This document shows, one piece after another, positions 1 through 64,000 of a DNA stretch of 64,000 bases (position 1 is its first letter; each line of letters starts with the position of its first letter). The stretch is from Enterobacter sp. 10-1 (GTDB lineage: Bacteria > Pseudomonadota > Gammaproteobacteria > Enterobacterales > Enterobacteriaceae): assembly GCA_002270295.1 (NCBI GenBank), contig NISF01000001.1, positions 310,001 to 374,000 on the forward strand, in the 5' to 3' direction. Under the pieces are notes generated by a model. The model was given only the letters and a program-made list of their open reading frames with translations. It was not told the DNA's origin and ran no database searches. Both the position numbers and the translations under genes were made by a program.

Positions 1-291
1 AAGAACAAAGAGATCCCCGGCGCCGCAGGGCCTTATCGACGCTTTTAGCGTCTCAAGGCCGTCGCTTACGTACTGGTTCGCCATATATGAATAAGAAGAG
101 ATCTCCGTTGACGGCGGGATATCCGTAAGGCGACCGCCACTATAGTTTTTTAATAATAATTCAAGATCCAGGTAAGCGTAGTGTTCGGTATCGGGTTTAA
201 TTATCTTACTCTGCCGATCGGGTGAGCTTATTTGTTCATGCATAGAAAATGCCCGCAATTTTAATTGTTCACAGGGAGCGTCTGAACTCAT
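1..291 (-). CDS. Unrecognised protein, N-terminal part only (runs off the window)
   Basis: An uninterrupted minus-strand frame of 97 codons starts at an ATG at 289-291 and leaves the window at base 1, so only the N-terminal part is seen. The translation is hydrophilic, with no signal peptide or membrane segment. It starts MSSDAPCEQLKLRAF and later contains the stretches LDLELLLKNY and TEISSYSYMAN. I recognise no family. There is no strong Shine-Dalgarno sequence before this ATG, and a second in-frame ATG (codon 17, at 241-243) could be the true start. The DNA here and just upstream is richer in A+T than the rest of the window, which fits a horizontally acquired accessory gene. The existence of the gene is an inference from the open frame alone. 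Confidence 0.4.
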   Translation of the reverse strand, partial: MSSDAPCEQLKLRAFSMHEQISSPDRQSKIIKPDTEHYAYLDLELLLKNYSGGRLTDIPPSTEISSYSYMANQYVSDGLETLKASIRPCGAGDLFVL

Positions 292-793
292 GGTGAAAAT
301 GATAAGGCGGGTTGTGTTGTTTTTGGTAGTTAATTTATCTTAAGTAATCTTTAGTACGGAAGGTTGCCATTTTAATCATTGAACCTCAGATCTTTTTATT
401 TCTTATTTTTCTTTAGGTTCTGACTTATATCATTGACATTTTTAATTTATTTCATTGCTGGTTTCGACAGGGCGCGATCTAAAGACGGGAGGGCTCTATT
501 TTTGCCCGTGCTGAAGCGGAATAAATGCTTAACTTTCGCCGCCGCCGCAAAAGATCGTTATAAGTAAGGGATCCTCTATCAGGCCGGAGATGAAGTCAAC
601 ACTATTCACCCCTTCCTGAACGGCTATTTAAAACAATGTGTAGCGATAAAGTAAAAATAAAGCGATGTCATTAATGCTGGCGATAAATAATAAAGGAGAG
701 CGGAGTGCCATTCATCCGCCGTTTTGTCCCCTCATGAGGGCTCATAAGGGGATTTTCCGGTGCGTAAAGCCAACGGCCAGCCGCCGCCGCGGC
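292..793. other. Intergenic region, AT-rich, no intact gene
   Basis: About 500 bases lie between the divergent start of the partial gene and the 3' end of the GNAT gene. The first part is AT-rich and may hold the promoter of the partial gene. A plus-strand open stretch of 28 codons at 568-654 ends in a stop and reads like protein (it contains AGDEVNTIHPFLNGYLK), but it has no start codon. It may be the last trace of a lost gene. No RNA gene or repeat was recognised. Confidence 0.4.
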
Positions 794-1660
794 TCAGGCA
801 TGCGATAGCGTCGGGAACATCAGCTTGTTGCCCTTAAAAATGTTCTCTTTTGCGGTATAGATAAATAAAAAGTCGTCACCCTCGATTTTTTCATACTCGC
901 CGATTCGACCTTCGATCGGGGTGAAGCCTAAAATCGCCAGCTGAGTTTGTTGGTCGGCGAGCTCATTGACGATCGCTGACATCGAACGGGTGGCGTCGCA
1001 GAAAATATCGAAGCAGATTAGCGCGCGATCGTTTTGCATCGCGATCGCCACGGCACCATTTTTTTCCGAATAGTAGACGAAGTGCTTCATAAACGCGGAG
1101 CAATAGAACATCAGCAGGCCGAAGTTATCGTGCGCCGAGAGCTGAGAGAAGGGATTGGATTTTTGATAATAGTGCTTCAGGATCGCCACATCGCTCTCTT
1201 TATCCATATCAAGCCGGCGGAAGTCTCCCGGGGTTGGAGTCACCGGCAGGGTATATTGATACTCATCGTACTGCTCGAAACCAAATCGTGGATAGAAATC
1301 CACGGTAGTAGAGTTAGCAAACAGAAAGATCGCATCAGCTTTATCTTTCCAGTCATCCAGAATGTGGTTAATCAACCGCGTCGCGAGGCCTTTATCGCGA
1401 TGGTCGGTATCGGTCATCACGGTGCCGATCTGAATATAATGGACGATCTTTCCTTGCCACTTCAGATCGATGACGTTGGCGGAGGCATTAGCGATAACTC
1501 TATTATTATCAACGAAAGCGTAGGGAATATATGACCCGGTCCAGTAGCCTTTTTTGTACCAGTCCTTAAATGAGAGATCAAAGGTCTTAATAGCCAGGTC
1601 AATGAAGCTGTTCCTTAACGCATCATTATCCATAACCTGTTTGACTAATTTGTATTTCAT
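794..1660 (-). CDS. GNAT-family N-acetyltransferase
   Basis: A 288-residue protein with an N-terminal GNAT fold. The acetyl-CoA-binding motif A is seen around residues 76-100 (IQIGTVMTDTDHRDKGLATRL), with the R-x-x-G-x-A type pyrophosphate loop at about 88-93. A YPRFGFEQY motif follows, typical of the C-terminal end of the GNAT core. The remaining ~130 residues form a second domain, as in two-domain GNAT proteins that act on small molecules; the acceptor is unknown. I chose the ATG at 1660 because AAGGAAG lies about 10 bases upstream; a longer frame to 1795 lacks a ribosome site. It stands alone, flanked by relic DNA. Confidence 0.8.
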   Translation of the reverse strand: MKYKLVKQVMDNDALRNSFIDLAIKTFDLSFKDWYKKGYWTGSYIPYAFVDNNRVIANASANVIDLKWQGKIVHYIQIGTVMTDTDHRDKGLATRLINHILDDWKDKADAIFLFANSTTVDFYPRFGFEQYDEYQYTLPVTPTPGDFRRLDMDKESDVAILKHYYQKSNPFSQLSAHDNFGLLMFYCSAFMKHFVYYSEKNGAVAIAMQNDRALICFDIFCDATRSMSAIVNELADQQTQLAILGFTPIEGRIGEYEKIEGDDFLFIYTAKENIFKGNKLMFPTLSHA

Positions 1661-1876
1661 TGGCCGGTCTTCCTTTTTATTTATTGTGCTACACGACAGT
1701 GCTAATACTAAATTAATATTAAAAATCAATGACTCATCTATACAGTTAAGTATGAACGGTTCACGATATTTGTACACCCCGCAGCCCGCAGTCATTTCTC
1801 AGGACGTTGGCTCGGTCACAGTAAATAAGGGGAAGCGGGCTCTTTGCCGACTTTGCGGAGGTTGTTGCGCGAGGGG

Positions 1877-2094
1877 ACGGCGATTACCGCCGGAGCAGTG
1901 GTGACCAAAGACGTGCCGCCGTATGCTGTGGTGGGTGGTAATCCGCCAAATTTATCAAATACCGCTTTGCGGAGTCAGATATTCAGCGTCTGCTTGCGCT
2001 GAACCTCTACGTTTTGCCGGAAGACGACCTGCTGGCGCTGCTGTCCGGCGAGGATATTACGGCGCTGGAGCAGGCGGTGCGGCGCTATCGCTAG
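1877..2094 (+). pseudogene. Relic of a hexapeptide-repeat (XAT/CatB-type) acetyltransferase, frameshifted
   Basis: Plus-strand translation from 1877 gives TAITAGAVVTKDVPPYAVVGGNP, the hallmark C-terminal turn of left-handed beta-helix acyltransferases (GAVVTKDVPPYAVVGGNPAK). At about 1941-1950 one base seems to be missing (CCGCCAAA where CCGGCCAAA is expected). After shifting frame the sequence continues FIKYRFAESDIQRLLAL and ends at the TAG at 2092-2094. The catalytic N-terminal two thirds are absent upstream. So this is a 5'-truncated, frameshifted remnant with no function. The family assignment is confident from the motif; the original substrate is not known. Confidence 0.8.
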
Positions 2095-2516
2095 CTCGTC
2101 AGGCGCGAAAAGGCCCGGAGCAAAAGGGCTCCGGGCGAGTCCCGGTTTACTTCGCCGCGACGGGGGGGAGTCGAGATAGCCCTCCTGGCCCCCGCCTTTC
2201 AGCGCAGCGCGGATAAAGGGTAGCGATTAAATAGCATGATGCGTCTCCCAGGAGTCCGTTCGCCGCCGGCGCGTAAACCCTCGCGCCCCCCGGAACGGAC
2301 CTTGAATAAATGATGGACGCAGAATAGTCCCCGGCTATTTTTAATGAAATGACAAAAGTGTTAATAGACTATTGCTGATTTTGTCTAAAAACAAAAAATG
2401 GCTAAACTTAATAAATGCAGAGTGATATAACGCGCTCAAGGTCATGACCCCTATCATAAATAGGTAGGGGAAATGTGGTATCATCCCGCCTTTCCCTTTT
2501 CGTTTGGGCTCTTTTT
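2095..2516. other. Intergenic region upstream of cadC with possible minus-strand relic
   Basis: Reading the minus strand from about 2260 to 2146 gives short coding-like segments (MLFNRYPLSALR, then in another frame IRAALKGGGQEGYLDS) that meet at frame breaks, one of them at a run of seven G/C bases near 2161-2167. These end just before a hairpin at 2113-2136. This may be the decayed 3' end of a minus-strand gene. The AT-rich stretch 2330-2500 precedes cadC and should carry its promoter. Confidence 0.35.
2113..2136 (-). terminator. Rho-independent-type hairpin, minus direction
   Basis: A perfect 9-bp stem GCCCGGAGC/GCTCCGGGC with a 6-base loop. On the minus strand it is followed by CCTTTT, so it would terminate transcription coming from the decayed minus-strand segment to its right. 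Confidence 0.5.
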
Positions 2517-4028
2517 ATGCAACAACCTGTTGTTCGCGTTGGAGAATGGCTGGTTACCCCCTCTGTTAACCAAATTAGCCGGAAGGGACGCCAGCTTACC
2601 CTTGAACCGCGCTTGATCGATCTTCTGGTTTTCTTTGCCCGCCACCCTGGCGAGGTGCTCAGCAGGGATGAACTTATTGATAATGTCTGGACGCGCAACG
2701 TTGTGACCAGCCATGTTGTCACCCAGAGCATTTCTGAACTGCGCAAGTCGTTGAAGGATGGCGACGACGGTAGCCTCGAATATATCGCAACGGTACCGAA
2801 GCGCGGCTATAAGCTGACGGTGCCGGCTATCTGGTGTACGGAGGAGGGGGAAGAGCTGACGCCGCTCGCGCCGCAGGCGATGCCGGAAGCCACTGCGCCA
2901 TCTTCGCCCGCCGCGCCCGACGTTCAACCCCCAACCAGAACCGAGAAACGTAAGCGGATCAGCACCTTTATTGTCTGGGGTCTGTTCCTGCTGGCGCTGG
3001 GAACCTGCGTGGCGCTGGTGGCGCTGTCGAGCATCGAATCGCGCGCGCCGGTCAATAAAGCCCGCCTGCTGTTAAACCCGCGCGATATCGATATCCACCT
3101 GCTTGACGGCAACTCCTGCACCAACTGGGCGTCCCAGCACTCCTACGCGGTGGGGCTTGGCAGCCTGGTCACCACGTCGCTGAATACCTTCTCCACCTTT
3201 ATGGTGCATGATAAAACCAACTACAACATCAACGAACCGAGCAGTTCCGGTAAAACCCTGACCATCGAGTTCGTCAACCAGCGGCACTATCGCGCCCAGC
3301 AGTGCTTTATGTCGGTGCAGATGGTGGATAACGCCGACGGCTCCACCATGATGGACAAGCGCTATTTCATCACCAGCGACAACCAGCTGTCGATTCAAAA
3401 CGACCTGCTGAACAGCCTGTCGGAAGCGCTGAAGCAGCCGTGGCCGGAGCGTATGCAGACCATGCTTAAGCAGTACCAGCCGTCGCAAAGCATAGCGCTG
3501 ACCCATTTCTATCAGTCGCATCAGCTATTAATGAATGGTGATGTCGATTCATTAGGGAAAGCCAGTGCGCTGCTTGATGACGTGATTAAACAAGCCCCTG
3601 ACTTTTCCTATGCGTATGCGGAAAAGGCGCTGGTAGATGTATTACGCCATTCGCAACAGCCGCTGGATGAACAGCAGCTCGCGGCGCTGTACGCAGAAAT
3701 AAACCGGGTTGGCGATATGCCGGGTATTAAAGATCTGGCGGTGTTTTATCAAATTAAAGCCGTCGATATGCTAGGGCAGGGGAAAGTAGACGAAGCGTAC
3801 CACGCGATTAATACCGGCATCGACCTGGAAATGTCGTGGATGAATTATGTGCTGCTGGGTAAAGTCTACGAAATGAAGGGGGAGAACCGGGAAGCCGCCG
3901 ATGCTTACCTGACCGCCTTTAATTTACGTCCGGGCGAAAACACTTTTTACTGGATTGAAAACGCGGTATTCCAGACCTCGGTTACGCGCGTTGTGCCATA
4001 TCTCGATAACTTCCTCTCTTCAGAATAA
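2517..4028 (+). CDS. cadC: CadC, membrane-bound pH/lysine-responsive activator of cadBA
   Basis: A 503-residue one-component regulator of the ToxR type. Residues 1-104 form a winged-helix DNA-binding domain (MQQPVVRVGEWLVTPS start, EPRLIDLLVFFA, TVPKRGYKL). A proline-rich linker follows, then a single membrane helix at about 149-171, then a periplasmic sensor domain. Two periplasmic cysteines (in DGNSCTNW and AQQCFMSV) match the redox-switch pair of E. coli CadC. In the known system low pH and lysine, the latter via the lysine permease, switch CadC on, while cadaverine inhibits it. The start at 2517 matches the family; the ribosome site is weak, as expected for a protein kept at low copy number. 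It lies 365 bases upstream of its target cadBA in the same orientation. Confidence 0.97.
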   Translation: MQQPVVRVGEWLVTPSVNQISRKGRQLTLEPRLIDLLVFFARHPGEVLSRDELIDNVWTRNVVTSHVVTQSISELRKSLKDGDDGSLEYIATVPKRGYKLTVPAIWCTEEGEELTPLAPQAMPEATAPSSPAAPDVQPPTRTEKRKRISTFIVWGLFLLALGTCVALVALSSIESRAPVNKARLLLNPRDIDIHLLDGNSCTNWASQHSYAVGLGSLVTTSLNTFSTFMVHDKTNYNINEPSSSGKTLTIEFVNQRHYRAQQCFMSVQMVDNADGSTMMDKRYFITSDNQLSIQNDLLNSLSEALKQPWPERMQTMLKQYQPSQSIALTHFYQSHQLLMNGDVDSLGKASALLDDVIKQAPDFSYAYAEKALVDVLRHSQQPLDEQQLAALYAEINRVGDMPGIKDLAVFYQIKAVDMLGQGKVDEAYHAINTGIDLEMSWMNYVLLGKVYEMKGENREAADAYLTAFNLRPGENTFYWIENAVFQTSVTRVVPYLDNFLSSE

Positions 4029-4031
4029 GTA

Positions 4032-4070
4032 AACCCTCACCGCGCGAATGGTTTCGGGCCTGGTGAGGTT
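4032..4070 (+). terminator. Hairpin after cadC
   Basis: CCTCACC and GGTGAGG at 4035-4041 and 4062-4068 can pair a few bases after the cadC stop. There is no T run, so it is a weak terminator or only separates cadC from cadBA. Confidence 0.35.
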
Positions 4071-4393
4071 AAACTTATGTTTCTCATGAGGCCGGTGGTT
4101 GTTATATTTATGCGGTAATTTAACTGCCGGTTGCAACACATTTTCAACACTGAGAGCGTATTGTAACTGACTGTAATTTAATGATGTTTATCTTTTTATG
4201 ATATCAACATGTCATCCTGATATGTTAATCCAAAAAGGTCAAAGTATCATTTGTCTGACGTTTGCTGTTATTTCACTTTATCTTTAGGACTTATCTCGTA
4301 TGAGTCAGTAATCTTATTGGCAGTTGGTCGGGTCAATAAAAGATTCACTATCATGATCTGTACCTCCCAAATAAACTTAGGAGAAAAGCAAAC
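4071..4393 (+). promoter_or_regulatory. cadBA promoter region (expected CadC sites)
   Basis: An AT-rich region of about 320 bases between cadC and cadB, containing several T-rich and ATGATATCAACATGT-like stretches at roughly 4130-4270. In E. coli CadC binds two AT-rich sites upstream of the cadBA promoter and displaces H-NS. The same arrangement is inferred here by position and composition. I did not locate the exact CadC boxes. A ribosome site TAGGAGAA lies just before the cadB ATG. Confidence 0.6.
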
Positions 4394-5731
4394 ATGAGTT
4401 CTGCCAAGAAGATCGGGCTATTTGCCTGTACCGGCGTGGTCGCCGGTAATATGATGGGGAGCGGTATTGCATTATTACCCGCGAACCTCGCCAGTATCGG
4501 TTCAATTGCTATCTGGGGGTGGGTGATTTCTATTATTGGCGCAATGTCTTTGGCTTATGTTTATGCCCGACTGGCGACCAAAAATCCGCAGCAGGGGGGG
4601 CCAATTGCGTACGCTGGTGAAATATCTCCGGCGTTCGGTTTTCAGACCGGGGTGCTTTATTATCATGCCAACTGGATTGGTAACCTGGCGATCGGGATTA
4701 CCGCCGTATCTTATCTGTCGACATTCTTCCCAATATTAAATAACCCGGTTCCGGCCGGTATCGCCTGTATCGCGATCGTCTGGGTATTTACCTTCGTTAA
4801 TATGCTCGGTGGGACCTGGGTTAGCCGCCTGACGACAATTGGTCTGGTGCTGGTATTAATTCCGGTGGTCATGACGGCGGTTGTCGGCTGGCACTGGTTT
4901 GACGCTGCAACCTATCAGGCCAACTGGAACACCTCCACCACCCCCGACAGCCACGCGGTAATCAAAAGTATCCTGCTGTGCCTGTGGGCTTTCGTCGGGG
5001 TTGAATCCGCTGCCGTCAGTACCGGGATGGTGAAAAACCCGAAACGTACCGTGCCGCTGGCCACCATGCTGGGTACCGCGCTGGCAGGTATCGTTTATAT
5101 CGCCGCAACTCAGGTGATTGCCGGGATGTACCCTGCAGCCCAGATGGCCGCATCGGGCGCACCGTTCGCCATTAGCGCTTCAACTATCCTCGGCGGCTGG
5201 GCGGCTCCGATGGTTTCCGCCTTCACCGCCTTTGCCTGCCTGACGTCTCTCGGTTCCTGGATGATGCTGGTTGGACAGGCCGGCGTACGTGCCGCCAACG
5301 ACGGCAACTTCCCGAAAATCTACGGCGAGCTTGATAGCAACGGTAACCCGAAAAAAGGCCTGCTGCTGGCGGCGGTGAAAATGACCGTGCTGATGGTGCT
5401 GATTACCCTGATGAACTCCAGCGGCGGTAAAGCATCTGACCTGTTCGGCGAGCTGACCGGCATCGCGGTACTGCTGACCATGCTGCCTTACTTCTACTCC
5501 TGCGTTGACCTGATTCGCTTCGAAGGCATCAACATCCGTAACCTGGTTAGCCTGATTTGTTCGGTGCTGGGCTGCGGCTTCTGCTTCATCGCCCTGATGG
5601 GGGCAAGCTCCTTCGAACTGGCCGGTACCTTTATCGTCAGCCTGATTATCCTGATGTTCTACGGCCGCAAAATGCACCAGCGCCAGCATGAAAATGACCC
5701 TGCTGACAACTCTACCGCTGGCGCGCATTAA
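4394..5731 (+). CDS. cadB: CadB, lysine/cadaverine antiporter
   Basis: A 445-residue inner-membrane protein of the APC superfamily with about 12 hydrophobic helices. It imports lysine in exchange for cadaverine, so that with CadA it consumes cytoplasmic protons. The N-terminal stretch KKIGLFACTGVVAGNMMGSGIALLP holds the glycine-rich helix-1 motif of basic amino-acid antiporters and is nearly identical to E. coli CadB as I recall it. It starts after a good ribosome site and is followed 82 bases later by cadA; the two are co-transcribed in related bacteria. Transcription is expected to depend on CadC. Confidence 0.97.
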   Translation: MSSAKKIGLFACTGVVAGNMMGSGIALLPANLASIGSIAIWGWVISIIGAMSLAYVYARLATKNPQQGGPIAYAGEISPAFGFQTGVLYYHANWIGNLAIGITAVSYLSTFFPILNNPVPAGIACIAIVWVFTFVNMLGGTWVSRLTTIGLVLVLIPVVMTAVVGWHWFDAATYQANWNTSTTPDSHAVIKSILLCLWAFVGVESAAVSTGMVKNPKRTVPLATMLGTALAGIVYIAATQVIAGMYPAAQMAASGAPFAISASTILGGWAAPMVSAFTAFACLTSLGSWMMLVGQAGVRAANDGNFPKIYGELDSNGNPKKGLLLAAVKMTVLMVLITLMNSSGGKASDLFGELTGIAVLLTMLPYFYSCVDLIRFEGINIRNLVSLICSVLGCGFCFIALMGASSFELAGTFIVSLIILMFYGRKMHQRQHENDPADNSTAGAH

Positions 5732-5813
5732 TCAGTAACCCCTTTTCCTGGAGCTCCTTCCTGCACCTGTCACCACGCGACGGGAGGGGCTTTCTATATC
5801 TGGAGATTTGACT

Positions 5814-7961
5814 ATGAACGTTATCGCAATCATGAATCATATGGGCGTCTACTTTAAAGAAGAGCCTATCCGTGAGCTGCATCGCGCCCTTGAACGCCTG
5901 GACTTCCGTATTGTCTATCCGAACGACCGCGAAGATTTACTGAAACTTATCGAAAATAACTCCCGCCTGTGCGGCGTTATCTTCGACTGGGATAAATACA
6001 ATCTTGAGCTGTGCGAAGAGATCAGCAAGCTGAACGAATATATGCCGCTGTACGCTTTCGCCAACACCTACTCCACGCTGGACGTAAGCCTCAACGATCT
6101 GCGCATGCAGGTTCGCTTCTTCGAATATGCGCTGGGCGCGGCCGACGACATCGCCGACAAAATCAAACAGAACACCGATGAATATATCGATGCTATTCTG
6201 CCGCCGCTGACCAAAGCGCTGTTCAAATACGTGCGTGAAGGCAAATACACCTTCTGTACCCCAGGCCACATGGGCGGTACCGCCTTCCAGAAAAGCCCGG
6301 TCGGCAGCATCTTCTACGATTTCTTTGGCCCGAACACCATGAAATCGGATATCTCCATCTCGGTTTCTGAGCTCGGCTCCCTGCTGGATCACAGCGGCCC
6401 GCATAAAGAAGCGGAAGAGTATATCGCCCGCGTATTTAACGCTGAACGCAGCTACATGGTGACCAACGGGACCTCTACCGCCAACAAAATCGTCGGCATG
6501 TACTCCGCTCCGGCCGGCAGCACCGTGCTGATTGACCGTAACTGCCACAAATCGCTGACCCATCTGATGATGATGAGCGACATTACGCCAATCTACTTCC
6601 GCCCGACCCGTAACGCCTACGGTATCCTCGGCGGTATCCCGCAGAGCGAATTCCAGCACGCGACCATCGCGAAGCGCGTTAAAGAGACCCCGAACGCCAC
6701 CTGGCCGGTGCATGCGGTGATCACCAACTCCACCTACGACGGTCTGCTGTACAACACCGACTTCATCAAGAAAAACCTCGATGTGAAATCCATCCACTTT
6801 GACTCTGCGTGGGTGCCTTACACCAACTTCTCGCCAATCTATGCCGGTAAATGCGGGATGAGCGGCGGTCGTGTGGAAGGGAAAATCATCTACGAAACCC
6901 AGTCCACCCACAAGCTGCTGGCGGCGTTCTCCCAGGCTTCAATGATCCACGTGAAAGGTGATATCAACGAAGAAACCTTTAACGAAGCCTACATGATGCA
7001 CACCACCACCTCCCCGCACTACGGGATCGTGGCGTCCACCGAAACCGCCGCGGCGATGATGAAAGGTAACGCCGGTAAGCGTCTGATCGACGGCTCTATT
7101 GAACGTTCTATTAAGTTCCGTAAAGAGATCAAACGTCTGAAAGGCGAGTCCGAGGGCTGGTTCTTCGACGTATGGCAGCCGGAGCATATCGACGGGGCTG
7201 AATGCTGGCCGCTGCGCTCTGACAGCGCATGGCACGGTTTCAAAAACATCGATAACGAACACATGTACCTCGATCCGATTAAAGTCACTCTGCTGACTCC
7301 GGGGATGAAAAAAGACGGCACCATGGACGAGTTCGGTATTCCGGCCAGCATCGTGGCGAAATACCTCGACGAACACGGCATCGTGGTGGAGAAAACCGGT
7401 CCGTACAACCTGCTGTTCCTGTTCAGCATTGGTATCGACAAAACCAAGGCCCTGAGCCTGCTGCGCGCGCTGACCGACTTCAAACGCGCGTTCGATCTGA
7501 ACCTGCGTGTGAAAAACATGCTGCCGTCTCTGTACCGTGAAGATCCTGAATTCTATGAAAACATGCGCGTTCAGGAGCTGGCGCAGAACATTCACAAACT
7601 GGTTGAGCATCACAACCTGCCGGACCTGATGTTCCGTGCGTTCGAAGTGCTGCCAAAAATGATAGTAACGCCGTACGCCGCGTTCCAGAAAGAGCTGCAC
7701 GGTCAGACGGAAGAAGTCTATCTCGAAGAGATGGTCGGTCGCGTCAATGCCAACATGATCCTGCCGTATCCTCCGGGAGTTCCGCTGGTTATGCCGGGTG
7801 AAATGATCGCCGAAGAGAGCCGTCCGGTGCTGGAATTCCTGCAGATGCTGTGCGAAATCGGCGCCCACTACCCGGGCTTCGAAACCGATATCCACGGCGC
7901 ATACCGTCAGGCGGATGGTCGCTACACCGTTAAGGTGCTGAAAGACGAAAACAACAAGTAA
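5814..7961 (+). CDS. cadA: CadA, inducible lysine decarboxylase
   Basis: A 715-residue PLP-dependent fold-type I decarboxylase that converts lysine to cadaverine and CO2. The N-terminal wing domain (about 1-130) resembles a response-regulator fold, followed by the PLP core and a C-terminal domain. The PLP-binding lysine lies in [10 protein letters not shown] (about residue 367) after DSAW and HFD motifs. Length and sequence match E. coli CadA almost throughout, so the decameric, ppGpp-inhibited enzyme is expected. I chose ATG 5814 because TGGAG lies 9 bases upstream and the family begins MNVIAI; an upstream TTG at 5808 is less likely. It works with CadB in acid resistance. Confidence 0.98.
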
Positions 7962-7973
7962 CTGAAGCACCGA

Positions 7974-8001
7974 AGGGAAGTGGCCTGCCGCTTCCCTTTT
8001 T
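7974..8001 (+). terminator. Terminator after cadA
   Basis: GGGAAG and CTTCCC pair around a short loop and are followed by TTTTT, 13 bases after the cadA stop codon. It lies just before the ribosome site of dtpC and may allow partial read-through. Confidence 0.75.
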
Positions 8002-8020
8002 CACGCTGCAAGGAGACCTC

Positions 8021-9493
8021 ATGAAAACACCCTCACAGCCGCGCGCGATCTATTACATCGTGGCGATTCAAATCTGGGAATACTTCAGCTTTTATGGCAT
8101 GCGTGCCTTACTTATCCTCTATCTCACCCATCAGCTTGGCTTTGATGACAGCCACGCCATCAGTCTGTTTAGCGCCTACGCCTCTCTGGTTTACGTTACC
8201 CCCATTCTTGGCGGCTGGCTTGCCGACCGCCTGCTCGGCAATCGCACGGCGGTCATTGCCGGCGCGCTGCTGATGACGCTCGGCCACGTGGTGCTCGGCG
8301 TCGAATCCGACTCAACCTGGAGCCTGTACCTCGCGCTGGCGATCATTATCTGCGGCTATGGCCTGTTCAAATCCAACATCAGCTGCCTGCTCGGCGAGCT
8401 GTATGCCGTTGACGATCATCGTCGCGACGGCGGTTTTTCGCTGCTCTACGCGGCGGGGAACGTCGGCTCAATCGCCGCGCCGATTGCCTGCGGGCTGACC
8501 GCCCAGTGGTACGGCTGGCACATTGGCTTTGCGCTGGCGGGGATCGGCATGTTTATCGGTTTGCTGATTTTCTTAAGCGGCAGCCGCTACTTCAGCCACA
8601 CCCGCGGCGTCGACAAGCAGGCGCTGCGGGCGGTGACGTTTGTGCTGCCAGCCTGGGGCTGGCTGGCGGTGATGCTATGCGTGGCGCCGGTGTTCTTTAC
8701 GCTGCTGCTGGAAAATAACTGGTCCGGCTATCTGCTGGCGATCGTCTGCGTGTTTGCCGCCCAGATGGTGGCGCGGATTATGATCCGCTCTCCGCAGCAC
8801 CGCCGGGCGCTGTGGCAAATCGTTCTGCTGATGCTGACCGGCACGCTGTTCTGGGTTCTGGCGCAGCAGGGCGGCAGCTCGATCAGCCTGTTTATCGACC
8901 ACTTCGTTAACCGGCGCCTGCTGAATATTGAAGTGCCGACGGCGCTGTTCCAGTCGGTCAACGCGGTGGCGGTGATGGCGGCGGGCGTAGTGCTGGCGTG
9001 GCTGATGCGCCCGGAAGGCGCAGCCCGCTCCGCGCTGCGGGTATGGCTGAAATTTGCCTTTGGCCTGGTGCTGATGGGCTGCGGATTTATGCTGCTGGCG
9101 CTTAACGCCCGCCACGCAGCCGTCGACGGCCAGGCCTCAATGGGGCTGATGGTCGGCGGGCTGGCGCTGATGGGATTTGCCGAGCTGTTTATCGACCCGG
9201 TGGCGATGGCGCAGATTACCCGCCTCAACATGCCCGGCGTGACCGGGGTGCTGACCGGTATTTACATGCTCGCCACCGGCGCGGTCGCCAACTGGCTGGC
9301 GGGGATGGTGGCGCAGCGGACCACCGAATCGCAAATCAGCGAAACGGCCATTGCCGCTTATCAGCACTTTTTCTCCCAGATGGGCGCATGGACGCTCGGC
9401 TGCGTGGCGGCGATCGTGGTGCTGGCGTTTGCCGCAACCTGCAGCCTCGGCAAACGTCGCGCCGCCGGCGAAATTCCCGGCGGCGGCGCGTAA
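8021..9493 (+). CDS. dtpC: DtpC, proton-dependent di/tripeptide transporter
   Basis: A 490-residue inner-membrane protein of the POT/PTR2 family with about 14 hydrophobic helices. The [20 protein letters not shown] segment on helix 1 carries the ExxER-like signature (EYFSFYGMR), and [10 protein letters not shown] is the family loop after helix 2. It imports small peptides with protons. The sequence and its place between cadA and lysU match dtpC (yjdL) of E. coli. In that species dtpC expression is linked to the cad locus, perhaps to supply lysine-containing peptides. Ribosome site AAGGAG lies before the ATG. Confidence 0.95.
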
Positions 9494-9751
9494 GCCATGA
9501 GGCTATCGCAAGTGCGGGAGCGGCATACGCTCCTTGCACCGTTCAATAATCAGGAGGAGGATATTCTGGCTGGTGCGGAAGCCGAAGACTAAAAATCGTT
9601 AGTGAAGCGATGGCTGAGTGAGATCGGCCGGAAGTGAAGCCAGGTTCGTTAAGATTGTTCTCCGGTGATGACGCCCGAGACGGGCCGCGCCGGATGGTGA
9701 CCTGGTTCAATTATCGAAGCAAGTTTGAAAGCAGGGTTATGAGGAACCAAC

Positions 9752-11269
9752 ATGTCTGAACAACAAGCACAAAGTGCCGATGAGGCAATTGACCTTAATA
9801 ATGAACTGAAAAGCCGTCGCGAAAAGCTGGCTGCGCTGCGCGAGCAGGGTATCCCGTTCCCGAACGATTTTCGCCGTGACCATACCTCTGACCAGCTGCA
9901 CGCTGAATTTGACGGCAAGGACAACGAAGAACTTACCTCCTTGAACGTTGAAGTCTCCGTGGCTGGCCGCATGATGACCCGTCGTATCATGGGTAAAGCC
10001 TCCTTCGTCACCTTGCAGGACGTCGGCGGCCGTATCCAGCTGTACGTGGCGCGTGACGATCTGCCGGAAGGCGTCTACAACGAGCAGTTTAAAAAGTGGG
10101 ACCTCGGCGACATCATCGCCGCCCGCGGCAAGCTGTTCAAAACCCAAACCGGCGAACTGTCGATCCACTGCACCGAGCTGCGTCTGCTGACCAAAGCCCT
10201 GCGCCCGCTGCCAGACAAATTCCACGGCCTGCAGGATCAGGAAGCGCGCTATCGCCAGCGCTATCTGGATCTGATTTCCAACGACGCCTCGCGTCACACC
10301 TTTAAAGTGCGCTCGCAGATCCTCGCGACGATGCGTCAGTTCATGGTGGCTCGCGGCTTTATGGAAGTCGAAACCCCGATGATGCAGGTGATCCCCGGCG
10401 GCGCCTCCGCCCGTCCGTTTATCACCCACCACAACGCGCTGGACATGGACATGTACCTGCGTATCGCGCCGGAACTGTATCTTAAACGGCTGGTTGTTGG
10501 CGGCTTTGAACGCGTGTTCGAGATTAACCGTAACTTCCGTAACGAAGGCATCTCCGTGCGCCATAACCCCGAGTTCACCATGATGGAACTCTATATGGCG
10601 TACGCGGATTACAAAGACCTGATCGAACTCACCGAGTCGCTGTTCCGCACCCTGGCGCAGACCGTGCTGGGTAAAACCGAAGTGCCTTACGGCGACCAGG
10701 TTTTCGACTTCGGCAAGCCGTTTGAAAAGCTGACCATGCGCGAGGCTATCAAGAAATATCGTCCGCAAACCGAGATGGCGGATCTGGATAACTTCGATGC
10801 GGCGAAAGCGATTGCCGAATCTATCGGCATCAACGTTGAGAAGAGCTGGGGCCTGGGCCGCATCGTCACCGAAATCTTTGACGAAGTGGCGGAAGCGCAC
10901 CTGATTCAGCCGACCTTCATCACCGAGTATCCGGCAGAAGTTTCGCCTCTGGCGCGGCGTAACGACGTCAATCCGCAGATCACCGACCGCTTTGAGTTCT
11001 TTATCGGCGGACGTGAAATCGGCAACGGCTTCAGCGAGCTCAACGATGCCGAAGACCAGGCGCAGCGTTTCCTCGATCAGGTGAACGCTAAAGCCGCCGG
11101 CGACGACGAAGCGATGTTCTATGACGAAGACTACGTGACCGCGCTGGAGTATGGCCTGCCGCCGACCGCCGGTCTGGGCATCGGCATCGACCGGATGGTG
11201 ATGCTGTTTACCAACAGCCATACCATCCGCGACGTGATCCTGTTCCCGGCAATGCGTCCGCAGAAATAA
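9752..11269 (+). CDS. lysU: LysU, lysyl-tRNA synthetase (class II)
   Basis: A 505-residue class II aminoacyl-tRNA synthetase. The N-terminal OB-fold anticodon-binding domain (about 60-150, with [13 protein letters not shown]) precedes the catalytic core with motif 1 ([12 protein letters not shown]), motif 2 ([11 protein letters not shown]) and motif 3 ([13 protein letters not shown]). It charges tRNA-Lys and can make diadenosine polyphosphates. The product resembles both LysS and LysU of E. coli. I call it LysU because it lies beside dtpC and cadBA, where lysU sits in E. coli, and ends MRPQK as LysU does. A lysS copy near prfB would be expected elsewhere. Ribosome site TGAGGA lies before the ATG. 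Confidence 0.93.
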
Positions 11270-11287
11270 GCGGCCGTAAAAAGCAAA

Positions 11288-11320
11288 GCCCCGAGGCGCG
11301 TCGGCATCCCGGGGCTTTTT
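11288..11320 (+). terminator. Strong terminator after lysU
   Basis: GCCCCG and CGGGGC pair around a loop and are followed by six T residues. It ends immediately before the 3' end of the convergent amidohydrolase gene. Confidence 0.85.
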
Positions 11321-11324
11321 TATG

Positions 11325-12728
11325 TCAGCTGGCCGACGATCGGGCGCGGCCCACGCTCCCCCAGACCATCCGGCCCCGGTGGAAGGTTGCGGTGCGCGGC
11401 GAAATGCGCGCCACCGCTTCGGCGGAGCAGGAGGCGTCAACCAGCACGAAGCTGGCGTCGTCCTGGACTTTTGGCCACACGCGCTCGCCCTTATCGTTCA
11501 GCGGCAGCACGTCGCCGGTGGCAATCGCCAGCGAGCGGGAGAGCGTCTGCTCATTTGGGCGAATGTAGAGCTGGGCGTAGAGATTGGCTTTTTCCAGCAT
11601 ATCGCCGAGGCCGTACGGCGACCAGTGATCGATGACGCTGTCGGTGCCGGTCATCACAAACACGCCTTTCTCACGCAGCTGGCTCAGCGGCATATGCAGG
11701 GTGCCGATCGGCACGGTTGAGGCGATGGTTATCCGCGCCGCCGCCATGCGGTCAGCAATCGCATCGACCTGCTGTTCGTTGAGGGTCGCCAGGGCAAAGG
11801 CGTGGCTGATGGTCAGCTTGCCTTTCAGCTGCGGGGTTTTCTCCACGGTTTCTACCATGTAGTTTATCGCCGCCACGCCCGCCGGGCTGGTTTCGTGCAG
11901 ATGAATATCCACCCCTTTGTCATAATCCAGCGCGATCTGGAACATGGTATCGAGTGACTTCTCCATCGCGCCGTCAACGTTGGTCGGATCGAGCCCGCCG
12001 ACATAGTGCGCCCCGGCCTGCATCGCTTCGCGTACCAGCGACTCGGAGTGCGACAGCAGCAGGCCGTGCTGCGGGAAGGCGACGATTTCACATTCGAATC
12101 CCGGACTGCGCCGCGCCAGCACCGCCTGCAGGTTTTCGAGGTTTTTTAGCCCCGAAGTCGGTTCGATATTGCAGTGGCTGCGGGCGACGGTGGAGCCTTT
12201 GGACTGGATCAGATCGATCAGCTTCTCCGCGTGCTGCTGGGTATAGGGCTGCAGCTCCGGCAGGAGCTTCTGCTCAAGCTTAATCATATCCTGAATCGTG
12301 GTGCCCGCCGGGCGGTTCAGGGAGCGCCACGGGCCGCCGTAAAAGGTTTTATCGAGGTGGATATGCATGTCGCGCATCGCCGGGAGCATCAGCATTCCCG
12401 CCGCGTCATAGCGGGGAAGGGTGGCATCGGGATGGCTTTTATTGGGCCGCAGGGCCGCTATCTTCCCGTCGCGAATCTCCAGGGTCTGCAGTTCGGTGCG
12501 GGTATGGACCACCGCTCCGTTTTCATAGCCGAAGCCGCTCTCCAGCAGCACGTTATCGAGGTAATAGTGTTTATCGCTGAGGCTCATGGTCCCCTGAGGA
12601 TCGCTGCAGGCGGCCGCTGCGCTGCTGTCCGCGTAGGCGGACGGCGCCGCGGCGCCGAGCAGGGCCGCGGCGGCGGCTATTTTTCCACTGCGGGTGATAA
12701 ATTCCCGGCGGCTATTGTCTTTGTTCAT
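11325..12728 (-). CDS. Tat-exported amidohydrolase, cytosine-deaminase-like
   Basis: A 467-residue protein starting with a twin-arginine signal (NSRREFITRSG at residues 5-15, then an alanine-rich hydrophobic core ending PSAYA), so it is expected to be folded and exported to the periplasm. The mature part is a metal-dependent amidohydrolase TIM barrel. HIH at 122-124, HLHE at 276-279, SHA with His309 and GTDS with Asp363 match in order the metal ligands and catalytic Glu of cytosine deaminase. It probably deaminates or hydrolyses a cyclic amide. It is the last gene of the cluster with carbamate kinase and AllFGH-type genes. I chose ATG 12728 because AAGGAAG lies just upstream. A periplasmic location is unusual for this family. 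The substrate is unknown. Confidence 0.8.
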   Translation of the reverse strand: MNKDNSRREFITRSGKIAAAAALLGAAAPSAYADSSAAAACSDPQGTMSLSDKHYYLDNVLLESGFGYENGAVVHTRTELQTLEIRDGKIAALRPNKSHPDATLPRYDAAGMLMLPAMRDMHIHLDKTFYGGPWRSLNRPAGTTIQDMIKLEQKLLPELQPYTQQHAEKLIDLIQSKGSTVARSHCNIEPTSGLKNLENLQAVLARRSPGFECEIVAFPQHGLLLSHSESLVREAMQAGAHYVGGLDPTNVDGAMEKSLDTMFQIALDYDKGVDIHLHETSPAGVAAINYMVETVEKTPQLKGKLTISHAFALATLNEQQVDAIADRMAAARITIASTVPIGTLHMPLSQLREKGVFVMTGTDSVIDHWSPYGLGDMLEKANLYAQLYIRPNEQTLSRSLAIATGDVLPLNDKGERVWPKVQDDASFVLVDASCSAEAVARISPRTATFHRGRMVWGSVGRARSSAS

Positions 12729-12738
12729 CTTTCTTCCT

Positions 12739-12766
12739 TTAGTCATGCACAGTTAGTCATGCACAA
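12739..12766. repeat. 14-bp tandem duplication at a stop codon
   Basis: TTAGTCATGCACA is present twice in direct succession with a 14-base period (13 of 14 positions identical). The right-hand copy contains the stop codon of the carbamate kinase gene; the left-hand copy lies in the short gap before the amidohydrolase ribosome site. It looks like a replication-slippage duplication. Confidence 0.7.
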
Positions 12767-13703
12767 TGTGGGTGCCCGTTTCCCCGCGCAGCGCGGCGGG
12801 CAGGCGCTCCGGGGTGGTAATAATGACCCGGCTGCCGCCGTGGGCTAAAAATGCCAGGCTGGCGACGATTTTCGGCAGCATGCTGCCCGCCGGAAAGTGG
12901 CCCTCCTGCATATAGCGGGTCATCTCTCCGACCGTCACCGTTCCCAGCGCCTGCTGGTTGGCTTTGCCAAAATGAATGCACACCTTTTCAACGCCGGTGG
13001 TAATAACCAGCACGTCGGCGTGGATCTCACGCGCCAGCAGCGCGGTGGAAAGGTCTTTATCGATGACCGCATCCACGCTCTGATAATCGCCCTGTTCGCC
13101 GCGCACCACGGGAATGCCGCCGCCGCCGGCGCCAATCACCAGGAAGCCCTGGCGGGTGAGGGTTTGAATGGCCTCGGCCTCGACGATGCGCTTTGGCTCC
13201 GGCGAGGCTACCACCCGGCGATAGCCGCGTCCGGCATCTTCGACGAAGCGCCAGTCGGGATGAGCCCGCTGCAGCTCGTCGCGCTGGGCTGCGCTAAAAA
13301 ATGCGCCAATCGGCTTGGTGGGATGAGCAAACCCCGGATCGTTTTTATCCACCTCAACCTGGGTGACGATCGTGACCGCCTTTTGCTCGCCGCGATGGGC
13401 CAGGCGATTATTGAGCGCCTGCTGGATCAGATAGCCGATGCCGCCCTGGGTATCGGCGACGCAGTTGGCCAGCGGCGTTAGCGGCAGGCCTTCGCGCTCG
13501 TGGGCGATTTCGGCGCGACGTAAATCCAGCCCGACCTGCGGCCCGTTGCCGTGGGTGAGCACGATGTTATAGTCCGATGCCAGCATCTCCAGCACCGTAT
13601 CCGCCACGGCTTTCACGGCTTCGGCCTGATGCTCAATCGACTGGCTGGCGTTATCTTTTATGATGCTGTTGCCGCCAATGGCAACGACCACGAGTTCTTT
13701 CAT
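12753..13703 (-). CDS. Carbamate kinase (ArcC/AllK type)
   Basis: A 316-residue amino-acid-kinase-fold enzyme that transfers phosphate from carbamoyl phosphate to ADP, giving ATP, ammonia and CO2. Visible family motifs are AIGGNSI at the N-terminus, THGNGPQVG (about 50-58), FAHPTKPIG, VASPEPKRI and GAGGGGIPV, followed by DKDLSTALLA. I chose ATG 13703, which begins MKELVVVAIGG as in the family; a GTG at 13748 would add 15 residues. It lies between the DUF1116 gene and the amidohydrolase gene, and in E. coli the equivalent kinase (ybcF/allK) sits beside fdrA-ylbE-ylbF. This points to energy gain from carbamoyl phosphate made by the neighbouring transcarbamoylase. Confidence 0.93.
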   Translation of the reverse strand: MKELVVVAIGGNSIIKDNASQSIEHQAEAVKAVADTVLEMLASDYNIVLTHGNGPQVGLDLRRAEIAHEREGLPLTPLANCVADTQGGIGYLIQQALNNRLAHRGEQKAVTIVTQVEVDKNDPGFAHPTKPIGAFFSAAQRDELQRAHPDWRFVEDAGRGYRRVVASPEPKRIVEAEAIQTLTRQGFLVIGAGGGGIPVVRGEQGDYQSVDAVIDKDLSTALLAREIHADVLVITTGVEKVCIHFGKANQQALGTVTVGEMTRYMQEGHFPAGSMLPKIVASLAFLAHGGSRVIITTPERLPAALRGETGTHIVHD

Positions 13704-13793
13704 TGTCCAGATTCCGCTACAGAGGGTAAGAGAGCTATTGCTGTTCACCGTTGCCCGGACGCGGCGCCTGCGCCGCTCCCGGACAACTCTTTG

Positions 13794-15212
13794 CTACGCG
13801 AGGTAGCGCTCGCTCCAGCGCAAAATCGCCTTTTCAAAGCAGGCGAACGGCGGGTGGACAATGCCGGCGCCGATCATGCCGATCCCGGCATCTTTATGCG
13901 CGATGGCGGTATTGATCACCGGTAGAATGCCGCTGCTGCCGACGCGGGTGATATCGATAGCGGTCGGGATGCCCATAAAGCCGAGCAGCGGAATGGTGAC
14001 GTTGGGGTTTTCACCGAGGGTGATTTCGCGCATCTGGCGTGAAAAATCGATAGCCTCCTCAACCGTGCCGCCAACCAGCGCGACGATAGCGGGGGCCGTC
14101 GCCATCGCAAAACCGCCGATGCCGTAGGTTTCGGTAATCGCGCTATCGCCGATATCCAGCCCGGAGTCTTCCGGTTTATAGCCGGCAAACATCGGGCCGA
14201 TAACCTGCTGGGCCGGGCCGGTAAACCACTCTCCCGGCAGGCCGCTGACGCGCAGGCCGAACTCGACGCCGTTGCGCGCCATGGTGGTGACCACGGTGCT
14301 GTACTCAATGCCGTGGGCCGCATCCATCGCCGCTTTACACATCGCCATCCACGTCGGGCCGGAGAAGTAGTCGCTGCTGGCGACAAACTCGAAGACTTCG
14401 CGCTGCTGCTCGACGGAATAGCCGGCCTGAATAATGCCCGGCGTCAGCGCCTGGATCAGCAGGGTGGTGCCCGCATTGTTGCGGTTGTGGCACTCGTCGC
14501 CCATATGCAGAGCCTGAGCCAGCATCAGGCGCAGATCGATTTCGCCAACGATCTTCATTGCGTCCCGCAGCATCGGCCCCTGAACGTCGCGCATCCAGTT
14601 GAGGCGATCGATCACGCTCTGGTCGTTGGCCCCCATGCGCAGGATCTTCGCCATCTGCTCGCTCATGTTGGTAAACGCCACGTTGCCGTAGGTTTTATTC
14701 TCGACAATATGCATAAACATTGAGGCCGAGGTGACGCCCGCCATTGAGCCGACGCAGTCGTGCTCGTGGCACGGCGAGAAGATGATCTCCCCGGAAGCCG
14801 CCAGCTCTGCGGCCTCATCCAGATCCTGTGCCAGGCCTTCAAACACCAGCGCCCCGGTCACCGCGCCCTTCATTGCGCCGCACATCTGCTCCCACTGCAC
14901 CGGCGGCCCGGCGTGGAGGATGGTTTTGGCGGTCATGCCGGGAACCACGTTAATGGCCTGGTCGAAGCCGGTCAGCACCGGGTGCGACTGAATAATGCGC
15001 TCCAGCGCCTGCTGGTTGGCGGCGGCGATTTTGTCGGCCAGCGCGGAGTCGGCGATGGCGTCCAGCGCCTGTACTATCCGCATATTTCCCTGGCCCGGCG
15101 GCGTCCAGTCGAGCTGAGTAACGGCGGCGTGCTGCTTTTTCAGATCGTCGCTGAACAGGGCGATCCCAACGTTAATCACGTTCAGCGGCTGGTTGAATAG
15201 TGGCTGGCTCAT
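13794..15212 (-). CDS. allG: AllG-like (YlbE, DUF1116) transcarbamoylase subunit
   Basis: A 472-residue cytosolic protein of the DUF1116 family. In E. coli, AllF (FdrA), AllG (YlbE) and AllH (YlbF) together form the oxamic transcarbamylase, which converts oxalurate and phosphate into oxamate and carbamoyl phosphate in anaerobic allantoin use. This protein matches YlbE in size and in the glycine-rich patches such as GVEFGLRVSGLPGEWF and AGTTLLIQALTPG. Its ATG overlaps the stop codon of the fdrA-like gene by one base (TGATG), so the two are translationally coupled. The symbol is given by homology; whether the substrate is oxalurate or another carbamoyl compound is not known. Confidence 0.82.
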   Translation of the reverse strand: MSQPLFNQPLNVINVGIALFSDDLKKQHAAVTQLDWTPPGQGNMRIVQALDAIADSALADKIAAANQQALERIIQSHPVLTGFDQAINVVPGMTAKTILHAGPPVQWEQMCGAMKGAVTGALVFEGLAQDLDEAAELAASGEIIFSPCHEHDCVGSMAGVTSASMFMHIVENKTYGNVAFTNMSEQMAKILRMGANDQSVIDRLNWMRDVQGPMLRDAMKIVGEIDLRLMLAQALHMGDECHNRNNAGTTLLIQALTPGIIQAGYSVEQQREVFEFVASSDYFSGPTWMAMCKAAMDAAHGIEYSTVVTTMARNGVEFGLRVSGLPGEWFTGPAQQVIGPMFAGYKPEDSGLDIGDSAITETYGIGGFAMATAPAIVALVGGTVEEAIDFSRQMREITLGENPNVTIPLLGFMGIPTAIDITRVGSSGILPVINTAIAHKDAGIGMIGAGIVHPPFACFEKAILRWSERYLA

Positions 15213-16759
15213 CAGGCTTTCTCTCCTTTGCAGATAAACTCGCGCGCCAGCAGGCCGGTATGGCTGCTGCTGCTGGTCAGAATGACGCCCGCATCGCTAA
15301 GCATGCGGCGCTGTTGCTCCAGGGAAGGGGCGTCGAGGTCGGTGCCCAGCACGTAGCCGAGGATCGCCAGTGGGCGCCCGTCGGCGGCGGCAATAGCCTG
15401 CGCCTGCTTAATCGCCTCCAGCATCGCGCCGGCCGGGTCTTCATGGGAGCCGAAGCCGAGCACGAAATCCATGACGATGACGCCGACCTGCGGATCGCGG
15501 GCCTCCTGCAATAGCCGCTGGATGCGGTTGGTCGGGTCGATCATCGGGTGCGGCTTGCCGTTGGTGAAGTCGTCGTCGCCAAAATCGAGGAAGGTATGCT
15601 TAATGCTGCGGTTGATATCCGTCAGGCGCAGGGCCGGATCGGGCTGGATATTGCTGTAGACCTCGGCCTCTTTTTCCAGCAGCGCGAACATCGTTTCATC
15701 GCACAGGGTGCCGCCGCAGAACAGGCCGCGAATATACTTCTGCTGCGGAGTCAGGCGCCCGCGAACCTCGGCAATCAGCGCCCGATCGGCAGCCTGGCGA
15801 TCGTCGTCTGCGGGCGTAATGCCGCAGAGCGCGACCGCTTTCAGCGCCGCTTCGTAGGTGCCGCGGGCAAACTGCAGGCCGCTCTCATCCGCAGGCGTTT
15901 CGGCGCGACCGAGGAAGCAGGCCACCACCGGCTTGCGGCAGGCGCGGGCGCGCTCAACGACCTTCCGCGCCACCGCCGGAGCCGGGGGTTTGGAGATCAG
16001 GACGATGATTTCGGTCTGCGGATCGTTTTCCAGCATCCCGATGGCGTCCAGCATCATCAGGCCGCCGATTTTTTCGCTCAGATCGCGGCCGCCGGTGCCG
16101 ATAAGCTGCGACACGCCGCCGCCGAAATCGTGGATCCTGACGCTCAGCTCCTGGCTGCCGGTGCCGGAAGCGCCGATAATCCCGATATTGCCGCGGCGCA
16201 CCGCGTTGCCAAAGCACAGGGCGGTGCCGTTAATAATGGCGGTGCCGCAGTCCGGCCCCATCATCAGCAGACCTTTTTCATGGGCCAGCTGCTTAAGCGC
16301 CAGCTCCTCTTCTACCGTGACGTTATCGGAGAACAGCATAACGTTAAGGTCGTTTTGCAGCGCCTGGCGGGCTTCCCGGGCGGCGAACAGGCCGTTGACC
16401 GAAATCACCGCGAGATTGCTCTCGGGAAGATGCTTTTTGGCGCTGGCAAGCGTGGCATAACGGGCTTCATGCTGGCCGCTCTGCGCCTTGTTGTGGAACA
16501 GCTCTTCGATGGCCGCCAGGGTTTGTTCGTTGTCCGCGCCGTCGCGACCCTTAATGACGATCATCAGGTCGCCGTTTTTCGCTGCCGCCAGCTCCGGCGT
16601 CAGCAGCCCGAGATTTTTCAGCACCCCTTTGTTCATTTCCGTGGCCATCGCCACAAACGCCTGCTCGACGCCGTCGAGCTTATTAGCCCGCGTCGAAATC
16701 GACATCAGCGAAACGGAATCAAAATAGGTATTTGGCTTAACGATTATTTTAACTGACAT
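15212..16759 (-). CDS. allF: AllF-like (FdrA) acyl-CoA synthetase-like transcarbamoylase subunit
   Basis: A 515-residue FdrA-family protein. It has a Rossmann CoA-binding-like domain and a ligase domain related to succinyl-CoA synthetase alpha; GASGTGSQELSVRIHDFGGG (about residues 190-210) and GTGGRDLSEKIGG are the recognisable parts. In E. coli FdrA is subunit AllF of oxamic transcarbamylase. I chose ATG 16759 because GGAGGA lies 6-7 bases upstream; two earlier in-frame ATGs (16771, 16762) are too close to or ahead of it. The start overlaps the last 11 bases of the AllH-like gene and the end overlaps allG, so the three form one coupled unit. Confidence 0.87.
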   Translation of the reverse strand: MSVKIIVKPNTYFDSVSLMSISTRANKLDGVEQAFVAMATEMNKGVLKNLGLLTPELAAAKNGDLMIVIKGRDGADNEQTLAAIEELFHNKAQSGQHEARYATLASAKKHLPESNLAVISVNGLFAAREARQALQNDLNVMLFSDNVTVEEELALKQLAHEKGLLMMGPDCGTAIINGTALCFGNAVRRGNIGIIGASGTGSQELSVRIHDFGGGVSQLIGTGGRDLSEKIGGLMMLDAIGMLENDPQTEIIVLISKPPAPAVARKVVERARACRKPVVACFLGRAETPADESGLQFARGTYEAALKAVALCGITPADDDRQAADRALIAEVRGRLTPQQKYIRGLFCGGTLCDETMFALLEKEAEVYSNIQPDPALRLTDINRSIKHTFLDFGDDDFTNGKPHPMIDPTNRIQRLLQEARDPQVGVIVMDFVLGFGSHEDPAGAMLEAIKQAQAIAAADGRPLAILGYVLGTDLDAPSLEQQRRMLSDAGVILTSSSSHTGLLAREFICKGEKA

Positions 16760-17612
16760 CATTTCCTCCATACGCCTGGCTCAGGGCGCAGGCGTCCGCC
16801 ATGCCGTACAGCATGTCGCAGCCGGAACTTGAGCCAATATTTTTAATATCGCCAATAGCGTCGACAGAAAAAGATTCTGGTTCATTCAGTAAATAATGAA
16901 TAAAGCGCGCAATACTTTCTCTGTAACGCTGGTTTAATGCAGCCTCTAAGGTTATGGCGCTGAGCGTCGTGGTATTATTCCCGGTGCGCTGGAGGGCCAA
17001 TAAAAAATCTTCCCGGTATTTTTCTGCCGGGTGTCCTGGGAGCAATAAAATAGTGCTCATGCCAACCAGGTAATCATCCGCCGAGGGCGTCAGGCCAATA
17101 CCCAACCCCAGCATCGAGGATACCGCAGGCGTAATTTCTTCTCCCTGCTGCAGGGCCGCTAGTAAAATGCGGCGGCGTTGCCGTAATTGCCGGCTAATTT
17201 CCTGATGAAAAGGATTATTGCCGCGATAGAGAAATAAAGTTTCATCTTCGCGCAGCTGCTGGCGGAGCGTTTGGCTCCAGCGCCGCCACGGAATATGCCG
17301 CAGGCGGTCGACGCTCAGCGTCGGTTTGGCCATTTGCCAGCGCCGGCATAGCGATGTCTCTATCCATCCGCTATCGCCGAACGCGATGCCTGAATCAAGA
17401 AAGCGAACCGGCTGGCCGGGCCGCAACAGATTGTCAAAGTGTGTGAGTGCCAACCTACAGCTGTTGGGCGCGTTATCGTAATCCGCGCAAAGCAGCGTCA
17501 GCATCCGCTGCGGACCCGGAACAAACAGATTTACCGCCCGGGAAAAGAGCTGTTCAACCCGCCCGCTGCCGCGCTGTGCGAGAAACCGTTCGTCCGCAGT
17601 TAGCGCTTGCAC
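16749..17612 (-). CDS. allH: AllH-like (DUF2877/YlbF) transcarbamoylase subunit
   Basis: A 287-residue protein with the DUF2877 signature GLGIGLTPSADDYLVGM at about residues 175-191, which corresponds to GxGxGLTPSxDD of E. coli YlbF/AllH. AllH is the third subunit of oxamic transcarbamylase. Outside this motif it is quite diverged from E. coli YlbF, which suggests either rapid evolution or a different substrate. The start is a GTG at 17612 with only a weak ribosome site; a later start cannot be excluded. Its 3' end overlaps the start of allF by 11 bases. Confidence 0.75.
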   Translation of the reverse strand: MQALTADERFLAQRGSGRVEQLFSRAVNLFVPGPQRMLTLLCADYDNAPNSCRLALTHFDNLLRPGQPVRFLDSGIAFGDSGWIETSLCRRWQMAKPTLSVDRLRHIPWRRWSQTLRQQLREDETLFLYRGNNPFHQEISRQLRQRRRILLAALQQGEEITPAVSSMLGLGIGLTPSADDYLVGMSTILLLPGHPAEKYREDFLLALQRTGNNTTTLSAITLEAALNQRYRESIARFIHYLLNEPESFSVDAIGDIKNIGSSSGCDMLYGMADACALSQAYGGNDVS

Positions 17613-17651
17613 ACACCGCCGTCCGGAGGTGTCGATAGCGGTTCTCCTCGG

Positions 17652-18257
17652 CTAGGCGCCCGCGGCAATCAGCAGCCGGGCTATTTCGCTAAAGCCTTTA
17701 TCCCGCGCCAGCTCCAGCGGAGTTCGGCCATATTTATCGGTCATATGCGGGCTGGCGCCGTGCTCCAGCAGCAGCGCAACGATCGCCTGCTGCGTGTCGC
17801 CGCCGTCGTTGAGCACGATGGCTTCCAGCAGCGGCGTCCAGCCGACAAAGTTGGTGTGATTAACGTTAATCGCGGTGTGCGTCAGCAGCTCTTTGACGAT
17901 CGCCAGATGGCCTTTTTCACAGGCTGGGGTCAGGCCGACTCCGCCGAAACGAGTTAAACAATTCAGGTCCGGAGCGGCGGGAAGAATTAAACGCAGCAAC
18001 GTTAAATCATTATTCAGGCAGCTTAGCAGGAAGGGGTTAAAACAGGTCTGGTCCTGTTTATTAATATCGATTCCCGCATCGATAAGCTGCGCCACGCAGT
18101 CATAGTGTTGATGGAGGCTGGCAAGGACAATTGCCGTCTGGCCGAGGCGGTTAGTGCTGTTAATATTAACGCCCTGGAGCAGGCACTGTTTTAATTGTGC
18201 GAGGTTTCCTTGCTCCGCCGCTAACAGGTATTCAGTGATGAGATTTTCCCTGGACAT
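17652..18257 (-). CDS. Ankyrin-repeat protein, first gene of the carbamoyl cluster
   Basis: A 201-residue protein made almost entirely of about six ankyrin repeats (examples: GQTAIVLASLHQHYDCVAQLIDAG at 39-62, GWTPLLEAIVLNDGG, GRTPLELARDKGFSEIARLLIAAG at the C-terminus). It has no signal peptide or membrane helix, so a cytosolic protein-binding role is expected. It starts at an ATG behind CCGGAG and lies 39 bases upstream of the AllH-like gene in the same orientation. It may be an assembly factor or scaffold for the multi-subunit enzyme encoded downstream; this is inference. No catalytic residues are seen. Confidence 0.85.
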   Translation of the reverse strand: MSRENLITEYLLAAEQGNLAQLKQCLLQGVNINSTNRLGQTAIVLASLHQHYDCVAQLIDAGIDINKQDQTCFNPFLLSCLNNDLTLLRLILPAAPDLNCLTRFGGVGLTPACEKGHLAIVKELLTHTAINVNHTNFVGWTPLLEAIVLNDGGDTQQAIVALLLEHGASPHMTDKYGRTPLELARDKGFSEIARLLIAAGA

Positions 18258-18522
18258 AAACCGGCTCCGGATAAATTTGCGCTGATGCTTTTGGTCGATG
18301 GGCTGAGAATAGCAATGAAAAAATGATAAAAGAACCCGCTTAAAATTTATTCGCCGGAAAGCGGCCGATTGTTGAATGTTATTTAATAATGGATGCAGAC
18401 TGTGCGGTGGCGCACCCTTTGCTGGTTTCTCCGTATTCCCCTTAATGCAATCGGGTTTTATTTATATATAGTTGCCGAACGTAATAACGACTCCTGGAAA
18501 CGGTTAACCGGAGGAGGACAAG
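18258..18522. promoter_or_regulatory. Divergent promoter region between ankyrin gene and DUF1097 gene
   Basis: About 265 bases with AT-rich centre (18300-18370 and 18440-18480) between two divergently oriented genes. It should carry promoters for both and the binding site of the nearby AllS-like LysR protein. No clear LysR T-N11-A box was singled out. GGAGGAGG lies just before the DUF1097 start. Confidence 0.5.
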
Positions 18523-19017
18523 ATGAACGGACTCACGGCTACGGGGATTACTGTCGGAATTAGCGCCGGCGTCTGGCAGCTGATCTCCTCGCAGGTTGGG
18601 CTTGAGCACGGCTGGGAATTATTAGGTACGATTGGCTTCGTCGCCTTCTGCAGTTTTTACGCCGCGGGCGGGGGAAAAGAGGGGTTTATCAAAAGCCTGT
18701 TTGTTAACTATTCCGGGGCGGTGTGGGCGTTTCTTGCGGCGCTGGCCTCGGGATGGGTCGCCGCGCTGAGCGGCATATCGGGCTTCTGGGCCAGCGTCAT
18801 CGTCACGGTGCCGTTCTCGGCCGTGATTGTCTGGCAGGGACGGTTTGCTCTGACTTCGTTTATCCCCGGCGGCTTTCTCGGCATGACGCTATTCTTCGCC
18901 TCCGGGCTGAACTGGCCGGTGACGCTGCTGGGCTTCTTTGCCGGCAACTGCGTCGGCCTTATTTCCGAGTATACCGGCCGTCGGCTGAGCGAAGCGACGT
19001 CGAAACCCGAGGCCTGA
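18523..19017 (+). CDS. DUF1097 family inner-membrane protein
   Basis: A 164-residue, very hydrophobic protein with five to six membrane segments, belonging by its glycine-rich pattern (SFIPGGFLGMTLFFASG, FFAGNCVGLISEY) to the DUF1097 family, like E. coli YcdZ. The function of the family is unknown. It starts behind a strong GGAGGAGGACA ribosome site. It is divergent from the carbamoyl operon and is followed by the LysR gene, so it could be a small permease or exporter for the substrate of that pathway. That is inference from position only. Confidence 0.75.
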   Translation: MNGLTATGITVGISAGVWQLISSQVGLEHGWELLGTIGFVAFCSFYAAGGGKEGFIKSLFVNYSGAVWAFLAALASGWVAALSGISGFWASVIVTVPFSAVIVWQGRFALTSFIPGGFLGMTLFFASGLNWPVTLLGFFAGNCVGLISEYTGRRLSEATSKPEA

Positions 19018-19027
19018 AACGACGCCG

Positions 19028-19060
19028 CTGGCCGAAGGAACCGGGAGCTCCTTCGGCCAG
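19028..19060 (+). terminator. Long perfect inverted repeat after the DUF1097 gene
   Basis: CTGGCCGAAGGA and TCCTTCGGCCAG form a perfect 12-bp stem with a 9-base loop. No T run follows, so it may be a transcript-stabilising hairpin or a Rho-dependent end. Confidence 0.5.
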
Positions 19061-19069
19061 GCTGTCAGC

Positions 19070-19180
19070 ATGGCGTTAAAAGTTATTCAAAAATGGTTGC
19101 CCAATCATCAGCGCAGCAAATACATTCAGCGTGAGGATCTAACGGATGGCCGGTTGACGAGAGCAGGAGCGGGCGCATGA
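19070..19180 (+). CDS. Possible 36-residue ORF coupled to the LysR gene
   Basis: An ATG at 19070 opens a 36-codon frame beginning MALKVIQKWLPN and ending in a TGA at 19178-19180 that overlaps the ATG of the LysR gene (ATGA). The peptide is basic and has no recognised family. The exact stop/start overlap is what translational coupling would look like, but the ribosome site is poor, so chance is possible. Confidence 0.25.
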   Translation: MALKVIQKWLPNHQRSKYIQREDLTDGRLTRAGAGA

Positions 19181-20109
19181 ACTCAATTTTTACCGAAGAG
19201 AATCTTCTGGCGTTTACCACGGCGGCGCGCTTTGGCAGCTTTAGCAAGGCGGCGGATGAGCTGGGGCTCACGACCTCCGCCATCAGCTATACCATTAAGC
19301 GGATGGAGACCGGGCTGGACGTGGTGCTGTTTACCCGCAATACCCGCAGCATTGAGCTCACCGAATCCGGCTACTACCTTTTTCGCAAAGCCACCGACCT
19401 GCTGAATGATTTCCACGCCATCAAGCGCAGCATCGATACCATCGCCCAGGGCATCGAGGCGCGGGTGCGGATCTGCATTAATCAGCTGCTGTATACGCCG
19501 CGCCACACCGCGCGCCTGCTGCAGGTGCTTAAAAAACAGTTTCCCACCTGCCAGATAACCGTCACCACCCAGGTTTATAACGGCGTCTGGGACGCCATTA
19601 TTAATAATCAGGCCAACATTGCCATCGGCGCCCCGGATACGTTGCTTGACGGCGGCGGCATTGATTACACCGAAATCGGCGCGATTCGCTGGGTATTCGC
19701 CATTGCCCCGGATCACCCGCTGGCGTTTATGCCGGAGCCTATCTCCGAAAGCCAGCTGCGCCTGTATCCGAATATCATGGTGGAAGACACCGCGAATACG
19801 ATTAATAAAAAGGTCGGCTGGCTGCTGCATGGTCAGGAGGCGATCCTGGTGCCGGATTTTAATACCAAGTGCCAGTGCCAGATCCTCGGCGAGGGAATTG
19901 GCTTTCTGCCGGATTATATGGTCCATGAAGCGATGGACGAGCGGCTGCTGGTGACGCGCCAGATCCACAACCCGCGCCAGGATTCGGGAATGCTCCTCGC
20001 CACCCAGCACGCGGCGACCGGGCAGGTGACCCAGTGGATTAAAAAGGAGTTTCGTCCGGGCGGCCAGTTGACCGCTATTTATCAGGATTTACTCCATCGG
20101 GGGAAATAA
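19177..20109 (+). CDS. LysR-type regulator, AllS-like
   Basis: A 310-residue LysR-type regulator. The N-terminal winged helix (residues 5-65) has the LysR helix-turn-helix with GSFSKAADELGLTTSAISYTIKRME. The effector domain keeps several short segments seen in E. coli AllS, the activator of the allD operon: INQLLYTPRHTA, TQVYNGVWD, NIAIGAP and LVPDFNTK. This supports control of a ureide-related pathway. The likely target is the divergent ankyrin-allHFG-kinase-amidohydrolase operon and possibly the DUF1097 gene. It is not AllS itself, since the resemblance is partial and the locus is different. Confidence 0.85.
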   Translation: MNSIFTEENLLAFTTAARFGSFSKAADELGLTTSAISYTIKRMETGLDVVLFTRNTRSIELTESGYYLFRKATDLLNDFHAIKRSIDTIAQGIEARVRICINQLLYTPRHTARLLQVLKKQFPTCQITVTTQVYNGVWDAIINNQANIAIGAPDTLLDGGGIDYTEIGAIRWVFAIAPDHPLAFMPEPISESQLRLYPNIMVEDTANTINKKVGWLLHGQEAILVPDFNTKCQCQILGEGIGFLPDYMVHEAMDERLLVTRQIHNPRQDSGMLLATQHAATGQVTQWIKKEFRPGGQLTAIYQDLLHRGK

Positions 20110-20174
20110 CGGGAACGGACCCGGCCACTTTATGTGATATAACAGCGGGTATAAAAACATAAGGTGTTAATTAA

Positions 20175-20588
20175 ATGAGAAAATTAAAGCTAATTGTTGG
20201 CGGCTTGATCTGTGCTGGTTGTTTATTAACGCCGGTATTATCGCTGGCAAATTATAAAATAAATACCCAGCCGATTCATTTCGCTAAAGGCACCAGCGGC
20301 GCCACGCTCCATAATGCGGTGAGCGGGGCCGATGTGAAAGACTATACGCTGGTGGCTAAAGCGGGCCAGACGATGCGCGTCAGTATGAAAAGCAGCGCCC
20401 ACCATCCCTATTTCAACGTCATTAACCCGGCTAATGAAACGGTTTTTAATGGCTCCATGCGTGAAGGCGATTTCGAGCAGCGCCTGGCGACCGGCGGGAA
20501 ATATACCGTTCGCGTGTACCAAATGGGCGGCGCGCGCGATGAGGGTAAAACCAGCCCCTATAAGCTGACGCTTAAAATTATCCACTAG
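20175..20588 (+). CDS. Secreted small protein resembling the g-type lysozyme inhibitor PliG
   Basis: A 137-residue protein with a signal peptide (MRKLKLIVGGLICAGCLL then LSLAN, cleavage about residue 25). The mature part is beta-rich and resembles E. coli PliG (YcgK): an FAKGTSGATL start, a DYTLVAKAGQTMRVSM strand with the AKxGQ turn, and a C-terminal YTVRVYQMGGARDEGKTSPYKLTLKI segment like the family's Y-x-x-V-L-Q-x-R region. A periplasmic inhibitor of animal goose-type lysozyme is thus the best guess, but the fold is shared with other PPC-like domains. It stands alone behind AAGGTG. Confidence 0.5.
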   Translation: MRKLKLIVGGLICAGCLLTPVLSLANYKINTQPIHFAKGTSGATLHNAVSGADVKDYTLVAKAGQTMRVSMKSSAHHPYFNVINPANETVFNGSMREGDFEQRLATGGKYTVRVYQMGGARDEGKTSPYKLTLKIIH

Positions 20589-20599
20589 CCTGCCGGCAA

Positions 20600-20616
20600 A
20601 CCGCCTGCGGGCGGCT
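20600..20616. terminator. Short hairpin between convergent genes
   Basis: CCGCC/GGCGG type stem (CCGCCTGCGGGCGG) lies between the convergent PliG-like and nuclease genes. It may serve both; there is no clear T run. Confidence 0.35.
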
Positions 20617-20627
20617 ATTTAGTGCGC

Positions 20628-21161
20628 TTATAGCCCGCCGGCGGGAGTACCCTGCGCCCACCGCGATCGCCAGTGTGCGATATACTTCCTCGCAATCTCC
20701 GGCCGGTTACGAATAACCACTACGTTTTCGCTATTCATCGTTTCCGCCGAAGGGGCGTAGTTAAATGACCCGGTTTCCACCGTTGCGCCATCGGCGATAA
20801 TCGTCTTGTCGTGCTGAATGTGATAGTGGCCATCGACGCGGAGCGGCACGCCATGTTGCACCATATATTGCATCATGAGCCGGCTGGCTTTCGCGCGGTT
20901 GCGCTTTTTATCCACCACGATCCGCACGTCAACGCCGCGATCCCTGGCGGCCACCAGCGCACGGGCAATATCCGGAGCCTGAAAGGCGTAGGCGATCATG
21001 CGGATCGAGATGTGGGCCTGATTAATCGTTTGTAGAACCAGCTGCCGGGCCGATCCCTCCGGTGAAAAGCCCACCTCGACATCAGGCGCGGCCTGGGCGA
21101 AAGCGGACAGCGATAGCGCCGTTGCGAATATCAGCGGCTGATAGATTGAGGAGCGCAGCAT
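20628..21161 (-). CDS. Exported phospholipase D-type endonuclease (Nuc-like)
   Basis: A 177-residue protein with a signal peptide (MLRSSIYQPLIFATALSLSAFAQA) and a single PLD-type HKD motif: HDKTIIADGATVETGSFNY around residue 125, with H, K and D and the following GSxN. One-HKD proteins of this length are homodimeric nucleases such as Nuc of Salmonella and plasmid pKM101. A periplasmic, non-specific nuclease is therefore expected. I chose the ATG at 21161, right before the signal peptide; a longer frame to 21344 is hydrophilic and unlikely. Plasmid homologues are common, so horizontal origin is possible. Confidence 0.85.
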   Translation of the reverse strand: MLRSSIYQPLIFATALSLSAFAQAAPDVEVGFSPEGSARQLVLQTINQAHISIRMIAYAFQAPDIARALVAARDRGVDVRIVVDKKRNRAKASRLMMQYMVQHGVPLRVDGHYHIQHDKTIIADGATVETGSFNYAPSAETMNSENVVVIRNRPEIARKYIAHWRSRWAQGTPAGGL

Positions 21162-21694
21162 AACTGTCCTGTCGAGATCGGGAGAACCGGAAGGGCGCAG
21201 TCTACGCTCCCGGCGGCGCATCGTTCCAGTGTCTATCCATGATAAAGCATGTCCATCCATGAATGATTCCCCAATGAAACCATCTCCTGCTGAATGCCAG
21301 TCCCGCCCTATCGGCTCGTGAGCAAACTGCTGGCCGCCTCTCATTTTTCGCTCGTTTATGCAGCAATGTTAGATATCTGTCAAAGTTCTGTTACTACGTG
21401 GTTTTAAAATTTTCATTTCAGTTATTTAATTATAAAAGTTTCAAATAAGTTGTTAATGAAACAAACTGACTGAAATGTGATGACCGCAAGCGTAGATGAT
21501 TAATGAACTGCTGTTTTAATAATTCATTATAAATCAACTGATTTTAGCGGTTTTTAGCGAAGGGTGAGCCGACGGCGCTGGCAGAGACGCGTGCTCTGGC
21601 CGAAGGACAGGCAGGTGTTTGCCCCGTTATTTATGAAATGAATTTTTCATTTATCTCAATAAACTGGCGTATCAACGACGCTCAAGGATCAACT
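21162..21694 (+). promoter_or_regulatory. Upstream region of the CUT2 ABC operon
   Basis: About 530 bases without a gene. The first 180 bases are upstream of the nuclease gene. The stretch 21360-21560 is AT-rich and should hold the ABC promoter. It contains a small inverted repeat around 21448-21468 (TTGTT-N4-AACAA type) that could be an operator. No regulator gene adjoins the operon. Confidence 0.4.
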
Positions 21695-22618
21695 GTGAAT
21701 ATCAAGAAAACGATTGTTGCCTCTTTGTTAGCCTGTATGTTGCCTGCGGTTGTTATGGCAAAAGATATTTCCGTCGGCGTTTCGATGGCGCTTTTTGATG
21801 ATAACTTTCTGACGATCCTGCGTACCGCAATGCAAAAAGAGATGCAAAAAGATGGCGTCAAGTCGCAGGTTGAAGACGCCAAGGGCGACGTGGCGCAGCA
21901 GCTCCAGCAGGTTCAGAACTTCATCGGCCAGGGCGTTGATGCCATCATCGTTGCCCCGGTCGACACCAACGCGGTGAAACCGATTATAGATCAGGCGACC
22001 AAAGCCGGTATTCCGCTGGTGTTCGTTAACCGTCGCCCGCAGCTGCCGCTGACGGACAAAATGGCCTACGTCGGCTCGGATTCAGTCCTCGCCGGTCGTC
22101 TGCAGATGGAAGCGCTGGCGAAGGCGATGAACGGTAAAGGAAACGTCGCGATTCTGCTGGGCGATCTGGCGAATGAATCGACCCGCGACCGCACCAGGGG
22201 CGTGGAAGAGGTGGTGGCAAAATACCCGAATATTAAAATTGTGCAAAAGCAGACCGCCAAATTCATGCGTAATGACGCGGTGGACGTGGTGAGCAACTGG
22301 ATGACCAGCGGGGAAGATATCCAGGCCATTGCGTCAAACAATGATGAAATGGCTATTGGCGCGCTGCAGGCGCTGGGCAGCAATCCAAACCATATTCTGA
22401 TCGCCGGCGTTGACGGCACCCCCGACGCGCTGCAGATGCTCAAAAACGGCAAGATGATCGCCACGATTTTCCAGGACGCGAAAGGTCAGGGTGAAGGCGC
22501 GGTCAACGCCGCCATCAAGCTGGCTAACGGTGAGAAAGTAGAAAAATTCATCGACGTCCCTTACCAGCTGATTACCAAAGAAAACATGTCTGATTTCGTC
22601 AGCCGCAACCAAAAATAA
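21695..22618 (+). CDS. Sugar-type ABC periplasmic binding protein (CUT2, RbsB/inositol-like)
   Basis: A 307-residue periplasmic binding protein of type I fold. The signal peptide is NIKKTIVASLLACMLPAVVMA. The mature part shows the RbsB-like pattern: VGVSMALFDDNFL, GVDAIIVAPVDTNA, IPLVFVNRRP and IAGVDGTPDALQMLK. I chose the GTG at 21695 because AAGGAT lies 8 bases upstream and it starts the signal peptide directly. It is the first gene of a three-gene CUT2 importer. The ligand is probably a pyranose, inositol or a related polyol; the sequence does not decide it. Confidence 0.85.
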   Translation: MNIKKTIVASLLACMLPAVVMAKDISVGVSMALFDDNFLTILRTAMQKEMQKDGVKSQVEDAKGDVAQQLQQVQNFIGQGVDAIIVAPVDTNAVKPIIDQATKAGIPLVFVNRRPQLPLTDKMAYVGSDSVLAGRLQMEALAKAMNGKGNVAILLGDLANESTRDRTRGVEEVVAKYPNIKIVQKQTAKFMRNDAVDVVSNWMTSGEDIQAIASNNDEMAIGALQALGSNPNHILIAGVDGTPDALQMLKNGKMIATIFQDAKGQGEGAVNAAIKLANGEKVEKFIDVPYQLITKENMSDFVSRNQK

Positions 22619-22651
22619 CCATTCCAGGCCCAGCGGTACGGAGGTTGATGT

Positions 22652-24136
22652 ATGAACGCTTTTGCCCTAGAAGCCGAAGGTATCAGCAAGTTCTTTCCCG
22701 GCGTGAAGGCGCTCGATAATGTCTCATTACGCGTGCGCCCGGGAACGGTGCACGCGCTGATGGGCGAAAATGGGGCCGGTAAATCCACGCTAATGAAATG
22801 CCTTATCGGGATTTACCGGCCCGATAAGGGCGCAATAAGAGTCAAAGGCCAGCCGGTTCAGTTTCAGGACACGATGGATGCGCTGCGATCGGGGATCTCG
22901 ATGATCCACCAGGAGCTTAATCTGGTGCCGCATATGACGGTGGCGGAAAATATCTGGCTGGGCCGCGAGCCGATGAAGTATGGCTTTGTCGATCATCGCC
23001 AGCTGATTAGCCAGACCCAGGCGCTGCTGAATAAACTCAATATTCGCCTCGCTGCCGATCGGCTGGTGGGCGATCTTAGCATCGCCGCCCAGCAGATGGT
23101 CGAAATTGCCAAAGCGGTCTCGTGGAACGCCGATATCGTCATTATGGATGAGCCGACCTCGGCATTAACCGAAGGGGAGGTCGCGCACCTGTTTACGATT
23201 ATTCGCGACCTCCGCGCGCAGGGTAAAGCCATCATCTATATCAGCCATAAGATGGATGAGATTTTTGCTATCACCGATGAAGTCAGCGTCTTTCGCGACG
23301 GCAGCTGGGTGGACAGTAAACAGACGGCGGAGTACACCCGCCAGTCGTTAATTACCCAGATGGTCGGGCGTGAATTAACCCAGCTGTTCCCAAAATTCAA
23401 TAATACGATTGGGGAGGATGTCCTGAGCGTGCGGAATCTGTCGCGAAAGGGCTATTTCGATGACATCAGCTTCAGCGTGCGTCGCGGCGAAATCCTCGGC
23501 GTTGCCGGGCTGGTCGGGGCCGGACGCAGCGAAGTGATGGAGTGTCTGTTCGGCATGGAGAGCTTTGACGACGGAGAGGTCCTGATTGATGGCGTCCCGG
23601 TGAAGATCGATTCTCCTTCCGTGGCCATCGAAAAAGGGATGGCGCTGCTGACCGAGGATCGTAAAAAGTCAGGCCTGTTCCTCGTCCTGTCGGTGCTGGA
23701 GAATATGAGCATCGTCAATATGCCGGAATATGTCGGCAAAAGCGGGTTCGTGAAACATATGAAAATGGCGGAAGACTGTATGGCGCAGATCCGCCGCCTG
23801 AATATAAAAACTCCGACGATGGATCAAATTATTAATAACCTCAGCGGCGGTAATCAGCAAAAAGTACTGATTGCCCGCTGGCTCTTAGCCCAGCCCAAAA
23901 TATTAATTCTCGATGAGCCGACCCGCGGTATTGATGTGGGAGCGAAGGCTGAAATTTACCATCTGATTAGCGAACTGGCGAACCGTGGCGTCGCGGTGAT
24001 TATGGTTTCTTCTGAACTACCGGAAATTCTCGGGATGAGTGACCGCGTGATGGTCATGCACGAAGGGCGTATTACCGGCATCCTTGAAAAAGATGAGGCC
24101 GATCAGGAAACCATTTTGTCGCTGGCATCCAATTGA
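22652..24136 (+). CDS. CUT2 sugar ABC transporter ATPase (two nucleotide-binding domains)
   Basis: A 494-residue tandem ABC ATPase of the RbsA/MglA class. The first domain has Walker A GENGAGKST (about residues 37-45) and Walker B with VIMDEPTSAL. The second has the degenerate Walker A GLVGAGRSE typical of this class, signature LSGGNQQK and Walker B ILDEPTRGID. It energises import through the membrane partner encoded 10 bases downstream. The start ATG follows GGAGG. No sugar kinase or catabolic gene adjoins, so the substrate must feed a pathway encoded elsewhere. Confidence 0.93.
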   Translation: MNAFALEAEGISKFFPGVKALDNVSLRVRPGTVHALMGENGAGKSTLMKCLIGIYRPDKGAIRVKGQPVQFQDTMDALRSGISMIHQELNLVPHMTVAENIWLGREPMKYGFVDHRQLISQTQALLNKLNIRLAADRLVGDLSIAAQQMVEIAKAVSWNADIVIMDEPTSALTEGEVAHLFTIIRDLRAQGKAIIYISHKMDEIFAITDEVSVFRDGSWVDSKQTAEYTRQSLITQMVGRELTQLFPKFNNTIGEDVLSVRNLSRKGYFDDISFSVRRGEILGVAGLVGAGRSEVMECLFGMESFDDGEVLIDGVPVKIDSPSVAIEKGMALLTEDRKKSGLFLVLSVLENMSIVNMPEYVGKSGFVKHMKMAEDCMAQIRRLNIKTPTMDQIINNLSGGNQQKVLIARWLLAQPKILILDEPTRGIDVGAKAEIYHLISELANRGVAVIMVSSELPEILGMSDRVMVMHEGRITGILEKDEADQETILSLASN

Positions 24137-24146
24137 GGCGTAGAGA

Positions 24147-25178
24147 ATGAGCAATATGAAATTGACCGCAGCTCCCGTAAATGAGAAACCCTCTTTCTTT
24201 CGTCATCTGCGGCATAAAATGCCGAAAGATACCGGGATATTTATCGTCATGGTGGTGATTGCCCTGACTTTTGAAATTGCCGGCTGGTTCGTTCGCGACC
24301 AATCATTTTTAATGAATAGCAACCGCCTGGTGCTGATTGTTTTACAGGTGGCAATTATCGGTATTATCGCCGTTGGGGTGACTCAGGTGATTATTACCAC
24401 CGGGATTGACCTCTCCTCCGGTTCGGTTATCGCCCTTGCGGCGGTGGTGGCGGCGAGCCTGGCGCAGACCTCGGACAGCCTGACGCCGATGTTTCCGTCG
24501 CTGGTCAACCTGCCGGCGGCGATCCCCGTTTTGGCCGGGATCGGCGTCGGCCTGCTCTGCGGATTGACCAACGGTTTTCTGGTGACCCGCACCGGGATCC
24601 CGCCGTTTATCGCCACCCTCGGGATGATGGTCTCCGCCCGCGGTCTCGCGCAGTATTACACCCAGGGCAACCCGATTAGCTTCCTGTCCGACAGCTTTAC
24701 CGCCGTGGGGCAGGGGGCGATGCCGGTCATTATTTTCTTTGTGATCGCCGCGCTGTTCCATGTCGCGCTAAAGCATACCCGCTACGGTAAATACGTCTAC
24801 GCCATCGGCGGCAACATGACCTCGGCGAAAGTTTCCGGCATCAACGTCAACAAGTATCTGGTTATCGTTTATACCATTGCCGGCGCGCTCTCCGGCCTCG
24901 CCGGCGTGGTGCTGGCGGCGCGCGTCAGCAGCGGCCAGTCGAGCATGGGGATGTCCTATGAGCTGGATGCCATTGCCGCCGCGGTGATCGGCGGCAGCAG
25001 CCTGATGGGCGGCGTCGGGCGGATTACCGGAACGCTGATAGGGGCGGTGATCCTGGGGCTGATTAAAAGCGGCTTCACCTTCGTCGGGGTGGATGCCTAC
25101 GTGCAGGATATTATTAAAGGCATCATTATCGTGGCCGCGGTGACCATCGATATGCGCCGCAACCGTAAAAAAAACTAG
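24147..25178 (+). CDS. CUT2 sugar ABC transporter permease
   Basis: A 343-residue inner-membrane permease of the RbsC family with about eight to ten hydrophobic helices. TTGIDLSSGSVIALAA, GLLCGLTNGFLVTRTGIPPFIATLGMM and GGSSLMGGVGRITGTLIGA are the usual signature regions; the last carries the EAA-like coupling segment. It would work as a homodimer with the tandem ATPase. It is the last gene of the operon and is followed directly by a hairpin. Confidence 0.92.
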   Translation: MSNMKLTAAPVNEKPSFFRHLRHKMPKDTGIFIVMVVIALTFEIAGWFVRDQSFLMNSNRLVLIVLQVAIIGIIAVGVTQVIITTGIDLSSGSVIALAAVVAASLAQTSDSLTPMFPSLVNLPAAIPVLAGIGVGLLCGLTNGFLVTRTGIPPFIATLGMMVSARGLAQYYTQGNPISFLSDSFTAVGQGAMPVIIFFVIAALFHVALKHTRYGKYVYAIGGNMTSAKVSGINVNKYLVIVYTIAGALSGLAGVVLAARVSSGQSSMGMSYELDAIAAAVIGGSSLMGGVGRITGTLIGAVILGLIKSGFTFVGVDAYVQDIIKGIIIVAAVTIDMRRNRKKN

Positions 25179-25186
25179 GTTTTAAA

Positions 25187-25207
25187 AATGGCCCGCCGCG
25201 GGCCATT
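25187..25207. terminator. Bidirectional terminator between convergent operons
   Basis: AATGGCCCG and CGGGCCATT form a perfect 9-bp stem with a 3-base loop, flanked by TTTTAAA on the left and GGTTTT on the right. It separates the ABC operon from the convergent carbamoylase gene. Confidence 0.75.
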
Positions 25208-25226
25208 GGTTTTCATACGCGGGGGG

Positions 25227-26453
25227 CTACGCCTCGTTTGCCGCCAGCAGCAGGCTGTGCAGCAGGACGTTGGCCCCTTTTTCGGCCCAGGCGGGCAGAA
25301 TATTTTCGGCCTCATTATGGCTAATCCCCTTCTCGCAGGGGATAAATATCATGCTGGCGGGGGCTACCTTGCTGATATAGCAGGTATCGTGCCCGGCGCC
25401 GGAAACCATCCGTTTAGCGCTGTAGCCGAGCGCCTGGGCGGCCCGCTCGCTGCGCGCCAGGCAGTTGGGATCGAAGGCGATGGGCGCGTAGTCAAAAATG
25501 CGCTCGACCTCTGCCGTCACGCCGCGCTGGCCCAGCGCCGCGGCGGCGCGGCGCAGCGCGAGCTCCATCGCTTCGAGGGCGTCGCTTTGCGGATGGCGAA
25601 ACTCGACGCTGCACTCCACGCGGCCGGGCACCACGTTGCGCGAACCCGGCGTCACCTGCACGGTGCCGACCGTCGCGCGGCCGTCTGGCTGGTGGGCAAG
25701 ACCGATCTCTTCCACCGCCAGCGCCAGCTCGGCAAAAGCGGTTAGCGCATCGCGACGGCTGCCCATCGGCGTGGTGCCGGCGTGCGCGGCGAAACCGGTC
25801 AGGCTGACGTTGAACCAGCGCTGGCCCATTGCCGCGTGCACGAGGCCGATATCAATTCCTTCGTCTTCCAGAATCGGCCCCTGTTCGATATGCACCTCGT
25901 AGCAGGCGTGCAGGGGAAATGCGGCCGTCGGGTGCTGGCCGCGATAGCCGATAGCCTCCAGCGCCGCGCCGACGCTGACGCCGGTGCGATCTTCGCGGGC
26001 AAGGGCCCACTCTTCGCTGAACTGCCCGGCCCACACGCCGGAGGCGAGCATCGCCGGGGCAAAGCGCGCGCCCTCTTCGTTGGTCCAGTTCACCAGCACG
26101 ATATCGCGCTCGGTTTCGCTGCCGCGTTCGTTAAGCGCCCGCAGCGCCTCCAGCCCCGCCAGTACGCCGTAGATACCGTCATAGCGGCCGCCCAGCGGCT
26201 GGGAGTCGACGTGCGAACCGGTCAGCACCGGCGCCAGCGCCGGGTTTTTACCCGCCCGGCGGATAAACATATTGCCCATGCTATCGACCCGGTAGCCAAA
26301 TCCCGCCTCCTGCGCCCAGTCGCGCAGCAGATCCCGGGCCTGGCGGTCCTCTTCGCTCAGCGTCAGCCGGGTGACGCCGCCGGCGGGCGTCGCGCCGATG
26401 GTCGCCATTGCGTTAAGCGTTGCCCACAGGCGCTCGCCGTTGACGGTTATCAT
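25227..26453 (-). CDS. Zn-dependent N-carbamoyl-amino-acid hydrolase (M20/hydantoinase-carbamoylase type)
   Basis: A 408-residue metallohydrolase of the M20 family branch that contains N-carbamoyl-L-amino-acid hydrolase, beta-ureidopropionase and allantoate amidohydrolase. Metal-binding motifs are GSHVDSQPLGGRYDG (about 78-92), NEEGARF (about 125), EVHIEQGP and the C-terminal GAGHDT and GISHNEAE. It splits a ureido group into amine, CO2 and ammonia. Its ATG overlaps the stop of the ATC-hydrolase gene (ATGA), so they are coupled. In Pseudomonas an ATC hydrolase and an N-carbamoyl-L-cysteine hydrolase act in sequence to make cysteine; the same pair is proposed here. Confidence 0.85.
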   Translation of the reverse strand: MITVNGERLWATLNAMATIGATPAGGVTRLTLSEEDRQARDLLRDWAQEAGFGYRVDSMGNMFIRRAGKNPALAPVLTGSHVDSQPLGGRYDGIYGVLAGLEALRALNERGSETERDIVLVNWTNEEGARFAPAMLASGVWAGQFSEEWALAREDRTGVSVGAALEAIGYRGQHPTAAFPLHACYEVHIEQGPILEDEGIDIGLVHAAMGQRWFNVSLTGFAAHAGTTPMGSRRDALTAFAELALAVEEIGLAHQPDGRATVGTVQVTPGSRNVVPGRVECSVEFRHPQSDALEAMELALRRAAAALGQRGVTAEVERIFDYAPIAFDPNCLARSERAAQALGYSAKRMVSGAGHDTCYISKVAPASMIFIPCEKGISHNEAENILPAWAEKGANVLLHSLLLAANEA

Positions 26454-26932
26454 GATGGGTCCTTCTTTACGCGATAGCGGAAATCACAGCACGGCGCGCC
26501 CTGCATAATGGTCGTCGTGCGGGTCAGCTCAACCTCCGGCGCATAGCCGACGATAAACTTGTCATCGCGGGCGCAGGAGAGCAGGTGGCCAATCTCGCCG
26601 AGGCCCATCTGGTGATACATTTCGGCATAGCGGCAGCGGTTAACGTTGTAGTTGTACTGCCGATCGTCGGCATCCAGCACGGTGACCTCCAGCGCGTTGT
26701 CCTTTTCCCACAGATACTGCAGGGCGATAAAGCTCTGTATATCCGCGCCGTTGGGCTCTTTGGCGGCGAAGGTTTTCCCCGCCTCAATGGCGGCGTTTTC
26801 AATCGCCTCGCCGATGACCGCCTGGGCGCGAGCTTTGCCAATCTCGCGGACCAGGATGTCGTAAATCGGCTTAATAATCTCTGCTTCAATTTTGCGGCGG
26901 GCGAGAATGCCCAGCTCATTATTGTCACTCAT
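26450..26932 (-). CDS. ATC hydrolase family protein (2-aminothiazoline-4-carboxylate ring opening)
   Basis: A 160-residue protein that I assign to the L-2-amino-thiazoline-4-carboxylic acid hydrolase family. The visible family features are an N-terminal helical part with ARRKIEAEIIKPIYDIL, a central NVNRCRYAEMYHQMGLGEIGHLLSC segment with conserved Cys, and a C-terminal GAPCCDFRYRVKK with a Cys pair. Such enzymes open a cyclic substrate to an N-carbamoyl amino acid. The next gene encodes the enzyme for that product. I chose ATG 26932 because GAGG lies 8 bases upstream; a GTG directly before it is possible. Specificity for the thiazoline is inferred from the family name and neighbour, not proven. 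Confidence 0.75.
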   Translation of the reverse strand: MSDNNELGILARRKIEAEIIKPIYDILVREIGKARAQAVIGEAIENAAIEAGKTFAAKEPNGADIQSFIALQYLWEKDNALEVTVLDADDRQYNYNVNRCRYAEMYHQMGLGEIGHLLSCARDDKFIVGYAPEVELTRTTTIMQGAPCCDFRYRVKKDPS

Positions 26933-26949
26933 CACGTTGCCTCACTGCG

Positions 26950-28107
26950 TTACTTCGTGGCGCCGCCGCCGAGTACGGTTTGCGGCTGCCATTTACCGTC
27001 GACGACTTTGTAGACGGTAAAGGTTGGCGACTTCAGGTTGCCCTCTTTATCAAAGGCGATCTGCCCGGTGACGCCTGAGTAGCTGATGGCGCGCAGGGCG
27101 GGCAGGTAGACGGCCGGATCGACGGAGTCGGCTTTTTCCATCGCCGCGACCAGCACGCGCGTAGCGTCGTAGGCGAACGGCGCGTGCAGCTCGATATGGG
27201 TGTGATAGCGCGACTGATAGGCCTGCTCAAAGGCCTTGCCGCCCGGCATCTGCTCTACCGGCAGCCCCGGCTCCAGCGCCACCACGCCGTTGCCCTCTTT
27301 TTGCGCCAACTGCAGGAAGGTCTGGCTGACGAAGCCGCCTGCGCCCATCAGGGTGGCGCTGAGCCCCAGCTGCTTGATGCGGCGCGCCAGCGGTGCGGCC
27401 TGGCTGTCGACGCCGCCGAAGAAGATCAGATCGGCGTTTTTGCTGCGAATCGCCGTCAGCACGGCGCTGAAGTCCACCGTTTTGTCATCGACGTACTGGC
27501 GATCGACGATATCGATCCCCTGGGCCTTCAGCGACTTAATAAACTCATCCGCCAGGCCCTGGCCGAAGGCGGTGCGATCGTCGATCACCGCAATGCGTTT
27601 GGCCTTCAGGGTCTGCACCGCGTACTGGCCGGCAAACTGGCCGCCGTCATCGTCATGGCCCATCACCCGGAAGCTGGTATCGAAGCCCTGTTTGGTATAC
27701 GCATGACCGGTCGCCACAGGCGCAACCTGGGCGATCCCTGCGTCGTGATAGACCCGCGCCGCCGGAATGCTGGTGCCGGTATTCCAGTGGCCGACCACGC
27801 CCGCCACGCCGCTATCCACCAGGCGCTGAGCCACGGCTACCGCGGTGCGCGGGTCAGACTGGTCGTCTTCTGATTGCAGCTTAAAGGTTACCGCCTTGCC
27901 GCCGATCGTCGGGTGCTGCTTGTTGATATCGTCAATGGCCAGCCGGGCGCCGTTTTCCAGGTCCTTGCCGATACGCGCGGAAGGGCCGGTTAGCGGGCCG
28001 GCAAGGCCGATAGTGACGGTTTCGCCGGCGGCGGACCATGCGGCGGTTGAGGCAAAACCGCTGAGCACAATAGCGGCGCTGAGCGCACTGATTTTTGCTG
28101 TTTTCAT
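26950..28107 (-). CDS. Branched-chain-amino-acid-type ABC binding protein (LivJ-like)
   Basis: A 385-residue periplasmic binding protein with a signal peptide (KISALSAAIVLSGFASTAAWS) and a type I Leu/Ile/Val-type fold. GLAGPLTGPSARIGKDLENGARLAIDDIN is the standard N-terminal motif, and VVGHWNTGTSIPAARVY and VIDDRTAFGQGL follow as in LivJ. It belongs with the LivHMGF-like genes on the same strand and with the ATC hydrolase gene only 17 bases away, so its ligand is likely the substrate of that pathway rather than leucine. Confidence 0.9.
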   Translation of the reverse strand: MKTAKISALSAAIVLSGFASTAAWSAAGETVTIGLAGPLTGPSARIGKDLENGARLAIDDINKQHPTIGGKAVTFKLQSEDDQSDPRTAVAVAQRLVDSGVAGVVGHWNTGTSIPAARVYHDAGIAQVAPVATGHAYTKQGFDTSFRVMGHDDDGGQFAGQYAVQTLKAKRIAVIDDRTAFGQGLADEFIKSLKAQGIDIVDRQYVDDKTVDFSAVLTAIRSKNADLIFFGGVDSQAAPLARRIKQLGLSATLMGAGGFVSQTFLQLAQKEGNGVVALEPGLPVEQMPGGKAFEQAYQSRYHTHIELHAPFAYDATRVLVAAMEKADSVDPAVYLPALRAISYSGVTGQIAFDKEGNLKSPTFTVYKVVDGKWQPQTVLGGGATK

Positions 28108-28134
28108 TGTTTTTCCCTGATGTTGGTTGGTGTG

Positions 28135-28854
28135 TTAAACGGGCATTTCGCCCAAATAAATCTGTGCAATGCGGTCGTCGGCCAGCAGCGCCTGCGATGC
28201 GCCGCGCTCAACGATGCTGCCGCTGTCCATCACCCACGCGCTGTCGGTGGCCTCCAGCGCCAGGCGCGCGTTCTGCTCAATGAGCAGCAGCGCCACGCCG
28301 CGCTGGCGCAGGGTGGCAATAACGCGAAAAACATTCTCCACCATCAGCGGCGCCAGCCCCATCGACGGCTCGTCGAGGATCAGCAATCGCGGGCGGCTGA
28401 GCAGGGCGCGGTTCAGCGCCAGCAGCTGCTGTTCGCCGCCGGAGAGCAGCCCGGCCAGCTGATGCTGGCGCTCGCCGAGGCGGGGAAACTGGCTGAAGAT
28501 GTCGTCCATCTCCCGCTTAACCGCCGCGCCGTCGCGGCGCAGCCAGGCGCCCATCTGCAGATTTTCCAGCACCGTCATGCGGGCGAAAATGCCGCGGCCT
28601 TCCGGCACCATCACCAGCCCTTCACGCAGCAGCGTTTCGGCCCGGCGTTTGCGTACCGGCCTGCCGTTGAAGAAGATGTCGCCGCTAAACGGCTCCAGGC
28701 CGGTAACGGCGCGGACGGTGGAGCTTTTGCCCGCGCCGTTGGCGCCGATAAGCGTCGTCTGCTCGCCCTCCTGGACGCTAAACGACACCTCGCGTACCGC
28801 CTGGATGCCGCCGTAGTGCACCCCAAGACCGCTGACGGTTAACAGATCAGACAT
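28135..28854 (-). CDS. LivF-like ABC transporter ATPase
   Basis: A 239-residue ABC ATPase of the LivF class. Walker A is GANGAGKSS (about residues 36-44), followed by VPEGRGIFARMTVLENL, the signature LSGGEQQ and Walker B LLILDEPSMGLAP. It pairs with the LivG-like ATPase. I chose ATG 28854, eight bases after GGAGG; the start overlaps the 3' end of the LivG-like gene by 8 bases. A longer frame to 28938 lies wholly inside that gene and is not used. Confidence 0.92.
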   Translation of the reverse strand: MSDLLTVSGLGVHYGGIQAVREVSFSVQEGEQTTLIGANGAGKSSTVRAVTGLEPFSGDIFFNGRPVRKRRAETLLREGLVMVPEGRGIFARMTVLENLQMGAWLRRDGAAVKREMDDIFSQFPRLGERQHQLAGLLSGGEQQLLALNRALLSRPRLLILDEPSMGLAPLMVENVFRVIATLRQRGVALLLIEQNARLALEATDSAWVMDSGSIVERGASQALLADDRIAQIYLGEMPV

Positions 28855-29614
28855 GCGCATTTCCTCCCAGCCAGGCGGCGATAACCGCCGGGTCGCGACG
28901 TACGGTTTCAGGCGTGCCGCTGGCCAGCGTTTTGCCATAGTCCAGCACCATCAGGCGATCGCAGATCCCCATCACCAGCTTGACGTCATGCTCAATCATC
29001 AGCAGCGTTTTGCCGTCGTTACGGATGCGCAGCAGCAGCTCGCCAAGCGCCACTTTTTCCGCGGCATTCATCCCGGCGGCCGGCTCATCCAGCGCCAGCA
29101 GACGCGGATCGGTAGCCAGCGCGCGGGCAATCTCCAGACGCCGCTGGTGGCCGTAGGCGAGGTCGCAGGCGCGGTAGTGGGCGAACTGCGCGATGCCGGC
29201 ATACTCCAGCCAGTGCCACGCCAGCTCGCGGGTTTGCGCCTCTTCGGCGCGGGCGCGGCGGTGGCGGCTCAGCGCCGCCCACAGGCCGTTGCGGGTACGT
29301 ACGTGGCGGCCGACCATCACGTTTTCCAGCACCGACATCTGGTTAAACAGCCGCACGTTCTGGAAGGTGCGGGCGATACCGGCGGCGGTGACTTTCTCAA
29401 TGTTCTTCGGGAAGTAGGGCTGACCGGCAATGGCGAACTCGCCGCTGTCCGCCGGATAGAGCCCGGTTATCAGGTTAAAGCAGGTAGTTTTACCCGCCCC
29501 GTTGGGGCCGATAAGACCGTAGATTTCGCCCTCGTTGATGGTGAGCGAGACGTTATCGACCGCCGTCAGGCCGCCGAAGCGCTTTGACATATGGCTGACG
29601 CTTAGCAGGCTCAT
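28847..29614 (-). CDS. LivG-like ABC transporter ATPase
   Basis: A 255-residue ABC ATPase of the LivG class with Walker A GPNGAGKTT (about residues 36-44), the class-specific GIARTFQNVRLF Q-loop region, YGHQRRLEIARAL as signature and LALDEPAAGMN as Walker B. The degenerate signature is normal for LivG. It overlaps the upstream LivM-like gene by 4 bases. Confidence 0.93.
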   Translation of the reverse strand: MSLLSVSHMSKRFGGLTAVDNVSLTINEGEIYGLIGPNGAGKTTCFNLITGLYPADSGEFAIAGQPYFPKNIEKVTAAGIARTFQNVRLFNQMSVLENVMVGRHVRTRNGLWAALSRHRRARAEEAQTRELAWHWLEYAGIAQFAHYRACDLAYGHQRRLEIARALATDPRLLALDEPAAGMNAAEKVALGELLLRIRNDGKTLLMIEHDVKLVMGICDRLMVLDYGKTLASGTPETVRRDPAVIAAWLGGNAHV

Positions 29615-30720
29615 GCTTTGGCTCCTTTATGTCCGGCGGGCCAGATGCCCTGCGGGCGCAGCAGCATCACCAGCACCAGCGCCAGGCCGTAGAACAGCTG
29701 GCGCAGAATTTCCGGGTCAATCAGCACTTCGCCAAACAGCGCCTGCTGCAGCGGGGCGGCCTGGCTGCGCAGCAGCTCGGGCAGGGCGGTCAGCAGCACG
29801 GCGCCGAGGATAACGCCTGGGATATGCCCCATTCCGCCGAGCACCACCATCGCCAGGACCGCAATCGACTCCTGCAGGGTGAAGGATTCGGGGGAGACAA
29901 AGCCCTGGAATGCGCCGAACAGCGCCCCAGCGACGCCGCCGAACGACGCGCCGATGGCGAACGCCAGCAGCTTATAGTTACGCAGATTAATGCCCATCGC
30001 CCGGGCAACGTCCTCATCCTCACGGATGGCGTGCCAGGCGCGGCCGATCCGCGAGTGCTGCAGGCGCAGGCAGACGAAAATAATCGCCACAATCACCAGC
30101 ATTAGCAGGTAGTACCACAGCCACAGCGCCGGAACCTTAACGCCGAACCAGTGATAGACGCCGCTGAATTTAAGACCAAACAGGCTGAGCGTATCGATGC
30201 CGGAAATGCCCTTTGCGCCGTTGGTAATATTCACCGGGCGATCGAGGTTGCGCATCAGAATGCGGATAATCTCGCCAAAACCGAGCGTGACAATGGCCAG
30301 GTAGTCGCCGCGCAGCTTGAGGGTCGGCGCCCCCAGCACGATGCCGCAGCCCGCCGCCACCAGCGCGGCGAACGGAATAATCAGCAGCCAGGAGGTGTGC
30401 AGGCCGTCCGGGAACCAGGCCAGCAGCTGCGGGAACGCCTCCAGCAGATGCGGGGAGGCCAGCAGCGCCGCCAGGTACGCGCCGACGGCGTAAAAGGCGA
30501 TAAAGCCCATATCCAGCAGGCCGGTGTAGCCGACCACGATGTTGAGACCCAGCGCCAGCATGATGTACAGCAGGGCGAAGTCGATGACCCGCACCCAGTA
30601 GTTGCCGCCGAGCTGGCTGGCGACCATCGGCGCCACCAGCAGCGCGCAGATAAACAGGGTCATGCCGGACCAGAAGCGACGGGAGGCGGCGGGGGCCGCG
30701 ACGAGTTGTGCCGTTGTCAT
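29611..30720 (-). CDS. LivM-like ABC transporter permease
   Basis: A 369-residue inner-membrane permease of the LivM class with about eight to ten membrane helices. GLNIVVGYTGLLDMGFIAFYAVGAY is the strongly conserved N-terminal motif and ALGFGEIIRIL-like sequence (VTLGFGEIIRILMRN) the coupling helix. It forms the membrane pore with the LivH-like protein encoded directly upstream. Confidence 0.93.
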   Translation of the reverse strand: MTTAQLVAAPAASRRFWSGMTLFICALLVAPMVASQLGGNYWVRVIDFALLYIMLALGLNIVVGYTGLLDMGFIAFYAVGAYLAALLASPHLLEAFPQLLAWFPDGLHTSWLLIIPFAALVAAGCGIVLGAPTLKLRGDYLAIVTLGFGEIIRILMRNLDRPVNITNGAKGISGIDTLSLFGLKFSGVYHWFGVKVPALWLWYYLLMLVIVAIIFVCLRLQHSRIGRAWHAIREDEDVARAMGINLRNYKLLAFAIGASFGGVAGALFGAFQGFVSPESFTLQESIAVLAMVVLGGMGHIPGVILGAVLLTALPELLRSQAAPLQQALFGEVLIDPEILRQLFYGLALVLVMLLRPQGIWPAGHKGAKA

Positions 30721-30728
30721 ATTTTTTC

Positions 30729-31679
30729 CTATGCCCGATGCGCGACGCGCTCGCCGAGTAAACCGGCGGGACGGAACACCAGCACCACAATCAGCACCAT
30801 AAAGGCGAAAATATCCTGATAGTTGCTGCCGAAGACGCCGTGGGTCAGGTCGCCGAGATAGCCGGCGCCCAGCGATTCGATGATCCCCAGCAGCAGGCCG
30901 CCGAGCATCGCGCCGCGAATATTGCCGATGCCACCGAGTACCGCCGCGGTGAAGGCCTTAATGCCGGGGAGAAAACCCATTGAGAAGCTGGCGCTGCCGT
31001 AGTTGCTGGCCATCATGACGCCCGCCAGCGCCGCAAAAGCGCCGCCAATCGCGAAGGTGAGGGTGATAATGGCGTTGGGGTTCACCCCCATCAGCGTGGC
31101 GATGCGCGGGTTCTCCGCCACCGCGCGCATGCCGCGGCCTAAGCGGGTAAATTCCACCAGCAGCCACAGGCCGAGCATGACCGCAAAAGCCAGCGCAACG
31201 GTGACGATGCCGGTCACGGTGACGATCGCCGGCGGATGCGCTTCGCTGCCGTGGGTAATGGCGATCGGCTCCATCGGCAGGATCTGCGGGAACATCTGCG
31301 GGTTGCGGGTCCAGATAATCATCGCCGCGGTTTGCAGCAGCACCGATACGCCGATCCCCGAGATCAGCGGCGCCAGGCGCGGAGCGTTGCGCAGGCGGCG
31401 GTAGGCAAAGCGCTCAACCGCCATCGCCAGCAGCGCGCATACAGCCATAGCCAGCATCAGCGCCAGGATCAGCTGGGCCAGCGGCGGCAGGTTGGGAAAA
31501 TGGGCGTTCAGCGCGTTCATTGCCGACAGCGTCGTCAGCGCGCCGATCATCAGAATATCGCCGTGGGCAAAGTTAATGATGCGCAGGATGCCGTACACCA
31601 TGGTGTAGCCGAGCGCGATAAGGGCATAGATGCTTCCCAGCATGATCCCATTGATGAATTGTTGTATGAGTGTGTCCAA
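30729..31679 (-). CDS. LivH-like ABC transporter permease
   Basis: A 316-residue inner-membrane permease of the LivH class. The N-terminal QQFINGIMLGSIYALIALGYTMVYGILRIINFAHGDI motif region is typical, as is GFLPGIKAFTAAVLGGIGNIRGAMLGG near the C-terminus. It is the first gene of the operon LivH-LivM-LivG-LivF-LivJ-ATC hydrolase-carbamoylase, about 6.4 kb on one strand, and lies opposite the LysR regulator. Confidence 0.93.
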   Translation of the reverse strand: MDTLIQQFINGIMLGSIYALIALGYTMVYGILRIINFAHGDILMIGALTTLSAMNALNAHFPNLPPLAQLILALMLAMAVCALLAMAVERFAYRRLRNAPRLAPLISGIGVSVLLQTAAMIIWTRNPQMFPQILPMEPIAITHGSEAHPPAIVTVTGIVTVALAFAVMLGLWLLVEFTRLGRGMRAVAENPRIATLMGVNPNAIITLTFAIGGAFAALAGVMMASNYGSASFSMGFLPGIKAFTAAVLGGIGNIRGAMLGGLLLGIIESLGAGYLGDLTHGVFGSNYQDIFAFMVLIVVLVFRPAGLLGERVAHRA

Positions 31680-31850
31680 CCGAGTTACCCGACAATTTGC
31701 TCAAATTACGGCTACCATCCAATAAATGAATTAAATTGTAAAATACGGATATATTCTTTCTTATTATGAACGCGAATTTATCTATATTTATGATATTTAA
31801 TATAATTAAATACCGTATCGGATCTCATTTAGCGCTAAGAAAATCAATAT
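31680..31850. promoter_or_regulatory. Divergent promoter region, LIV-type operon and LysR gene
   Basis: 171 bases, very rich in A+T from 31720 to 31850, between divergent genes. Such LysR-operon layouts usually carry the regulator's own binding site. No specific box was assigned. Confidence 0.5.
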
Positions 31851-32780
31851 ATGAAAAAAACAGAACAGTCAGCGGAGCGGGAAGTATGGACGGAAAGCGG
31901 CCTGGTCAACGATCCGCCGCTGCGGGCAGTGCGCGCATTTGAAGCTATCGCCCGTCTCGGCAGCATCACCCTGGCCGCCCGGGAGCTGGCGATATCGCCG
32001 TCGGCGGTCAGTCATCAGCTGAAGGTGCTGGAAGGATACCTGCAGATCCCGCTCACCGAGCGGCAGGGGCGACGGCTGACCCTCAGCCTGCAGGGGCGCG
32101 AATACTACCGCTCCATTCGCGCGGCGTTTAACGTTCTGCGCCAGGCCACCGAGCATCTGGTCGATCAGGTCCAGAGCCAGCAGGTGACGATCAGCCTGAT
32201 CCCGCTGTTTGGCATGGGCTGGTTTATTCCTCGCCTGCCGTCATTTGTCCACGCCAACCCGCAGACCGAAATCAATGTGGTTTACGCCAACCACCGTAAC
32301 TACCTCAGCGACGCCTCGGATATGTCGATTCGCTTCGGCAACGGGCAGTGGGCGGGATATCAGAGTGAAAAGCTGATTTCCGGCCGAATGGTGGCGGTGT
32401 GCAGCCGGGCGTTTATCCGCCTGCACGGGCATATTGATACGCCGGAGCAACTGCTGCAGATGCCGCTGCTTCATGACGAGGAGCGCAGCACCTGGAACCA
32501 GTGGTTTGTGCAGCAGGGGGTGAGGCGCCCGCCGCGATCGACGGGGCCGCTGTTCGAGGACGGGCTGTTAACCCTCGCCGGCGTGCAGGCCGGGCTGGGC
32601 TGCGCGCTGATGCGCGAACCGCTGATCGCGCCGTACCTCAACAGCGGCGAGCTGGTGAAAATCTTCGACGCGGCGATCGATGACGGCCGGGATTACTATC
32701 TGTGCGTGCGCCAGGACAGCGAAATGACGCCTAACGGCAGGCTGCTGCAGAGCTGGCTGCGCAGCGAGGCGCTGGGATAG
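31851..32780 (+). CDS. LysR-type regulator, GcvA-like
   Basis: A 309-residue LysR-type regulator. After a 23-residue N-terminal extension the helix-turn-helix reads RAFEAIARLGSITLAARELAISPSAVSHQLKVLE, as in the GcvA group (the GcvA-type P-x-L-x-A-x-x-x-F-E start is seen as PPLRAVRAFEAIA). The effector domain contains ISLIPLFGMGWFIPRLPSF and VYANHRNYLS. It is divergent from the LIV-type transporter/ATC-hydrolase operon and is its likely regulator, probably responding to the transported compound or its product. Confidence 0.9.
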   Translation: MKKTEQSAEREVWTESGLVNDPPLRAVRAFEAIARLGSITLAARELAISPSAVSHQLKVLEGYLQIPLTERQGRRLTLSLQGREYYRSIRAAFNVLRQATEHLVDQVQSQQVTISLIPLFGMGWFIPRLPSFVHANPQTEINVVYANHRNYLSDASDMSIRFGNGQWAGYQSEKLISGRMVAVCSRAFIRLHGHIDTPEQLLQMPLLHDEERSTWNQWFVQQGVRRPPRSTGPLFEDGLLTLAGVQAGLGCALMREPLIAPYLNSGELVKIFDAAIDDGRDYYLCVRQDSEMTPNGRLLQSWLRSEALG

Positions 32781-32784
32781 CCCA

Positions 32785-33327
32785 CTAGTCATCGACCGTT
32801 GACGTTTGCGCATACAGGATCACGATGCCCAGCGCGTTGCTGCGTTTTATAATCGTAATCCGGTTGTCACCGGGATAGTAGCCAAAGGGGTAGCAGATGC
32901 GGATCTCTTTTTGTAGCTCCGGTTCTTCAACGTACGCCCCGGAGCAGCTGCGCGAGCCGCCGGAGGCATACTGGTAGGGGGCGGTATAGGTTGATACTTC
33001 ACCGGGCTGCAGCCAGGTCAGGGTGATCAGTATCACATGCTGAATTAACATGGCGAGGGCAAACGTCACCACAAAACTGCCGACTATGGCGTTGAACAGC
33101 TGGCGAGGAGGCATATTGCTGACGACGCCCTTACGGATGATTAACCAGATAAACAGGGCCATGATAAGCAGGGCCAGCGCTAAGGCGGCATACAGCATGC
33201 CGCGAATCACGACCGGATTGAGAAATGTTTCACGGTCGATTTCAACGCTCCACGCCACGGCAAAAAAAATCACCAGCAGCGTAGAAACGGTGACGGATAT
33301 TAACCACGGATATGAATATTTCTTCAC
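32785..33327 (-). CDS. Inner-membrane protein of unknown function
   Basis: A 180-residue protein with three hydrophobic segments (about residues 9-27, 41-65 and 83-107) and a C-terminal soluble part of about 70 residues with two cysteines (SRSCSG and RICYPFGYYPGDN), perhaps periplasmic and disulfide-bonded. No family was recognised. The start is a GTG at 33327 with GGAGG upstream. It is convergent with the LysR gene and not part of the scr regulon. Confidence 0.65.
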   Translation of the reverse strand: MKKYSYPWLISVTVSTLLVIFFAVAWSVEIDRETFLNPVVIRGMLYAALALALLIMALFIWLIIRKGVVSNMPPRQLFNAIVGSFVVTFALAMLIQHVILITLTWLQPGEVSTYTAPYQYASGGSRSCSGAYVEEPELQKEIRICYPFGYYPGDNRITIIKRSNALGIVILYAQTSTVDD

Positions 33328-33381
33328 TGACTAGCCTCCCTGCTGCAATCAGTATGCGCTTAAGAATTTACCCAATGCCGC

Positions 33382-34395
33382 TCATATTTTTGCCTGGTGA
33401 CGAATTTGCAGCGTCGCCGGCAGGTAGCGCTGCAGCGGCTCCGGGGCCGCGCCGTCGATTAGCTGGCTGATGAGGTCATAGCAGTGCCAGGCCAGCTGGC
33501 GATTATCCTGCTGGACGGTATCAATGCGCAGCGACAGCGAGTCATACAGATAGTGGTCATCAAAGCTGGCGAGGTGGATGCCGGAATCCAGTAAATTATG
33601 CTGGCTCATATAGCGCAGCACCCCTTCCAGCAGGCCGCAGGCGGCGGTGAACAGCGCCTTCGGCGGTCGCCCCAGCCGCGCGCAGAGCGCGGCAAACATT
33701 TCGTAGCCGGAGCTGGGATGATAGTTGCCGTTAATCACCCATTCGGGGCGGAGCTCAACGCCCGCCTGCGCCAGTCCCTGGGTGAAGCCGGCCAGCCGGT
33801 CCCGCGAAGGCGAAAGCCGCGGCTGGCCGCCGAGAAACCAGAACTCGTCGGCGTGTTGGGGGGCGATCCGTGAGATCAGCTCGGCGGTGGGGGTGATGGA
33901 GTCGGTCATCACCAGCGGCAGGCTGCTGCCGCTGGGGCTGCGGTCAAACAATACTACCGGCAGCTGTTCGCTGAGCTTGAGATAATCCGCGTCGTTGTGC
34001 ATGCAGGAGGCGACGATCAGCCCGTCAACCTGGCGGGCAATCATATTATTGACCACCATGCTTTCCTGAGCCGGGTTTTCGTCGGTGCAGGAGATCAGCA
34101 GCTGAACGCCCGCCTCGCGGCACAGCATCTCCAGCTCATGGGAGAAGACCGCGAAGCCGTAGTTGGTGATTTCAGGCACCACCAGTCCGATGGTATGGCT
34201 GCGGTTATCGCGCAGGGAGCGGGCGTGAATGCTCGGCTGATAGTGCTGCTCGCGGGCTATGGTCTGGACGCGTTCGCGGGTTTCCTGAGCCACGCGCAGC
34301 TCTTTGCCACGACCGTTCAGCACGAGGCTGGCGGTCGCTTTCGAGACGCCCGCCAGCTCGGCGATATCTTTAATGGTAACGCGTTTGGTTTTCAT
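33382..34395 (-). CDS. scrR: ScrR, sucrose regulon repressor (LacI family)
   Basis: A 337-residue LacI-type repressor. The N-terminal headpiece starts [28 protein letters not shown], matching Klebsiella ScrR nearly exactly. The effector-binding domain follows. ScrR represses scrK and scrYAB and is released by fructose or fructose-1-phosphate. I chose ATG 34395 (family start); a GTG lies just before it. It is the last gene of the scrYABR series, in line with scrR being co-transcribed in known scr regulons. Confidence 0.97.
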
Positions 34396-34416
34396 CACGA
34401 CAGCATACGCCCGAAA

Positions 34417-35826
34417 TTAAAACGCTGATTCTACCATGCATGGCCGCAGCGGCCAGTAGCAGAATGCAGCCGGCGTCGCACCGCTGAAAATCATTTGTCC
34501 GGGATACTGTGGGAAATAGCGGCTGCTCATCACGCCTTCCCCTCCGTTGATGAAAACCTCAACGCTTGAGCTGTCGCATAAAATCCGCAGGGCATGCACC
34601 TCTCCCCGCCAGTAGCGGTAGAGCGCTTCGTCGGAGGCCAGGCTGCGCCGTTCGAGGCGAATGCCGTCGGCGTCGAGAGTGAGCTTGAGGGCGCCGCCGA
34701 AATCAATCGCCAGCTCGTCGCCGGGCGCGACCTCAAAGGCGATGTCCACTGGCGCCAGCGGCAGGGTTGGCCCCTGCCAGCTGCGGGCTTCACCGCGCAG
34801 GTCCGTCAGTTCGCGCACCGGATGCTGGTAGAGTTTTCCGTCGCGTAGCTCCAGCTCCCGCAGGCAGGTCATCTGGTGGATCCAGCCGTGGGCGAGGGTC
34901 GGCTGGCGCATCTCTTCGCCGTCCGGAACCCCCATCCAGCCGACCAGCAGCCGACGGCCGTCGGCGGCCTGCATGGTCTGCGGGGCGTAAAATTCGAACC
35001 CGGCATCCAGCTCATTAAGCGCGCCGTGGTCAAAGCTGGCGCTGGCGTAGTCGAAGCGGCCCGCCATCCACACGGCGGGGTAGGTGTTGAGGTAGCGGTC
35101 GGCCTCGCGGGCGATGCCCTGGGGGCAGCAGATCAGGATATGCTGGTCAGCGAGCGGGAACAGATCCGGACACTCCCACATATAGCCGGCATCGTGCAGG
35201 CCGTTGACGTCGCTGCCGGCAATTTCGCCTTCCGCCTCCCACTGGTGCAAATCCGCGGAGCTGAACAGCAGCACCTTACCGCGCTTTTGCAGGTCCTGGG
35301 CGCCGAGGACCATGTACCAGCGGCCTTCGTGCTGCCAGACCTTCGGGTCGCGGACGTGGCCGGTATAGCCCTTCGGCAGCGGCAGCACCGGGCCGGTTTT
35401 GCTAAAGGTACCGTCGCTGTTTTCCGTTGCCAGGCACTGCCACGCGGTTCTGCTGCCGTCTTCAAACTTCACGTTGCCGGTGTAGCACAGGGTCAATTTT
35501 CCGTCGTTATCGACGGCGCTCCCCGAGTAGCAGCCGCTGCGGTCGTACTCTTCGTCCGGCATCAGCGCGATCGGCTCATGCTGCCAGTGCAGCAGGTCGG
35601 CGGAGCTCCAGTGCCCCCAGCACTTGAACTTATGATCGCAGGCTATCGGGTTCCACTGATAAAACAGATGATAGCGCCCGGCAAATTCGATAAAGCCGTT
35701 AGGATCGTTCATCAGGCCGGTGGTCGGGGCCAGGTGCCACTGCGGATAGTGGCTATCGCGCAGCGCGCGCGGCTGGCCCTGCATTACGGCCCGTAAAATT
35801 GCCGGCAAACGTGAAGGAAGTGACAT
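34417..35826 (-). CDS. scrB: ScrB, sucrose-6-phosphate hydrolase (GH32)
   Basis: A 469-residue cytosolic glycoside hydrolase family 32 enzyme that splits sucrose-6-phosphate into glucose-6-phosphate and fructose. The nucleophile Asp lies in HLAPTTGLMNDPNG (about residue 41), the transition-state RDP motif in GHVRDPKVW, and the acid/base Glu in WECPDLF. The C-terminal beta-sandwich follows. Its ATG overlaps the stop codon of scrA by one base (TAATG), which indicates translational coupling. Confidence 0.97.
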   Translation of the reverse strand: MSLPSRLPAILRAVMQGQPRALRDSHYPQWHLAPTTGLMNDPNGFIEFAGRYHLFYQWNPIACDHKFKCWGHWSSADLLHWQHEPIALMPDEEYDRSGCYSGSAVDNDGKLTLCYTGNVKFEDGSRTAWQCLATENSDGTFSKTGPVLPLPKGYTGHVRDPKVWQHEGRWYMVLGAQDLQKRGKVLLFSSADLHQWEAEGEIAGSDVNGLHDAGYMWECPDLFPLADQHILICCPQGIAREADRYLNTYPAVWMAGRFDYASASFDHGALNELDAGFEFYAPQTMQAADGRRLLVGWMGVPDGEEMRQPTLAHGWIHQMTCLRELELRDGKLYQHPVRELTDLRGEARSWQGPTLPLAPVDIAFEVAPGDELAIDFGGALKLTLDADGIRLERRSLASDEALYRYWRGEVHALRILCDSSSVEVFINGGEGVMSSRYFPQYPGQMIFSGATPAAFCYWPLRPCMVESAF

Positions 35827-37196
35827 TATTCAGCGTCCGTTTTGTATTTCAGCAGCAGGGAAACGGTGAAGGCCACGCCGAAGGCGATAACCATCCCGAT
35901 GATGTAGTTCAGCAGCGAGCTGGCCTGCACGATAGCCATGCCGGGGATCGCCGTCAGCCCGACCGCCGTCATGTAGACGTGCATCGAAACCACCCACGCG
36001 CCGCCCGCCGCGCCGCCGATAAGGGCCGCGATAAACGGCTTCACGAAGCGTAGGTTAATACCGAATATCGCCGCCTCGGTGATCCCCAGCATAGCGGAAA
36101 AGGCTGAGGGCAGGGTGATGGCTTTGATTTTGGCATCTTTGGTTTTAAACCATACCGCCAGACAGGCGCCGCCCTGGGCGACGTTGGCCATGGCCCAAAT
36201 CGGCAGCAGGAAGTTGACGCCGATCGACGGGTTGCCCAACAGCCCTGCCTCAATGGCGTGGAAGCTGTGGTGAATGCCGGTGATCACGATAACCGAGTAG
36301 AGGCCGCCGAACAGCAGCCCGGCCAGCCAGCCGGCGTGGGCGATCAGGGTGCTAAGAATAAACGAGATGCCATCACCCAGCGCGCGGCCGGCGGGGCCGA
36401 TAATCAGCAGAGCGATAAAACCGGAAATGATAACCGTCAGGAACGGCGTCAGGATCAGATCGAGGGCGTCAGGGATCACCCGGCGCAGCTGTTTCTCGAC
36501 GATGCTCATAAACCATACCGCCAGCAGCACCGGGAATACCGTGCCCTGGTAGCCGATCATGGCGATTTCCAGACCGAAAAAGTTCATCGAATGGAAACCG
36601 GCGGCCACGCCCCAGGCGTTGGTGAGCGCCGGGTGGGTTAAGATGCCGCCCAGGGTTGCGCCGAGATAAGGGTTGCCGCCAAATTCGCGTGCGGCGGTGA
36701 AGCCAATCAGGATCGGCAGAATGATAAATGCCGCCGAGCTGCACATATCGAGAATGATATAGATGGCGTTGCTCGGATCGACCCAGCCGTAGGTTTTTAC
36801 CATCCCCAGCAGGCCCATCAGCAGGCCGGAGGCGACGATAGCCGGGATAATGGGGACGAAGATGTTCGACAGCAGGCGCGCAATGCGCTGGAAGGGGTTG
36901 AGCTTTCTCGCCGCAATATTGGCGGCTTCCGACTTGCTGGACTCGCCGATCCCGGCGGCCTGGATAAACGCGGCGTAGACTTTGTTCACGATGCCGGTGC
37001 CAAAGATAATCTGCATCTGGCCGGCGTTATTAAAGCAGCCCTTCACCCCTTCGATTTCGCCGATGGCCTTCTTGTCGGCCAGCGAATCATCGACCAGCAC
37101 CAGACGCAGGCGCGTGGCGCAGTGCGCGGCGCTGGCGATATTTTCCTTACCTCCCAACAGCGGAAGCAGCGAGCGGGAAATGTGTTCGAAATCCAT
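35826..37196 (-). CDS. scrA: ScrA, sucrose-specific PTS enzyme IIBC
   Basis: A 456-residue membrane protein that takes up and phosphorylates sucrose. The N-terminal IIB domain has the phosphorylated cysteine in AAHCATRLRL (Cys about 26). The IIC domain has about ten membrane helices, including the IIC motif GLLGNPSIGVNFLLPI and GITEAAIFG. A IIA partner is supplied by the glucose system (Crr) in known cases. It lies downstream of scrY, separated by a hairpin, and upstream of scrB with a one-base overlap. Confidence 0.97.
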   Translation of the reverse strand: MDFEHISRSLLPLLGGKENIASAAHCATRLRLVLVDDSLADKKAIGEIEGVKGCFNNAGQMQIIFGTGIVNKVYAAFIQAAGIGESSKSEAANIAARKLNPFQRIARLLSNIFVPIIPAIVASGLLMGLLGMVKTYGWVDPSNAIYIILDMCSSAAFIILPILIGFTAAREFGGNPYLGATLGGILTHPALTNAWGVAAGFHSMNFFGLEIAMIGYQGTVFPVLLAVWFMSIVEKQLRRVIPDALDLILTPFLTVIISGFIALLIIGPAGRALGDGISFILSTLIAHAGWLAGLLFGGLYSVIVITGIHHSFHAIEAGLLGNPSIGVNFLLPIWAMANVAQGGACLAVWFKTKDAKIKAITLPSAFSAMLGITEAAIFGINLRFVKPFIAALIGGAAGGAWVVSMHVYMTAVGLTAIPGMAIVQASSLLNYIIGMVIAFGVAFTVSLLLKYKTDAE

Positions 37197-37274
37197 AGTA
37201 CCCTCTGAATGCGTAATGATTTGCGTGTTTGGTCCCGTGGTGACGGGGGCGCAGTCTCTGCGTTGTTATTGTGT

Positions 37275-37306
37275 CCGGGGCGATGAAACGCGCTTTGTCG
37301 CCCCGG
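37275..37306 (-). terminator. Intercistronic hairpin between scrY and scrA
   Basis: CCGGGGCGA and TCGCCCCGG form a perfect 9-bp stem with a 14-base loop. It lies between scrY and scrA and probably tunes the amount of porin relative to transporter by attenuation or mRNA protection. Confidence 0.6.
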
Positions 37307-37332
37307 TTGTTTCTGTCGTCAGGTGTTAACCA

Positions 37333-38907
<1,575 letters not shown>

Positions 38908-38953
38908 AGTCATATGTTAAACACGACTGATAACATCTTGAAATGAATTTTGC

Positions 38954-38965
38954 TAAACCGATTTA
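38954..38965. promoter_or_regulatory. ScrR operator in front of scrY (site 2)
   Basis: TAAACCGATTTA, one mismatch from the perfect palindrome, with its centre 58 bases from site 1. Two sites at this spacing would allow looping or cooperative repression. Confidence 0.75.
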
Positions 38966-38988
38966 ATAATTGTGACGGAGGCAACAAA

Positions 38989-39011
38989 GCGGGCCGTTGA
39001 GGACGGCCCGC
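38989..39011 (-). terminator. Terminator after scrK
   Basis: GCGGGCCGT and ACGGCCCGC pair around a 5-base loop; on the minus strand a TTTGTTG tract follows. It separates scrK from the scrY promoter. Confidence 0.75.
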
Positions 39012-39017
39012 GGGGGA

Positions 39018-39941
39018 TCAAAACTGGCGATTGAGATCGTGCTGCCAGGGGAGGGCGGTCATGGCGCCTTTGGCGGTGGTCGCCAGCGCGCCGCAGGTCT
39101 GCGCCAGCAGCAGCGCGGGCTCCAGCGACGCCAGGTCGGTGGGTATTCCGTTGGCGGCGAGGCTGGCGAGCAGCCCGGCGACGAAGGCATCGCCAGCGCC
39201 GGTGGTGTCGACGCTGACCACCGGTTTCGCCGCAAAGTGGATCGTCTGCTGCTGGAAAGCCGCCAGCACGCCGGCTTTACCCTGGGTGACCAGCAGCAGC
39301 TCCGGGCGGTAGCGCTGGGTTAAGATGGCGATACCCTGCGCCAGATCGCTGCTGCCGCTGATAAGGACCAGCTCCTCCTCTGAGAGCTTCACCACGTTGG
39401 CAAGCGACAGCGCCCTGTCGAGGCAGGCCTGCAGCAGCGCCGGGTCCTGCCACAGGTCCTCGCGAATATTGGGGTCGAAGCTCACCCAGCCGCCGACGCT
39501 TTTTATCTTCTCCATCGCCGAGAAGGTTGTGCTACGGCTTGGCTCAGCGCTGAGGGCAATAGAGCAGACGTGGAGCCACTGGCGGGGCGCGAAGAGCGGT
39601 AAATCCTCCGGCTGCAGGAAAAGATCGGCGCTGGGGCGCACCATAAAGGTAAAGGTTCGCTCGCCGTAGCTGTCGAGGTCGACCACCACGGTTGACGTTC
39701 TCTGCTGCGGGTCGAGGCGCATATGGCTCACGTCGACCCGTTCCTGACTCAGCGTCTGGTACATAAAGCGGCCGAAGGGATCGTCGCCGACGCGACCAAT
39801 AAATCCGCTCTCTCCGCCGAGGCGGGCAATGCCTACCGCGACGTTGGCCGGCGCGCCGCCGGGACACTGCAGCAGCCGCCCTCCGCTCTCCGGCAGCAGG
39901 TCCACCACCGCATCTCCGACCACCCAGACTTTTGCGTTCAT
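39018..39941 (-). CDS. scrK: ScrK, fructokinase (PfkB family)
   Basis: A 307-residue PfkB-family sugar kinase that phosphorylates fructose released by ScrB. PfkB signature 1 is GGAPANVAVGIARLGG (about 30-45); signature 2, with the catalytic base, is DTTGAGDAFVAGLLA (about 248-262). I chose ATG 39941, which matches Klebsiella ScrK (starting MNxKxWV) and has GAGGTG 8 bases upstream; an ATG six bases earlier overlaps the ribosome site. It is transcribed separately behind its own ScrR operator. Confidence 0.97.
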   Translation of the reverse strand: MNAKVWVVGDAVVDLLPESGGRLLQCPGGAPANVAVGIARLGGESGFIGRVGDDPFGRFMYQTLSQERVDVSHMRLDPQQRTSTVVVDLDSYGERTFTFMVRPSADLFLQPEDLPLFAPRQWLHVCSIALSAEPSRSTTFSAMEKIKSVGGWVSFDPNIREDLWQDPALLQACLDRALSLANVVKLSEEELVLISGSSDLAQGIAILTQRYRPELLLVTQGKAGVLAAFQQQTIHFAAKPVVSVDTTGAGDAFVAGLLASLAANGIPTDLASLEPALLLAQTCGALATTAKGAMTALPWQHDLNRQF

Positions 39942-39970
39942 GCTCATTTCACCTCATTGCTAAACTATAT

Positions 39971-39982
39971 TAAACCGGTTTA
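39971..39982. promoter_or_regulatory. ScrR operator in front of scrK
   Basis: TAAACCGGTTTA, identical to the site before scrY, 30 bases upstream of the scrK start, within the expected promoter. Confidence 0.8.
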
Positions 39983-40336
39983 GCTTTATTAAAGCATAGC
40001 CCTGTGCAGATCGAAACGCCGTGATGCGTAAAGTGGGAGACAGGACAAAAAAACGCGGCGCCAGGATTGACGCCGGAAAATGGCCGCCGGGCGCGGCGGG
40101 AATATGCCCGTTTTGCGATCGGGGATGAAAAGGGCGACTTTTCCGATCGAATGGTCGATACCCGTCGCCGGACGTGGAAAGCGGGCGAAGCCGCGTAGCG
40201 GCAGCAAAAGAGAACGTTGTTCAGGCGCGTAATGCCTTGCACTCCGCGGTTGGCGGGGAAAATACCCGGATTGCCTCGCTATCTCTCTCGATCGCTCATT
40301 CCCGCACCAGGCCGGCGCTGTTTAACATTCCCCCGC
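39983..40336. other. Intergenic region between scrK and the iron ABC operon, with a start-less open frame
   Basis: A plus-strand frame without a start codon runs from 40025 to a TAG at 40196-40198 (57 codons). Its end reads like a real protein C-terminus: REYARFAIGDEKGDFSDRM, then VDTRRRTWKAGEAA. No family was recognised. It may be a decayed gene. Nothing else was identified in the rest of the interval. Confidence 0.35.
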
Positions 40337-41140
40337 CTACGTCGGCACCGCGCTACCGACCAGACCGTCAATAATCACCTGCATGACCCCCTGGGAGCAG
40401 GGCTCAATGCGTCCCCGCACGCCGTACACCTCGGCTAATATCTGCGGAGTAATAACCTGCGACGGAGCGCCTTCGGCCAGCAGAAGCCCCTCTTTTAACA
40501 TCAGCACGCGATCGGCATGGCGTAGGGCGATATTAATGTCATGCACCACCACCAGGGTGACGATGTTGCGCCTTCGGGTCTCTCTGCGCACCAGATCCAT
40601 CACGTGAAACTGATAGTTTAAATCCAGCGCGCTGAGCGGCTCATCGAGCAGCAGCAGCGCAGGCTGGCGGATAAGCGACTGGGCCAGGCCGACGAGCTGC
40701 TTCTGCCCGCCGGAAAGCCTATCGAGGTAGCTTAGCGCCAGATGTTCAATGCCCAGCTGGCGCAGCAGGGACATCACCTGCGCCTCGCTTTCCGCGCCGT
40801 GCAGCCCGCCGGCCGCGCGCTGGGCGACGATAATCGACTCCAGCACGTGCAGGTGGACGCCCGCCGGCAGCGTTTGCGGCAGATAAACCACCTTTTCCGC
40901 CCGCCGGGCAAACGGCAGCGCCAGCAGATTTTCCCCGTCAAGCGACAGCTCGCCCGTCGAGGGGCCCAGACCGGCCATCGCCCGCATCAGGGTCGATTTA
41001 CCGCTGCCGTTGGGGCCCAGCAGGGCGGTGATTTTACCGCGCGGCAGCTGCGGTACCGTCAGGTCGCGGATAACCTGGCGCTTCGGATAGCCGGCGCTAA
41101 AGCGCGACAGCGCCAGTCCGGTACAGGTGTGCGGATTCAT
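40337..41140 (-). CDS. Iron(III)-chelate type ABC transporter ATPase (FecE/FepC-like)
   Basis: A 267-residue ABC ATPase with Walker A GPNGSGKST (about 41-49), signature LSGGQKQ and Walker B LLLDEPLSALD. The YLPQTLPAGVHLHVLE Q-loop region is typical of siderophore and cobalamin importers. It overlaps the permease gene by 4 bases (ATGA) and ends the three-gene operon. Confidence 0.9.
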   Translation of the reverse strand: MNPHTCTGLALSRFSAGYPKRQVIRDLTVPQLPRGKITALLGPNGSGKSTLMRAMAGLGPSTGELSLDGENLLALPFARRAEKVVYLPQTLPAGVHLHVLESIIVAQRAAGGLHGAESEAQVMSLLRQLGIEHLALSYLDRLSGGQKQLVGLAQSLIRQPALLLLDEPLSALDLNYQFHVMDLVRRETRRRNIVTLVVVHDINIALRHADRVLMLKEGLLLAEGAPSQVITPQILAEVYGVRGRIEPCSQGVMQVIIDGLVGSAVPT

Positions 41141-42216
41141 ACGTTCCCCCGATGGCGTAAAATGATGCTCAGAAAGAACGGAACGCCAACCAGGGAGGTG
41201 ACGATCCCTACCGGAATAATGGCGCCAGGGATCAGATTCTTCGACGCCACGGACGCCAGCGACAGCACCAGCGCGCCGATCAGGGCGCTGGCCGGGAGAT
41301 AAAAGCGATGGTCTTCGCCGAAAATCAGGCGCGCGATATGCGGGGCCACCAGACCGATAAAGCCAATTGGACCGACGAACGCCACCGAAATAGCCGACAA
41401 AATGCTGATCCGCAGCAGGGTGGTTAAGCGCAGGCGACGCACGTTAATCCCGAAGCTCATGGCCCGATCTTCGCCAAGGCGCAGCGCCGTCAGCTTCCAT
41501 GAGCTCAGCATCGATAGCGGCATCACCACCGCCAGCACCGCGAGTAAAATACCGACCTTCTGCCACGAGGCGCGGTCAATACTGCCCATAGTCCAGAACA
41601 CCAGCCCCTGCAGCGTGTCTTCGTTGGCGACAAACTGCAGCATCGAGACCAGCGCGTTGAAGGTAAAGACCAGCGCGATACCGAACAGAATCACCCCGGA
41701 GGAGGCCACCTGCGTCCAGCGGGTAATGCCGTCCAGCAGCAGCGCGGCCAGCAGCGCGAAGATAAACGCGTTGGCCGAGATAAACCACTGGCTGGGGATA
41801 CCCGGAATGCCGATCCCCAGCACGATGGCCAGCGCCGCGCCGAACGCCGCCGCCGATGAAACGCCAAGGGTAAAGGGGCTGGCCAGCGGATTGTTGAGGA
41901 TGGTCTGCATCTCCGCTCCGGCGAGGCCGAGCGCGAGGCCCACAATAATCGCCATCAGGGCGTACGGCATGCGGATATCCCAGACGATGACCCGCGTTCC
42001 GGCGCTGGCGCCGGCAGGATCGATCAGGGTTTGCCACAGCGTATGCAGCGGCATCCCGGACGGGCCCATCATAAAATCGAGCAGCAGCGAGGTGACAATC
42101 AGCACCACCAGCAGCAGCATAAAACCCACACGGCGGCGCACGATGCGGCGATAGTTTGCCATCACCTCCCGTCCGGCGCTGAGGACGCCGATGGCGGATT
42201 CAGTCGTCGAGCTCAT
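41137..42216 (-). CDS. Iron(III)-chelate type ABC transporter permease (FecCD family)
   Basis: A 359-residue inner-membrane permease of the FecCD/BtuC family with about ten helices. GLALGLAGAEMQTILNNPLASPFTLGVSSAAAFGAALAI and GPIGFIGLVAPHIARLIFGEDHR are the two hallmark regions, the latter including the coupling helix. Only one permease gene is present, so it would act as a homodimer. I chose ATG 42216, nine bases after AAGGTGAG; a GTG six bases earlier is less well placed. Confidence 0.92.
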   Translation of the reverse strand: MSSTTESAIGVLSAGREVMANYRRIVRRRVGFMLLLVVLIVTSLLLDFMMGPSGMPLHTLWQTLIDPAGASAGTRVIVWDIRMPYALMAIIVGLALGLAGAEMQTILNNPLASPFTLGVSSAAAFGAALAIVLGIGIPGIPSQWFISANAFIFALLAALLLDGITRWTQVASSGVILFGIALVFTFNALVSMLQFVANEDTLQGLVFWTMGSIDRASWQKVGILLAVLAVVMPLSMLSSWKLTALRLGEDRAMSFGINVRRLRLTTLLRISILSAISVAFVGPIGFIGLVAPHIARLIFGEDHRFYLPASALIGALVLSLASVASKNLIPGAIIPVGIVTSLVGVPFFLSIILRHRGNV

Positions 42217-42222
42217 GGGCAC

Positions 42223-43341
42223 TTACTCACCTTGTTTCCAGGAAAAGACGAAGGGCAGATCGGGCAGCGAGGTGAAATGGCGCACGATATAGCGGTAACT
42301 ATCATCCGGATTAAGACTGTTAAACGTCTGCGGATAGATATCTTTCGCCAGATACTCCATGCCGACGATATTCCACGGATGGTTGTAGAAGTGGTGATAA
42401 ATCCCGTAGGCCCGGCCGGCCTTCACCGGCGGAATGTCGCTGACCCCGGTCCGCGACAGCAGAACCTGAGCCTGAGCGTCCACCTCCTGCTGATTAACCC
42501 GGTAGCCCAGCGGCAGAACCTGGCTGTTGCCGCGTTTTGAGCCGGTCATGATATAGGCGTCGGGCTTCATGCTGATAACCTTCTCCAGCGCCACAAAACC
42601 GGAGGCGCCGGGCAGCACCTGCGCGCCGATGTTGTTGGCCCCGACCGCTTCAACCAGCCCGCCCCAGCCGCTGTGTCCGTGGGTAAAGCAGCAGGCGTCG
42701 CTATTGCCTGCCAGTGCCTCCACGAAGACATTCGCCTTTGGCTCGATGGCCGCGGTTTTCTGGCGAATGGCCTGCAGCTGCTGGCGATAGTAGTCGGTAT
42801 AGGCTTTAGCGTTGTTTTCACGGTTGAGCACCTGGCCCAGCAGGTCGATGCTCGGGGCGGTATCTTTCGCCGGATTCACTTCGTAATCGACAAACAGCAC
42901 CGGAATATTGAGCGCGCCGAGCTTGCTGATAATGCCGCTCTCTTCCAGCGCCGGCTTCGCGCGCAGCTGGGCAATCATCAGGTCCGGCTGGCGGGAAATC
43001 ACGCTTTCAAGGTCAATATTGCCCTTGTCGCTAAAGCCCATATCAAGAATGCTCGCCGACTGCGGCCACTTCTGCTGCAGCATTTTCCAGGTTTCAACAT
43101 CTTGTTTTTTCGCCAGATTATTCCAGGCGACCAGCCGCCTGAAGGGATTATCCCGGTCCAGAAGCGCCAGCGCCATAATATCCCGGCCATCCTGCAGGAT
43201 GATGCGCTGCGGCTCGTGCTGGAGAGTAATGCTGCGGCCGTCGAGGTCGGTTACGGTGAGCGGATATTGGGTGGCATGGCCGTATAGCGGAGCGGAGATT
43301 AGCGCAGTGAAAATAAGCGAACCTACTGATTTTATTGCCAT
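42223..43341 (-). CDS. Periplasmic iron(III)-chelate binding protein
   Basis: A 372-residue periplasmic protein of the FecB/BtuF (type III) fold with a signal peptide (VGSLIFTALISAPLYGHA). Recognisable parts are VTDLDGRSITLQHEPQRIILQDGRD near the N-terminus, the helical backbone region around LDLLGQVL, and GYRVNQQEVDAQAQV. At 372 residues it is longer than FepB or BtuF. It heads the operon behind a Fur-box-like site. The ligand could be a siderophore or heme-like chelate; it is not decided by the sequence. Two adjacent cysteines (DACCFTHG) are unusual. Confidence 0.85.
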   Translation of the reverse strand: MAIKSVGSLIFTALISAPLYGHATQYPLTVTDLDGRSITLQHEPQRIILQDGRDIMALALLDRDNPFRRLVAWNNLAKKQDVETWKMLQQKWPQSASILDMGFSDKGNIDLESVISRQPDLMIAQLRAKPALEESGIISKLGALNIPVLFVDYEVNPAKDTAPSIDLLGQVLNRENNAKAYTDYYRQQLQAIRQKTAAIEPKANVFVEALAGNSDACCFTHGHSGWGGLVEAVGANNIGAQVLPGASGFVALEKVISMKPDAYIMTGSKRGNSQVLPLGYRVNQQEVDAQAQVLLSRTGVSDIPPVKAGRAYGIYHHFYNHPWNIVGMEYLAKDIYPQTFNSLNPDDSYRYIVRHFTSLPDLPFVFSWKQGE

Positions 43342-43370
43342 AATGTGAGTTCCGTTTGCTAATTATAAAT

Positions 43371-43394
43371 ATAATGATTTTGATAATTATTCTC
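43371..43394. promoter_or_regulatory. Fur-box-like site before the iron ABC operon
   Basis: ATAATGATTTTGATAATTAT resembles the 19-bp Fur consensus (GATAATGATAATCATTATC) in its NATWAT repeats. It lies about 30 bases upstream of the binding-protein start, where it could cover the promoter. This supports iron as the substrate class. Confidence 0.6.
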
Positions 43395-43611
43395 GTGTGA
43401 AAATAAACGGCAGATATATGAATCGTTGATTTCATAAAATGTAACAACTTTACTGGAATTTATAAGAGTGGCCGGAACCCGCCATTCGCTGCTTAAAAAA
43501 CAGGCAATTAACGTTAAAGGAAGTTTTAAGAACTATCCCTAAAGCCAAACGGCAGCATCTTGTGCCATGCTGAATGCGACTCATAACAATAAGCACGTTA
43601 GAGAGGATATT

Positions 43612-44007
43612 ATGAAAAAGGCAATGATTGCGTTATCTGCGATTCTGGTAGCAGCTCCTGTTTTTGCTGCGACAACCACCACACACGCAACTGATGAAAC
43701 CGTCGCGGCGGCCCATGAAGGGGCAAACACGGCGAAAGAAAAACTGCATAAGGCCCAGAATGAGGGCGATGAGCTGAAGCTCAAATCCCAGCACGCGGCT
43801 GAAGGCAAAAGCGATAGCTTAGGCAGCAAGGTCAGCGAAGGCACGCAGAAAACCTGGAACAAGACCAAAGAAGGGACTGAGAAGGGTTGGGATAAGACCA
43901 AAGAAGGGACTGAAAAAGGCTGGAATAAAACCAAAGCCGCCACCGAGAAAGGCTGGGATAAAACCAAGCAGGGTGCTGAAGATTTAAAAAAGAAAGTCAC
44001 TGAGTAA
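43612..44007 (+). CDS. Secreted LEA-like protein with four 11-residue repeats
   Basis: A 131-residue protein. A signal peptide (MKKAMIALSAILVAAPVFA) is followed by a polar, lysine- and glutamate-rich region. Four consecutive 11-residue repeats start with Trp at residues 82, 93, 104 and 115 and have the pattern W-[ND]-K-T-K-x-[GA]-[TA]-E-K-G. This resembles group-3 LEA (desiccation) proteins, whose 11-mers form amphipathic helices on drying. A periplasmic stress or envelope-protecting role is inferred. I chose ATG 43612 at the start of the signal peptide with GAGAGG upstream. No enzyme motif is present. Confidence 0.8.
   Translation: MKKAMIALSAILVAAPVFAATTTTHATDETVAAAHEGANTAKEKLHKAQNEGDELKLKSQHAAEGKSDSLGSKVSEGTQKTWNKTKEGTEKGWDKTKEGTEKGWNKTKAATEKGWDKTKQGAEDLKKKVTE
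43855..43986 (+). repeat. 33-bp tandem repeats encoding the 11-mers
   Basis: Four units of 33 bases (starting at 43855, 43888, 43921 and 43954) encode the Trp-led 11-residue repeats. The first two units are nearly identical at the DNA level, later ones diverge. Copy number could vary between strains. Confidence 0.8.
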
Positions 44008-44026
44008 TCACTGACTGTTCCACATA

Positions 44027-44054
44027 AAAGGGCCGCGCAAGCGGCCTTTTTATT
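44027..44054 (+). terminator. Terminator after the LEA-like gene
   Basis: GGCCGC-GCAA-GCGGCC stem-loop followed by TTTTTATTTT, 20 bases after the stop codon: a standard Rho-independent terminator. Confidence 0.9.
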
Positions 44055-44193
44055 TTGCTATTTCAGGCGTAATCCCCACAGTTCGATTAAGGTAACTGCC
44101 CCGGTAATATGCCAGGAATACTCCTGGTTATCCCGATACTCACCGTTTCTCCACATTCTGGCGGTAAAAAGGAAATACATCAGGAGGTGGACA

Positions 44194-44685
44194 ATGAAAA
44201 AGATTATTTCTCTGGCGGTTATTTTATCCTGCACGTTAACGTCTCTGGCCTATGCCGATGGCCCGAACGGCAACAACAACCCCGGCCAGCAGCAGGTATG
44301 GCAAAATGAGTCCGGGCACGGAAAAACGGACGGCAATCGTCAACAGGGCCCCGGCAACGGGCCGCAGGGAAAGCAGGCGAACGGCCATCAGGATAGTGGC
44401 AATAATCGCGGACCGAATCGCGGCGAGCAGGAGCGCGGTAAGGCTTCGCAGGCGCGCCATGAGCAGGAGCATTTTGCCTGGAACGGCCATGACTTCCGCA
44501 AAGGACAGCCCGCGCCTGAGCGCTTCCGCGGCAATGCGTATCGGATTAATGACTGGAACGATCGCGGCCTGCCGGCGCCTCCTCAGGGGCAGCACTGGTC
44601 CTATATTGACGGCAACTACGTCCTGATTGCGGCGGCGACCGGGATCATCACCTCAATTCTGGTGAATGGTCTTCTCAACCACTAG
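44194..44685 (+). CDS. RcnB-family periplasmic protein
   Basis: A 163-residue protein with a signal peptide (KKIISLAVILSCTLTSLAYA), a long low-complexity middle rich in Gly, Asn, Gln and Arg (about 22-100), and a C-terminal RcnB domain: YRINDWNDRGLPAPPQGQHWSYIDGNYVLIAAATGII, where the final part forms a hydrophobic helix. RcnB of E. coli takes part in nickel/cobalt homeostasis; related CigR acts on virulence in Salmonella. Neither role is shown here. GGAGG lies 6 bases before the ATG. Confidence 0.85.
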   Translation: MKKIISLAVILSCTLTSLAYADGPNGNNNPGQQQVWQNESGHGKTDGNRQQGPGNGPQGKQANGHQDSGNNRGPNRGEQERGKASQARHEQEHFAWNGHDFRKGQPAPERFRGNAYRINDWNDRGLPAPPQGQHWSYIDGNYVLIAAATGIITSILVNGLLNH

Positions 44686-44966
44686 CAGTCGATATCCCGG
44701 AGCGGTATTCCGTACCGTCTCCGGGAATGCCCGCCGTCAAGCCAGGGACGACGCTGCTCCCTGTCCCCGAACCCGATCCCGATCCGTGCGGCCTGTTCTC
44801 TATTTAGCCCATCATCCGGCCAGTCGCTGTAGCCGTTAATCATAAAAGGCCACGACGGTTCGCCGCCGCTTTCTGCGAAAGGGAAATAGCCCGCTCGTTG
44901 GCGCGCTTTTTTAATGCGTCGGGCGGCGGCGTATTTTCCCGGGCCGCTTGATAAACCGCTGAATAA
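44682..44966 (-). pseudogene. Open frame without start codon, possible decayed gene
   Basis: A minus-strand frame of 94 codons runs from a TGA at 44967-44969 to a TAG at 44682-44684, overlapping the end of the RcnB-family gene. It reads like protein (ARQRAGYFPFAESGGEPSW, then MINGYSDWPDDGLNREQAA). No start codon lies in its first half, but a neighbouring frame starts with ATG at 44970 (MIIQRFIKRPGK) and would join it through a one-base shift near 44940. No family was recognised. It is either a frameshifted small gene or chance. Confidence 0.3.
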
Positions 44967-44969
44967 TCA

Positions 44970-45118
44970 TTAGTAAATAAGATGACGCCCCCCTCAGGAA
45001 TTAGAAATCCTGCTTGCATTAAACGCTTATCCAGATAAGTTATTCAGTCTGAGTATATTCTTCGTCCTTCAGGTTTTCAGCGCCGCTGGAGCGTGAATTA
45101 TTGAAGATATCTTTACCC
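44970..45118. other. AT-rich intergenic part before the repeat element
   Basis: No gene is seen between 44970 and the repeat-like element that begins at about 45119. The stretch is AT-rich around 44960-45060 and may hold the promoter of the M20 amidohydrolase operon. Confidence 0.3.
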
Positions 45119-45255
45119 AATGGCTTTTGAGTTGCGGCAAGGCGGCAGCGCATCCCCCCGGAGCTGACATAAGCAAGCGGCCGTACGCCGCGCCCGTCGG
45201 GGCGAAACCTGGTATTGCCAACGCAGATGCGGCCTGAAAGACAGGGGTATATCTT
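45119..45255. repeat. Enterobacterial intergenic repeat-like element (long copy)
   Basis: The ends TTTGAGTTGCGGCAAGGCGG (left) and GCAGATGCGGCCTGAAAGAC (right) match what I remember of a dispersed intergenic element of Enterobacterales (pattern GAGTTGC-GGCGGCAA ... CAACGC-GCAGCTTGAA-GACGGGTAT). A shorter version with similar ends lies at about 47358-47412 in this window. No coding function; assignment from memory and internal similarity only. Confidence 0.45.
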
Positions 45256-45272
45256 ATTTCCCGGAGACCGGC

Positions 45273-46451
45273 ATGACAGATTTTGTAATTCCAGAAATAA
45301 AAGCAGCTGAAGATGAAATGATTGCGATCCGTCATTATTTACATGCCAATCCGGAATTAAGCCTGGAAGAGTTTAATACCAGCGAGCTGGTGGCCGGAAA
45401 ACTGGCGGAGTGGGGCTATCAGGTGACCCGCGAGCTGGGAAAAACCGGGCTGGTAGGCTCATTAAGCAAGGGCGACTCGCCGCGCACCATCGGGCTGCGC
45501 GCCGATATGGACGCGCTGCCGATTTTTGAAACCACCGACCTGCCCTGGGCCAGCACCGTTGCGGGAAAAATGCACGCCTGCGGCCATGACGGCCACACCA
45601 CCATTCTGCTGGCGGCGGCGAAGTATATCGCTTCTCCGGCCTGCGAATTTAACGGTACCGTGCACCTTATTTTCCAGCCCGCGGAAGAGGCCATCGGCGG
45701 GGCGGATTTAATGATCAAAGACGGGCTGTTCGAGCGTTTCCCCTGCGATCGTATTTTTGCGCTGCACAACATGCCGGGGCTGCCGGTCGGCAAGCTGGGC
45801 TTTTACGCCGGGAATTTTATGGCCTCGGCGGATACGGTCAAAATCACCGTTCATGGCTACGGCGGGCACGGCGCCCACCCGGACCGCACGGTTGACCCCA
45901 TTCTTGCCGGCGCGGCGCTGGTCATGGCCCTGCAAAGCATCGTCGCCCGCAACGTGCCGCCGGGAGAAACCGCCGTTGTCACCGTCGGGACCTTCCAGTC
46001 GGGCATCGCCTCCAACGTCATTCCGGAAAGCGCGGTCATGGAGCTGACCGTGCGGGCGATGAAGCCTGAAGTGCGCGATCTGCTGATTAAACGCATCCAC
46101 GAAATCACCGAGTTCACCGCCAAAAGCTACGGCGCAACCAGCGAGATCGAGGTTTATGACTCCTATCCGGTGCTGACGAACAGCGTTGAGGAGACCGCGT
46201 TTGCCAGGGAGCTGGCGCTGGAGGTCTTCGGCAGCGAGAAGGTGCTGCCATCGATCTCGCCGATGAACGCCCGCGAAGATTTTGCCTTTATGCTGCAGGC
46301 GCGTCCGGGCTGCTACTTCCTGCTGGGCAACGGCGAGAAGGGCGGAAAGGGCAGCTGCATGGTGCATAACCCGGGCTATGACTTTAATGATGACATTATT
46401 AGCACCGGCGCGACGCTTTTCGCCCGGTTAGTTGAAACGTACTGCCGCTGA
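45273..46451 (+). CDS. M20-family amidohydrolase (HipO/AmaA-like)
   Basis: A 392-residue cytosolic metallopeptidase-type amidohydrolase. Typical motifs of N-acyl-amino-acid or hippurate hydrolases are seen: GLRADMDALP (about 75-84), HACGHDGHTT (about 99-108), FQPAEEAIGGA (about 134-144) and GGHGAHPDRTVDP. The cysteine of HACGHD is the expected metal ligand. It would cleave an N-acyl amino acid to the free amino acid. It is followed 19 bases later by an amino-acid binding protein gene, so uptake and cleavage of a conjugate may be linked. GGAGA lies before the ATG. Confidence 0.9.
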   Translation: MTDFVIPEIKAAEDEMIAIRHYLHANPELSLEEFNTSELVAGKLAEWGYQVTRELGKTGLVGSLSKGDSPRTIGLRADMDALPIFETTDLPWASTVAGKMHACGHDGHTTILLAAAKYIASPACEFNGTVHLIFQPAEEAIGGADLMIKDGLFERFPCDRIFALHNMPGLPVGKLGFYAGNFMASADTVKITVHGYGGHGAHPDRTVDPILAGAALVMALQSIVARNVPPGETAVVTVGTFQSGIASNVIPESAVMELTVRAMKPEVRDLLIKRIHEITEFTAKSYGATSEIEVYDSYPVLTNSVEETAFARELALEVFGSEKVLPSISPMNAREDFAFMLQARPGCYFLLGNGEKGGKGSCMVHNPGYDFNDDIISTGATLFARLVETYCR

Positions 46452-46470
46452 TCTCTGGAGCTCGTAAATA

Positions 46471-47247
46471 ATGAAAAAATCTCTTCTGCTGTGGGTTGCG
46501 CTGATGGCCTCAACGTCGGCGCTGGCCGCAGAAAATAAGGAAATTCGCTTTGGCGTCGATCCGACCTTTGCGCCGTTTGAATGGAAGGACCCGCAGGGCA
46601 AGCTGGCGGGTTTCGATATTGATTTAGGCAACGCCATCTGCCAGCAGCTGCAGGCCAAATGCGTGTGGGTGGAAAGCAACTTCGACGGCATTATTCCGGC
46701 GCTGAAGGCGCGTAAATTTGATGCCATTCTGTCCGGTATGTATATGACCGAGAAGCGCAAAGAGCAGATTGGCTTTAGCGATAAGCTCTATAACGGCCCG
46801 GTGTTCCTCGTGGCGCGCAAAAATACGCTGAGCGGCAATACGCCGGAGCAGCTGAAGGGCAAAACCATCGGCGTGGAGCAGGGCTCGGCGCAGGAAACGT
46901 ACGTTAATCAGCACTGGCGTCCGGCGGGAATTAATATCGTGGCCTATCAGGGCGCCGACAGCGTGGTTCGGGATCTGGAGTCCGGGCGTATCGACGGCGC
47001 GGTGCTCTCCGGGATGATGGCGGACTATAGCTTCCTGCAGCAGCCGCAGGGCAAAGATTTCGCCTTCGTTGGCGGTCATTTGCAGGACGATAAGCTGTTT
47101 GGCGCCGGGGCGGCCATTGGCCTGCGCAAGGACGACGAAGCCTTACGTCAGGAGATTAACGGCGCGATTGCCAAAATTCTTGCCGACGGAACCTATAAAA
47201 AACTGGCCGGGAAATATTTTAGCTTTGACGTCTATTCCGGGACATAA
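46471..47247 (+). CDS. Amino-acid ABC periplasmic binding protein (HisJ/ArtJ-like), orphan
   Basis: A 258-residue type II binding protein with a signal peptide (KKSLLLWVALMASTSALA). IRFGVDPTFAPFEWKDPQGKLAGFDIDLGNAICQQL is the standard amino-terminal region, and FDGIIPALKARKFDAILSGMYMTEKRKEQI carries the ligand Arg-type segment of polar amino-acid binding proteins. No permease or ATPase genes adjoin, so it would dock onto a transporter encoded elsewhere, as ArgT does with HisQMP. It belongs to one transcription unit with the M20 amidohydrolase. Confidence 0.9.
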   Translation: MKKSLLLWVALMASTSALAAENKEIRFGVDPTFAPFEWKDPQGKLAGFDIDLGNAICQQLQAKCVWVESNFDGIIPALKARKFDAILSGMYMTEKRKEQIGFSDKLYNGPVFLVARKNTLSGNTPEQLKGKTIGVEQGSAQETYVNQHWRPAGINIVAYQGADSVVRDLESGRIDGAVLSGMMADYSFLQQPQGKDFAFVGGHLQDDKLFGAGAAIGLRKDDEALRQEINGAIAKILADGTYKKLAGKYFSFDVYSGT

Positions 47248-47357
47248 TGCGGTTATGCATTCGGCGGGCACGGAAAGCCCGCTTCAGGCTTCCTTTCTCT
47301 ACTATCATTTCTGACCCTGGCTCGATTTCTCAGGACGCAGAATATAAACGAGACCCT

Positions 47358-47412
47358 AACTAATTCGAGTTGAACCAGGCCGGGCGCGGGCAACCTGAAG
47401 GATGACGGGTCA
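47358..47412. repeat. Enterobacterial intergenic repeat-like element (short copy)
   Basis: AACTAATTCGAGTTGAACCA at the left and GGCAACCTGAAGGATGACGG at the right resemble the two ends of the element at 45119-45255 with most of the centre missing. It lies directly before the aldo/keto reductase ribosome site. Confidence 0.45.
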
Positions 47413-47428
47413 ATAAGGAGTGAACGGC

Positions 47429-48382
47429 ATGATGACACGTCCATTGGGCAAAACCGGATTTTCCATTGCGCCGCTGGTTTTTGGCGGCAACGTTTTCGGC
47501 TGGACCTGCGATGAAAAAAACAGTTTTACCATTCTTGATGCTTTCGTTGACCACGGCTTTGACGCTATCGATACGGCGGACGTTTACTCCCGCTGGGCGG
47601 ACGGCAATCAGGGCGGAGAGTCGGAAACGATTATCGGTCGCTGGCTGCAGGCGCGGCCAGGGATGCGCGACAGGGTCAAAATCTTCAGCAAGGTCGGTTC
47701 AGATATGGGGCCTGCCGGGCAGAAGGGACTGGGTAAAGCCTGGGTCCAGCAGGCGGTAGAAAACTCGCTGCGCCGCCTGAATACCGATTATATCGATCTC
47801 TATTTTGCCCACTGGCCGGATCCGCAAACCCCGCTGGCGGAAACCCTGGAAGCGTTCCAGGCCCTGCAGCAGGCCGGAAAAATTCGCGCGACGGGCGCGT
47901 CAAACCTCGATGCGCAGCAGCTTTCAGCGGCGCTGGAGGTGGCGCGTAAGGGCGGCCTGCCGGCCTGGCAGGTGCTGCAGCCGGAATATAATCTTTATCA
48001 CCGCTCCGCTTTTGAAGGCGCGCTCTGCGATCTCTGCATCAGCCGCGAGATTGGCGTGGTGACCTACTACAGCCTGGCCTCCGGCTTTTTGAGCGGCAAA
48101 TACCGCCAGCAGGCTGACCTGACGCAGAGCCAGCGCGGCGGCGGCATCGCTAAATACCTCAATCCGCGCGGTATGCGCATTATCGATACCCTGGAAGAGG
48201 TCGCCGGGCAGCACCATGCTAAACCGGCGGAAGTGGCCCTCGCCTGGCTGATGAGCCGGGAAGGGGTGACCGCGCCGATCGCCAGCGCGACCAGCGTAGC
48301 CCAGGTTGAAAGCTTTGCTCGCGCCGCCGGGCTGACGCTCAACGCCGCGCAGCTGGCGCGGCTCGAAATTGCCAGCGCCTGA
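47429..48382 (+). CDS. Aldo/keto reductase
   Basis: A 317-residue NADPH-dependent oxidoreductase of the AKR superfamily (TIM barrel). The catalytic tetrad is visible: Asp in AIDTADVYSR, Tyr in the same segment (DVYSRW), Lys in KIFSKVG and His in DLYFAHWPD. The C-terminal cofactor part contains TAPIASATSVAQVESFARAAG. The family reduces aldehydes and ketones or oxidises sugars; the substrate is unknown. I chose ATG 47429, eight bases after AAGGAG. Confidence 0.92.
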   Translation: MMTRPLGKTGFSIAPLVFGGNVFGWTCDEKNSFTILDAFVDHGFDAIDTADVYSRWADGNQGGESETIIGRWLQARPGMRDRVKIFSKVGSDMGPAGQKGLGKAWVQQAVENSLRRLNTDYIDLYFAHWPDPQTPLAETLEAFQALQQAGKIRATGASNLDAQQLSAALEVARKGGLPAWQVLQPEYNLYHRSAFEGALCDLCISREIGVVTYYSLASGFLSGKYRQQADLTQSQRGGGIAKYLNPRGMRIIDTLEEVAGQHHAKPAEVALAWLMSREGVTAPIASATSVAQVESFARAAGLTLNAAQLARLEIASA

Positions 48383-48392
48383 CGGCCGCCCG

Positions 48393-48417
48393 CCGGAGCC
48401 GTCGGGCTCCGGTTTTT
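48393..48417 (+). terminator. Terminator after the aldo/keto reductase gene
   Basis: CCGGAGCC-GTCG-GGCTCCGG stem followed by TTTTT: a standard Rho-independent terminator 11 bases after the stop codon. Confidence 0.9.
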
Positions 48418-48424
48418 CCCCGGC

Positions 48425-48564
48425 TAGCGGTGCGTCGTAACGTTCAGCACCTGCGCGCTGGCGCTCCCCTTTGGCGGCATAAAGGGTCAGGCATCGGCCG
48501 TGAGTCTGGCCGCGCGTTTATCGATAATTACGCCGAACTTAAATCCGTCATGGTGCGTTATTAA
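48425..48564 (+). pseudogene. C-terminal relic of an aldehyde dehydrogenase, frameshifted
   Basis: Plus-strand translation shows ALPFGGIK (48461-48484), and after loss of one base at about 48485-48486 it continues SGIGRESGRAFIDNYAELK and ends SVMVRY at a TAA (48562-48564). PFGGxKxSGxGRExG followed by a Y-x-E-x-K-x-V end is the invariant C-terminus of the ALDH superfamily. All catalytic parts are missing, so only the last 45 or so codons remain. This is a confident relic assignment; the original substrate class is unknown. Confidence 0.8.
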
Positions 48565-48898
48565 GGCGGGGCTGACCTGACGAAATATACTCGTTAGGGC
48601 TTACCTGTCGTCGGGAATAAAATAATACTTTTGGTTTATATTTAAATCACCCTCCCTCCGGCCGCTAACTAACAATTTAGTGGCCGTTTTATTTACCTCA
48701 TATATGTCTGCCGGTTAATTCACCGAAAACTTGTACAATAATAAGCTGGTTGGAAATTGGCGCTTATCCATTTTGACCTTATTACTACAGGCTGCGGAAT
48801 TATTTCTTTTGCTTATCGCTTCTCGGCGAACTGTTGTTAATTAAATATTAATTAATGATTTTTAATTAACATTTGTTTTTTATTTTCAGGAGGTCGCA
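48565..48898. other. Intergenic region upstream of the ndh-like gene
   Basis: It holds a terminator-like hairpin at 48659-48690, then an AT-rich run (48780-48890) that should carry the promoter of the Ndh-type gene. No other gene is seen. Confidence 0.5.
48659..48690 (+). terminator. Orphan terminator, probably of the lost aldehyde dehydrogenase gene
   Basis: CGGCCGCTAA and TTAGTGGCCG form a 10-bp stem (one G-T pair) followed by TTTTATTT. It lies 95 bases after the relic stop codon with no intact gene in front of it, so it may be the preserved terminator of the decayed gene. Confidence 0.7.
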
Positions 48899-50203
48899 GT
48901 GACTGCGCCATTAAAAAAAATTGTCATTGTCGGCGGCGGCGCCGGCGGGCTGGAGCTGGCCACGCAGCTGGGGCATAAGCTTGGCCGCCGTAATAAGGCT
49001 CAGATTATCCTCGTCGATCGCAGCCAGAGCCACCTGTGGAAGCCGCTGCTGCATGAGGTGGCGACCGGATCGCTGGATGCCGGCGTGGATGCCCTGAGTT
49101 TTATGGCGCATGCCAGTAAGAATTATTTTGAGTTCCAGCACGGTTCCGTTATCGATATTAATCGCGACGCGAAAACCATCGTGCTGGCGGAGCTGCGCGA
49201 TGAAAGCGGCGAGCTGCTGGTTGCCGAACGCACGCTTGGCTGGGACACCTTAGTGATGGCGCTGGGCAGCACCTCTAACGACTTTAATACCCCGGGCGTG
49301 AAGGAGAACTGTATTTTCCTCGACAGCGCCGAACAGGCAAAGCGCTTCCATCAGCAGATGCTTAACCTGTTCCTCCGGCATTCGGCTAACCCGCAGAACC
49401 TCGGCAAGGTGAACATTGCGATTGTCGGCGGCGGGGCGACGGGCGTCGAACTGTCGGCCGAGCTGCACAATGCGGTGAAAGAGCTGCGGCGCTACGGCTA
49501 TAAGCGCCTGACCAACGAGGCGCTGAACGTCAGCCTGGTTGAAGCCGGGGAGCGTATTCTCCCGGCGCTGCCGGAGCGCATCTCCTCGGCGGCACGCGAC
49601 GAGCTGACGAAGCTGGGCGTCAAGGTGCTGACCCAAACCATGATCACCCGCGCCGACGAGCGGGGCCTGCATACCAAAGACGGCAACCTGATTAGCGCGG
49701 ACCTGATGGTGTGGGCTGCCGGCATCAAGGCGCCGGACTTTATGCGCGAGATTGCGGGCCTTGAGACCAACCGGATCAATCAGCTGGTTGTTGAGCCGAC
49801 GCTGCAGACGACGCGCGATGCCAATATTTTTGCCTTCGGCGACTGCGCCGCCTGCCCGCGTCCGGAGGGCGGATTTATTCCCCCGCGCGGCCAGGCGGCG
49901 CACCAGATGGCCCTCTTCACGGCGAATAATATTATTGCGCAGATGAAAGGCCGGCCGCTGAAATCGTTCGTCTACCGCGACCGCGGCTCGCTGGTCTCGC
50001 TCTCCGGCTATACCACTCTGGGGAGCATTATGGGCCATCTGCCGGTGGGGCCGATGATGGTGGAGGGGCGTCTGGCGCGTTTGGTCTACGATTCGCTGTA
50101 CCGTATGCATCAGGTGACGCTGCACGGCTATGTGAAAACCGGCCTGCTGATGCTCTCCGGCGGGATCAACCGCATCATTCGTCCGCACCTCAAGCTGCAC
50201 TAA
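48899..50203 (+). CDS. Type II NADH dehydrogenase (Ndh-like), likely second copy
   Basis: A 434-residue FAD protein. The FAD-binding Rossmann motif GGGAGG lies at residues 12-17, the NADH-binding motif [15 protein letters not shown] at about 176-190, and the C-terminal part contains the amphipathic membrane-anchor region ending RPHLKLH. It oxidises NADH and reduces quinone without pumping protons. The sequence follows E. coli Ndh throughout, with clear divergence in many positions. The surrounding genes are not those of the usual ndh locus (ycfP, ycfJ), which suggests a paralogue. The start is a GTG at 48899 behind CAGGAGG. Confidence 0.9.
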
Positions 50204-50214
50204 AGGTGAGATAA

Positions 50215-50250
50215 CCTCCCGGACGGCGGCGCAGGCGGCGGTCCGGGAGG
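50215..50250 (+). terminator. Hairpin after the ndh-like gene
   Basis: CCTCCCGGAC and GTCCGGGAGG form a perfect 10-bp stem around a GC-rich 16-base loop, 11 bases after the stop codon. No T run follows. Confidence 0.55.
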
Positions 50251-50373
50251 CGTTAAATCCGGCTGCCCGTCCCGGCGCTAATCCGGCGACAAAACCCTTC
50301 GCGTATCATCCTCTAAAATCAGCCGATTACTGTTTTTGCCCTCGGCGGAGGCGATTGCGCTTGCCTGATTTTC

Positions 50374-50395
50374 GATAATGAGTATAGTTCTCATT
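50374..50395. promoter_or_regulatory. Fur-box-like site before the YncE-like/TonB receptor pair
   Basis: GATAATGAGTATAGTTCTCA followed by TT matches the left half of the Fur consensus (GATAATGA) perfectly and the right half loosely, in an otherwise GC-rich region. It supports iron-regulated expression of the two genes downstream. Confidence 0.6.
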
Positions 50396-50557
50396 CTTCT
50401 TTTTGTTTGCAGGCTAAGTAGGGAATGACCTGCGTTAGTGAGTCGCTCACAGGGAAACAGCGAAGGCGTAGGGTGGGGCTCAGTACGATAAGGCTGAAGA
50501 AAACAATATCGGCCAGGAGCTACCATCAGGTCATTGATTTTGTAAAGGATACCTCCT

Positions 50558-51643
50558 GTGAAATACGCTATCCCGGCCCTCGCGCTGGCTATCTCTGCGG
50601 TCTTAAGCGGCTGTGCCGCTACCCATACTCCTCCTGTTACTCAACCGGTTGCCGAAAGCGCCGCCGCTGCCGCCGTGGCTCAGCCGCTGAAGCGCGAGCT
50701 GGCCGAAGGTCTCTACGAAATGGCGCTGAGCCCGAAAGGCGATGCGCTGTATGTCGCCAGCGCGGAAGGTTTTAAAGACGTGCAGGGCGGGGCGGTATAT
50801 AAGCTCGACCCGAAAACGCTGAAAACCATCGGCCTGAGCTACACCGACCTGAAAAACTTTGCCGTCCAGATAACCCCGGATGGCGAAACGCTGTTCGTCA
50901 CCAACTCGCTTGACGGCGGCATCAGCGCCATTGACACCGCCACCGGCAAAGTCAAAAAGCGCCTGCTGTTTAGCGAGCGCAACGAGAAGGGGCTGCCGTA
51001 CGGCGCGCGCCAGATCCTGCTGCTGAATAATACCCTCTACGTGGGTGCCGTTGCCGATCCGGCGCAAATCTGGGTGGTTGATGCCAATACGCTGAAGCTG
51101 AAAGCCCGGATTAAAAATACCGGCAAATGGATGACCGGCCTGCACTATTCCTCGCAAACCGGGCGTCTGTATGCGGCCAACGGCGGCGGGGAAATCCTCG
51201 TAATCAACCCGCGCAATAACCGCATTGAACAGCGCTGGAAGCCGCTGGGCGACAAGCCGGCGCTGCTGCTGAATATCGCCGAAGATAGCGAGACCGGCCG
51301 CCTGTTCGTCACCGATAACTCAAAAGCGAAAACCACCCTGGTGCTGGATATTCACAGCGGCAAGGTGATTAAGCAGCTCGACGTGGGCGACTCGCTGGCG
51401 GTGCTGTTCAACCCGAAACGCAATGAGATTTATATCTCCCAGCGCGAGTCCGGCAAGGTTATCAGCCTCGACGGCACCAGCTACGCGCAGAAACATCAGT
51501 GGGATATTCCGGCCAACCCGAACAGCCTGCTGCTCTCAGCCGATGGTCAGACGCTGTTTGTTACCGTCAAGCAGCCGTTTAATAAAGATCATTCGACCAA
51601 AGGTCCGGACAGCGTTGCCCGCATCGACCTGACGAGTAAATAA
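50558..51643 (+). CDS. YncE-like beta-propeller lipoprotein
   Basis: A 361-residue protein with a lipoprotein signal (lipobox LSGC, Cys19), followed by an Ala/Pro linker and a seven-bladed YVTN-type beta-propeller: repeats such as FAVQITPDGETLFVTNSLDGGISAIDTATGKV and LAVLFNPKRNEIYISQRESGKVISL. It resembles E. coli YncE, which is iron-regulated and encoded beside the TonB receptor YncD. The lipid anchor here differs from soluble periplasmic YncE. With the TonB receptor gene 62 bases downstream it forms a likely iron-uptake unit behind a Fur-box-like site. Its role (chelate binding or receptor partner) is inference. Confidence 0.85.
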   Translation: MKYAIPALALAISAVLSGCAATHTPPVTQPVAESAAAAAVAQPLKRELAEGLYEMALSPKGDALYVASAEGFKDVQGGAVYKLDPKTLKTIGLSYTDLKNFAVQITPDGETLFVTNSLDGGISAIDTATGKVKKRLLFSERNEKGLPYGARQILLLNNTLYVGAVADPAQIWVVDANTLKLKARIKNTGKWMTGLHYSSQTGRLYAANGGGEILVINPRNNRIEQRWKPLGDKPALLLNIAEDSETGRLFVTDNSKAKTTLVLDIHSGKVIKQLDVGDSLAVLFNPKRNEIYISQRESGKVISLDGTSYAQKHQWDIPANPNSLLLSADGQTLFVTVKQPFNKDHSTKGPDSVARIDLTSK

Positions 51644-51651
51644 ATAAAATT

Positions 51652-51673
51652 GGCCCGGCAGCGGGCCCTTTGT
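51652..51673 (+). terminator. Intercistronic hairpin between YncE-like gene and TonB receptor gene
   Basis: GGCCCG-GCAG-CGGGCC followed by CTTTGTTT. It probably attenuates transcription into the receptor gene. Confidence 0.6.
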
Positions 51674-51705
51674 TTCACTTCTTTTTCTCCTCCACGGGAC
51701 AAATT

Positions 51706-53904
51706 ATGCACGTCACTCATACTTCATCTTTCCCGCTACGTAAAACGCTGCTGGCGTTAACGATTGGCGCCATCACCCACGGCGCTGCGGCGGCGGACGA
51801 CGCGGCCGGCAGCAAGAAAAGCGAAGAGGTTATGGTCATCCAGGCGAGCGAAGGCGGCGACTTTAAAGCCGGCGGCGACCTGGTGGTTCCGGCATTCCTT
51901 GATGGGCAGATTGCCCACGGCGGCCGTCTGGGCATGCTGGGCGAACAAAAGGCGATGGACGTCCCCTTTAACGTCATCGGCTACACCGCCAAACTGATCC
52001 AGGACCAGCAGGCGCGCACCATTGCCGACGTGGTCAGCAACGATGCGGGGATCCAGACGGTCCAGGGCTACGGCAACTTTGCCGAAACCTATCGCATTCG
52101 CGGCTTTAAGCTCGACGGCGACGATATGACTATGGGCGGCCTCGCCGGGGTGGTGCCGCGTCAGGTGATGGATACCCAGATGCTGGAGCGCGTGGAGGTC
52201 TTTAAGGGCGCCAACGGCCTGCTTAACGGCGCCGCCAGCAGCGGCGTCGGCGGGATGATTAACCTTGAACCGAAGCGGGCTGAGGATCTTCCCACCGCCC
52301 GGGTGGGCGTCGACTATACCTCCGATTCTCAGATCGGCGGCAGCCTCGACCTCGGCCGTCGTTTTGGCGACGATAACCAGTTCGGCGCGCGCGTAAACCT
52401 GGTGCATCGCGAAGGCGAGGCGGCGGTGGAGAACGACCGCCGCCGGACGACGCTGGCCTCCCTGGGGCTGGACTATCGCAGCGACCGCTTGCGCTCCTCG
52501 CTCGATTTTGGCTACCAGAAAAAGACCTTCCACGGCGGCGAGATGGGGGTTAACGTCAGCGGCGTCGACTTCGTGCCCGCGGTGCCGGATAACCGCAAAA
52601 ACTACGGCCAGAAGTGGGGCTACAGCGATATCGAAAACGAATTCGGGATGGCAAAGGCGGAGTACGATCTCAGCGACAGCTGGACGCTGTACGGCGCCCT
52701 CGGCGGCCAGCATGCGCACGAGACCGGCACCTACAGCACGGCGAAGCTGCTGAATAAAAACGGCGACGCCACCGCCGGGCGTCTGGATACCAACCGGATT
52801 ATCGACGCCTTCAGCGGCATGGGCGGCGTGCGCGGCAATTTCAACACCGGCGCAATTTCCCATCAGATCAACGTCGGCTACTCGGCGCAGATCAAGCGCG
52901 ATAAAACCGCGTGGCGGATGTCGACGAAAAACCCGGCCATCAATATTTATGACGGCCACGACGTGCCGATGCCGGATAACACCGCTTTTGGCGGCAACTA
53001 CTTCGACCCGCTGACCACTTCGCGCAGCCGTACCCAGGGCTGGCTGCTGAGCGATACGCTGGGCTTCTTCAACGACAAGGTGCTGCTGACCGCCGCCGCC
53101 CGTCATCAGAAGGTGGTGGTGCGTAACTACAGTAATAAAACCGGCGTGGAAGATCCCACTTCGCTCTATACCCAAAGCCGCTGGACGCCGACGGTGGGGC
53201 TGGTCTACAAGCCGTGGGAATCCCTGTCGCTGTATGCTAACCATACCGAAGCGCTGCAGCCGGGCAGCGTGGCGCCGAATTCCGCCGCCAACGCCGGGCA
53301 GAGCACCGGGATCGCGCACTCGAAGCAGGATGAAGTGGGCGTGAAGGTTGACTACGGCACCGTCGGCGGGTCGCTGGCGCTGTTTCAAATCAAAAAGCCG
53401 AACGCGATTTCCGATGCCAACGGCTACTACGGGCTGGACGGCGAACAGCGCAACCGCGGCGCCGAGCTGAACGTCTTCGGCGAGCCGATGCTGGGGCTGC
53501 GCCTCAACGGCAGCACGCAGTGGCTCGATCCTGAGCAGAGCAAAACGGCTAAGGGCGCCAACGACGGTAAAGACGCGGTGGGCGTCGCGCGCTTCTATGC
53601 GGTGCTGGGGGCCGAATATGATATCAAGCCGGTCGAGGGCCTGACGGCGACCGCCCGCGTTAACCACACCGGTTCGCAGTACGCCGATGCGGCTAACACG
53701 AAAAAGCTCGATAGCTACACCACCCTCGATCTGGGCGTTCGCTACCGCATGCGCCTCAACGCCGATCGTAACGAGATGGTCTGGCGCGCGGGCGTCACCA
53801 ACGTGACCAACGAGAAGTACTGGTCCGGCGTCGATGATTCCGGCACCTATCTGTCGGTGGGCGATCCGCGCACCCTCCGCGTATCGATGAGCTACGATTT
53901 CTAA
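51706..53904 (+). CDS. TonB-dependent outer-membrane siderophore receptor
   Basis: A 732-residue TonB-dependent receptor. A signal peptide (RKTLLALTIGAITHGAAA) is followed by a TonB-box-like EEVMVIQA, the plug domain (about 90-220, with IRGF and GANGLLNGAASSGVGGMINLEPKRA) and a 22-stranded barrel ending in the terminal Phe of outer-membrane proteins (SMSYDF). The plug pattern and VTNEKYW near the C-terminus place it with the siderophore receptors of the FhuE/Fiu/FoxA kind. The ligand is unknown. I chose ATG 51706; a frame start at 51670 is upstream of the signal peptide. Confidence 0.92.
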   Translation: MHVTHTSSFPLRKTLLALTIGAITHGAAAADDAAGSKKSEEVMVIQASEGGDFKAGGDLVVPAFLDGQIAHGGRLGMLGEQKAMDVPFNVIGYTAKLIQDQQARTIADVVSNDAGIQTVQGYGNFAETYRIRGFKLDGDDMTMGGLAGVVPRQVMDTQMLERVEVFKGANGLLNGAASSGVGGMINLEPKRAEDLPTARVGVDYTSDSQIGGSLDLGRRFGDDNQFGARVNLVHREGEAAVENDRRRTTLASLGLDYRSDRLRSSLDFGYQKKTFHGGEMGVNVSGVDFVPAVPDNRKNYGQKWGYSDIENEFGMAKAEYDLSDSWTLYGALGGQHAHETGTYSTAKLLNKNGDATAGRLDTNRIIDAFSGMGGVRGNFNTGAISHQINVGYSAQIKRDKTAWRMSTKNPAINIYDGHDVPMPDNTAFGGNYFDPLTTSRSRTQGWLLSDTLGFFNDKVLLTAAARHQKVVVRNYSNKTGVEDPTSLYTQSRWTPTVGLVYKPWESLSLYANHTEALQPGSVAPNSAANAGQSTGIAHSKQDEVGVKVDYGTVGGSLALFQIKKPNAISDANGYYGLDGEQRNRGAELNVFGEPMLGLRLNGSTQWLDPEQSKTAKGANDGKDAVGVARFYAVLGAEYDIKPVEGLTATARVNHTGSQYADAANTKKLDSYTTLDLGVRYRMRLNADRNEMVWRAGVTNVTNEKYWSGVDDSGTYLSVGDPRTLRVSMSYDF

Positions 53905-54031
53905 GGCCAAAGCGCGGGGCGGGCCCGGACAGCTCGCCCCTCGTCGCCGGCAACAAACGCAACTGCGGCTTGAAGTCGGACGAGCATAAGTGTAAAAGGA
54001 CCCCCTTCACTAAAACTGACAGGGGATCGAC

Positions 54032-55408
54032 GTGAAAGACGCGTCAACGCAGTCGGATACCGTAGAACAAAGCGGTCCGATGCTTCATCGCGGTTTACAG
54101 AACCGACATATCCAGCTCATCGCCCTCGGCGGCGCTATCGGCACCGGCCTGTTTCTCGGCATTGGCCCGGCGATTCAAATGGCGGGACCGGCAGTTCTGA
54201 TCGGCTACGCCGTCGCCGGGATCATCGCCTTTCTCATCATGCGCCAGCTTGGCGAAATGGTCGTGGAAGAGCCCGTCTCCGGCTCGTTTGCCCACTTTGC
54301 CTATAAATACTGGGGCCCGTTTGCCGGCTTTCTTTCCGGCTGGAACTACTGGGTGATGTTCGTGCTGGTGGGCATGGCGGAGCTGACCGCCGCCGGCATC
54401 TACATGCAGTACTGGCTTCCGGACGTGCCGACCTGGGTGTGGGCCGCGGTCTTCTTTATTGTCATCAACGCCGTTAACCTCGTGAACGTTCGCCTGTACG
54501 GCGAGGCGGAGTTCTGGTTTGCGTTGATTAAAGTGCTGGCGATTGTCGGGATGATCGGCTTCGGCCTGTGGATGCTGTTTGGCGGCCACGGCGGCAGCAA
54601 CGCGGGATTCGATAACCTGTGGCGTCACGGCGGCTTCCTGGCCACCGGCTGGCATGGCCTGGTGATGTCGCTGGCGGTGATTATGTTCTCCTTTGGCGGC
54701 CTCGAACTGATCGGCATTACCGCAGCGGAAGCGCAGAACCCGGAAAAGAGCATTCCGAAAGCGGTGAACCAGGTGGTCTACCGTATCCTGCTGTTCTATA
54801 TCGGTTCGCTGGTGGTGCTGCTGGCGCTCTATCCGTGGGTGGATATCAAATCTGACAGCAGCCCGTTCGTGATGATTTTTCATAATCTCGACAGTAACGT
54901 GGTAGCTTCTGCGCTCAATTTCGTCATCCTGGTGGCCTCGCTGTCGGTCTATAACAGCGGCGTGTATTCCAACAGCCGGATGCTGTTCGGCCTGTCGGTG
55001 CAGGGCAACGCGCCGAAGTTTCTCGCCCGGGTCAGCAAGCGCGGCGTGCCGGTCAACTCCCTGATCCTCTCCGGGGTGATCACCTCCCTGGTGGTGCTGC
55101 TCAACTACCTGCTGCCGCAAAAGGCGCTGGGCCTGCTGATGGCGCTGGTGGTGGCGACGCTGCTGTTGAACTGGATAATGATCTGCATGGCGCATCTGAA
55201 ATTCCGCGCCGCGCAGCGTCGTAAGGGGCGGGAGTCGAAGTTTAAGGCGCTGCTGGCGCCAGGCGGAAACTACCTCTGCATCGCCTTCCTGGCGCTGATT
55301 CTGGTGCTGATGTGCACTATCGACGGAATGCGGCTGTCGGCCATTCTGCTGCCGGTGTGGATCCTGTTCCTGTTTATCGTCTTCAGGCTGCTGCGCCGCC
55401 CGGCGTAA
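54032..55408 (+). CDS. pheP: PheP, phenylalanine:H+ symporter
   Basis: A 458-residue inner-membrane amino-acid permease of the APC family with 12 helices. The HRGLQNRHIQLIALGGAIGTGLFLG start and the EEPVSGSFAHFAYKYWGPFAGFLSGWNYWV segment are practically identical to E. coli PheP as I remember it. It imports phenylalanine. The start is a GTG at 54032 behind AGGGGA. It stands alone, ended by a terminator. Confidence 0.95.
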   Translation: MKDASTQSDTVEQSGPMLHRGLQNRHIQLIALGGAIGTGLFLGIGPAIQMAGPAVLIGYAVAGIIAFLIMRQLGEMVVEEPVSGSFAHFAYKYWGPFAGFLSGWNYWVMFVLVGMAELTAAGIYMQYWLPDVPTWVWAAVFFIVINAVNLVNVRLYGEAEFWFALIKVLAIVGMIGFGLWMLFGGHGGSNAGFDNLWRHGGFLATGWHGLVMSLAVIMFSFGGLELIGITAAEAQNPEKSIPKAVNQVVYRILLFYIGSLVVLLALYPWVDIKSDSSPFVMIFHNLDSNVVASALNFVILVASLSVYNSGVYSNSRMLFGLSVQGNAPKFLARVSKRGVPVNSLILSGVITSLVVLLNYLLPQKALGLLMALVVATLLLNWIMICMAHLKFRAAQRRKGRESKFKALLAPGGNYLCIAFLALILVLMCTIDGMRLSAILLPVWILFLFIVFRLLRRPA

Positions 55409-55414
55409 CGCCCG

Positions 55415-55438
55415 CGGCTCCGTCGTCCGGCGGAGCCG
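55415..55438 (+). terminator. Terminator after pheP
   Basis: CGGCTCCG and CGGAGCCG form a perfect 8-bp stem with an 8-base loop, followed by TTACCCTTTATT. Confidence 0.75.
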
Positions 55439-55496
55439 TTACCCTTTATTGTGATCTTCTTCGCGCTTAGCGCATTTGCTTAAGGATCTTCTTTTT

Positions 55497-55540
55497 GTAA
55501 TCGATTACTTTGTTTGTCGAGCGGTTTTGTAATCGATTAC
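55497..55540. promoter_or_regulatory. Paired LacI-type operators before the sugar operon
   Basis: GTAATCGATTAC, a perfect 12-bp palindrome, occurs twice (55497-55508 and 55529-55540), with 32 bases between equivalent positions, about three helical turns. Both copies are also flanked by TTTT and TTT. They lie just upstream of the MFS gene, overlapping its probable promoter. The LacI regulator encoded at 59759 is the natural candidate to bind them. Confidence 0.75.
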
Positions 55541-55558
55541 TTTTTGAGGGCGGTCAAA

Positions 55559-56800
55559 ATGGTATCAACAGCTGAAGGTCGTGAAAGTGCCCGCGTACAG
55601 CACCGGTTTCTGGTGCCGCGCCTGTCGTTAATGATGTTTATGCAATTCTTTATCTGGGGGAGCTGGTCGGTCACCCTCGGCCTGGTGATGACGCGCTACG
55701 ATATGGCGCTGCTGATCGGCGATGCGTTCTCTGCCGGGCCGATTGCCTCAATTTTATCGCCGTTTGTGCTGGGGATGCTGGTCGATCGCTTCTTCCCGTC
55801 GCAGAAGGTGATGGCGGTGATGCACCTGGCGGGGGCGGCGATCCTGTGGTTTGTCCCGCAGGCGCTGGTTGCGCAAAACGGCGCGCTGCTGATCGGCCTG
55901 CTGTTTGGCTATACGCTGTGCTATATGCCGACGCTGGCGCTGACCAATAATATCGCTTTCCACAGCCTGGCGAACGTCGATAAAACCTTCCCGGTGGTGC
56001 GCGTCTTCGGCACCATCGGCTGGATTATCGCCGGGATCTGTATCGGCGTCACCGGTATTTCCAACACCACCGCCATCTTCAGCCTTGCGGCGCTGTGCTC
56101 GGTGGCGCTGGCGCTCTACAGCCTGACGTTGCCCCATACGCCGGCGCCGGCGAAGGGGATGCCGGTAAAGCTGCGCGATCTGCTCTGTGCCGACGCCTTT
56201 GCGCTGCTGAAAACGCGCCACTTCTTTATCTTCTGCCTGTGCGCCACGCTGATCTCCATTCCGCTGGGGACCTACTACGCCTACACCGCCTCATACCTGG
56301 CGGATGCCGGCGTGGCTGACGTCAGCACCGCGATGTCGTTCGGCCAGATGTCGGAAATCTTCTTTATGCTGGTGATCCCGCTGCTGTTCCGCCGTCTCGG
56401 GGTGAAATATATGCTGCTGGTGGGGATGATGGCGTGGTTCGTACGCTACGCCTTCTTTGCCCTTGGCGTCAGCGAAGAGGGGCGCTTCCTGCTTTATCTC
56501 GGCATCCTGCTGCACGGCGTGTGCTACGACTTTTTCTTTGTCGTCGGCTTTATCTATACCGACAGGGTGGCGGGGGAAAAGGTAAAAGGCCAGGCGCAGA
56601 GCATGATCGTGATGTTCACCTACGGCATCGGCATGCTGCTCGGTTCGCAAATCTCCGGGGCGCTGTATAACCAGCTGGTTGCCGGACAGGCCGTACCGCA
56701 GGCGTGGGTCACCTTCTGGTGGATCCCGGCGATCGCGGCGGCCGTTATCGCACTGATTTTCCTTTTCTCTTTCCAGTATCGTGAGAAAGAGCAGCATTAA
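55559..56800 (+). CDS. MFS transporter of the nucleoside:H+ symporter family (NupG/YegT-like)
   Basis: A 413-residue inner-membrane protein with about 12 helices. The segments LSLMMFMQFFIWGSWSVTLGLVM and VVRVFGTIGWIIAGI place it in the nucleoside:H+ symporter family with NupG, XapB and YegT. It lies 17 bases before an isomerase and a dehydrogenase gene, so its substrate is probably a sugar or glycoside for those enzymes rather than a free nucleoside. I chose ATG 55559 behind GAGGG; an earlier start at 55514 would lie inside the operator. Confidence 0.88.
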   Translation: MVSTAEGRESARVQHRFLVPRLSLMMFMQFFIWGSWSVTLGLVMTRYDMALLIGDAFSAGPIASILSPFVLGMLVDRFFPSQKVMAVMHLAGAAILWFVPQALVAQNGALLIGLLFGYTLCYMPTLALTNNIAFHSLANVDKTFPVVRVFGTIGWIIAGICIGVTGISNTTAIFSLAALCSVALALYSLTLPHTPAPAKGMPVKLRDLLCADAFALLKTRHFFIFCLCATLISIPLGTYYAYTASYLADAGVADVSTAMSFGQMSEIFFMLVIPLLFRRLGVKYMLLVGMMAWFVRYAFFALGVSEEGRFLLYLGILLHGVCYDFFFVVGFIYTDRVAGEKVKGQAQSMIVMFTYGIGMLLGSQISGALYNQLVAGQAVPQAWVTFWWIPAIAAAVIALIFLFSFQYREKEQH

Positions 56801-56817
56801 TTATTTCGGAGGTGGTG

Positions 56818-57846
56818 ATGAGAACTATCAAGGGGCCGGGCATTTTTCTGGCGCAGTTTATCGGCGCGCAGCCGCCGTTTAACACCCTCGACGGGCTGGC
56901 GGAGTGGGCCGCGGGTCTGGGCTATCGCGCGCTGCAGATCCCGTGCAATCATCCGGCGATCTTTGACCTTGAGCAGGCGGCCGCCAGCCAGACCTACTGC
57001 GACGACGTTAAGGGGCGGCTGGCGGATCGCGGGCTGGTGATTAGCGAGCTGTCTACGCATCTGGAAGGGCAGCTGGTGGCGGTGCATCCGGCGTACGACG
57101 CGGCGTTTGATGGCTTTGCGCCCTCGGCGCTGCGCGGAAATCCGCAGGCGCGTCAGCGGTGGGCCAGCGAAAAGGTGAAACAGGCGGCGATCGCTTCCGG
57201 GCGATTAGGCCTGGCGGCGCACGCCACGTTTTCCGGGGCGCTGGCGTGGCCCTATTTTTACCCCTGGCCGCCGCACAACCCGCAGCTGCTTGAAGACGCG
57301 TTTAGCGAACTGGCCCGCCGCTGGCGGCCGATCCTCGATTGCTTTGACGAGCAGGGGGTGGATCTGTGTTACGAAATTCATCCCGGCGAAGATCTGCACG
57401 ATGGCGTGACCTTTGAGCGTTTTCTGCAGCTGGTTGATAACCACCCGCGCTGCAATATGCTCTATGACCCCAGCCATCTGCATTTACAGCAGATGGACTA
57501 TCTGGCCTACATCGACATCTATCATCAGCGGATAAAAGCCTTCCACGTCAAAGACGCGGAGTTCCGCCGCGACAGCCGCTGCGGCGTTTACGGCGGCTAC
57601 CAGAACTGGCTCCAGCGGGCGGGGCGCTTCCGCTCGCCGGGGGACGGGGAGATCGATTTTAAGCGTATTTTTAGCAAGCTCGCCGAGTATGACTATGCGG
57701 GCTGGGCGGTGCTGGAGTGGGAGTGCTGCCTGAAAGAGGCGGAAGCCGGCGCCCGTGAGGGCAGCGAATTTATCCGCCGCCATATCATTCCGGTCTCCGG
57801 GCGCGCGTTTGACGATTTTGCCGCAGGAAGCGAGGTGCAGGGATGA
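56818..57846 (+). CDS. Sugar phosphate isomerase/epimerase (AP-endonuclease-2 TIM barrel)
   Basis: A 342-residue protein of the xylose-isomerase-like TIM-barrel family. Likely metal ligands lie in YEIHPGEDLHDG (Glu at about 185), MLYDPSHLHL (Asp), FHVKDAEF (His) and VLEWEC (Glu), the usual E-D-H-E series. Members isomerise or epimerise 3-keto sugars or inososes. The stop codon overlaps the ATG of the next gene (ATGA). I chose ATG 56818, five bases after GGAGG; two GTGs directly before it overlap the ribosome site. Confidence 0.85.
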   Translation: MRTIKGPGIFLAQFIGAQPPFNTLDGLAEWAAGLGYRALQIPCNHPAIFDLEQAAASQTYCDDVKGRLADRGLVISELSTHLEGQLVAVHPAYDAAFDGFAPSALRGNPQARQRWASEKVKQAAIASGRLGLAAHATFSGALAWPYFYPWPPHNPQLLEDAFSELARRWRPILDCFDEQGVDLCYEIHPGEDLHDGVTFERFLQLVDNHPRCNMLYDPSHLHLQQMDYLAYIDIYHQRIKAFHVKDAEFRRDSRCGVYGGYQNWLQRAGRFRSPGDGEIDFKRIFSKLAEYDYAGWAVLEWECCLKEAEAGAREGSEFIRRHIIPVSGRAFDDFAAGSEVQG

Positions 57847-58994
57847 TTCAGGTCGGCATTATTGGCAGCGGGTTTATCGGCCCGGCGCATATTGAGGCGC
57901 TGCGCCGGGTAGGCGATATAGAGGTGGTGGCGCTGGGCGACCATAGCCTGGCGCAGGCGGAGCAAAAGGCCCGGCAGCTGAACGTAGCCCATGCTTACGG
58001 CAGCGTCGAAAGCCTGCTGGCTCATCCGGGCCTGCAGGTGGTGCATAATTGTACGCCGAACCATCTGCATGCTGAGATTAATCGCCAGATCCTGCGCGCC
58101 GGGCTGCACGTATTCTCGGAAAAGCCGCTATGCATGCTGCCGGAAGAGGCGCGCGAGCTGGTGGCGCTGGCGGAAAAGGCCGGGGTGGTGCACGGCGTGA
58201 GCTTTGTCTACCGCCAGTATGCGATGGTTCAGCAGGCGGCCAGCATGATCCGTGAGGGCCTGGTCGGGCGGCTGTTTTCGGCGCACGGCGGCTATTTACA
58301 GGACTGGATGCTGCTGCAAACGGACTACAACTGGCGGGTGGAGTCGGCGCTGGGCGGGGCGTCACGGGCGATGGCGGATATTGGCTCGCACTGGTGCGAT
58401 ACGGTGCAGTTTATGACCGGACGCCGCATCACCGAGGTGATGGCCGACCTCTCTACGGTATGGCCGACCCGCCGGGCGGCTTCGCAAGGCGATGCGACCT
58501 TCGGCCAGCAGGATGACGGCCAGGGCGACGAGGAGCGGGCGGTGGATACCGAAGATCGGGGATCGGTGCTGGTGCGCTTTGATGACGGCAGCAAAGGCTG
58601 CTTCAGCGTCTCGCAGGTGAGCGCCGGCAGGAAGAATCAGCTGACGGTTGAAATCAGCGGCAGCGCCTGCGCCCTGGCGTGGGATCAGGAGATCCCCCAG
58701 CGGCTATGGGTCGGCCAGCGCGGGCAGCCAAACCAGATCCTAAGCGATGACCCGGCCTTGATGCAGCGGGACGTTGCCGGCAGCGCGCACTTCCCCGCCG
58801 GTCATATCGAAGGCTGGCCCGACGCCTTCAAAAACATGATGCTGAGCTTCTACCAGGCGGTGCGCGTCGGGGCAATGCCGGATGCGCGCTCCCGGCGGTT
58901 CGCATCGTTTTATGAAGGGGCGGACGTGATGTATATCGTTGATGCTATTTTGCGCAGCCATCAGCAGCAGCGCTGGGTCAGCGTCGAGAGGTAG
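57843..58994 (+). CDS. Gfo/Idh/MocA-family oxidoreductase
   Basis: A 383-residue NAD(P)-dependent sugar dehydrogenase. The N-terminal Rossmann fold shows VGIIGSGFIGPAHIEAL (residues 3-19), and SEKPLCMLPEEARELV contains the conserved EKP motif with the catalytic Lys. The C-terminal part has GSHWCDTVQFMTG with the conserved His. It probably oxidises a sugar or cyclitol hydroxyl, with the coupled isomerase acting on the keto product. An insert (about residues 210-240, rich in Asp, Gly and Gln) is typical of the glycosyl-oxidising members. Confidence 0.9.
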   Translation: MIQVGIIGSGFIGPAHIEALRRVGDIEVVALGDHSLAQAEQKARQLNVAHAYGSVESLLAHPGLQVVHNCTPNHLHAEINRQILRAGLHVFSEKPLCMLPEEARELVALAEKAGVVHGVSFVYRQYAMVQQAASMIREGLVGRLFSAHGGYLQDWMLLQTDYNWRVESALGGASRAMADIGSHWCDTVQFMTGRRITEVMADLSTVWPTRRAASQGDATFGQQDDGQGDEERAVDTEDRGSVLVRFDDGSKGCFSVSQVSAGRKNQLTVEISGSACALAWDQEIPQRLWVGQRGQPNQILSDDPALMQRDVAGSAHFPAGHIEGWPDAFKNMMLSFYQAVRVGAMPDARSRRFASFYEGADVMYIVDAILRSHQQQRWVSVER

Positions 58995-59003
58995 CGTGGG
59001 GAT

Positions 59004-59028
59004 AATGCGCCGCCTGAGGCGGCGCATT
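59004..59028. terminator. Bidirectional hairpin between convergent genes
   Basis: AATGCGCCGCC and GGCGGCGCATT form a perfect 11-bp stem with a TGA loop between the oxidoreductase gene and the convergent lipoprotein gene. No clear T run on either side. Confidence 0.6.
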
Positions 59029-59034
59029 GACGGG

Positions 59035-59451
59035 CTATTTCACGCCGAGATAGCCATCGAGATAGGCGGCGGAAAGCTCGCGGCCAAACAGCTGCGCGTC
59101 TTTATCCTCCATCGATGAAGTCCACTTATCGTCAGACTTACGGTCAAAAGAGTGCTCGGTCTTCGTCCCCTGGCTGGCCTGCTGCTTAATCTGCTCGGCC
59201 CTGCTTCTGGCGTCGCTTTCACTCATTCCCGCCGCGCGATCCTCTTTGCCGAGCTGATAGATTTTACTGAACGTCGGCAGATTTAAGCGGTAATTATCCT
59301 GGACATTGACGGCAAAATTACCGCCGACAAAATCGGAGCGATGGGAGACAAAATAGTAGGCGTGGCGCTCGGGGGAAGGCTTTGAGGCGCTGCAGCCGGA
59401 AAGAACGGCCGCCGCGCAGGCGATGGCGATAATCGTTGATTTTAATTTCAT
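59035..59451 (-). CDS. Exc2-family lipoprotein
   Basis: A 138-residue lipoprotein: signal KLKSTIIAIACAAAVLSGCSASK with lipobox LSGC (Cys20), followed by a charged helical region with YRLNLPTFSKIYQLGKEDRAAGMS and a C-terminal YLDGYLGVK. It resembles the Exc2 family, named after plasmid entry-exclusion proteins of the ColE1 type. A chromosomal member with another, envelope-related job is also possible. It stands alone between convergent and divergent genes. The ATG at 59451 follows GTTACAAT, with only a weak ribosome site. Confidence 0.7.
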   Translation of the reverse strand: MKLKSTIIAIACAAAVLSGCSASKPSPERHAYYFVSHRSDFVGGNFAVNVQDNYRLNLPTFSKIYQLGKEDRAAGMSESDARSRAEQIKQQASQGTKTEHSFDRKSDDKWTSSMEDKDAQLFGRELSAAYLDGYLGVK

Positions 59452-59758
59452 TGTAACATCATCCCTAACTATGAGTGGTTTAACTATTTGAAACTTAATA
59501 ATTATTAATTAATCGGAGGCGTAAATAACGCTCTGTTTTTATCTTCTTTTGGACCTATTTTGCATAAAAAAAAGACAGCGTAAACGGCAGAAGAGAATAG
59601 CCCTGATAATTGATAGTTTTTCGCCGCAGCCGCAGCGGCGAACGATTTTACGGCCCGGGCGGGCCATCGCGCCGTTCCCGACGATGCTGGATGCCTGCGG
59701 CACGCTCATTTATGATAGCCTGCGTCATATTACGCTTATCGCAGGAAGTGCAGCCCCT

Positions 59759-60739
59759 ATGTCAATTCAGAAAATTGCTCGTCTGGCGGGCGTCTCGGTG
59801 GCGACGGTATCGCGCGTGCTCAATAACAGCGAGACCGTTAAAGAGAAAAATCGCGAGCGCGTGCTGCAGGCAATTGCGGAAAGCAACTATCAGCCCAATC
59901 TGCTGGCCCGCCAGCTGCGCACCGCCCGCAGCTATATGATCCTGGTGATGGTCTCAAATATCGCCAATCCCTTTTGCGCCGAGGTGGTGAAGGGGATAGA
60001 AGAAGAGGCCGAAAAGCACGGTTATCGTATTTTACTCTGCCATTCCGGCTCCGATTTGGCGCGCTCGACCTCCGGATTACGGCTGCTCTCCGGGAAAATG
60101 GTTGATGGCGTCATTACGATGAACGCGCTCGCCAGCCTGCCGGAGCTGACCACGCTTATCGGCGACGCGCCCTGGGTGCAGTGCGCCGAATACGCCGATG
60201 CCGGCAATATCTCCTGCGTGGGGATTAACGATCTTGATGCGGCCCAGGGGGCGGTGCTGCGCCTGGCGGAGAGCGGTCGTCAGCGTATCGCCCTGATTAA
60301 CCACGATCTGAGCTATCGCTACGCCCGCCTGCGCGAGCGCGGCTATAAAAGCGTGCTGCACGTGCGGGATCTCAGCTATCAGCAGGTGGCCTATGCCAGC
60401 GAACTCAGCGCGGCGGCCGGCAAAGCGGCGATGGAAACCCTGCTGGCGGCGAAAGAGCGGCCTGATGCGGTTTTCGCGGTGGCGGATTCACTGGCCGCCG
60501 GCGCGCTGCGGGCTATTGCCCAGGCCGGGCTGCGGGTTCCGGAAGATATTGCGGTGATCGGTTTTGATGGGACCGAGCTGGCGGAGATGGTCTCGCCCCA
60601 GCTGACCACCGTTGAGCAGCCCTCGCGCGATATTGGCCGCACGGCGGTGACCCTGCTGCTGAAGAAAATCGATAACCCGACGGCGGAAGCCGAGCGGGTG
60701 ATGATGGACTGGCGCGTGATTATCCGCGCCAGTGCCTGA
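59759..60739 (+). CDS. LacI-family regulator, probable repressor of the MFS-isomerase-dehydrogenase operon
   Basis: A 326-residue LacI/GalR-type regulator. The headpiece reads IQKIARLAGVSVATVSRVLNNSETVKEK and the hinge helix follows with NLLARQLRTARSYMI. The effector domain includes VSNIANPFCAEVVKGIEEEAEKHGY and AVIGFDGTELAEMV. The likely operators are the paired GTAATCGATTAC sites before the MFS gene. I chose ATG 59759 at the start of the headpiece, with AGGAAG upstream; a longer frame to 59549 has no homology-like features. It converges with ybdG, separated by 2 bases. Confidence 0.9.
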   Translation: MSIQKIARLAGVSVATVSRVLNNSETVKEKNRERVLQAIAESNYQPNLLARQLRTARSYMILVMVSNIANPFCAEVVKGIEEEAEKHGYRILLCHSGSDLARSTSGLRLLSGKMVDGVITMNALASLPELTTLIGDAPWVQCAEYADAGNISCVGINDLDAAQGAVLRLAESGRQRIALINHDLSYRYARLRERGYKSVLHVRDLSYQQVAYASELSAAAGKAAMETLLAAKERPDAVFAVADSLAAGALRAIAQAGLRVPEDIAVIGFDGTELAEMVSPQLTTVEQPSRDIGRTAVTLLLKKIDNPTAEAERVMMDWRVIIRASA

Positions 60740-60741
60740 GG

Positions 60742-61986
60742 TCAGGAGCCGATGCTCCCGGCCAGCGAGCGAATGTCGTTGCCGGTAGGCGACTGGTGAA
60801 TGCGCAGGCCAAACTCGTCGACCACGGCGAAGATGTGGTCGAAGATATCGGCCTGAATGCTCTCATATTCCGCCCAGACCACGGTGTTGGTGAAGCAGTA
60901 GATCTCAATCGGCAGGCCGTTGGCATCCGGGGCCAGCTGGCGCACCATCATCGTCATATCTTTACGCAGCCGCGGATGGTTGCGTAAGTACTCCTGCAAA
61001 TAGGCGCGGAAGGTGCCGATATTGGTCATCTTGCGCAGGTTCAGCACCGAGAGATCGGCGGCATTTTGCTGATTCCACAGGCTGATCTCCTCATGCCGCG
61101 AGTTCATATAGGGTTTCAGCAGCTTTGCCTGAATTAACCGCTGCTGCTCCTGCTCATCGAGAAAATGGATGCTGGTGGTGTCAATATTCAGGCTGCGCTT
61201 AATTCGGCGACCGCCGGAGGCTGACATTCCGCTCCAGTTTTTAAAGGAGTCAGAAACCAGCGACCAGGTCGGCACGGTGGTGATGGTATTATCCCAGTTG
61301 CGGACTTTTACCGTCGTCAGGCCAATATCGATAACCGCGCCGTCGGCGCCGTATTTCGGCATTTCCAGCCAGTCGCCGAGCTTGAGCATGTCGTTGGCGG
61401 AGAGCTGGATGCCGGCGACCAGGCCGAGAATAGGGTCCTTAAATACCAGCATCAGGACCGCGGCCATTGCGCCAAGGCCGCTAATCAGAATAGCCGGCGA
61501 CTGACCAATCAGCAGTGAAATCACCAGAATCCCGATGATAATGGCGCTGACCAGCTTAATGCCCTGGAATATGCCCTTCAGCGGCAGCTGCGACGCGGTG
61601 GCGAATTTTTGCGAGAGATTGAATACCACGTCCAGCAGCGAAAAGAAGGACAGCAGGGCATATATCATCACCCACAGCTGAGCGCAGGTGGTTAATATGT
61701 CGGCGGCTTCGCTGCCTTTTTGCAGCCACAGAACCGCCTGCACGTTGACGATAATCCCCTGGAGGGTAAAGGCCAGCCGGTGAAACAGCTTGTTCTGGGT
61801 AATGATTTGCAGCCACAGGTGGCTGCTGGCCTGCGCGCGCTTTTCGAAGGTCCGTAGCACTACCTTATGCAATATAAGATGGACGATGATTGCGGTCAGA
61901 AAAATAATGCCGAAGATAATAATGAGCGAGGTCGTAGGGGTAATTTTGATGCCTGCTGCGGCGATTTGCGATATTAATTCCTGCAT
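60742..61986 (-). CDS. ybdG: YbdG/MscM, miniconductance mechanosensitive channel
   Basis: A 414-residue inner-membrane channel of the MscS superfamily. Five hydrophobic segments precede the MscS pore helix and beta domain ([39 protein letters not shown], about residues 160-200). The cytoplasmic part contains [25 protein letters not shown] and the C-terminal [14 protein letters not shown], all as in E. coli YbdG. It opens on osmotic downshock to release solutes. I chose ATG 61986, five bases after AAAGGAGA. A perfect hairpin lies directly upstream of the ribosome site. Confidence 0.95.
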
Positions 61987-61998
61987 AACGTCTCCTTT

Positions 61999-62029
61999 AC
62001 ATCCAGCGGTTATGATGACCGCTGGATGT
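61999..62029 (-). promoter_or_regulatory. Perfect hairpin directly upstream of the ybdG ribosome site
   Basis: ACATCCAGCGGT and ACCGCTGGATGT form a 12-bp stem with a 7-base loop, ending 3 bases before AAAGGAG. In a ybdG transcript it would be part of the leader next to the Shine-Dalgarno site; it could also be the 3' hairpin of the upstream MFS gene on the same strand. Confidence 0.6.
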
Positions 62030-62063
62030 CTATTATGCAAATCTCCGGTTACGCGCCGATGAA

Positions 62064-63491
62064 CTATGAGGCGGCGACCAGCGGGCGAATATTAAGATGG
62101 TGACGCAGGCGCAGCGCGATGGCGCCGAGTAGCAGCATCATCACGACCTCAACCGCCAGAAAGTCGATCAGCGCCAGCGCGTAGTCGCCGCCGCTGCGCC
62201 GGGCGAGGGCTAAAAAGAGCGAACCCAGCAGCGCCGGGCCCAACCCCAGCGAGGCCTGCTGAAGCGTGCTGAGGATCGCGCTGCCGGCCCCCGCGTCGCT
62301 GGCGCTAATATCGCGCATCCCGATACGGTAAAAGCTGTTCACGATCAGCGCCTGGCCATAGCCGACCAGCACGGTGGAAGGGACCAGCGCCAGCGCCGAG
62401 GTGCGGGTGCCGAAATGATAAAAGGTCGCCATCAGCAGCAGCAGGCCGATAATCTGCACAGTCAGGCCGATCAGCAAAATTCGCCCCATGCTGTAGCGGG
62501 CAATCAGCTTTGGCGCGTACAGCGCGGAGACGAAATAGGCCACCCCAAGGGCGATAAAGCTGTTGCCCGACTGCCACGGCGCCATGCCCATTCCGGCCTG
62601 CATGGTCAGCGCCATGCAGAACATAAAGCCGGACCAGGCGCTGAAAAACAGCAGGGCGGTTGCCATGCCGAAGCGGATGCTGGTGAGCCTGAGCAGGCGA
62701 GGAGGCAGCAGCGGCTGCTCGCCGCGACGCTGTTTGCGCAGCGCGCTTACGCGCATCCATGCCAGCAGCGGCAGCACCGCCGCCAGCATCAGCTGCAGCG
62801 TCCACGGCCAGTGCAGCTCCGGCCCCAGCGCCATCGGGAACAGCAGGCAGCAGAGGATCAGCGCCAGGCTGAAGGTGCCCTGCCAGTCGATTCTGGAGCG
62901 CCCTTCGCGGCGCGTTTCCGGTACGTAGCGGCGGCTGAAAGCCAGCACCAGCAGGCAGATTGGCACGTTGATAAAGAACGCGTTGCGCCAGCCCAGCCCG
63001 GCAATATCCGCCGACACCAGCCAGCCGCCGCCCATCTGGCCGACGATAAACGCAATCCCGCCGATGCCGCCATAGAGGCTGATGGCGCGCGCGTGGGCGG
63101 TGCCCTTGAGGGTTACGTGCAGGGTGGCGAGGATCTGCGGGACGATCAGCGCCGCCCCGGCGCCCTGCAGCGTACGGGCCGCCAGCAGCGCGCCGATGGA
63201 GTTGGCCATCCCGCAGAGCAGCGAAGCGACGCCAAACAGCGTCACGCCCCACATAAACAGGCGCCGGCGACCGTAGTTATCGCCAAGCTTGCTGCCCATC
63301 GCCAGGCACACGGCAAAAGCGACGCCGTAGAGCGCGACGATCAGCTCCAGCTGGGTGGCGCTGGCGTCCAGCGAGCGGGTGATTGAATCCAGCGCGACGT
63401 TGGTAATTGAGGTATCGATCAGCGGCAGCATCTGACCGGTCAACAGCAGAAATAAACCGGCGCGGCCGGGTGAAACAGCAGACGAATTCAT
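62064..63491 (-). CDS. MFS drug-exporter-like transporter (DHA2 type, 14 helices)
   Basis: A 475-residue inner-membrane protein with about 14 helices. [12 protein letters not shown] on helix 1 (motif D1-like) and [14 protein letters not shown] after helix 2 (motif A) are typical of the DHA2 drug:H+ antiporters, as is [15 protein letters not shown] with motif C-like [10 protein letters not shown]. It probably exports a drug or metabolite. I chose ATG 63491, behind GGAGA; an ATG 21 bases upstream has none. It is divergent from a transcription regulator gene, so the two probably form a regulator-exporter pair. Confidence 0.9.
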
Positions 63492-63600
63492 TGGATCTCT
63501 CCATTGCGTCATTCAGCGGATGGACGTAGCATCAACGATAAATTAAACGGGTACCAGTTCCTGCTTATACTGGTATTGGCACTACCATGCTGGAGGTCAT
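63492..63600. promoter_or_regulatory. Divergent promoter with inverted repeats between MFS exporter and regulator
   Basis: TACCAGT and ACTGGTA (63552-63558 and 63569-63575) form a spaced palindrome, and TGGTA/TACCA (63571-63575 and 63583-63587) a second, overlapping one. They lie between divergent genes, where the regulator would be expected to bind. GGAGG lies before the regulator start. Confidence 0.6.
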
Positions 63601-64000
63601 ATGACCGTAATGCCGCAACGCGCACCGCTGCCGGTCGCGCCCGATGACAGCCGTAAGCAGCTGGGCGCCTTTCTGCGCGCCCGCCGTGAGAGCCTCGATC
63701 CGCAGCGTCTCGGCCTGCCGCGCGTCGGGCGGCGGCGAACGCCCGGCCTGCGCCGCGAAGAGGTGGCGATGCTCGCCGACGTCGGCGTCACCTGGTACAC
63801 CTGGCTGGAGCAGGGGCGGGACGTTAATCCCTCTGAATCGGTGCTGGCCGCGGTGGCGAATGCGCTGCAGTGCAGCCCGCTGGAGACCCGGCATCTGTTT
63901 GTGCTGGCGGGAGTGACGCCGCCGGAAGCCGCCCAGGTTACGGTTTGCGAAGGGATCAGCCCCGGCACCCGGCGGATGCTCGATAGCCTGATGCCGCAGC
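63601..64000 (+). CDS. XRE-type helix-turn-helix regulator with MmyB-like domain, partial
   Basis: The first 133 codons of a regulator cut by the window end. The HTH reads LGAFLRARRESLDPQRLGLPRVGRRRTPGLRREEVAMLADVGVTWYTWLEQGRDVNPSESVLAAVANAL, typical of the HTH-plus-MmyB-like ligand-binding family (regulators starting with RRESLxP and PGLRREEVA). After it, a ligand-binding domain starts around residue 95. Such proteins usually repress an adjacent oxidoreductase or exporter gene, here the divergent MFS gene. Confidence 0.9.
   Translation, partial: MTVMPQRAPLPVAPDDSRKQLGAFLRARRESLDPQRLGLPRVGRRRTPGLRREEVAMLADVGVTWYTWLEQGRDVNPSESVLAAVANALQCSPLETRHLFVLAGVTPPEAAQVTVCEGISPGTRRMLDSLMPQ

Follow-up and report, generated by a model that had tools for sequence, protein, structure and literature searches.

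A conserved bacterial operon that joins a LIV-type importer to two hydrolases is probably an uptake route for 2-aminothiazoline-4-carboxylate or a close analogue

What does a LIV-type importer carry when its genes are joined to those for a homologue of the hydrolase of 2-aminothiazoline-4-carboxylate (ATC) and for an N-carbamoyl-amino-acid hydrolase? This question is raised by a locus in the window, the whole 64,000-nucleotide stretch of Enterobacter sp. 10-1 DNA that we analysed, from a genome that resembles Raoultella terrigena. An ORF check of positions 25227-31679 yields seven ORFs on the minus strand, all intact, that adjoin a divergent LysR gene (Table 1). Their transcribed order is livH-M-G-F-J, followed by the gene for the PF14196 ATC hydrolase homologue (atc) and that for the M20 carbamoylase (hyuC). 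ATGA overlaps couple livM to livG and atc to hyuC, and livF overlaps the livG stop from either of its two candidate starts. Pfam and NCBIfam models identify two BPD_transp_2 proteins (LivM- and LivH-like), two ABC_tran proteins (LivG- and LivF-like) and one Peripla_BP_6 protein (LivJ-like), which make up a complete importer of one periplasmic receptor, two permeases and two ATPases. The original prediction, made from the letters of the DNA, had described seven overlapping genes in one direction with ATGA coupling and a divergent LysR gene, and both the ORF check and the family models confirm this layout.

Table 1. Features of the operon and its flanks (window coordinates).
Feature	Position	Strand	Evidence
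LivH-like permease, TTG start, 316 aa	30729..31679	-	PF02653 165.3 bits; LivH equivalog PRK10740 221.7, below cut-off 379
LivM-like permease, 369 aa, ATGA overlap with livG	29611..30720	-	PF02653 170.3 bits; PRK11301 268.6, cut-off 366
LivG-like ATPase, 255 aa	28847..29614	-	ABC_tran and BCA_ABC_TP_C; PRK11300 279.7 bits, cut-off 362
LivF-like ATPase, start ATG 28860 or 28854	28135..28860	-	ABC_tran 100.9 bits; PRK11614 222.2, cut-off 441
LivJ-like periplasmic binding protein, 385 aa, Gly257/Thr110/Thr133	26950..28107	-	PF13458 209.1 bits; PRK15404 (LivJ/LivK) 223.1, cut-off 477; alignment to 1usg, 3ip5, 4n0q
ATC hydrolase homologue (AtcB-like), 160 aa	26450..26932	-	PF14196 146.6 bits; 36-sequence alignment; AF2 model
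M20 N-carbamoyl-L-amino-acid hydrolase (AtcC/HyuC-like), 408 aa, ATGA overlap with atc	25227..26453	-	TIGR01879 401.9; NF006769 586.9
LysR-family regulator (GcvA-like), divergent, 309 aa	31851..32780	+	HTH_1 and LysR_substrate
Divergent promoter region, lysR/livH gap	31680..31850	.	Partly conserved in alignment
Possible terminator hairpin shared by hyuC and convergent sugar-type ABC genes	25187..25207	.	Hairpin scan, not above shuffles

By tblastn, 52 of 53 enterobacterial loci carry these eight genes in this order, with lysR in the same position, which indicates more than a chance association. A stricter, ORF-based count of these 53 loci finds each of the eight in 39 to 51, and is lower because only the longest non-overlapping ORFs were kept by the script. 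Window genes outside the unit are matched in 0 to 9 of these loci, which span about 10 kb per side and so truly test the nearer neighbours only; the flanking genes mostly differ between carriers. With matches in only nine loci, the convergent sugar-type ABC genes (21638-25178) were rejected as part of the system. Two plasmids, one from Kosakonia and one from Pantoea, also bear the eight-gene unit. E. coli genomes, searched by megablast, yielded no match. The eight genes are one unit. The proposal of a dedicated importer together with an ATC hydrolase and an N-carbamoyl-amino-acid hydrolase is supported.

The unit recurs in a further large genus, very probably Pseudomonas: 10 of the 12 loci fetched there, from 21 strong matches, hold LysR, LIV, atc and hyuC genes together. 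The importer is therefore not peculiar to this window, and the contrast with Pseudomonas that the original prediction had implied is not supported. Four Burkholderia-type loci (L137, L142, L144 and L192) keep lysR, livJ, atc and hyuC together with no close livHMGF homologues in the fetched stretch, which ties the binding protein to the two enzymes.

The LysR protein scores 244 bits with the NCBIfam GcvA model, below the cut-off of 288, and its gene adjoins atc in locus L043. A candidate role for sigma-54 was rejected, as a simple pattern search of the lysR-livH gap revealed no sigma-54-like site. Hairpin sites number seven in the region against a shuffle mean of 6.1, and the promoter and terminator scan did no better than shuffled sequence.

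Both enzymes belong to known families. The M20 enzyme exceeds the cut-offs for TIGR01879 (M20 hydantoinase/carbamoylase; 204 bits) and NF006769 (452 bits). It carries GSHxDS, GxxDG, EEG, HIEQG and SHNE, which we take to be metal-site and catalytic motifs. The His, Asp and Glu residues of these motifs are shared by 65 or 66 of 66 aligned rows, a comparison in which importer classes were assigned by hand, 'other' is a catch-all and several long branches are placed unsurely; L143, on a 5.4-kb contig too short to show its importer state, is among the 'other' class. Assignments as allantoate amidohydrolase AllC (TIGR03176; 239.1 versus a cut-off of 597.75) and N-carbamyl-L-glutamate amidohydrolase ErtE (NF058540; 340.3 versus 520) were rejected, as was a urea importer of the UrtABCDE type (UrtA model on the receptor, 36.5 versus 492.75).

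The ATC hydrolase homologue lies far above the PF14196 cut-off of 28.1 bits and covers the whole profile (1-145 of 145), and Cys100, Cys120 and Cys149 are invariant in the alignment of 36 sequences. A search of PDB sequences with this protein gave no match up to an E value of 1. Its AF2 model (pLDDT 91.1) appears to resemble PoxR/MopR, Bet3 and H-NOX folds (Foldseek E 2.6e-5, probability 1.00, TM about 0.5), with VIA-align Z scores of 9.8 for the Bet3 type (rmsd 4.5) and 8.1-8.7 for the phenol sensors. Kinship to XylR_N by sequence profile was rejected (hhalign E 0.12). In L071, L078 and L140, genes of the PF14196 family stand without a carbamoylase of the operon's type, which suggests that the family may have more than a single substrate.

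In the leucine-binding protein (LBP), the acid at position 226 grips the alpha-ammonium group of bound amino acids. In the operon's binding protein this residue (Glu226 of LBP, Asp in Atu2422) is replaced by Gly257, and glycine occupies the position in 68 of 68 operon-linked orthologues examined. Thr110 and Thr133, the carboxylate-site hydroxyls, are kept in the 58 orthologues where both were tabulated. The acid is retained in 1usg, 3ip5, 4n0q and the three alignable paralogues from the same genome, L107-L109, which are themselves LivJ/LivK-like; poorly aligned paralogues L105 (Phe) and L110 (Cys at the acid column) were excluded from this comparison, as were L192 and the same-genome PF13458 matches L111-L114. 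LBP residues Trp18, Tyr150, Tyr202 and Tyr276 align with Ile, Phe, Val and His in the operon's protein. Loss of the ammonium acid with retention of the carboxylate hydroxyls suits a ligand that has a carboxylate and no free alpha-amine, such as ATC. Its sequence sets the protein apart from ordinary branched-chain amino-acid receptors. The original prediction had named a receptor specific for those amino acids as the observation that would count against it, and the uniform loss of the ammonium site points the other way.

Other gene clusters pair the same enzymes with different transporters. A fused SBP_bac_3-permease-ATPase protein accompanies the PF14196 and M20 enzymes in 13 of the other 19 loci (L075, which is not a fused importer, is left out of this count), an NMT1-type receptor does so in L043, and an MFS protein in L177 and L178. 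These importers are unrelated to the LIV type that they replace. The fused importer of L068, the only one compared, appears in alignment to retain the Arg as well as the Asp found in ordinary amino-acid receptors. We therefore rejected loss of the ammonium site as a feature of both importer types; it does not mark ATC-linked receptors in general.

Related clusters L177, L178, L193 and L199, from a Pseudomonas-like genus, Shinella and, more distantly, Azospirillum, include a Cds1-like cysteine desulfhydrase gene. The Cds1 model gives 546.8, 555.5, 569.3 and 533.2 bits respectively, all under its cut-off of 600, with the next best model at no more than 143.7. All of these clusters are relatives of the operon rather than the operon itself; in L177 and L178 identity is 54-57% for atc and 45-46% for hyuC. 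The Cds1-like genes lend independent support to cysteine as the product, as originally proposed. Further related clusters, among them L191 on pSymA of Sinorhizobium meliloti and L043 of Pantoea coffeiphila, carry a gene of the EutA/Asp-Glu racemase family. No Cds1-like or racemase gene adjoins the LIV-type operons, and a racemase homologue lies about 7 kb away in L047. Any of these linked racemase-family genes is a concrete candidate to encode the ATC racemase mentioned in a review (PMC10821248), in passages that name no gene for it.

Taken together, the operon probably serves for uptake of L-ATC or a close analogue, opening of the ring and decarbamoylation to cysteine. The LysR protein would control uptake and degradation. 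The LivJ-like protein would hold the carboxylate of the ring compound in a pocket lacking the usual alpha-ammonium acid, and LivHMGF would move the compound into the cell. The PF14196 enzyme would then open the ring to give N-carbamoyl-L-cysteine, from which the M20 enzyme would remove the carbamoyl group to release L-cysteine, CO2 and ammonia. The cell would gain sulfur, nitrogen and carbon.

The strongest competing explanation, which we nonetheless regard as unlikely, is that a sulfur-free analogue (a cyclic ureide, hydantoin, or 2-amino-imidazoline or -oxazoline carboxylate) or free N-carbamoyl-L-amino acids are taken up and hydrolysed, mainly for nitrogen. The M20 enzyme does belong to a broad carbamoylase/allantoate amidohydrolase family, the altered binding site would suit any N-blocked amino acid, and a PF14196 gene of Azospirillum lies near urea carboxylase and allophanate hydrolase genes. 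However, the AllC, ErtE and UrtA models are not matched at their cut-offs, the Cds1-like genes indicate cysteine, and the simple pattern search showed no sigma-54-like site before livH. The original prediction had left both ligand types open; its thiazoline half gains from the loss of the ammonium site and from the Cds1-like genes, while its cyclic-ureide half finds no specific support.

ATC is best known as an indicator of exposure to cyanide and as an industrial intermediate. Two papers describe it as a natural product of cyanide and cystine (PMC9291117, PMC10575699), which counts in favour of ATC as the ligand. Such an origin also lends some appeal to detoxification, in which the aim would be to get rid of a harmful thiazoline or cyanide adduct rather than to gain cysteine, but this is very improbable: an importer makes little sense for mere destruction of a compound, and related clusters have a gene for further use of cysteine. 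That an ordinary branched-chain amino-acid importer lies by chance beside two unrelated enzymes is scarcely credible, for although all five transport proteins are of LIV-type families, each falls below the cut-off of its LivJ, LivF, LivG, LivM or LivH model, the genome has other LivJ/LivK-like proteins, the ammonium acid is lost throughout, and the gene order is conserved across families with the receptor staying beside the enzymes where permeases are absent.

Uptake of ATC for its cysteine can be extended to a broader picture, which we offer as a tentative possibility in all its parts. ATC might be a common natural nutrient that arises mainly where cystine scavenges cyanide, in plants, insects and animals. 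The enzyme pair might circulate in the proteobacteria and in some Bacteroidota (Apibacter), served by importers that can replace one another (LIV-type, fused polar-amino-acid type, NMT1-type or MFS) and with racemase and Cds1-like genes as options. The ring-opening enzyme might be a PoxR/Bet3/H-NOX-like sensor fold turned hydrolase, with three conserved cysteines.

To our knowledge, the natural role of ATC hydrolase is unsettled. If the proposed function is correct, this role becomes directly testable, and strains of the Klebsiella oxytoca group, Raoultella, Enterobacter, Serratia, Pantoea and probably Pseudomonas possess an uptake system dedicated to the compound that cyanide and cystine form. 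The binding protein could then also be used as a sensor for ATC in its capacity as exposure marker. Among open-licence papers, titles and abstract openings disclosed no report of an ATC import operon.

Among known systems, the closest is the ATC pathway of Pseudomonas, in which, reportedly from the work of Shiba et al. in 2002, AtcB is the L-ATC hydrolase and AtcC the N-carbamoyl-L-cysteine amidohydrolase. Both of its enzyme families, PF14196 and the M20 carbamoylases, recur in the operon, reportedly in the same order; as far as we know, the published Pseudomonas work covers the two enzymes without an importer or LysR protein. The predicted hydrolase model appears similar in fold to PoxR/MopR phenol-sensor domains, TRAPP Bet3 and H-NOX, but these are sensors or trafficking proteins whereas the PF14196 protein is a putative enzyme. 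With the LIV-I/LS importers the operon shares the full LivJ, H, M, G, F set and the carboxylate-site hydroxyls, but their receptors have the ammonium-binding acid where the LivJ-like protein has glycine. The best PDB match of this protein (9.8e-55) is 3ip5, Atu2422, a LIV-family amino-acid receptor with GABA/proline specificity, which has Asp in place of Gly257. This widely shared bacterial cassette, which most likely serves to import a small sulfur-containing ring compound and degrade it to cysteine, has enzymes of known types; its new elements are the dedicated importer and the altered binding site of that importer.

Gene calls and family matches bear out the original prediction of a seven-gene operon with ATGA coupling and a divergent LysR gene (table below). 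The ATGA overlaps lie between livM and livG and between atc, the gene for the 2-aminothiazoline-4-carboxylate (ATC) hydrolase homologue, and hyuC, which encodes the M20 carbamoylase. Within this 6.1 Mb genome, the predicted ATC hydrolase is 98% identical to the Raoultella terrigena NBRC 14941 protein, its closest relative among the 72 loci recovered when the ATC hydrolase was used to search a single genome of each species.

Features of the predicted cassette and the gene set that converges on it
Feature	Position	Strand	Remark
livH, livM, livG, livF, livJ, PF14196 'ATC hydrolase', M20 carbamoylase	31679 to 25227	minus	in this order
LysR gene, GcvA kind	31851-32780	+	divergent from the seven-gene operon
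Ribose-type sugar ABC cassette (by appearance)	21638-25178	+	converges on the operon; a match exists in just 9 of 53 relatives

Of these 72 loci, 53 (L009-L061) belong to Enterobacteriaceae, Erwiniaceae, Yersiniaceae or unclassified Enterobacterales, and tblastn recovers all eight genes in the window's order in 52 of them (livM and hyuC of L028 in pieces). A stricter ORF count recovers the unit's genes in 39 to 51 of the 53, and window genes outside the unit are matched in 0-9 of these loci, which extend ~10 kb on each side. The sole exception, Pantoea coffeiphila L043, keeps lysR, atc and hyuC with a different importer. The unit is also carried by a conjugative plasmid of Kosakonia cowanii and by a Pantoea dispersa plasmid. 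Its distribution across the order is patchy, since PF14196 is matched (E <= 0.001) in 16 of 394 sampled genomes, with 13 above the family cut-off. We regard the cassette as genuine, widely distributed and in part carried on plasmids, with a predicted role in uptake and salvage.

Strong, near-full-length ATC hydrolase matches also occur in 21 of 249 sampled genomes from the genus of genome G1044, along with two short and weak ones. A Pseudomonas-selective 16S primer matches seven of eight tested genomes of this genus and none of four others, so this cassette-bearing genus is probably Pseudomonas. Ten of the 12 loci fetched from it hold the complete LysR, LIV, atc and hyuC unit. The contrast with Pseudomonas that had been implied by the presence of a dedicated importer therefore falls.

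The importer itself has been exchanged elsewhere. Directly upstream of atc in 13 of the remaining 19 loci (L062-L080), these 13 being from Neisseriaceae, Pasteurellaceae, Orbaceae, Apibacter and Wohlfahrtiimonas, is a fused SBP_bac_3-permease-ATPase importer, and hyuC follows atc in 12 of the 19. This unusual architecture (L062-L070, L072, L074, L078 and L079) was established by Pfam for L062 and L066 and by 57-80% identity to L068 for the remainder; L063 is cut by a contig end and the L074 ORF has 541 residues. What look like methionine ABC importer genes come next in L062, L063 and L066. The L070 record is labelled Pseudomonas stutzeri NCTC11607, a label that is probably wrong; its neighbouring genes are the same as those of Haemophilus parainfluenzae L068, and the ATC hydrolases are similar. 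An MFS protein adjoins the cluster in probable Pseudomonas L177 and L178, and LIV-type systems (by annotation) adjoin PF14196 in Martelella and Azospirillum. In a tree of 109 ATC hydrolases, four importer classes that we assigned require seven changes versus 39.7 in shuffles. The 13 fused rows plus two others form one group (support 100/98), and 65 LIV rows plus two others form a less firm second (87/87). The L043 enzyme falls inside the LIV group, and the NMT1-type receptor of that locus reflects an importer exchange.

The nearest solved relatives of the LivJ-like protein are 3ip5 (Atu2422), 4n0q and the leucine-binding protein (LBP) 1usg. In leucine- and LIV-binding proteins, Ser79 and Thr102 grip the ligand carboxylate and Glu226 the ammonium group. 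Thr110 and Thr133 align with the first two sites and Gly257 with the third. Glycine occupies the Glu226 site in all 68 operon-linked receptors examined: by alignment in 53/53 enterobacterial proteins (the window's included), in 2/2 plasmid and 3/3 Burkholderia-type proteins, and from a motif in 10/10 probable Pseudomonas proteins. Three alignable paralogues in the same genome (L107-L109) retain Asp or Glu; L105 and L110 aligned too poorly for this comparison. Asp234 lies at the position of LBP Tyr203 in the tabulated enterobacterial, plasmid and Burkholderia-type rows. We infer that a receptor with a carboxylate site, a displaced acid and no ammonium site suits ATC, whose amidine lies distal to its carboxylate, or else an N-carbamoyl amino acid. 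In Burkholderia-type L137, L142, L144 and L192, livJ stays with lysR, atc and hyuC where the fetched sequence has no close homologues of livHMGF; this ties the receptor to the enzymes. As a caution, the fused-importer receptor of L068, the single one aligned, appears to retain the usual Arg and Asp.

A PDB sequence search found no solved relative of the ATC hydrolase. For an AlphaFold2 model from 36 sequences (mean pLDDT 91.1), the Foldseek neighbours are Bet3 and the phenol sensors PoxR/MopR, at a best E of 2.6e-5 and a TM of ~0.5. In VIA-align a TRAPP chain scores highest (Z 9.8), ahead of the sensors (8.1-8.7) and of H-NOX and a V4R protein (~6-7); Z values below ~8 can reflect a common arrangement. 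Sequence-profile comparison with XylR_N detected no kinship, and common descent is therefore unproven. Cys100, Cys120 and Cys149 are invariant among the 36 aligned sequences. Cysteines of the phenol sensors hold zinc near the ligand, and by analogy the hydrolase might possess a metal site. The M20 enzyme scores above its family cut-offs, and its metal-site positions are conserved in all 66 rows or in all but one; its nearest solved proteins (4wjb, 5thw, 5i4m) bear only the names amidohydrolase, deacylase or amidase.

The cassette's product looks like cysteine. In L177 and L178, whose atc and hyuC products are 54-57% and 45-46% identical to those of the window, hyuC is directly followed by a match to NCBIfam L-cysteine desulfhydrase Cds1 (546.8/555.5 bits; next best model 134.4/136.2). 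Shinella has the order atc, M20, Cds1-like gene (569.3 bits), and Azospirillum L199 carries one (533.2 bits) near a PF14196/LIV cluster whose M20 enzyme is of another subfamily. We call these genes Cds1-like because all four matches are below the model's 600-bit cut-off. On the window's own contig a homologue scores 554.2 bits, but it lies ~193 kb off and is not linked to the operon. At least seven of the 27 loci classed as 'other' in the tree have a racemase-superfamily gene within the cluster or next to it (L043, L138 in two pieces, L191, L177, L178, L146 and L197; the pair L138 and L191 comes from Sinorhizobium meliloti, and L177 and L178 share a genus). On pSymA of S. meliloti R28, lysR is followed by the racemase gene, then by atc and M20. 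These genes, whose EutA-like proteins fall below the EutA cut-off, might encode the ATC racemase that a review mentions (PMC10821248); according to that review, N-carbamoyl cysteine and S-carbamoyl cysteine both occur as intermediates. Neither Cds1-like nor racemase genes were found beside the LIV-type operons.

PF14196 also occurs in other settings. The window's genome has a second, distant member (52 bits; G000:C34:337558-337956) in another importer operon (L115:5387-10544), which comprises an apparent ABC ATPase and permease, an SBP_bac_3 receptor, PF14196, a Glyoxalase_3 protein and an apparent ProC-like reductase, divergent from an apparent gamma-glutamyltransferase gene. This operon perhaps serves a related ring compound, such as a glutathione-cyanide product. 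In Wohlfahrtiimonas (L078:10483-11601; L073:10441-10890), the carbamoylase is replaced, downstream of the ATC hydrolase, by a protein of 372 aa that matches CMD over a short stretch (29.4 bits, cut-off 23), which suggests another fate for the ring-opened product. Roseobacter-group plasmids L194 and L195 carry another importer-linked variant: genes for what looks like a dipeptide ABC importer and for a class V aminotransferase and an FAD oxidoreductase (by annotation) precede PF14196, and an M20 aminoacylase follows.

Frischella, Apibacter and Wohlfahrtiimonas come from bees and flies. According to two papers, cyanide and cystine yield ATC, which is present in urine, blood and tissues, and ATC in plants had not been analysed (PMC10575699, PMC9291117). 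The habitat of these several cassette hosts fits a cyanide link without proving it.

We favour, with fair confidence, uptake of L-ATC or a close analogue as the predicted substrate, followed by ring opening and decarbamoylation to cysteine. The cassette described here could well be related to the classical ATC genes. Its enzymes are of a known kind; the additions are their coupling to an importer, the loss of the ammonium site, the associations with Cds1-like and racemase genes, and the predicted fold.
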